Shown here: in pieces, positions 1 to 23,421 of the stretch
Layout of the letters: every line of letters starts with the position of its first letter
Numbering within the stretch: the first letter of the stretch is position 1
Virus record (IMG/VR): IMGVR_UViG_3300030060_000971
Span: 10,388-33,808 of that record
Length of the DNA stretch: 23,421 bases
From: a virus
Direction: 5' to 3' (one strand)
Notes under the pieces: model-generated
What the model saw: only the letters and a program-made list of their open reading frames with translations
What the model was told of the DNA's origin: nothing
Database searches by the model: none
Position numbers and translations under genes: made by a program

Positions 1-576
1 AGTGATGGTATGCCTCTTGGTATTTCTGGTACTTTTAACTTCATGTTCGTATTCCAAGCAGAACACAATATCCTTATGCACCCGTTCCACATGCTCGGTG
101 TTGCTGGGGTATTCGGTGGATCTCTTTTCTCTGCTATGCACGGAAGTCTTGTTACTTCCTCTATCATTGCGGAAACAACAGAAGAGGTATCACAGAACTA
201 TGGTTATAAGTTTGGACAAGATGAGGAAACATATAACATCGTTGCAGCTCATGGCTACTTCGGTAGATTAATTTTCCAATATGCCTCTTTTAATAATTCT
301 CGTAGCTTACATTTCTTTTTGGCTACTTGGCCCGTGGTTGGCATATGGCTCACCTCAATGGGTATCTGCACCATGGCTTTCAACCTTAATGGTTTTAACT
401 TTAATCAGTCCATCGTTGACTCAAACGGTAAAATCGTTCCAACTTGGGCTGACGTTGTAAACAGAGCTAACTTAGGCTTTGAAGTTATGCACGAGCGTAA
501 CGCACACAACTTCCCACTTGACTTAGCATCAACTGAGTCAACATCCGTTGCCTTAACTGCACCAGTTATAGGCTAA
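1..576 (+). CDS. psbA: Photosystem II D1 protein, C-terminal part (5' end outside window)
   Basis: D1 is a core reaction-centre subunit of photosystem II in the thylakoid membrane; phage copies replace the fast-turnover host D1 during infection. The frame is open from base 1. By alignment to the known D1 sequence the first residue is about Ser169, so Asp170 (Mn ligand) is the second residue. E189/H190 (AEHNILMH), H198, H215, the S264/H272 region ([10 protein letters not shown]) and the C-terminal Mn ligands H332, E333, H337, D342 and A344 ([14 protein letters not shown]) are all present; H332 maps to base 490, so there is no indel. A 15-residue tail follows Ala344, normally removed by the CtpA protease. 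The E130/Q130 position that separates D1 isoforms lies outside the window. Lying just upstream of the capsid gene is the known arrangement in T7-like cyanophages. The call is near certain. Confidence 0.98.
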
Positions 577-582
577 TTAAAC

Positions 583-636
583 GTCCGTTCATCCCGCAAG
601 GGACGCATGACAACCTAGCATGGAACGGGGCTAGGG
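583..636 (+). promoter_or_regulatory. Downstream-peptide-type (glutamine) riboswitch candidate
   Basis: Seven bases after the psbA stop is a compact three-way junction with a pseudoknot. P1 pairs CCGTTC (585-590) with GAACGG (623-628). P2 is TCCC-GCAA-GGGA (592-603), a GNRA-capped hairpin. P3 pairs CATG (606-609) with CATG (619-622). The P3 loop segment CCTAG (614-618) can pair with CTAGG (631-635) to form the pseudoknot. This order, the CGTTCATCCC...GGGAC core and the very short gene just downstream match the Downstream-peptide RNA motif, which together with the glnA motif is an established L-glutamine-binding class in cyanobacteria and marine phages. Recognition is from memory of the consensus; a covariance-model search would settle it. 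Which way it switches is not visible. Confidence 0.82.
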
Positions 637-641
637 TATAT

Positions 642-645
642 GGAG
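642..645 (+). promoter_or_regulatory. Shine-Dalgarno of the downstream peptide
   Basis: GGAG lies six bases before ATG 652, near-ideal spacing, and decides in favour of that start over the in-frame ATG at 640, which overlaps the SD. It abuts GCTAGC (645-650), whose CTAG can pair with CTAG at 615-618 or 631-634 in the riboswitch, so its accessibility may depend on the RNA fold. Confidence 0.75.
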
Positions 646-651
646 CTAGCA

Positions 652-705
652 ATGAAAGTTACTTTCGTATATCGTGGCGTTACATACACCAGAGTAATCG
701 GTTAA
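652..705 (+). CDS. 17-residue 'downstream peptide' under riboswitch control
   Basis: The product is MKVTFVYRGVTYTRVIG. A well-spaced SD and the upstream riboswitch-like element support expression; very short genes (about 17-100 codons) are the defining downstream neighbour of this RNA class. The YRGVTY segment resembles the short YRG-Y motif of small cyanobacterial proteins of the DUF4278 type, but the peptide is too short for a firm family call. Function unknown. It could act on a host target as a small regulator, or translation of the short frame could itself be the control step for the capsid gene downstream. No signal peptide or membrane segment is apparent. Confidence 0.72.
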   Translation: MKVTFVYRGVTYTRVIG

Positions 706-857
706 GCGATCACAGGGGGTGCAAGTCCCCCTATCTCTATTGGAGAGAGCCCAGTACGCTGGATACCTTGATCCGTCTAGACGGTGGGATAGACCACAAA
801 ATATGGCCAAAAATTTTCAGTACTGAAGAACGTACAAACTATACATTCTTATTAGAA
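706..857 (+). other. Non-coding, hairpin-rich leader of the capsid gene
   Basis: No convincing gene is seen here. Four short hairpins follow one another: AGGGGG/CCCCCT (714-719 with 727-732, 7-nt loop), TCTCT/AGAGA (734-738 with 744-748), CCAG-TACG-CTGG (751-762, a UNCG-type tetraloop) and CCGT-CTAG-ACGG (773-784). The last has alternatives: ATCC/GGAT (771-774 with 787-790) and GTCTA/TAGAC (775-779 with 790-794). None is followed by a T-run, so they are not standard terminators; an RNA-processing site or capsid-mRNA 5' structure is more likely. A TATACAT at 840-846 resembles a -10 box but has no good -35, and no phage-polymerase promoter could be recognised. Confidence 0.55.
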
Positions 858-2048
858 ATGGCATACCCCGGAAGTTTCGACCATCAGTCGAACGTAAACC
901 CAACCCAGCTAACAAGGCCGGGTGCACTTAATGGTGGTGCTGATCCTAGAGCCCTTTACCTTAAATTATTCTCAGGTGAGATGTTTAAAGGCTTCCAGAG
1001 AAACACCATTGCAAGAGACTTAGTACAGAAGAGAACATTAACTTCTGGTAAGTCAATGCAGTTTATCTACACTGGTAGAACAACAGCCGAGTATCATACA
1101 CCCGGCCAGAGCATACTTGGTAACGACCAAAAAGCTCCACCAGTTGCAGAAAAAACTGTAACAATTGATGACCTATTAATTAGTTCAGCTTTTGTTTACG
1201 AGCTAGACGAGACACTAGCACACTACGACCTACGTGGTGAAATTTCTGCTAAGATCGGTTACGCTCTTGCAGAGAAGTATGACAGACTCATCTTCAGAGC
1301 TATTGCAAAGGGTGCTAGACAGGCTTCTCCTGTTTCTATGACTAACTTTGTAGAGCCCGGTGGAACACAGATCCAAGTTGGAGCTGGTTCAGATGCAGAC
1401 GACGCATACAACTCAACACATCTAATCTCAGCTTTCTATGACGCTGCTGCTGCTCTCGACGAGAAAGGCGTAAGTTCTGAAGGTAGAGTTGCTGTGTTGA
1501 ACCCAAGACAGTACTACGAACTTATACAAGCTATCGGTTCTAACGGTCTTGTAAACAGAGATGTACAAGGTACAGCTCTACAGAGTGGACAAGGCATCAT
1601 TGAAATTGCAGGCATCCAGATCTTCAAGTCAATGAACATTCCATTCTTCAACAGATATGGTACAAAGTATGCTCCTAACTCAGGTGCATCTGCAAGTAGT
1701 GACTTAGCAGTACCTAACCCCGGTAATACAGGAGACTTCGTAGAAGTTTCTACAGAAGACGCAAGATCTTCAGTTACTGGTATCAACAACAACTACGGAA
1801 ACTCAAACGACTTCGGTCAGAGTTGCGGACTTATCTTCCAAAGAGAAGCTGCTGCTGTTGTTGAGGCTATCGGCCCACAGGTTCAGGTAACTTCAGGTGA
1901 TGTTTCTGTTGTATACCAAGGTGACGTAATCCTTGGAAGACTAGCTATGGGAGCAGACTTCTTGAACCCAGCTGCTTGTGTTGAATTGTTCGCTGGAACA
2001 ACAACTAAGCCTACTGCGTTTGGTACTACATACCCAGCTAACGCTTAA
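858..2048 (+). CDS. Major capsid protein (T7 gp10-like)
   Basis: This 396-residue protein forms the icosahedral shell. Blocks typical of T7-like cyanophage capsids are present: ALYLKLFSGEMFKGFQRNTI near the N-terminus, LTSGKSMQFIYTGRT, the Gly-rich loop before VAEKTVTIDDLLISSAF, DETLAHYDLRGEISAKIGYA, and near the C-terminus GPQVQVTSGDVSVVYQGDVI followed by LAMGADFLNPAA. The start at ATG 858 (MAYPGSFDHQ) gives the usual short leader before ALYLKLF; a TTG start at 768 would add 30 unlike residues encoded by the hairpin leader. No strong SD precedes 858. The upstream assembly/scaffold and portal genes lie outside the window. A Ser/Asn-rich insertion precedes the C-terminal block. A terminator follows closely, as expected for the most heavily made virion protein. 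Confidence 0.96.
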   Translation: MAYPGSFDHQSNVNPTQLTRPGALNGGADPRALYLKLFSGEMFKGFQRNTIARDLVQKRTLTSGKSMQFIYTGRTTAEYHTPGQSILGNDQKAPPVAEKTVTIDDLLISSAFVYELDETLAHYDLRGEISAKIGYALAEKYDRLIFRAIAKGARQASPVSMTNFVEPGGTQIQVGAGSDADDAYNSTHLISAFYDAAAALDEKGVSSEGRVAVLNPRQYYELIQAIGSNGLVNRDVQGTALQSGQGIIEIAGIQIFKSMNIPFFNRYGTKYAPNSGASASSDLAVPNPGNTGDFVEVSTEDARSSVTGINNNYGNSNDFGQSCGLIFQREAAAVVEAIGPQVQVTSGDVSVVYQGDVILGRLAMGADFLNPAACVELFAGTTTKPTAFGTTYPANA

Positions 2049-2063
2049 TTTTTATTTTTATAC

Positions 2064-2085
2064 GGGGGCTTCGGCTCCCTTTTTT
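2064..2085 (+). terminator. Rho-independent terminator after the capsid gene
   Basis: Stem GGGGGC (2064-2069) pairs with GCTCCC (2074-2079), one G-U wobble, closed by a UUCG tetraloop and followed by six T. It sits 15 bases after the capsid stop and only three bases before the next start codon. It is probably leaky, giving more capsid than tail transcript, because no promoter is visible after it. This parallels the T7 terminator behind gene 10. Confidence 0.88.
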
Positions 2086-2088
2086 CTT

Positions 2089-2700
2089 ATGGCTACCACA
2101 ACTATTGACACCGATACCGAACTATCCGCAGTGAACTCTATACTGGGAGCTATCGGACAATCACCACAGACAACACTAAACTTTGACAACCCAGAAGTAT
2201 CACTTATATTCAATCTACTCCGTGATGCCAACGTAGACACGCAGGCAGAGGGGTGGCATTTCAATACAGAATATCATGTAAAATTTACACCTGATGCAAA
2301 CAAGAAGATTGCAATAGGTAATGATATACTTTCTATGGATTTACATGATAATCAAGCTCGTAGACATCATGACCTTGTACGTCGTAATGGATTCTTGTAT
2401 GACAAAATAGATCATACAGATGAGTTTGATGGTGACGTAGATCTAGATGTTGTCAGATTATATACGTTTGAAGATCTACCTATTATCTTTAGACGATTTA
2501 TTACATATAGAGCAATGACCGCAGCAGCTACACAGCTTGTTGCTAATCCAAATCTTGTTAGATTACTGACTAATCAGGCTAGTTTAGCTCGAGCAGCTCT
2601 ACAAGAATACGAGTGCAACCAAGGAGATCACAGCATGATGGGATTCCCAGAGGGCACTGCATATCAAACTTACCAACCTTGGAGAAACCTTAGACGATAA
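2089..2700 (+). CDS. Tail tubular protein A (T7 gp11-like)
   Basis: The 203-residue product is close to the 196 of T7 gp11, the adaptor ring joining portal to nozzle. The N-terminal ELSAVNSILGAIGQSP matches the family signature (ELSAVN-IL--IG-xP); further conserved blocks are GWHFNTEY, GFLYDKIDHTDEFD and the helical RRFITYRAMTAAATQ. ATG 2089 is chosen because the frame upstream runs through the terminator and capsid 3' end with no family-like sequence. No SD is present: the start lies directly behind the terminator T-run. The stop overlaps the next start as TAATG, pointing to translational coupling with tail tubular B. Confidence 0.94.
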   Translation: MATTTIDTDTELSAVNSILGAIGQSPQTTLNFDNPEVSLIFNLLRDANVDTQAEGWHFNTEYHVKFTPDANKKIAIGNDILSMDLHDNQARRHHDLVRRNGFLYDKIDHTDEFDGDVDLDVVRLYTFEDLPIIFRRFITYRAMTAAATQLVANPNLVRLLTNQASLARAALQEYECNQGDHSMMGFPEGTAYQTYQPWRNLRR

Positions 2701-5501
2701 TGGCAAGCGTAACACAAACTATTCCTCAGTTCTCACTAGGTATATCACAACAGCCTGATAACCTTAAGTTTCCCGGCCAAGTCACGGATATAGTAAACGC
2801 TGTACCAGATGTAACTGATGGTTTATTCAAAAGACCGGGTGCAAAAAGGATTGGAACTGATGCCCTTACCAATGTACAAACTGGCGGGTCTTGGTTTCAT
2901 TACTTTCGTGACGAGACAGAGGGATCTTATATAGGACAAGTAGCTGCTGATGGTCAGGTGCGAGTATGGCGTTGCAGTGATGGGCAACAAATGACTACAG
3001 CCTACGGCACAGGTGGACAGACAGCTATACAAAACTACTTAGCAACCAGTGAACCAGAAAACTTACAGTTCCTCACTATCAATGATACTACATTTGTGTC
3101 AAGTAGGGACTCTACTAATTCTAATACTTTAATTGGTCAGACAGGCTCATCAACAGCTACACCTGACCCGCACTTTGCGATGTTAGAATTATTACGAACA
3201 GAAAACGGAAGACAATATGGACTTGATATATTTAGTACAGCTGCTGTCACAAACCTCAGTCGTGCTACCCGTATTAAAATATCGGCTGACACACTTGATG
3301 AGTCTGATGGTACAGGAGACTGTCCCGGAATCGGTACACAAGTATTTAGTGTTGACTCAGGATCAAAGAAAAACTTAATATTTAGACTTAACATTTTAGG
3401 TCAACAAGGTGTGAGTCCTAACTATCAGAACAACTCCGATAATGATGGCCCAGAGGGTCAAAACTACAGATGCAGTTATCAACGTGAAGTAGTATTATTA
3501 CATGGTGGTGAAGGCTGGCAAGTTGGTGATACTGTAACAGTGACTTTAGACTCTGCAAAAGGTGGAGCATCTGGTGGCAATGATGCTACATATACTATAC
3601 GTGTTGAAGAGATCGAAACAACTCAAGTCAACGCAACAGTCAGTAGTCAAGATGATGGCCTTATCAGACCAGAGCCTACACCGTTTGACGCACAGACAGC
3701 TGTTACAGCAGATACAATTCTTGGCGGACTACGATCGGAAATCAACGCTATATCAGGTATTAGTTGTAAAGTTATAGGTACAGGTATATACATATTTAGT
3801 AATAATGCTTTTACTGTTAACGTTGTTGAGAATGATTTGATGAGAGTTATGCAAAGCTCTGTCAATGATGTACAGAACTTACCTAACCAATGTAAAAATG
3901 GCTACATCGTCAAGGTGTCCAACGCTTTGAGATCAGAAGAAGATGACTACTATCTAAAGTTTGAAGGTCAAAACGGTAATGATGGTAATGGTGCTTGGAC
4001 TGAGTGTGCAAAGCCGGGTATTACTACAACCCTGACTAACATGCCGTTGGTTATACAACGTACAGCCACGACTACATTTACTGTCAAACAGTTTACATAT
4101 GGAGAAAGAGATGTCGGTGATGAATTTACAAACCCGATGCCATCATTTGTAGGTAAACGTATTAACAAGGTGCTGTTCTTTCGTAACAGGTTAGCGTTTC
4201 TGGCAGGCGAGAATGTAATTACATCACGACCGGGTACGTTAGGAACTCCTAACTTCTTTATTGAAACAGCTTTGACAGTCTCAGTTGCTGACCCTGTAGA
4301 TATATCAGCTGCATCTATGTTTCCATCTGACCTGTTTGATGGTATAGAAATCAACGCTGGTTTACTTGTATTTAGTACAAACCAACAGTTCTTACTGGCA
4401 TCAGATGATACAGTATTCAACCCTGACACAGCTAAACTGAGAAGTATAGCTACGTTTAATTATAATGAAAAGATGCCTCCTATATCTCTAGGAACTACAA
4501 TAGCTTATATAGATAACTCTGGTAAGTTTAGTAGATTCAACGAGATGGCTAACTCAGCACGAGAAGGAGAGCCTAACATAATCGAGGTAAGTAAAGTTGT
4601 TCCTACCTTACTACCTAAGAACATAGACCTAATCACTAACTCTAGAGAAAACTCTATTGTGTTGATAGGTAAAACAGGAACAGATGTGGTATTTGGTTAT
4701 AAGTATTTCCAAACCGCAGACAAGAGAGCACAAGCTGCTTGGTTCAAATGGAAGCTCAATAATCCATTGATATATCATTTTATTGTTAATGACGAGTACT
4801 TCTTTCTAGATAGTGACTATTATCTACAAAGTATCAAGCTAGTGCAAACTGAAACAGACCCTTCTATAGTACAAGATAATGTCGACTTCTTACTTCATGT
4901 GGATAATCATACTACTGTTAGCGGTGGCAGCTTTAACGCAACTACAAACACCACAACCTTCAGTGGTGTGGGGTGGCTAAATACAGTTACCACACCTAAC
5001 CATGATCTAGTTGTGATTGACACAAACACCAACTCTTCTCGGGTTGGTCGATACGCCAAGGCTACAGTATCAGGTACAAGTTTTACTTTACCCGGTAACT
5101 GGTCTAGTGCTACACTTACAATAGGCTATATCTATCCATACGAAGTTAAACTACCAACACTCTACCCATCTAAGATAGATGGTGCACGATCTACAGCAGA
5201 CGTAAACTCATCTTTAGTTTTGCATAGAGTCAAGTTTCACTTTGGTAAGATAGGTCTATACGAAACAACACTTGAAAGAGTAGGTAAAAATGATTACACA
5301 GAAATCTACGAATCAACAGAGCTCGACGAGTACGACGCATCTGATGCACCATATCTCGAAGAGTTTATACAGACTGTCCCAGTCTACGAGAAAAACACAA
5401 ACGTTGAGATAACACTCAAATCTTCACACCCTGCCCCAGCTACATTGAGATCAATGTCTTGGGAAGGAGACTATTCACCCAAATATTATCGCCGTGTATA
5501 A
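2700..5501 (+). CDS. Tail tubular protein B / nozzle (T7 gp12-like)
   Basis: At 933 residues it is longer than T7 gp12 (794). It forms the hexameric tail nozzle to which fibres attach. The N-terminus carries the family hallmark FSLGISQQPDNLKFPGQ followed by GLFKRPGAKRIG, equivalent to GISQQPD...LQKRP in T7. The middle contains FRNRLAFLAGENVITSRPG and a downstream DPVDISAASMFPSDLFDG block typical of this family. No signal peptide or transmembrane segment is seen. It begins inside the stop of tail tubular A and its last codons overlap the next small gene by eight bases. It holds six of the window's 17 Pro-Gly pairs, all written CCSGG. Confidence 0.95.
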   Translation: MASVTQTIPQFSLGISQQPDNLKFPGQVTDIVNAVPDVTDGLFKRPGAKRIGTDALTNVQTGGSWFHYFRDETEGSYIGQVAADGQVRVWRCSDGQQMTTAYGTGGQTAIQNYLATSEPENLQFLTINDTTFVSSRDSTNSNTLIGQTGSSTATPDPHFAMLELLRTENGRQYGLDIFSTAAVTNLSRATRIKISADTLDESDGTGDCPGIGTQVFSVDSGSKKNLIFRLNILGQQGVSPNYQNNSDNDGPEGQNYRCSYQREVVLLHGGEGWQVGDTVTVTLDSAKGGASGGNDATYTIRVEEIETTQVNATVSSQDDGLIRPEPTPFDAQTAVTADTILGGLRSEINAISGISCKVIGTGIYIFSNNAFTVNVVENDLMRVMQSSVNDVQNLPNQCKNGYIVKVSNALRSEEDDYYLKFEGQNGNDGNGAWTECAKPGITTTLTNMPLVIQRTATTTFTVKQFTYGERDVGDEFTNPMPSFVGKRINKVLFFRNRLAFLAGENVITSRPGTLGTPNFFIETALTVSVADPVDISAASMFPSDLFDGIEINAGLLVFSTNQQFLLASDDTVFNPDTAKLRSIATFNYNEKMPPISLGTTIAYIDNSGKFSRFNEMANSAREGEPNIIEVSKVVPTLLPKNIDLITNSRENSIVLIGKTGTDVVFGYKYFQTADKRAQAAWFKWKLNNPLIYHFIVNDEYFFLDSDYYLQSIKLVQTETDPSIVQDNVDFLLHVDNHTTVSGGSFNATTNTTTFSGVGWLNTVTTPNHDLVVIDTNTNSSRVGRYAKATVSGTSFTLPGNWSSATLTIGYIYPYEVKLPTLYPSKIDGARSTADVNSSLVLHRVKFHFGKIGLYETTLERVGKNDYTEIYESTELDEYDASDAPYLEEFIQTVPVYEKNTNVEITLKSSHPAPATLRSMSWEGDYSPKYYRRV

Positions 5502-5667
5502 CGTACAACTCACAGAAACAGAACTCAGATACCTATATTGGAGAATGAAAACCAATAGATACTACGAAAGGTATGTTGAAAGAGGCATGAAACAGATGCC
5601 ATGGGAGCCTTGGATGGCAGACACAATAGAAAAATTAGAGCCTATATATGAAACCTTTGAAAAGTAA
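5494..5667 (+). CDS. Small conserved-looking protein, 57 aa, GTG start
   Basis: The frame opens with GTG at 5494 inside the last codons of tail tubular B and runs 57 residues: MYNVQLTETELRYLYWRMKT at the start, then aromatic, charged sequence with YYERYVERGM and PWEPWMADT. It fills the only gap between the nozzle and gp13-like genes and overlaps the latter by 20 bases, so it is very likely translated. There is no clear SD; coupling from the upstream stop is plausible. A later ATG at 5545 has GGAG only one base away, too close. The predicted protein is helical, soluble and rich in Tyr, Trp and Met. Function unknown; by position it may be a minor virion or assembly protein. Confidence 0.65.
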   Translation: MYNVQLTETELRYLYWRMKTNRYYERYVERGMKQMPWEPWMADTIEKLEPIYETFEK

Positions 5668-6100
5668 ATACATTCACCCTATAACCTTGAAGGCTGCTCT
5701 AGAAGTGGCCTCTAATTTACGCTCAGAGGACTTCAGAGAGATCTCAGAGGGGCATGGACTAGATCCACTAACGTATCTAGCAGCCATGTCCACAGATCCC
5801 GCTACAGTCTATTTTACGTCGCCTAGCGGCAAGGCTGCTGGTATGGCAGGCGTAGGTAAGAAAGGCGATATATGGATGCTCTGCACCAATGTAATCCATG
5901 AACAACCGACTTTATTCGCAAGACAGGCAAAACGGTATGTCGATAGCCGAGAGGAGCCTTTGCTTTGGAATATAGTTGACAGTCGAAACGAAGCACATTT
6001 AAAACTGCTAAAGTTTCTCGGCTTTAAGTTTTTACGTAAGTTAAAACATGGGCCAAACAATGTAACATTTATAGAATTTTGCCGTGTGCGTAGACGCTAA
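5648..6100 (+). CDS. T7 gp13-like protein, GNAT-type fold
   Basis: At 150 residues it is similar in length to T7 gp13 (138), a protein needed for making infective virions, whose family (DUF2833) has a GNAT-acetyltransferase-like fold. The best match is the C-terminal half, LLWNIVDSRNEAHLKLLKFLGFKF, equivalent to the LWNYVWVGNTSHIRFLKTIGA segment of T7 gp13 and typical of the last strand-helix of GNATs. The GKAAGMAGVGKKGDIWMLCT segment matches the central strands. Whether it binds acetyl-CoA cannot be told: no clear Q/RxxGxG/A loop is visible. It overlaps the upstream small gene by 20 bases and the downstream gp14-like gene by 17. Confidence 0.8.
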   Translation: MKPLKSKYIHPITLKAALEVASNLRSEDFREISEGHGLDPLTYLAAMSTDPATVYFTSPSGKAAGMAGVGKKGDIWMLCTNVIHEQPTLFARQAKRYVDSREEPLLWNIVDSRNEAHLKLLKFLGFKFLRKLKHGPNNVTFIEFCRVRRR

Positions 6101-6626
6101 TGCTGGTGCTAGAAGAGCAGCCAGACAAAGAAACAGAGAGAAGCATGCTAACTTTGCTCAGAAGAAACTACAATTCTTCAACAAGGAGACAAGTTTAGCA
6201 AGAGCTCAAAATAGAAATGTATTGGGGTACAGTCGTGACCTTAGTGACGCTTACGTAAGAGCTATTTATACTCAAGGTAAGGGTCGTTTAAGAAACCAAC
6301 AACTTACTGCACAATACTTTAATAAGAAAAGAATTGATGAAGGTGGTAGGAGTAGAAAATTTGGTAAGAAACAAAAACAAGCTTTACTCAGAAGTCGAGG
6401 AGAGATTGAAGGAGTAACACGTAACATGTTTGGTCGAAACATGGCATACGCTCAAGAAGGTGCAAGACGTAAGTTCCAAGCTGCTAATGCCGCAGCCAGA
6501 GAGAAACTAGGTGTTCCTCCAGCATTTGGTGCTCCAGTCATGCTACCTCCAACAGATTACTTTACAGGATTCTTGCAACTTGCAAGTTCAGCTGCAAGTA
6601 TATACTCAGGATTTACGAACCCATAA
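6084..6626 (+). CDS. Internal virion protein B (T7 gp14-like)
   Basis: This 180-residue, very basic and Ala/Arg/Gln-rich protein occupies the gp14 position (T7 gp14 is 196 aa). In T7 gp14 is ejected first and builds the outer-membrane part of the trans-envelope channel. The MC start of the product (MCVDANAGARRAARQ) resembles the MC- start of T7 gp14. The GTG start at 6084 is chosen because it preserves this and overlaps the upstream gene end; there is no good SD. The long middle is helical (FAQKKLQFFNKET, RRKFQAANAAAREK) and the C-terminus ends in a weakly hydrophobic FTGFLQLASSAASIYSGF. The next gene starts in the TAATG overlap. Confidence 0.8.
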   Translation: MCVDANAGARRAARQRNREKHANFAQKKLQFFNKETSLARAQNRNVLGYSRDLSDAYVRAIYTQGKGRLRNQQLTAQYFNKKRIDEGGRSRKFGKKQKQALLRSRGEIEGVTRNMFGRNMAYAQEGARRKFQAANAAAREKLGVPPAFGAPVMLPPTDYFTGFLQLASSAASIYSGFTNP

Positions 6627-9376
6627 TGGCATCATCATTTCAGAACGTCGTAGGTACTCCACGTGATGCAGTTCCTAACATAAGTAATACTAATTACTTG
6701 AAGACATCCGCAGACATGACTGAGGCTGTCAACGAAGATAGCAACGAAAGAATAAAAGATACTAAAGAGTTTTTTAATCAACTTATAGAACTTGAAGAAC
6801 TAGCAGCCAGTAAGTTTGACAAGAGGCTAGATGCTATATCAAGTCTTGCAGGCAGTATAGGTAGTATCAGAAAAAAGCGATTAGCAAAAGAAGCTGATGG
6901 ATTAACTAAAGAGTTTCTTAAAGAACAAAGATTACAGTTCCAAGAACAGATCACTAAGGTTATTGATGGTACAGAAGATGACAACGCTTTTCAAGAAGCA
7001 CTTGGTTTAGGTGAGATTGACCGTGATACTAATTTAAAATTTGCAGACAAGCTTGATTTATCACTAGGTTACATACCTAACGAAACACTAGAAGGCAAGA
7101 TAAGTGAGCACATGTCTTACTATGTATCTCAAGGTAGACCTATGATTGTAGGTGACGTTTTAGAAAGATACAATTCAAGCAGTGCTACATCACAAGCTGA
7201 GTTTACAGAACTTAGACAAAGAACTTTAAATAGTGTTTATCGGACTGTAATCTATAACTGGTTAGCGTCAGGTGGTGATGCTAGTGACCCTCGTTTAGAA
7301 CGCAGATTATTTGAAAAAGTTTTACCAGCATACAATAAACAACTAGACACAGCACAGAAAAAGTTTATTTATGATCTAGAGCAAACTCAAAAAGATGAAA
7401 GAGAAAGAGTTATAGATGACAGAATTACTAATGCTGTACTAAAGTCTAAAGCTAACTTTTACGGTGCAGAAGGTATAGTCTCAGCAGTTGCAGCTGAAAA
7501 AAATATAGGTAAACCAGAAGCACAGGATTATGTTTATGGTCGTGTTGGAGTGTTAGTTAATAAAAATGTACTTGAACCAGATGAAGCTTTAAGAATAATT
7601 GATGAGCTACCTTTTACACCTACTAATGAACCAGACAAAACATACAAAAATGTTGATGAGTATTTAGATAAAATAAAAAATAAAGATAGTGTATTTTATG
7701 CTAAAGCTAGTGGTAGAGTAGAAACATTAAGAAAAGTTATTAACGACAAAAAGAAAGAAAAAGATCAAATAGCAAAAGATACAAGTGATGTAAAACTTGC
7801 AGAGTATGAAAGAGATGAGATAGATCCCTTAGTTGCAGCTAGTGAAAACGGCACACTTCAAATGTCACAGATACGAAGTCTGTATGAAGAGCTCGTAGAG
7901 GCTGACTGGTACATCGAAGGTCATACTAAGATTCCTAAAAAGTTAGAAGCTTTCCATAATAAGACACATACAGGTGGTGTTAGAGATAAACAAGTAGTCC
8001 TTGCTCAAGAGTTTTCTAGTGAAATCGTTGAAGCCTTAGAAGGTGTCGAAAAGTTGTATAGAGAAAAACAAAAATTAGAAGCTGTAACCGAACTTGGACG
8101 TAGTGACGATAAAGCTGTAAAAAGATTACAAGCTGAGTTTCAAAAACTATTGTATGGTGAAAACGGTAAAGATCTTGAAGCTTTAAAACTGGCTATAGGT
8201 TCAAACCAATATACATTCGATCAACGAGTTCAAGAAATTGAAGAGGATCTTTTAAAAAGGTTTGATGCGATTATAAAAGACCCACCTATCATACCATTGG
8301 GTCAGGCGACTCGTAATACATTAGAACTTAGAGAACAGGTTAGAAACAATCCAGACTTACTTTATAGCAAGACAGCTCTTCAAGGAGAAGACATAAATAG
8401 TTTATTTGATTTTCTTAATACTGGTGGGCAGAGAAATAAAGAACTACAAAATTATTATAAAAACGCACGCTTCAGAGTTATAGAAGAAGATGGCACAGTC
8501 AGAGTTCTAGGTGGTTATGAAGCTGCTGAATTTAGAGGTAGAGAGCTTGGTATCTATGACCAGAAAGGTAAAAGGTTAATGAACTTTCATGCTAAAATTC
8601 TACAAAATTCTAAGGCAGTCAACAATTTAGAAAACAAGACTACTGCTCAAAAAGTTACCAATGCGTTTTCTGGTGGTAAAGGCGAGAAGATGGCAGAGTA
8701 TCTTACTCAACATGCTATCAATAGAAGTGGTGGTACAAGTCAAAAAGAAGATGATGCCTATACTTACAAGGGTCGTAGTGGTTCTACCAGCCCAAGAGCG
8801 GGTGTAACTCGAATGAACGGTGCTCGTATTGTTGCACTTGCAGAAGACGGGTCTACTGGCTTTGGTCGGTATCTTCTTTCTAATGAGAGTATACTATTGT
8901 TACATAAAAATAATATGATAGATTTAACCAAAGATTTTACAGAAGACCAGCAAAGTTTGGCTGTTATCAATCTTATGGCTCTAAATTCTAATCGTACAAA
9001 TTCTATTAGTGGGGCTGTAACTGAAGAAACTAAAAACTTTAGAAAGCTAACTCATTTTTCATCTGACGAACTAGAACTTATAAAGAAAACCTTTCCTAAT
9101 ATAAGTGAAAACTACTTTGCTCAATTCCAAACCTTAGAAGGAGAGGTTGCTCAACTACTTCTTAGTGATTTAGAAAAAGTTGTGGCAGAAAGAACTAAAG
9201 AGAAGGAACGTAAGGATGAACTAAGACGTAAGAGAGATAAAAAAGCACTAAGATCAGGTAGAGTAGAGCAAAACGACGAAGAGGTCTTTGGTTACGGGCC
9301 GGGAGAAATAGAACCAACAACTATAGAGGAACTAAAACAAGTTCCAGCAGTTAAAAAAGCAAGAGAGGGCAGATGA
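6626..9376 (+). CDS. Internal virion protein C (T7 gp15-like)
   Basis: The 916-residue product is hydrophilic, rich in Lys, Glu and helical heptad-like stretches (for example DKRLDAISSLAGSIGSIRKK, KEKERKDELRRKRDKKALRS), with no signal peptide or membrane segment. T7 gp15 (747 aa) is a largely helical core protein that is ejected and spans the periplasm with gp16. The assignment rests on length, composition, gene order and coupling: TAATG with the gp14-like gene and ATGA with the gp16-like gene. Direct sequence similarity to T7 gp15 is not obvious by eye, as is usual for these proteins. The C-terminus is highly charged. Confidence 0.8.
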   Translation: MASSFQNVVGTPRDAVPNISNTNYLKTSADMTEAVNEDSNERIKDTKEFFNQLIELEELAASKFDKRLDAISSLAGSIGSIRKKRLAKEADGLTKEFLKEQRLQFQEQITKVIDGTEDDNAFQEALGLGEIDRDTNLKFADKLDLSLGYIPNETLEGKISEHMSYYVSQGRPMIVGDVLERYNSSSATSQAEFTELRQRTLNSVYRTVIYNWLASGGDASDPRLERRLFEKVLPAYNKQLDTAQKKFIYDLEQTQKDERERVIDDRITNAVLKSKANFYGAEGIVSAVAAEKNIGKPEAQDYVYGRVGVLVNKNVLEPDEALRIIDELPFTPTNEPDKTYKNVDEYLDKIKNKDSVFYAKASGRVETLRKVINDKKKEKDQIAKDTSDVKLAEYERDEIDPLVAASENGTLQMSQIRSLYEELVEADWYIEGHTKIPKKLEAFHNKTHTGGVRDKQVVLAQEFSSEIVEALEGVEKLYREKQKLEAVTELGRSDDKAVKRLQAEFQKLLYGENGKDLEALKLAIGSNQYTFDQRVQEIEEDLLKRFDAIIKDPPIIPLGQATRNTLELREQVRNNPDLLYSKTALQGEDINSLFDFLNTGGQRNKELQNYYKNARFRVIEEDGTVRVLGGYEAAEFRGRELGIYDQKGKRLMNFHAKILQNSKAVNNLENKTTAQKVTNAFSGGKGEKMAEYLTQHAINRSGGTSQKEDDAYTYKGRSGSTSPRAGVTRMNGARIVALAEDGSTGFGRYLLSNESILLLHKNNMIDLTKDFTEDQQSLAVINLMALNSNRTNSISGAVTEETKNFRKLTHFSSDELELIKKTFPNISENYFAQFQTLEGEVAQLLLSDLEKVVAERTKEKERKDELRRKRDKKALRSGRVEQNDEEVFGYGPGEIEPTTIEELKQVPAVKKAREGR

Positions 9377-12300
9377 CCGATTCCTACGGATTAAGTGATG
9401 AAAACATTGATTTAGCCGCTGAACGTGTACAAGACTATTTAAAAGAAATAGACGAAAGAGATGCTGCAAGAAAAGCAGCTCAAGAACAAGCTATAGCAGG
9501 CGAACAACAGGCATTAGCTCAACAAGAAGATCCCAGAAACTCGGAAACATGGGGAGCTAAAGCTTTTATAAAAGAGGGTCAGTCCATCCTATCCGGTGGT
9601 TTACAAGATACTGCATCCTCTATTGCCACCTTTCCTGAGCGTACAGCAGATGCACTATCAGGAGAAATGCAAAGACAGAGGGAAGAAACTGGTACATACA
9701 AACCAGATTGGACACCCTTTGACGCATACGATAACCCTATCGAAACAAAGACATGGTGGGGTAAACAACTACGAGGTCTAGTGCACTTTGGATCTCTGGC
9801 AGCTGGCACAGTGCTAGCAGCTAAAGGCGCAGCAGCCACAGGTATAATATCTATACCAGCTGGTTTGACTGCTATTACAACCAATACACTAGCTAGAGGT
9901 GCAGCTATTGGTGCTGTGTCTGACCTTGTATCTAAAGAGTCAGACGAGCAAAACGCATTAGGTGCATTACGTGATAGATATGGTTGGGCTGATACACCGT
10001 TAGCAACAAAAGATACTGACTCTCCTGTTATGATGAAAGTCAAAAACATTGTAGAGGGTATGGGCTTTGGTTTATTCTTTGACGGACTAGCCTATACACT
10101 TAAGAAGGGTAGTCAACCTGTCATCGAACAGATTGTCAAACGTAACAAAAGTATAAAAGATCAAACTGTAGAAGCTGGTATAGCACAGTTGCGTAGAGGA
10201 GAAGCTGAGTTTAGAGCTGACAAAAACGCACCTATATCTGATGCACACCAAGGGGCACACCCATCAGAGGTAGAGCCACAGGTAGCTCGTGAACAGCTAT
10301 CAAGGACTCGTAAGGAGTGGGGTCAGGAAGAAGGAGCAACAGGTTCCGTAACCAGACCGCTTGAGCGTGAGCGTATAGCACAAGAAGGAGCAACAGATGA
10401 CGCTACAGTCGAGCGTATTATGCGTGGACTGATGAGTAATGATAAGTTTGCTAAAGAACTAGAAGCTGCAAAAGGCAACAGACAAACTTTAGTAAATACA
10501 TATAGAGAATCTATCGAAGCACACCAACGAATCACACAGGGTAGAAACGCTGCTGATATGTCAGCTAGTGAGTATTTAAAAGACTTACTTGAAGCACGAC
10601 CTGATATAGTTGATGGCGAAGAAATTTGGACATCTAAGAATGTAGTTGTAGCTGATCTTGTTCTAGGTTCTTTGATGAAACAATTACGAGATACAGGTAT
10701 TGCTGCTCGTGAAATATCTGACTTAGTAGATATAAACGATATAGATGGGCCAGCTAAACAAATAGTTGACACAATGCTAACAGCTCTATATCAAACTAAA
10801 AAAGCTAGATTTGTAAAGTCTGACTCTTTTAGAAACTTAGCAGCTGGTAGGCAAAGAAAGGTAGCTATAGATGATGCTGTTAAACAATCAGTAGCAGATT
10901 CTAAAGAGTCTATCATGTCAATACTTAAGATTACAAAAGATAATCAGGATGAAGACTTGATGAACGCCATGATAGAAGCGTTCTCAATTATGGATGATGT
11001 AAATACACTCGAAGACTTTGATAACTGGGCTAGAACCGTTATTAAAGGTGGTAAACTTAACGCTAATGATATTGACCGTACAGGAGCCCTTATAAGAGAG
11101 CTAGAAGGTGTTATGACCAATAGTGTCCTAAGCGGCCCTAAAACCCCTGTAAGAGCGATTATGGGTACATCTGCGGCTACATTCTTAAGACCGTTATCTA
11201 CAGCTCTAGGTGCTGCTATACGTTACCCGTTTGATGGTGACGCATCTACACTACGAGCTAGTCTAGCATCCATCAACGGTATGATAGAAGCTATACCAGA
11301 GTCCTTTACATTATTTAGAACTAAACTAAATGCTTATTGGAAAGGTGATCTAGCTACAATCAAGACTAGATTCTCTGAGTTTAGTCGTGGCGATCAAAAC
11401 TGGGAGCTTATACGTAGATGGGCAGAAGATAGTGGTAGAGCTACAGCTGGTGATACAGCTGCATTTCGTATTGCTAACATGGCACGTAAGATGAATGACT
11501 CTAACTTCCTGACATACTCTACAAAGATTATGGCAGCGACTGACGACGCATTTGCATACATACTTGGCCGTGCAAAGATGCGTGAGAAAGCTATGCGTAG
11601 AGTTTTGGAACTACAAGGTAACGGTATACAGACACCTAAAATTAACAAGAAGTTAATGAAGGCATACGAAGATGACTTTTATGCACAGGTCTTTAATGCT
11701 GATGGTAGTATAACAGACGAAGCTACTGCATTTGCACGTAAAGAAGTTACACTTACACAAGAGCTTACAGGATTTGCAAAAGGTCTAAACGATGTATTTA
11801 CATCCACACCTTTAGCCAAACCTTTCTTTTTGTTTGCTAGAACTGGTGTAAATGGTCTTGCATTGACAGGTAAGTATACACCCGGTTTTAACTTCTTAGT
11901 CAAGGAGTTCAACGAGATAGCACTGGCTACAGATGCTAACTTAGATATGTTAGCAAAGTATGGTATTACAACTGTTGACGAGCTAGCTAATGCTAAGGCT
12001 TTACAAACAGGCCGATTGGCAATAGGCTCTGCTGTAGTATTTATGGCTACACAGGCATGGATGCGTGGTGATCTAAACGGTAACGGCCCTCTTGACAGAT
12101 CCAAAAGACAGATGTGGATAGATGGTAAATGGGAACCAAGGACAATCAAGCTAGGTGCTGTACGTGTCGGTTATGATAACTTTGAACCATTCAACCTTAT
12201 TATGTCTACAATCGCTGACGTAGGTGATGCAAGTGAGCTTATGGGTGAAGAGTGGACAGAATCAGAACTACAAAAGATTTCTTTGGTTGTAGCACAGGCT

Positions 12301-13062
12301 ATAACAAGTAAGTCTTATCTTGCTGGTATACAGTCATTCGTTGACTTATTTGCGGGTCGCCCCGGTCAGTTTGATAGAATTGTAGCTGGACTAGGTAACA
12401 ATATCGTGCCTCTTGCTGGTTTACGTAACGAGCTAGGTAAATTATTTACACCTTATATGCGTGAGATTGGCTCCGGTATTGACCAGTCAATTCGTAACCG
12501 TAACTTAATGACAGAGCAAGTACCCGGTGTAAAGCAGCTACCTATAAAGTATGACATGCTTAACGGTAAACCTCTAAAAGATTGGGACTTCTTAACTAGA
12601 GCATACAATGCTGTAAGTCCTATCAGTCTTAACTTAGATCAAAGCCCCGGTAGAAACTTTCTATTTGATAGTGGCTACGACTTACGTATGTCTACATACT
12701 ATGCACCTGATAGTACAAACTTAACAGATGCTCCTCGAGTTAGATCTGAGTTTCAACGCTTGATTGGTTTGCAGAATCTAGAACTTGAGTTAAATAAGAT
12801 GGCTGCTGATCCAAAGATTATAGCATCTATGGAGAAAATGTACGCTGACATCAAAGCTGGTTTACGAGATCAGTATGATGCAAGAGATTACTACCATAAT
12901 ATAATGATAGGTCGATTATTTGATAGAGCTCGTAAAAAAGCTTGGGCACAGATGAGAGACAACCCAAAAGCTCAACAACTTATGGAAGAAGCAAGACAAA
13001 AGAGAGTCAGGAAACTAACTAAGAAACAAGAGACTCGTAACATCCTCAACATATATAAATAA
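9373..13062 (+). CDS. Internal virion protein D (T7 gp16-like)
   Basis: At 1229 residues it is close to T7 gp16 (1318 aa), the large core protein ejected into the cell that draws in the first DNA. It starts in an ATGA overlap behind GAGAGGG. Residues 1-50 are a charged helix; residues 134-186 are a long Ala/Gly-rich hydrophobic stretch ([20 protein letters not shown]) that could insert into membrane, followed near 230 by another ([15 protein letters not shown]). T7 gp16 begins with a lytic transglycosylase domain; no catalytic Glu with its SLT context (such as ES-xxP or GLMQ) can be found here. The C-terminal third has strong blocks ([40 protein letters not shown]), suggesting a conserved cyanophage core domain. 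Four Pro-Gly pairs are all CCSGG. Confidence 0.88.
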
Positions 13063-16000
13063 ATGGCAACAACATTCGTAGAATACACTGGGGATGGTAA
13101 TGCGACTAAGCAGTTTACCTTTCCTTCATATCAATCTTCTGATGTCAAAGTTCGTGTAGATGGTGTACTTAAAACAGCAAGTACACACTACAATATTACT
13201 AGCTACACTACTACAGGTGGCGGTAATGTAGTCTTTACATCAGGTAACATACCATCCAGTCCAGCTAACATACGCATATACCGTGACACTAACGTAGACG
13301 TAGCTAAGGCTACATATACAGCAGGGTCATCAGTAAAAGCAGCTGACTTAAATAATAACAACACCCAGCTTTTATACAGAGCACAAGAAGAGCAAGTACC
13401 TAATCTTATACATTCGTATGATATAGATGCTGAAGCTATCGAAACAAGTAATATAAAAGCAGACGCTATAACTAACGCTAAAATAGCAGATGACCAGATA
13501 GATTCTGAACATTATGTTGATGGCAGTATAGATACACAACACATTGCTGACTCACAAATTACATCTGCTAAAATAGCTGATGGCACTATAGTAAACGCTG
13601 ATATTAACGCATCAGCTGCTATTGCTGGTACTAAAATATCTCCTGACTTTGGATCTCAAAATATAGTAACTACAGGCACTCTAAGCACAGGATCTTTTTC
13701 AACAAGTGGCACAGTTGATGGTAGAGATATAGCGGCAGACGGTACTAAGCTAGATACCATAGAAACAAATGCTACAGCTGACCAAACAGCATCACAAATA
13801 AAAACACTATTACAGTCAGATAAAATAACTAATTCTGAAATAGCAGCAGGTGCTTTAGATGGTAGATATTTTACTGAAACAGAGCTTACTAATGGTGCTC
13901 TTGATGGTAGATACTTTACTGAAACAGAGTCAGACGCTAGATACTTTAACATAAGTTCTGGTGAGACTATTAAAGATGGTGATACATTTCCTGACAACGA
14001 TACTACGATTGCTACAACCGCAGCTATCAATGATAGAATAATTGACCTAGTTGATGAAGTTGGTGGTTTCGATATTATACAAAGCGAGCAGCACTTTCCT
14101 AATACAAACCCGCAAGGTGCTACAGGTCAATCAGCTGTACTAAGTATCAAAGCGGCCTCAACTAATCTAACTCCTAGTGGTACAACTGTAACCATAACTA
14201 ATGGTAACTTAGCTGACAATGCTAATATTACTATAACTGGCGTTACTTCTACCATACCTACTGGCTTTGGATTCTTAGTAGAATCTACAAGCACACTACA
14301 TACATATACGTTTCACAGATTAGTACCAAAAGCCACAGAGGTTACAACTGTAGCTGGTAATATAACTAACATTAATGCTGTTGCAAACAATGCAAGTAAT
14401 ATTAACTCAGCTGTATCCAACGCATCTAACATAAATACAACAGCTAGTAATATAGCTAACGTCAACAATGTTGGTACAAACGTAGCAAAAGTAAACAGTG
14501 TTGCTGCCGTTTTAGGTGGTACGCAGACTTTTACTGTAACTGTATCAGGCGGTGTATTTTATATAGATGGTCAATCTAAACCAGCCTTGACTTTAGCAAG
14601 AGGTTTTACATATACCTTTAACCAAGCTGATAGTAGCAATAGTGGGCACCCCCTTGCATTTAGAGATAGTAGTGATAATGCTTATACAACAGGTGTAACA
14701 GTTAACGGAACAGCTGGTAGCTCAGGTGCTACTGTAGTATTTGCAGTACCATCAAATGCACCAAGTTCACTTAAGTATTACTGTACTGTACATGGTAACG
14801 GCATGGGTAACACCATAACAGTTACTGACGATAATATAGGAACAGTTGCTGGATCTATAGCAAACGTTAATACTACAGCGGGGTCTATATCTAATGTCAA
14901 TACAGTCGCTGGTGCTATAACTAATGTAAACACAACTGCAAGTAATATTGCAAACGTTAACAACTTTGCTGCTACATATCAGATAGCTTCTTCTGCACCT
15001 TCAACAGACGGTGCTGGCAATGCACTAGCTGCTGGTGACTTGTACTTTGATACAACTGCTAACGAACTAAGAGTACACAATGGATCTACATTCCAAGGTG
15101 GTGTAACAGCTACTGGTAATTTAGCTGGTCTAGGTGCTAACACATTTACTGGAAACCAGACAATAACAGGTGATTTAACTGTTACAGGTGGTGATGTAAC
15201 TATTCAAGGTACAGAACCAAAGTTACATTTAACTGATACTAATAATGATGATGATTTTCTTATTTACAACAATAACGGAGTCTTAAAATTTTATGACGCC
15301 ACAAATGGGGCGGACAGAATGTGGATAAATTCTGCTGGACAAGTTAATGTAAACGGCAATTTAACAGTAGGAGGAACAGTTGACGGTGTAGATATAGCTG
15401 CATTTAAAACATCATTTGATAATTTAAGCACAGATATTGTTAATGACACTTCACCTCAATTAGGAGCAGACTTAGACACAAACGGTTTTGAGATTGCTTT
15501 AGACTCTAACAAAGCTATTACGTTTGGAGGAACTAACCATGGAAACATTGAATATAAAAGTGGTCAGTTTGAAATAACTAATAACACAGGTGATATATTA
15601 ATAGACAATAATTATGTTGGTGGAGATGTTAAAATCTATACTAATACTGACTTTGAAGTTTATGTAAACGATGGTGAAGAAGCTATTGTTGCAAAACAGA
15701 ACGGAGCTGTAGAGCTTTATCACAACGATGTTAAAAAGTTTGAGACAACAAGCGGTGGTGTAACAGTAACAGGTACAGTCGCAGCCACTTCTTACACAGG
15801 TGACGGTTCAAACCTTACTGGTATAGCAACGGGCGTAACAAGTGATGGATCAAATAACACTCTAGCTGGTACAAATGCTGGTGATTCCATTACTTCTGGT
15901 ACAAATAATACTGCAATTGGTAAAGATGCCTTAACAGCAAACACAACTGGTGGTTTTAATGTAGCTATTGGATCAACAGCTTTAGATGCAAACACTACAG

Positions 16001-18399
16001 CAGATGCGAATGTTGCTGTTGGTAATGCAGCATTAACTGAGAATACAACTGGTCACTCAAACGTAGCTGTAGGAGCTAATGCTTTAGATGCAAATACTAC
16101 TGCTAATAACAATACAGCCGTAGGTGCTGCTGCATTAGGAGCAAACACAACTGGAACAGCAAACGTAGCTGTAGGTACTTTCGCTTTAGATGCTAGTACT
16201 ACAGCAAATGACAATGTAGCTGTTGGTTATAGTGCTATGACCTCTAATACTACAGGAGTGCAAAACACAGGTTTAGGTAAAAATGCGTTATTTAGTAATA
16301 CAACCGCAAATAATAATACTGCTGTTGGTTATAATGCGCTAGTTTATAACACAACTGGAGCTCAAAACACATCAGTAGGTACAAATTCTTCTGATGCAAT
16401 TACTACTGGACTTGAAAACACAGCACTTGGTTATGCTACTTTAGGATCAACTACAACAGGCGGTTATAACGTAGCAGTAGGTTCTAGAGCTTTAGACGCT
16501 AATACAACAGCAAGCAATAACGTAGCAGTAGGATATGATGCTTTAGGTGCTAACACAACAGGTTATCTAAACTGTGCCATAGGTACAAGTGCTTTATCAT
16601 ATAACACAACTGGTAATACTAATGCTGCTTTTGGTAATGCTACGTTAGCTCGAAATACTACAGGTGGTTCTAACACTGCTGTAGGTTACGGAGCGATGTT
16701 TGAAACTACAACAGGTAGTCAAAACATATCAATTGGAACTTATGCACTATACGACAACACTACAGGCAGTAGTCTTACTGCTGTGGGTGAAGCAGCTTTA
16801 AGAAAAAATACAACTGCTAGTGATAATACTGCTGTTGGTCGTCGAGCTTTGTTTGAAACTACAACTGGAAATCATAACACTGCTGTAGGGGTTCAAGCTT
16901 TATATGCTAACGTAGATGGAGAATATAATGTAGCTGTAGGTAATTATGCTTTAGATGCAAATACTTCAGCAGATAGTAATGTAGCCGTTGGTTATTATTC
17001 TTTAACAAAAAATACAACTGGTGGAGCCAACATAGCTATTGGAAGAAATGCTTTACAGGAAAATACAACTGCTAGTGACAACATAGGTATCGGTCTTCAA
17101 GCATTACAAAATAACACGACTGGTGATAAAAACACAGCAATAGGTAGAGATGCTTTAGGATCTAATACAACTGGATATCATAGTACAGCAGTAGGATATC
17201 AAGCTTTAGACGCTAATACAGAAGGATATACAAACGATGCCTTTGGTTCTGGTGCTTTAGGTTCAAACACGACTGGTGATAATAACGTCGCAGTTGGATG
17301 TGGTGCTATGGCAGCCTGCACTACAGGAGGTTTTAATATTGCTATTGGTAGAAATTCTATGCCAGCAATGACTACTGCTAATGACAATATAGCTATGGGT
17401 TATCACTCACTCAAGGAGACTACTACAGGTCAACAGAATCTTGCTATTGGTAATGGTTCTGGATATTCTATCACGACTGGAAACTATAACGTAGCTATAG
17501 GTTATAATTGTTTATCAAATAATACCACAGTATCTGGTCAAACAGCACTAGGTCAAAACGCTCTGCAAGATAATACAAGTGGATTTTATAACACTGCTAT
17601 AGGTTATCGAGCTTTAGCGGACAATACTACTGGATATTACAATACGGCAGTAGGTTATGACTGTTTACAAGCTGCTACAACTGGTACTCATAATGTTGCT
17701 ATGGGCCAAGGAGCAGGGCGTAATATTACTACTGGAACTGGAAGTGTATATTTAGGACAAACCGCAGCTGGAAGTGCAACAACTGCTCATTCTAATGTTG
17801 TAATTGGAGGTTCAGCTGGTTTTGATATAACAACAGGTAATAATCTAGTAGCAATCGGTCATGCAGCAGGTTATAACGCTGGTAATGATATAGTAACTGG
17901 ATCGAAGGGAATATATATCGGTGCTTTCAGTATGGCAGGAGCTACGGACGCTGACTACGAGATTGTTCTGGGATATAACATTCAAGGTAAAGGCTCTAAT
18001 ACAGGCTTTATCTATCCCGGTGGTGGTGGTGTTTACCAAGGAAATAACAGTTCAAGTTGGTCAACCACTTCTGATAGAAGAATAAAGAAAAATATTGTTA
18101 CTAATAATTCTGGTTTAGACATCTTAGAAAAAATACAAGTTAAAAACTTTGAATATAAGACTAAAGCAGAAATTGAAAATGACTCACCTGAGCTAAAAGA
18201 TGTAAGTGGCTGTGCTGTTGTAGAGAAAAAAGGAACACAATTAGGAGTCATAGCTCAAGAGATTGAAGAATTTTTACCAGAAGTTGTAAAAACAGAAACA
18301 TCTGGAGTTAAATCCGTTGATACTGATAATCTTACTTGGTATCTTATCAACGCAGTAAAAGAATTATCCGCAAAAATTACAGCCTTGGAGGGCAAATAA
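13063..18399 (+). CDS. Multidomain tail fibre with cupredoxin-like insert, 39 x 17-residue repeats and S74 chaperone
   Basis: This 1778-residue fibre probably contacts the host surface. Residues 1-110 match the T7 gp17 tail-attachment domain (RIYRDTNVDVAKATYTAGSS, ADLNNNNTQLLYRAQEEQ). Then come Ile/Asp-rich stalk repeats (IADGTIVNADI), a duplicated LDGRYFTETE unit (263-289), decapeptide repeats 431-480 and 596-635, and between them a cupredoxin-like domain with potential copper ligands H529, C574, H577 and M581. Residues 640-940 contain stalk segments common in cyanophage fibres (VTATSYTGDGSNLTGI-like). Residues 943-1605 are 39 exact 17-residue repeats, consensus NTTGxxNVAVGxxALxx, resembling YadA/LbR-type beta-rolls. 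The C-terminus (from TSDRRIKKNI) is an S74 intramolecular chaperone, with predicted self-cleavage before Ser1670 after trimerisation. The fibre starts directly after the gp16 stop. Confidence 0.95.
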   Translation: MATTFVEYTGDGNATKQFTFPSYQSSDVKVRVDGVLKTASTHYNITSYTTTGGGNVVFTSGNIPSSPANIRIYRDTNVDVAKATYTAGSSVKAADLNNNNTQLLYRAQEEQVPNLIHSYDIDAEAIETSNIKADAITNAKIADDQIDSEHYVDGSIDTQHIADSQITSAKIADGTIVNADINASAAIAGTKISPDFGSQNIVTTGTLSTGSFSTSGTVDGRDIAADGTKLDTIETNATADQTASQIKTLLQSDKITNSEIAAGALDGRYFTETELTNGALDGRYFTETESDARYFNISSGETIKDGDTFPDNDTTIATTAAINDRIIDLVDEVGGFDIIQSEQHFPNTNPQGATGQSAVLSIKAASTNLTPSGTTVTITNGNLADNANITITGVTSTIPTGFGFLVESTSTLHTYTFHRLVPKATEVTTVAGNITNINAVANNASNINSAVSNASNINTTASNIANVNNVGTNVAKVNSVAAVLGGTQTFTVTVSGGVFYIDGQSKPALTLARGFTYTFNQADSSNSGHPLAFRDSSDNAYTTGVTVNGTAGSSGATVVFAVPSNAPSSLKYYCTVHGNGMGNTITVTDDNIGTVAGSIANVNTTAGSISNVNTVAGAITNVNTTASNIANVNNFAATYQIASSAPSTDGAGNALAAGDLYFDTTANELRVHNGSTFQGGVTATGNLAGLGANTFTGNQTITGDLTVTGGDVTIQGTEPKLHLTDTNNDDDFLIYNNNGVLKFYDATNGADRMWINSAGQVNVNGNLTVGGTVDGVDIAAFKTSFDNLSTDIVNDTSPQLGADLDTNGFEIALDSNKAITFGGTNHGNIEYKSGQFEITNNTGDILIDNNYVGGDVKIYTNTDFEVYVNDGEEAIVAKQNGAVELYHNDVKKFETTSGGVTVTGTVAATSYTGDGSNLTGIATGVTSDGSNNTLAGTNAGDSITSGTNNTAIGKDALTANTTGGFNVAIGSTALDANTTADANVAVGNAALTENTTGHSNVAVGANALDANTTANNNTAVGAAALGANTTGTANVAVGTFALDASTTANDNVAVGYSAMTSNTTGVQNTGLGKNALFSNTTANNNTAVGYNALVYNTTGAQNTSVGTNSSDAITTGLENTALGYATLGSTTTGGYNVAVGSRALDANTTASNNVAVGYDALGANTTGYLNCAIGTSALSYNTTGNTNAAFGNATLARNTTGGSNTAVGYGAMFETTTGSQNISIGTYALYDNTTGSSLTAVGEAALRKNTTASDNTAVGRRALFETTTGNHNTAVGVQALYANVDGEYNVAVGNYALDANTSADSNVAVGYYSLTKNTTGGANIAIGRNALQENTTASDNIGIGLQALQNNTTGDKNTAIGRDALGSNTTGYHSTAVGYQALDANTEGYTNDAFGSGALGSNTTGDNNVAVGCGAMAACTTGGFNIAIGRNSMPAMTTANDNIAMGYHSLKETTTGQQNLAIGNGSGYSITTGNYNVAIGYNCLSNNTTVSGQTALGQNALQDNTSGFYNTAIGYRALADNTTGYYNTAVGYDCLQAATTGTHNVAMGQGAGRNITTGTGSVYLGQTAAGSATTAHSNVVIGGSAGFDITTGNNLVAIGHAAGYNAGNDIVTGSKGIYIGAFSMAGATDADYEIVLGYNIQGKGSNTGFIYPGGGGVYQGNNSSSWSTTSDRRIKKNIVTNNSGLDILEKIQVKNFEYKTKAEIENDSPELKDVSGCAVVEKKGTQLGVIAQEIEEFLPEVVKTETSGVKSVDTDNLTWYLINAVKELSAKITALEGK
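13849..13929 (+). repeat. 45-nt tandem duplication in the fibre stalk
   Basis: Two copies of a 36-nt unit encoding GALDGRYFTETE (13849-13884 and 13894-13929) are separated by nine bases encoding LTN, period 45 nt. A degenerate third copy, DARYFNIS, follows. LDGRYxTETE units are common in cyanophage fibres. The copies differ only at synonymous positions, so the duplication is not brand-new but is conserved at protein level. Confidence 0.85.
14353..14967 (+). repeat. Decapeptide repeat array split by the cupredoxin-like domain
   Basis: Five 30-nt units (14353-14502, consensus AxNIxNVNTx) lie before the inserted domain and four more (14848-14967) after it. Units at both ends are nearly identical at protein level (TASNIANVNN occurs in each flank), which indicates that one repeat array was interrupted, or that the insert was framed by duplicated repeats. 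The units probably form a trimeric coiled or beta-helical stalk. Confidence 0.8.
15889..17877 (+). repeat. 39 tandem 51-nt units in the tail fibre
   Basis: Hand alignment gives 39 consecutive 17-codon units with no insertion or deletion: 39 x 51 = 1989 bases, exactly the interval from 15889 to 17877. Invariant or nearly invariant positions are T2-T3, G4 or A4, N7, A9, G11 and often A14-L15. Nucleotide identity between units is modest, so the array is old and held at protein level. The units fit a solenoid (left-handed beta-roll type) with one turn per repeat. Confidence 0.95.
18387..18392 (+). promoter_or_regulatory. Strong Shine-Dalgarno of the gene after the fibre
   Basis: GGAGGG lies seven bases before ATG 18400, inside the last codons of the fibre. 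Most other starts in the window lack a recognisable SD, so this site stands out and suggests high independent translation of the 83-residue product. Confidence 0.75.
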
Positions 18400-18651
18400 A
18401 TGGAAGAAAAAACAGCCGTAGAAATAGCAACAATTTTTAAAAATGCTGGCGACAGCGTAACAGCTATTAGTGATGTTAAAACTGAATTTGAAACTGACGC
18501 AGACTGGAAAAACAGAGTAAAGCGTAATGTAGAGCATCTTGAGCTAATTAAGGGCTACAAAAAACTAGACGGAACAACGTCTATTTGGACATCAGAGGAC
18601 TTTACAGCTATCGACAAGGCTATTGTTGATGGAAAGAAACTCTATTCCTAA
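18400..18651 (+). CDS. Unknown 83-aa acidic/helical protein after the fibre
   Basis: The start directly follows the fibre stop (TAAATG) behind a strong GGAGGG SD. The protein is soluble, helical and mixed-charge (MEEKTAVEIATIFKNAGDSV, then DWKNRVKRNVEHLELIKGYK), with no signal or membrane segment. The middle has a Trp-containing segment (TSIWTSEDFTAIDKAI). I do not recognise the family. Position suggests a fibre-associated or assembly role, because genes next to fibres in T7-like and T4-like phages often encode fibre chaperones, but nothing in the sequence proves that. The last 23 bases overlap the next gene. Confidence 0.75.
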   Translation: MEEKTAVEIATIFKNAGDSVTAISDVKTEFETDADWKNRVKRNVEHLELIKGYKKLDGTTSIWTSEDFTAIDKAIVDGKKLYS

Positions 18652-19030
18652 TATAAAAATACCTTCACCGTTTACAATTAAAACGGTGGAGATACCTTTA
18701 CCTACAGGAAATGTTCCCTCATATCAACCTTTGGTCGTACCTCCGCAAGATTTACGAAGACCCGAAGGTACAAAGGAGGTACAAACAACAGAAAACCCTC
18801 CACCAAAAATACACTTTCCACCCTTACCTAGTATCCCTTTACCATCGCAAGAAGTTCTAGTTGCTGCATCGGTTACTGCTGTAACGGCTGTGGCGGCTGC
18901 GACTGCTACACAACCTATAATCAATGCGTTGAAGGAGAAGATACAAAAGTTCTTACAAGGCAAGATTAACAAATGGAAACAAAACCGCCAGAAAAGAAAA
19001 GCATCCTTAGAAAAATCAAAGAGAATGTAG
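18629..19030 (+). CDS. Proline-rich membrane protein with basic C-terminal helix
   Basis: From ATG 18629 the product is 133 residues. Residues 1-72 are strongly Pro-rich (IPSPF, EIPLPTGNVP, PPPKIHFPPLPSIPLP), residues 75-96 form one hydrophobic Ala/Val/Thr helix (VLVAASVTAVTAVAAATATQ), and residues 101-133 are a basic amphipathic tail (LKEKIQKFLQGKINKWKQNR). With the holin-like gene overlapping its 3' end by 58 bases, it may belong to the lysis set; a single-helix protein with a rigid Pro-rich arm could be spanin-like or a holin partner, but there is no lipobox or coiled coil to prove it. In-frame TTG starts at 18623 and 18626 are less likely than the ATG. Confidence 0.7.
   Translation: MERNSIPNIKIPSPFTIKTVEIPLPTGNVPSYQPLVVPPQDLRRPEGTKEVQTTENPPPKIHFPPLPSIPLPSQEVLVAASVTAVTAVAAATATQPIINALKEKIQKFLQGKINKWKQNRQKRKASLEKSKRM
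18666..18688 (+). repeat. Perfect 8-bp inverted repeat, 15 nt past a stop codon
   Basis: CACCGTTT (18666-18673) and AAACGGTG (18681-18688) form a perfect hairpin with a 7-nt loop. It lies inside the Pro-rich membrane gene just after the stop of the 83-residue gene. There is no T-run, so it may be an RNA-stability or processing hairpin rather than a terminator. Confidence 0.6.
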
Positions 19031-19257
19031 ATGACCATGACGAGCAGATGCAAATACTAGGAGCCATGGTGCGTCTAGGTGTAGTTATCTGGTCTGGTTT
19101 TATCATTACATTAAACTACGTAGAGTTACCTATGGTCAAGAAGACTGGAGCATCGTCCGATATCACGTTCGTCGCCTCGATTTTTACGGGTGCGCTGGCT
19201 ACGTTTGGGCTATCTACAGGTAACAAGAAGTCAAAAGAAGACAAACCAAAACAATGA
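18973..19257 (+). CDS. Holin-like two-helix membrane protein
   Basis: The 94-residue product has a charged N-terminus (METKPPEKKSILRKIKENVD), a hydrophobic segment at 31-51 (AMVRLGVVIWSGFIITLNYV), a short polar loop and a second segment at 63-82 (DITFVASIFTGALATFGLST), ending in a Lys-rich tail. Size and topology fit a class II holin, the inner-membrane pore former that times lysis; T7 has its holin (gp17.5) in the same place, right after the fibre. No endolysin lies in this window, so the partner must be elsewhere. It overlaps the previous gene by 58 bases and the next by ATGA. The holin call is by topology and position, not by recognised family. Confidence 0.65.
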   Translation: METKPPEKKSILRKIKENVDDHDEQMQILGAMVRLGVVIWSGFIITLNYVELPMVKKTGASSDITFVASIFTGALATFGLSTGNKKSKEDKPKQ

Positions 19258-19616
19258 AGAAACTAATTCTTCTCTTAGCCCTGTTATCACCCGCAGTAGC
19301 AAGAGCTAATACTGTCACCCCTCAGTTTACTACAGGGTCTATGAACAGTACAACTACAACAACTCAAACTATCGTTGAGACAGAGCAGGTGCAAGTCTAT
19401 GGCGCAGCCGTAAACACTTGGTCTGGATCTAACATTACAGCAGCCGCTAGTGCTGGCATTGCTGGTGGTGATGCAGTATTTACAGTTACTGACACAACAT
19501 TACCATGGAGCTTAGAAACAACAACAAGAGCAGCAGGCTTAGTAGAACAAAGAGATTATACACGCAACTTTACAATAAACTCTACCACTACATCGCTCTC
19601 TGTCTTCTCTCAGTAA
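19254..19616 (+). CDS. Small exported protein with Sec signal peptide
   Basis: The N-terminus is a textbook Sec signal: two Lys, a Leu-rich core and an Ala-rich end (MKKLILLLALLSPAVARA, predicted cut before NTV). There is no lipobox Cys. The mature part of about 102 residues is Thr/Ser/Ala-rich (SMNSTTTTTQTIVETEQVQV) and looks beta-stranded. The start is in an ATGA overlap with the holin-like gene, and the last 112 bases overlap the next gene in another frame. Probably periplasmic or outer-membrane-associated in the host. Function unknown; the position suggests the lysis stage or envelope modification. Confidence 0.78.
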   Translation: MKKLILLLALLSPAVARANTVTPQFTTGSMNSTTTTTQTIVETEQVQVYGAAVNTWSGSNITAAASAGIAGGDAVFTVTDTTLPWSLETTTRAAGLVEQRDYTRNFTINSTTTSLSVFSQ

Positions 19617-20092
19617 CACCTGTATACGCTGAAGGAGATACAGTTAATAAATCAAATCCTGTAGCAGCAGCTACGGGTAATGTGACGAACCAAGCCGTAC
19701 AGTTTCAAAACAACGGTGCATCGTCACGTCAGGTATATGGCCCAAACATACAATGTAATGGGTCTACTATGACGTTTAGTCCATTTTATATGGGCAACGA
19801 TACAAGACCAGAAGCTGAAGAGAGCTACAACATCAATCAGAACTGGGGCTTTCAAGTCAACTTTATGGTTCCGCTGGATCGCAAGGGTCTACAGCAGTGT
19901 AGAGCTATAGCTAAACGTCAGGAAGAAAAGATGCGGCTAGACTATGAACTAGTACGTGCATTGAAATGTGCAGAGCTGATGCAACGTGGTTTTACCTATC
20001 ATCCTAAATCAAAGATGAAAGTATTATGCCAAGACATTGTACCAATATCTGCTCTACAACCACCTAAGAAAAAGAAATTTTGGCAACGATGA
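19505..20092 (+). CDS. Second exported protein, overlapping signal-peptide region
   Basis: The 195-residue product starts at ATG 19505, the only usual start before the hydrophobic core, so the 112-base overlap with the previous gene seems real. It has a basic n-region (NNNKSSRLSRTKR), a hydrophobic core (YHYIALCLLSVTPVYA) and a cut predicted after Ala42. The mature part starts with Asn/Gln-rich beta-like sequence (AAATGNVTNQAVQFQNNGAS, QVYGPNIQCNGSTMTFSPF) and ends in a charged helix (AIAKRQEEKMRLDYELVRAL) and KKKKFWQR. It has several Cys in the mature part that could form disulfides in the periplasm. Similar Asn-rich exported proteins with a GNVTNQAVQ-like segment occur in other cyanophages, to my recollection, without known function. 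Confidence 0.75.
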   Translation: MELRNNNKSSRLSRTKRLYTQLYNKLYHYIALCLLSVTPVYAEGDTVNKSNPVAAATGNVTNQAVQFQNNGASSRQVYGPNIQCNGSTMTFSPFYMGNDTRPEAEESYNINQNWGFQVNFMVPLDRKGLQQCRAIAKRQEEKMRLDYELVRALKCAELMQRGFTYHPKSKMKVLCQDIVPISALQPPKKKKFWQR

Positions 20093-20226
20093 GCACACTA
20101 ACAAGATTAAAAGCCTTAGAAGCAGAAGCAGCTAAGAAGAAACCAAAAAGAAAAACAAAAGCAAAGCGTGACGAAGCCGGACGTTTTGTAAAAGATGAAG
20201 CAGACCTTACCACACCATCATTATGA
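20089..20226 (+). CDS. Tiny highly basic protein, 45 aa
   Basis: ATGA overlaps join it to the genes on both sides (start inside 20089-20092, end at 20223-20226). The product has a short helix (MSTLTRLKALEAEAAKKKPK), a Lys/Arg cluster, then DEAGRFVKDEADLTTPSL. The RDEAGRFVKDEA segment resembles short linker motifs of nucleic-acid-associated phage proteins, but no family is recognised. Too short for a function call; precise coupling on both sides argues that it is translated. Confidence 0.65.
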   Translation: MSTLTRLKALEAEAAKKKPKRKTKAKRDEAGRFVKDEADLTTPSL

Positions 20227-20384
20227 TTGCACTTATCAAACCTATACTGTTCAAGTTTTTGGGCAGCAAAGCTGTAAAGGAGCTTGTAGTAAGTCTACTA
20301 GAAGCATACAGTAAAACTACTGACAACACAGTAGATGACAAGCTAACAGCTCTTGTCAAGAAAAACTTATTATCAGAGGAATAA
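20223..20384 (+). CDS. Small amphipathic protein, 53 aa
   Basis: The product starts MIALIKPILFKFLGSKAVKE and continues with LVVSLLEAYSKTTDNTVDDK. The N-terminal half is amphipathic and hydrophobic without a full membrane span; the rest is a charged helix. It is joined by ATGA upstream and TAATG downstream. Small amphipathic helices next to lysis genes can act as pinholins or membrane-associated regulators, but this is only a possibility. Confidence 0.65.
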   Translation: MIALIKPILFKFLGSKAVKELVVSLLEAYSKTTDNTVDDKLTALVKKNLLSEE

Positions 20385-20554
20385 TGTCTAACGCATCCAA
20401 TGGAGCTACGAAAATTAACCCATTCAACGATGGTGTATTAGTAGGAGTTAACCAAGGGCCAAGCACGCCAGTACGTGTTTACAAAGGTGGCGATGGTAAA
20501 TCTTTTGTTTTTCCAGTAAACCAACCATTTAAAATTAAAAAAATAAAAGTATAA
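20384..20554 (+). CDS. Small beta-like protein, 56 aa
   Basis: The sequence runs MSNASNGATKINPFNDGVLV, then GVNQGPSTPVRVYKGGDGKS and a Lys-rich end (FKIKKIKV). Gly/Asn turns alternate with short Val/Phe strands, suggesting a small beta-barrel or virion decoration-type protein. No family recognised. It shares TAATG junctions with both neighbours, so it is part of the coupled cluster leading into the terminase genes. Confidence 0.65.
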   Translation: MSNASNGATKINPFNDGVLVGVNQGPSTPVRVYKGGDGKSFVFPVNQPFKIKKIKV

Positions 20555-20820
20555 TGAATGAGAATCCAAGGGTTATACCCAAGAAAGCAACTGAAGAGAG
20601 TTTTAACGAGCTACACTACCTTGTTACAGAGGACTTTCTACGCAGAATCAAGAGTGGAGAAGCAACAGTACAAGATCTAAAGGCAGCTTGTGATTGGCTT
20701 AAAACCAATGACATCACAGGTGTCGCTTACGAGGGTAGTCCCTTGGACAAACTCAACAAGATCATACCAACTGTAGATCCATCTTTAGTAAAGAGAAAAG
20801 TCTATGGCAAAAACTTCTGA
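20554..20820 (+). CDS. Terminase small subunit candidate (T7 gp18-like)
   Basis: At 88 residues it nearly equals T7 gp18 (89 aa), the DNA maturase A that recognises concatemer DNA for packaging. It sits a few genes before the large terminase, as in T7-like cyanophages. The middle (LHYLVTEDFLRRIKSGEATV, then QDLKAACDWLKTNDITG) is helical and resembles small-terminase N-terminal segments from T7-like phages. It ends DPSLVKRKVYGKNF, overlapping the next gene by 17 bases. The assignment is by size, position and general resemblance. Confidence 0.75.
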   Translation: MNENPRVIPKKATEESFNELHYLVTEDFLRRIKSGEATVQDLKAACDWLKTNDITGVAYEGSPLDKLNKIIPTVDPSLVKRKVYGKNF

Positions 20821-21055
20821 ATACTACAAGAAGAATCCTAAAGCTGCGGCCAAGCGTCGCAAGCAGCAGGCTAAATACAACAAGACTAAGAAAGGTCTAG
20901 AGATTAGAGTCAATGCAAACAAACTTAATAAGAAACTTGGTACATATGGAAACCGTGACGGTCTAGATGCCGCCCATTATAAGGGTAGCAAGACCAAAGG
21001 TAGAAAACAAAAACCATCTATTAACAGACGAAGCAGACTTAAAATTAACAAATGA
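20804..21055 (+). CDS. Basic DNA-binding-type protein, degenerate HNH-like
   Basis: The 83-residue product is extremely Lys/Arg-rich. It starts MAKTSEYYKKNPKAAAKRRK, continues KYNKTKKGLEIRVNANKLNK, and ends with a D55-A-A-H58 ... N74-R-R-S-R78 pattern. D-x-x-H followed by NR is the pattern left in small HNH-like proteins of cyanophages (DASH...NR type), but the Cys pairs of classic HNH zinc sites are absent, so it may be a minimal or inactive version, or only a nucleic-acid-binding protein. It overlaps the small terminase candidate by 17 bases and the HNH gene by ATGA. Confidence 0.65.
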   Translation: MAKTSEYYKKNPKAAAKRRKQQAKYNKTKKGLEIRVNANKLNKKLGTYGNRDGLDAAHYKGSKTKGRKQKPSINRRSRLKINK

Positions 21056-21378
21056 CCCCATTACTACCAACACCTGATTACTATTTACACAACTTAATAA
21101 CCATGACGAGTTCAGAATCTAAAAGGCTCTGGAGAAGAGCTATCAAAGAGCACTTTAATTGTCAATGCGTTTATTGTGGAGGAACTTATGAATTACAACA
21201 ACTCACCATCGACCATGTACGCCCTAAATGCAGAGGGGGTAGGGATGAAACGGCGAATGTCGTACCGTCTTGTCGACGATGCAATCAGGAAAAAGGTAGT
21301 AAAAATTGGCTGGACTGGATGAGATCCACGTTTGGCATAACAGAACGAGAACAAACTATTTTATCACATATAAGATGA
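21052..21378 (+). CDS. HNH endonuclease
   Basis: The 108-residue product has the full zinc-type HNH pattern: C39-x2-C42 (CVYCGG), D54-H55 in TIDHVRPKCRGG, N69 (ETANVVPSC), C74-x2-C77 then N78 and K81 (CRRCNQEKGSKNW). The third motif residue is Asn, a common HNN variant. It would nick or cut DNA using a divalent metal. Position next to the large terminase is typical of phage HNH proteins that assist packaging (HK97 gp74 type), though it could also be a free-standing homing endonuclease. The start may instead be at ATG 21103 (MTSSESK), which removes a non-conserved 17-residue leader; the ATGA overlap favours 21052. Confidence 0.92.
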   Translation: MTPLLPTPDYYLHNLITMTSSESKRLWRRAIKEHFNCQCVYCGGTYELQQLTIDHVRPKCRGGRDETANVVPSCRRCNQEKGSKNWLDWMRSTFGITEREQTILSHIR

Positions 21379-23255
21379 ATGATGACGAACAAAAACTGTT
21401 TGGTGGTTTGTATGACTCTATAGAAGATTCAGCTATAGGTAAATTTTTTGACCTATCCGGTGAAAAGAAAGCAGCTGTAGACCAAGCCATACGAGAAGGT
21501 AAGGCTGGTGTCGTATCTAAAAACCTACAAAAAGTTGTTGATGTTATTCAAACTGGTATTGGTAAAGCTGTGGCACCTGTTACTAAAGGAATTGAACTTG
21601 TTAGTGACGTTACTAATGTAGACGAAAGAGCTGTAGGTGATGCCCTGACAGCACTATTTTATGGTAAGGGTCTGGTTAAGAAACTACCTAAAGTAAAAAC
21701 ACCAGAAAGATTTAAACCAGTTAACAAGCGAACTGTAGATGTCAAGGCAACTAGAGTATCAGATGCTGAACTAACTGGCGATTATACAAGTATAGCTGAG
21801 ATTCCTAATATTGTAGCACAAAGTCCAAGAGTACCTAGAAAAGTAGATCTTGCTAACATCAAAGCTTTGAAAAATAAACTGAATAACAAACCGTTTACTT
21901 TCCAAGACGTAGCTGGTGATGCTACTGATGAGCAGATTATGCAAGCTTACAGGGAGCGTACAGGAGAACTACAACTAAATCCAACTCTAAATCCAGACAT
22001 AGCTGCACAACCTTTATCAACTCCGATTACACCACCAACTACACCACCTAAACAGTTAGAACTTGATCTTACACAGAAGCCGACAACACCACCGCCTATG
22101 CAGATGTTGACTAATCAGCCTAGACAGTTATCAACATTTTTCCCTTGGGAATCAACTGGTGTAGCACAAGCACCAAAAGCTAATTATGGTGATGTCGTAG
22201 ATATTACTTCTAGGCGAGTACAAAGAAATCAAAGATCAGCAGTAAGAAAGAATATAAAATTTAAAAAAGTTGAGTCTATTGATCTAAGTAATGGATTTAA
22301 ACCTACAAAGAAACATAGAAACTTTGAAGAGTATATACTAGATTTGTTAGAAGCTGATAAAATTCCAGCTCAAAATATAACTCCACGAGGTTTTCAAGCT
22401 CTTGGACGAGGTACTACACCTGATTTAGAGCTGTATGAAGATTATATAGCCGGTTATTTTAATACTTACGGCACACTTGAAGGAATTACAAAAGTAACTT
22501 TAGGTGGTAAAGGTGTTAAATTTAAGGCTAAGAGTTTAGACAAATTATCAGACGTTGAAAGAATACTAAAAGCTTACAAACTAAATCCAAAGATGTTCTC
22601 AAGTGGAGCATTTAATCCAAATACCAAAGAATCTAAAGATATAGTTCAAGACTTTGCTAATTCTAAAGGTATTGATGACTACATTGTTAAAAACTTAAAA
22701 CTACAGCGTCATCACATAGCTATTTTAGATGATAGCTTTGCGTTAGTAGATGGTCTAACTGGTAATGATTTACAACGTATGTATGATATAATGGATGAAG
22801 AAGGATTAATAGTTGGTAATGATCCTCGTAATTTACAGCTTTTACCTCAAATTATGCACCAAGGTTTTGTTCATACTACGCTTTGGGGAATGGTAGGGCC
22901 AGAATGGACAGGCGTAACGCAATCAGCAAAAATACAGAAAAAAAATATTTCTAGGTTGCCGGTTGAACAACGTAGGCAGTATGTAAGGCAGCTGAAAGAT
23001 TCTATTACAGAACTTAACTTGTTTATGGATGACATTATTGATTCATATATTAAAGAAGTTAAGGGTGTAGGAAACAGTATTACTTTACAAGACAAATCTG
23101 ACTTTAACAGATATGTTGAAGAGTACATGGAAACTAGAGGAGTAAAAGATACCTTTGACGTTGACGAGACAATAAGAAGCACAGGTAAATTTAGAAGACC
23201 AGACCTAGAAGACCAAGATATTGGTCAGGGTCGTATGCAAGATGATTTACAATAA
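21375..23255 (+). CDS. 626-aa protein with C-terminal HH-N-H nuclease-like domain
   Basis: ATG 21375 (ATGA overlap with the HNH gene) is preferred over the upstream in-frame ATG at 21306 inside that gene. Residues 1-105 are helical with amphipathic/hydrophobic segments (VVDVIQTGIGKAVAPVTKGI). Residues 208-245 are a Pro/Thr-rich linker (TPITPPTTPPKQ, KPTTPPPMQ). Residues 305-440 are helical. Residues 442-505 hold QRHHIAILDD (H446, H447), then GNDPRNLQLLP (N486), then HQGFVH (H495, H500) and TTLW. HH, N-L-x-x-LP and H-x4-H is the layout of zinc-independent HNH toxin nucleases (AHH/LHH-type). A charged tail follows. No function is known; presence between HNH and large terminase suggests a packaging or ejected virion nuclease. 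The nuclease reading is by motif only. Confidence 0.72.
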   Translation: MNDDEQKLFGGLYDSIEDSAIGKFFDLSGEKKAAVDQAIREGKAGVVSKNLQKVVDVIQTGIGKAVAPVTKGIELVSDVTNVDERAVGDALTALFYGKGLVKKLPKVKTPERFKPVNKRTVDVKATRVSDAELTGDYTSIAEIPNIVAQSPRVPRKVDLANIKALKNKLNNKPFTFQDVAGDATDEQIMQAYRERTGELQLNPTLNPDIAAQPLSTPITPPTTPPKQLELDLTQKPTTPPPMQMLTNQPRQLSTFFPWESTGVAQAPKANYGDVVDITSRRVQRNQRSAVRKNIKFKKVESIDLSNGFKPTKKHRNFEEYILDLLEADKIPAQNITPRGFQALGRGTTPDLELYEDYIAGYFNTYGTLEGITKVTLGGKGVKFKAKSLDKLSDVERILKAYKLNPKMFSSGAFNPNTKESKDIVQDFANSKGIDDYIVKNLKLQRHHIAILDDSFALVDGLTGNDLQRMYDIMDEEGLIVGNDPRNLQLLPQIMHQGFVHTTLWGMVGPEWTGVTQSAKIQKKNISRLPVEQRRQYVRQLKDSITELNLFMDDIIDSYIKEVKGVGNSITLQDKSDFNRYVEEYMETRGVKDTFDVDETIRSTGKFRRPDLEDQDIGQGRMQDDLQ

Positions 23256-23421
23256 TGGAAAATTCCCTAGTTTTACTACAGCAAGACTTCAAGCTCTTCC
23301 TACAGGCATTGTGGGCAGAGCTGGGCTTGCCTAGTCCTACGAGGGCACAGTACGCTATTGCGGACTACCTACAGAACGGCCCGAAGCGTTTGCAAGTGCA
23401 GGCGTTTCGTGGTGTAGGTAA
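23255..23421 (+). CDS. terL: Terminase large subunit, N-terminal fragment (T7 gp19-like)
   Basis: The gene starts in a TAATG overlap and continues past the window end; 55 residues are visible. The segment ADYLQNGPKRLQVQAFRGVG ends at the Walker A loop (QAFRGVG..., equivalent to AFRGIGKS in T7 gp19), the ATPase that drives DNA into the capsid. The upstream helix (LQQDFKLFLQALWAELGLPS) is the typical N-terminus of T7-like large terminases. Truncation is only due to the window boundary. Confidence 0.93.
   Translation, partial: MENSLVLLQQDFKLFLQALWAELGLPSPTRAQYAIADYLQNGPKRLQVQAFRGVG

Follow-up and report, generated by a model that had tools for sequence, protein, structure and literature searches.

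A Glutamine-II (Downstream-peptide) riboswitch aptamer, followed directly by a 17-codon gene, is situated between psbA and the major capsid protein gene of a genome fragment from an oceanic cyanobacterial virus. The arrangement is best explained as a predicted translational switch that glutamine turns on and that controls a micropeptide with a single DUF4278 repeat, a reading that we consider likely. Covariance-model and conservation analyses of the sequence confirm that the phage aptamer is real and conserved, and that it places a known riboswitch class in surroundings new for it. A second structured leader RNA, termed E2, precedes the capsid gene and is more novel than the riboswitch observation. 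The window, that is, the whole stretch of DNA analysed, comprises 23,421 nucleotides (positions 10,388 to 33,808 of IMG/VR record IMGVR_UViG_3300030060_000971). The features on which the main finding depends are as follows.

1-576, + strand: 3' part of psbA (photosystem II D1), its start outside the window; from ORF translation and gene order in related phages
583-635, + strand: Glutamine-II (Downstream-peptide) riboswitch aptamer; RF01704, 47.8 bits
642-645, + strand: Shine-Dalgarno (SD) sequence GGAG, 6 nt upstream of the peptide start codon ATG 652; from the sequence
652-705, + strand: 17-codon gene encoding MKVTFVYRGVTYTRVIG, related to host DUF4278 proteins but with one repeat; from the ORF
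858-2048, + strand: major capsid protein gene; from tblastn with cyanopodovirus capsid proteins

The placement of the element between psbA, which ends at 576, and the capsid gene, as given in an earlier note on this DNA, is upheld. The capsid ORF is open from 768, and 858 is the first in-frame ATG consistent with the relatives. Elsewhere in the window, positions 13063-18399 hold a 1778-residue tail-region ORF with many NTAVGxxAL-type repeats, judged by eye to be probably a tail fibre.

The Rfam cmscan of the whole window returned a single match over the gathering score, the Glutamine-II model RF01704 at 583-635 of the + strand, with 47.8 bits against a gathering score of 33 (E 5.9e-9). This bears out the class and the coordinates proposed in the earlier note, which had named a search with the Downstream-peptide model as a check. 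The three-way junction proposed with them does not hold; that fold belongs to the Glutamine-I (glnA) class, whose model (RF01739) scores 16.5 bits in the window against a cut-off of 35, and the architecture of the class found here is an H-type pseudoknot with coaxial helices. With the helices numbered as in the Glutamine-II crystal structure (PMC6698751), PK is formed by 586-590/623-627 together with C606:G628, P1 by 592-595/600-603 closed by a GCAA loop, and P2 by 614-619/630-635. The pairing 585-590/623-628, formerly called P1, is retained as the PK helix, except that G628 pairs with C606 and not with C585. Nucleotides for ligand contact and essential pairing were mapped onto the window from the same crystal structure, and all are kept: C1, G2, G18, C19, C39, G40, G41 and A33:G42 correspond to C586, G587, G605, C606, C626, G627, G628 and A620:G629, respectively. 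A candidate switch helix, CUAGC 615-619 with GCUAG 645-649, was specific to the window and absent from relatives, and was dropped.

Matches to RF01704 over the cut-off were observed in 17 of 24 cyanopodovirus records and in 0 of 14 control genomes. Among the 24 records the aptamer is absent in Syn5, P60, S-CBP2, S-CBP42, DSL-LC07 and 7B11-B. S-SBP1 carries a decayed aptamer (19.6 bits; 2003-2036 of its analysed region) with an intact YRG peptide, and glutamine control thus appears to be dispensable there. The aptamer and the YRG peptide go together: both are present in S-CBP1, S-CBP4 and SS120-1, the last of which has no adjacent psbA, and the capsid regions of the aptamer-less Syn5, P60, S-CBP2, S-CBP42 and 7B11-B showed no intact YRG peptide. 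A DNA search recovered positions 581-800 at 80-81% identity in P-SSP7, P-SSP2, P-SSP3 and P-GSP1. In the regions inspected, one of them from an unannotated record, no RNA feature is annotated at the aptamer locus except the tRNA-Gly of NATL1A-7.

A pattern search of IMG/VR, in which the pseudoknot strands are fixed and P2 is left free, provided at least 120 loci. Among the matches listed, the order psbA, aptamer, E2 is found in 73 of 120 loci; it continues to the capsid gene in 72, with no capsid gene seen in the one more. The shorter order aptamer, E2, capsid gene is present in 89 of the 120, again among the matches listed, and many other loci have lost their neighbourhood at contig ends. P2 pairing, which is independent of the search pattern, scores 17.9 against 11.1 ± 0.3 for shuffled strands across 94 distinct non-host leaders, a value reached by none of 500 strand shuffles, and P2 covaries through 55 different helices. 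Since the shuffling ignores relatedness, the margin and the 55 different helices weigh more than the number of leaders. The paired positions are thus conserved in related phages at the same locus, as the earlier proposal presupposed.

This covariation, together with the retained ligand-site residues and the selection on the peptide described below, makes it extremely improbable that the element is a host riboswitch which travelled with psbA and has lost its function, even though S-SBP1 has a decayed copy and both genes can derive from hosts. Two individual loci deserve mention. The S-CBP1 aptamer (from 986 on in its analysed region) has a P1 arm far longer than in other phages, and contig PABE01000131.1, from a metagenome-assembled genome titled Porticoccaceae, carries the aptamer and the E2 core and is therefore probably a misbinned cyanophage. 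A review describes the Glutamine-II type as restricted to marine picocyanobacteria (PMC6316151). The literature mentions glutamine riboswitches in T4-like cyanophages and a methylophage; no report of a Glutamine-II element in cyanopodoviruses was found in the mostly open-access literature searched.

The peptide gene runs from ATG 652 to the stop codon at 703-705, and an alternative in-frame ATG at 640 would extend it to 21 codons. Both this ORF and its SD had been noted previously and are confirmed. A YRG-type motif is present in the downstream ORF of 232 distinct leaders, because the motif was required when choosing starts. The ORFs fall into short (12-23 residues), long (26-51 residues) and host-like (54 residues or more, mostly 55-58, with about three repeats) classes; the phage peptides vary from 12 to 51 residues and keep YRGxxY. 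By length, the 79-residue phage ORF of S-RIP2 belongs to the host-like class. Across 57 short peptides, pN/pS is 0.41 for the 12-codon core and Y, R, G and Y are invariant, which indicates purifying selection on the short peptide.

YRG repeats also occur in the host peptides that follow this aptamer. YRGxxY corresponds to the final repeat of the DUF4278 protein that the host riboswitch precedes; this repeat, ELNYRGVNYTK, resembles the phage peptide. A Prochlorococcus peptide matches DUF4278 (PF14105) with 40.3 bits against a cut-off of 25.3, the end of this query not being drawn from any one locus, and the 33- and 38-residue phage peptides score about 15 bits, below the same cut-off. The minimum length for the Pfam scan was 20 residues, more than the 17 of the peptide in the window, which by similarity would also fall below the cut-off. 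It is not counted as a family member, and its sequence suggests that it may work like a single DUF4278 repeat. The earlier note had suggested that the peptide could be the effector, as small proteins in cyanobacterial nitrogen control are; sequence supports its kinship with a small, nitrogen-regulated host protein. DUF4278 constitutes the N-terminal moiety of the glutamine synthetase inactivating factor IF17, where it is reportedly dispensable for glutamine synthetase inhibition but promotes stability (PMC6316151); a role of the phage peptide as a direct inhibitor is therefore not implied. PirA was also considered as a relative; it is reported absent from marine picocyanobacteria (PMC8092223), and the DUF4278/IF17 connection was followed instead.

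The spacing of the elements points to the peptide gene as the target of the aptamer. The distance from P2 to the peptide SD is 3-6 nt in 81 of 87 short-peptide leaders, in contrast to the distances from the aptamer to the capsid leader (148 to 1358 nt) and to psbA (-7 to 1815 nt) among the matches listed. In P-SSP10-type phages, annotated genes separate the aptamer from the capsid gene. The constant P2-SD spacing and the variability of the other distances suggest that the partner of the aptamer is the peptide, and neither psbA nor the capsid gene. This bears on the alternative in which the capsid gene (or psbA) is under direct riboswitch control through read-through or transcript end formation, so that host nitrogen status sets capsid output and the peptide is incidental. 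The psbA, aptamer, E2 order in 73 of the 120 loci among the matches listed would agree with such control, but the variable distance to E2 and the capsid gene, the genes intervening in P-SSP10-type phages, the purifying selection on a peptide that is always adjacent to the aptamer, and the retention of E2 and the capsid gene in aptamer-less phages such as 7B11-B make this alternative quite improbable. Direct control of the capsid gene by the riboswitch is unlikely, and the tuning of read-through to that gene, which the earlier note had offered as an option, is disfavoured by the same distances and intervening genes.

The preferred reading, a glutamine-activated translational switch for the micropeptide, would operate as follows. 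The Glutamine-II class is reported to be an ON switch (PMC6698751; PMC6316151). When L-glutamine is plentiful, the pseudoknot would close around the ligand and turn expression on, as the literature holds for the host element and as analogy suggests for the phage. The P2 strand ends 6 nt before the peptide SD, so the effect is likely to be on ribosome access. Folding predictions suggest that in host leaders the SD is held by the 5' strand of P2 and freed on aptamer folding, and that in phage leaders its main pairing partner would be the opening codons of the peptide gene itself. The corresponding hairpin in the window is given below.

636-672, + strand: predicted hairpin pairing the SD region 636-645 with peptide codons 663-672; from the minimum free energy (MFE) fold

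In 79 phage leaders the SD has an unpaired probability of 0.22 against 0.43 for synonymous recodings. Closing the aptamer in predicted folds makes the SD more accessible in 8 of 11 host leaders and in 30 of 87 short phage leaders, with the SD paired mainly to the P2 5' strand in the former and mainly to coding sequence in the latter. The SD of the window is paired with coding sequence whether the aptamer is open or closed (0.04 vs 0.04, in a nearest-neighbour model that omits the pseudoknot). The direction of control there consequently rests on the class of the aptamer rather than on folding. The product would be a one-repeat version of a DUF4278 protein that the host encodes behind the same riboswitch; during infection it most likely replaces the host protein or disturbs its action. 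On this reading, psbA and the capsid gene would be neighbours rather than direct targets.

The second leader RNA follows the peptide gene and is preceded by a compact tRNA-like fold.

691-739, + strand: compact tRNA-like fold; from predicted folds and helix score against shuffles in 84 relatives
740-797, + strand: second structured leader RNA (E2), preceding the capsid gene; from parser-tested pairing

E2 consists of PA (743-749/767-773), PB (751-754/759-762, UACG loop), PC (774-776/781-783) and PD (784-787/794-797, GAUAGA loop). PC pairs CGU with ACG in 3 bp around the loop CUAG at 777-780; a fourth pair C777:G780, which would leave a two-base loop, is not claimed. Because a MAFFT alignment misplaces the variable-length arms, pairing was evaluated by a parser that requires PB pairing and leaves PA free, and that split all 135 distinct E2 cores into PA, PB, PC and PD. 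PA strand pairing in these 135 cores scores 4.87 against 3.84 ± 0.09 shuffled, a value reached in 0 of 2000 shuffles. The helices of E2 covary; PD occurs as GUGG/CCAC, GUAGG/CCUAC, GUGUG/CACAC and GUAG/CUAC, as GUCUG/CAGAC in S-CBP4 and as GUCG/CGAC in DSL-LC07. PA and PC were at first read as competing helices; the layout adopted instead, in which they abut, is the analyst's choice of pairing.

The distance from E2 to the capsid match downstream is 45-183 nt in 251 cases, and E2 occupies the same place in P-SSP7, P-SSP3, P-GSP1, S-RIP2, 7B11-B, S-CBP1 and many IMG/VR loci. No Rfam family matches E2. A phage promoter was considered as its identity; no second close copy of the 3' motif was found in the window or in six records searched with a pattern that fixed one loop length and recovered the capsid-leader copy itself only for P-GSP1. 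We regard the E2 fold as very probably real, and E2 as a candidate for a new regulatory element in this abundant group of marine phages.

The tRNA-like fold, a weaker reading than E2 itself, comprises a weak acceptor-like helix (691-694/735-738), a hairpin (697-700/707-710) and a T-arm (715-719/727-731) with the T-loop TGCAAGT. It overlaps the last codons of the peptide gene, and the loop of the hairpin holds the stop codon. The acceptor-like helix scores 13.0 in 84 relatives against 10.2 ± 0.2 shuffled (0 of 300), and the T-arm is located 8-9 nt from UUGG in 86 of 86 leaders; in the window itself the helix has only 4 bp and is missing from the MFE fold. The element before E2 is either the T-arm with the acceptor-like helix (86 leaders in a T-loop search) or another hairpin (103 leaders). 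This alternative hairpin has the loop CACCTCAGAGTCGGA and takes the place of the T-arm in 103 of 191 distinct leaders. The tRNA-like fold is also present in P-SSP7, S-SBP1 and two further loci, the P-SSP7 copy folding with a z of -4.6, and in NATL1A-7 an annotated true tRNA-Gly (1910-1980 of the analysed region) takes its place directly before E2. Neither the tRNA covariance model (RF00005) nor ARAGORN gives a match at 691-739 in the window. A permuted tRNA or tmRNA was rejected, as no consistent downstream acceptor strand exists and ARAGORN finds nothing in the window.

E2, with the tRNA-like fold or its substitute hairpin, might act through tRNA-processing enzymes to define where the capsid message begins. 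In T-arm types, glutamine-dependent peptide translation into the tRNA-like fold might also link host nitrogen status to capsid mRNA processing. This proposal as a whole is doubtful, and the processing role and the coupling to peptide translation are both guesses. A related alternative to the micropeptide switch holds that ribosomes translating the peptide in a glutamine-dependent manner run across the 5' strand of the tRNA-like fold (691-739) and alter capsid-leader processing or folding, the signal being the translation of the peptide and not its product. T-arm type leaders do have the peptide's last codons and stop codon inside the fold, but many relatives have a plain hairpin instead or a peptide far upstream of E2, and the YRGxxY core is conserved for its residues, so that the alternative is improbable.

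The aptamer and peptide occupy a shared place in most of the psbA-bearing podoviruses surveyed, and the phages have apparently kept a host nitrogen sensor together with a cut-down copy of the protein under its control. The pair offers a small, testable handle on the role of DUF4278 in Prochlorococcus and on the reading of host nitrogen status by phages. Products of the Downstream-peptide class reportedly span 17 to 100 residues (Weinberg et al. 2010); the phage peptides lie at the short end of that range, and some marine sequences there may be phage.

Several known systems invite comparison. Plant mitochondrial t-elements are tRNA-like processing signals. They share with the predicted phage fold a T-arm and an acceptor-like helix at the border of two messages; the phage fold differs in preceding a capsid leader, and the likeness is a resemblance only. 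The Glutamine-I (glnA) riboswitch RF01739 has the same ligand and a similar conserved core, and is known from T4-like cyanophages and from a pelagiphage; its architecture differs from that of the phage Glutamine-II aptamer. Cyanophage CP12 is a host small regulatory protein adopted by cyanophages (PMC7760959). The phage peptide would resemble it as a small host regulatory protein taken over by phage, whereas CP12 acts on the Calvin cycle and is not known to be under a riboswitch. With DUF4278 (PF14105) the peptide shares the YRGxxY core, and a Prochlorococcus member of that family lies behind the same riboswitch; in contrast to DUF4278/IF17, it has 17 residues and is without the part that inhibits glutamine synthetase. 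Relative to host Glutamine-II systems, the peptide holds one YRG repeat where host products hold about three, and in predicted folds it is the coding sequence, not the P2 5' strand, that masks the SD. The closest counterpart is the PMM1846 leader of Prochlorococcus MED4 (RF01704), which has the same aptamer fold and ligand-site nucleotides, a short ORF directly downstream and a YRG product, whereas the phage copy resides in a podovirus between psbA and the capsid gene.
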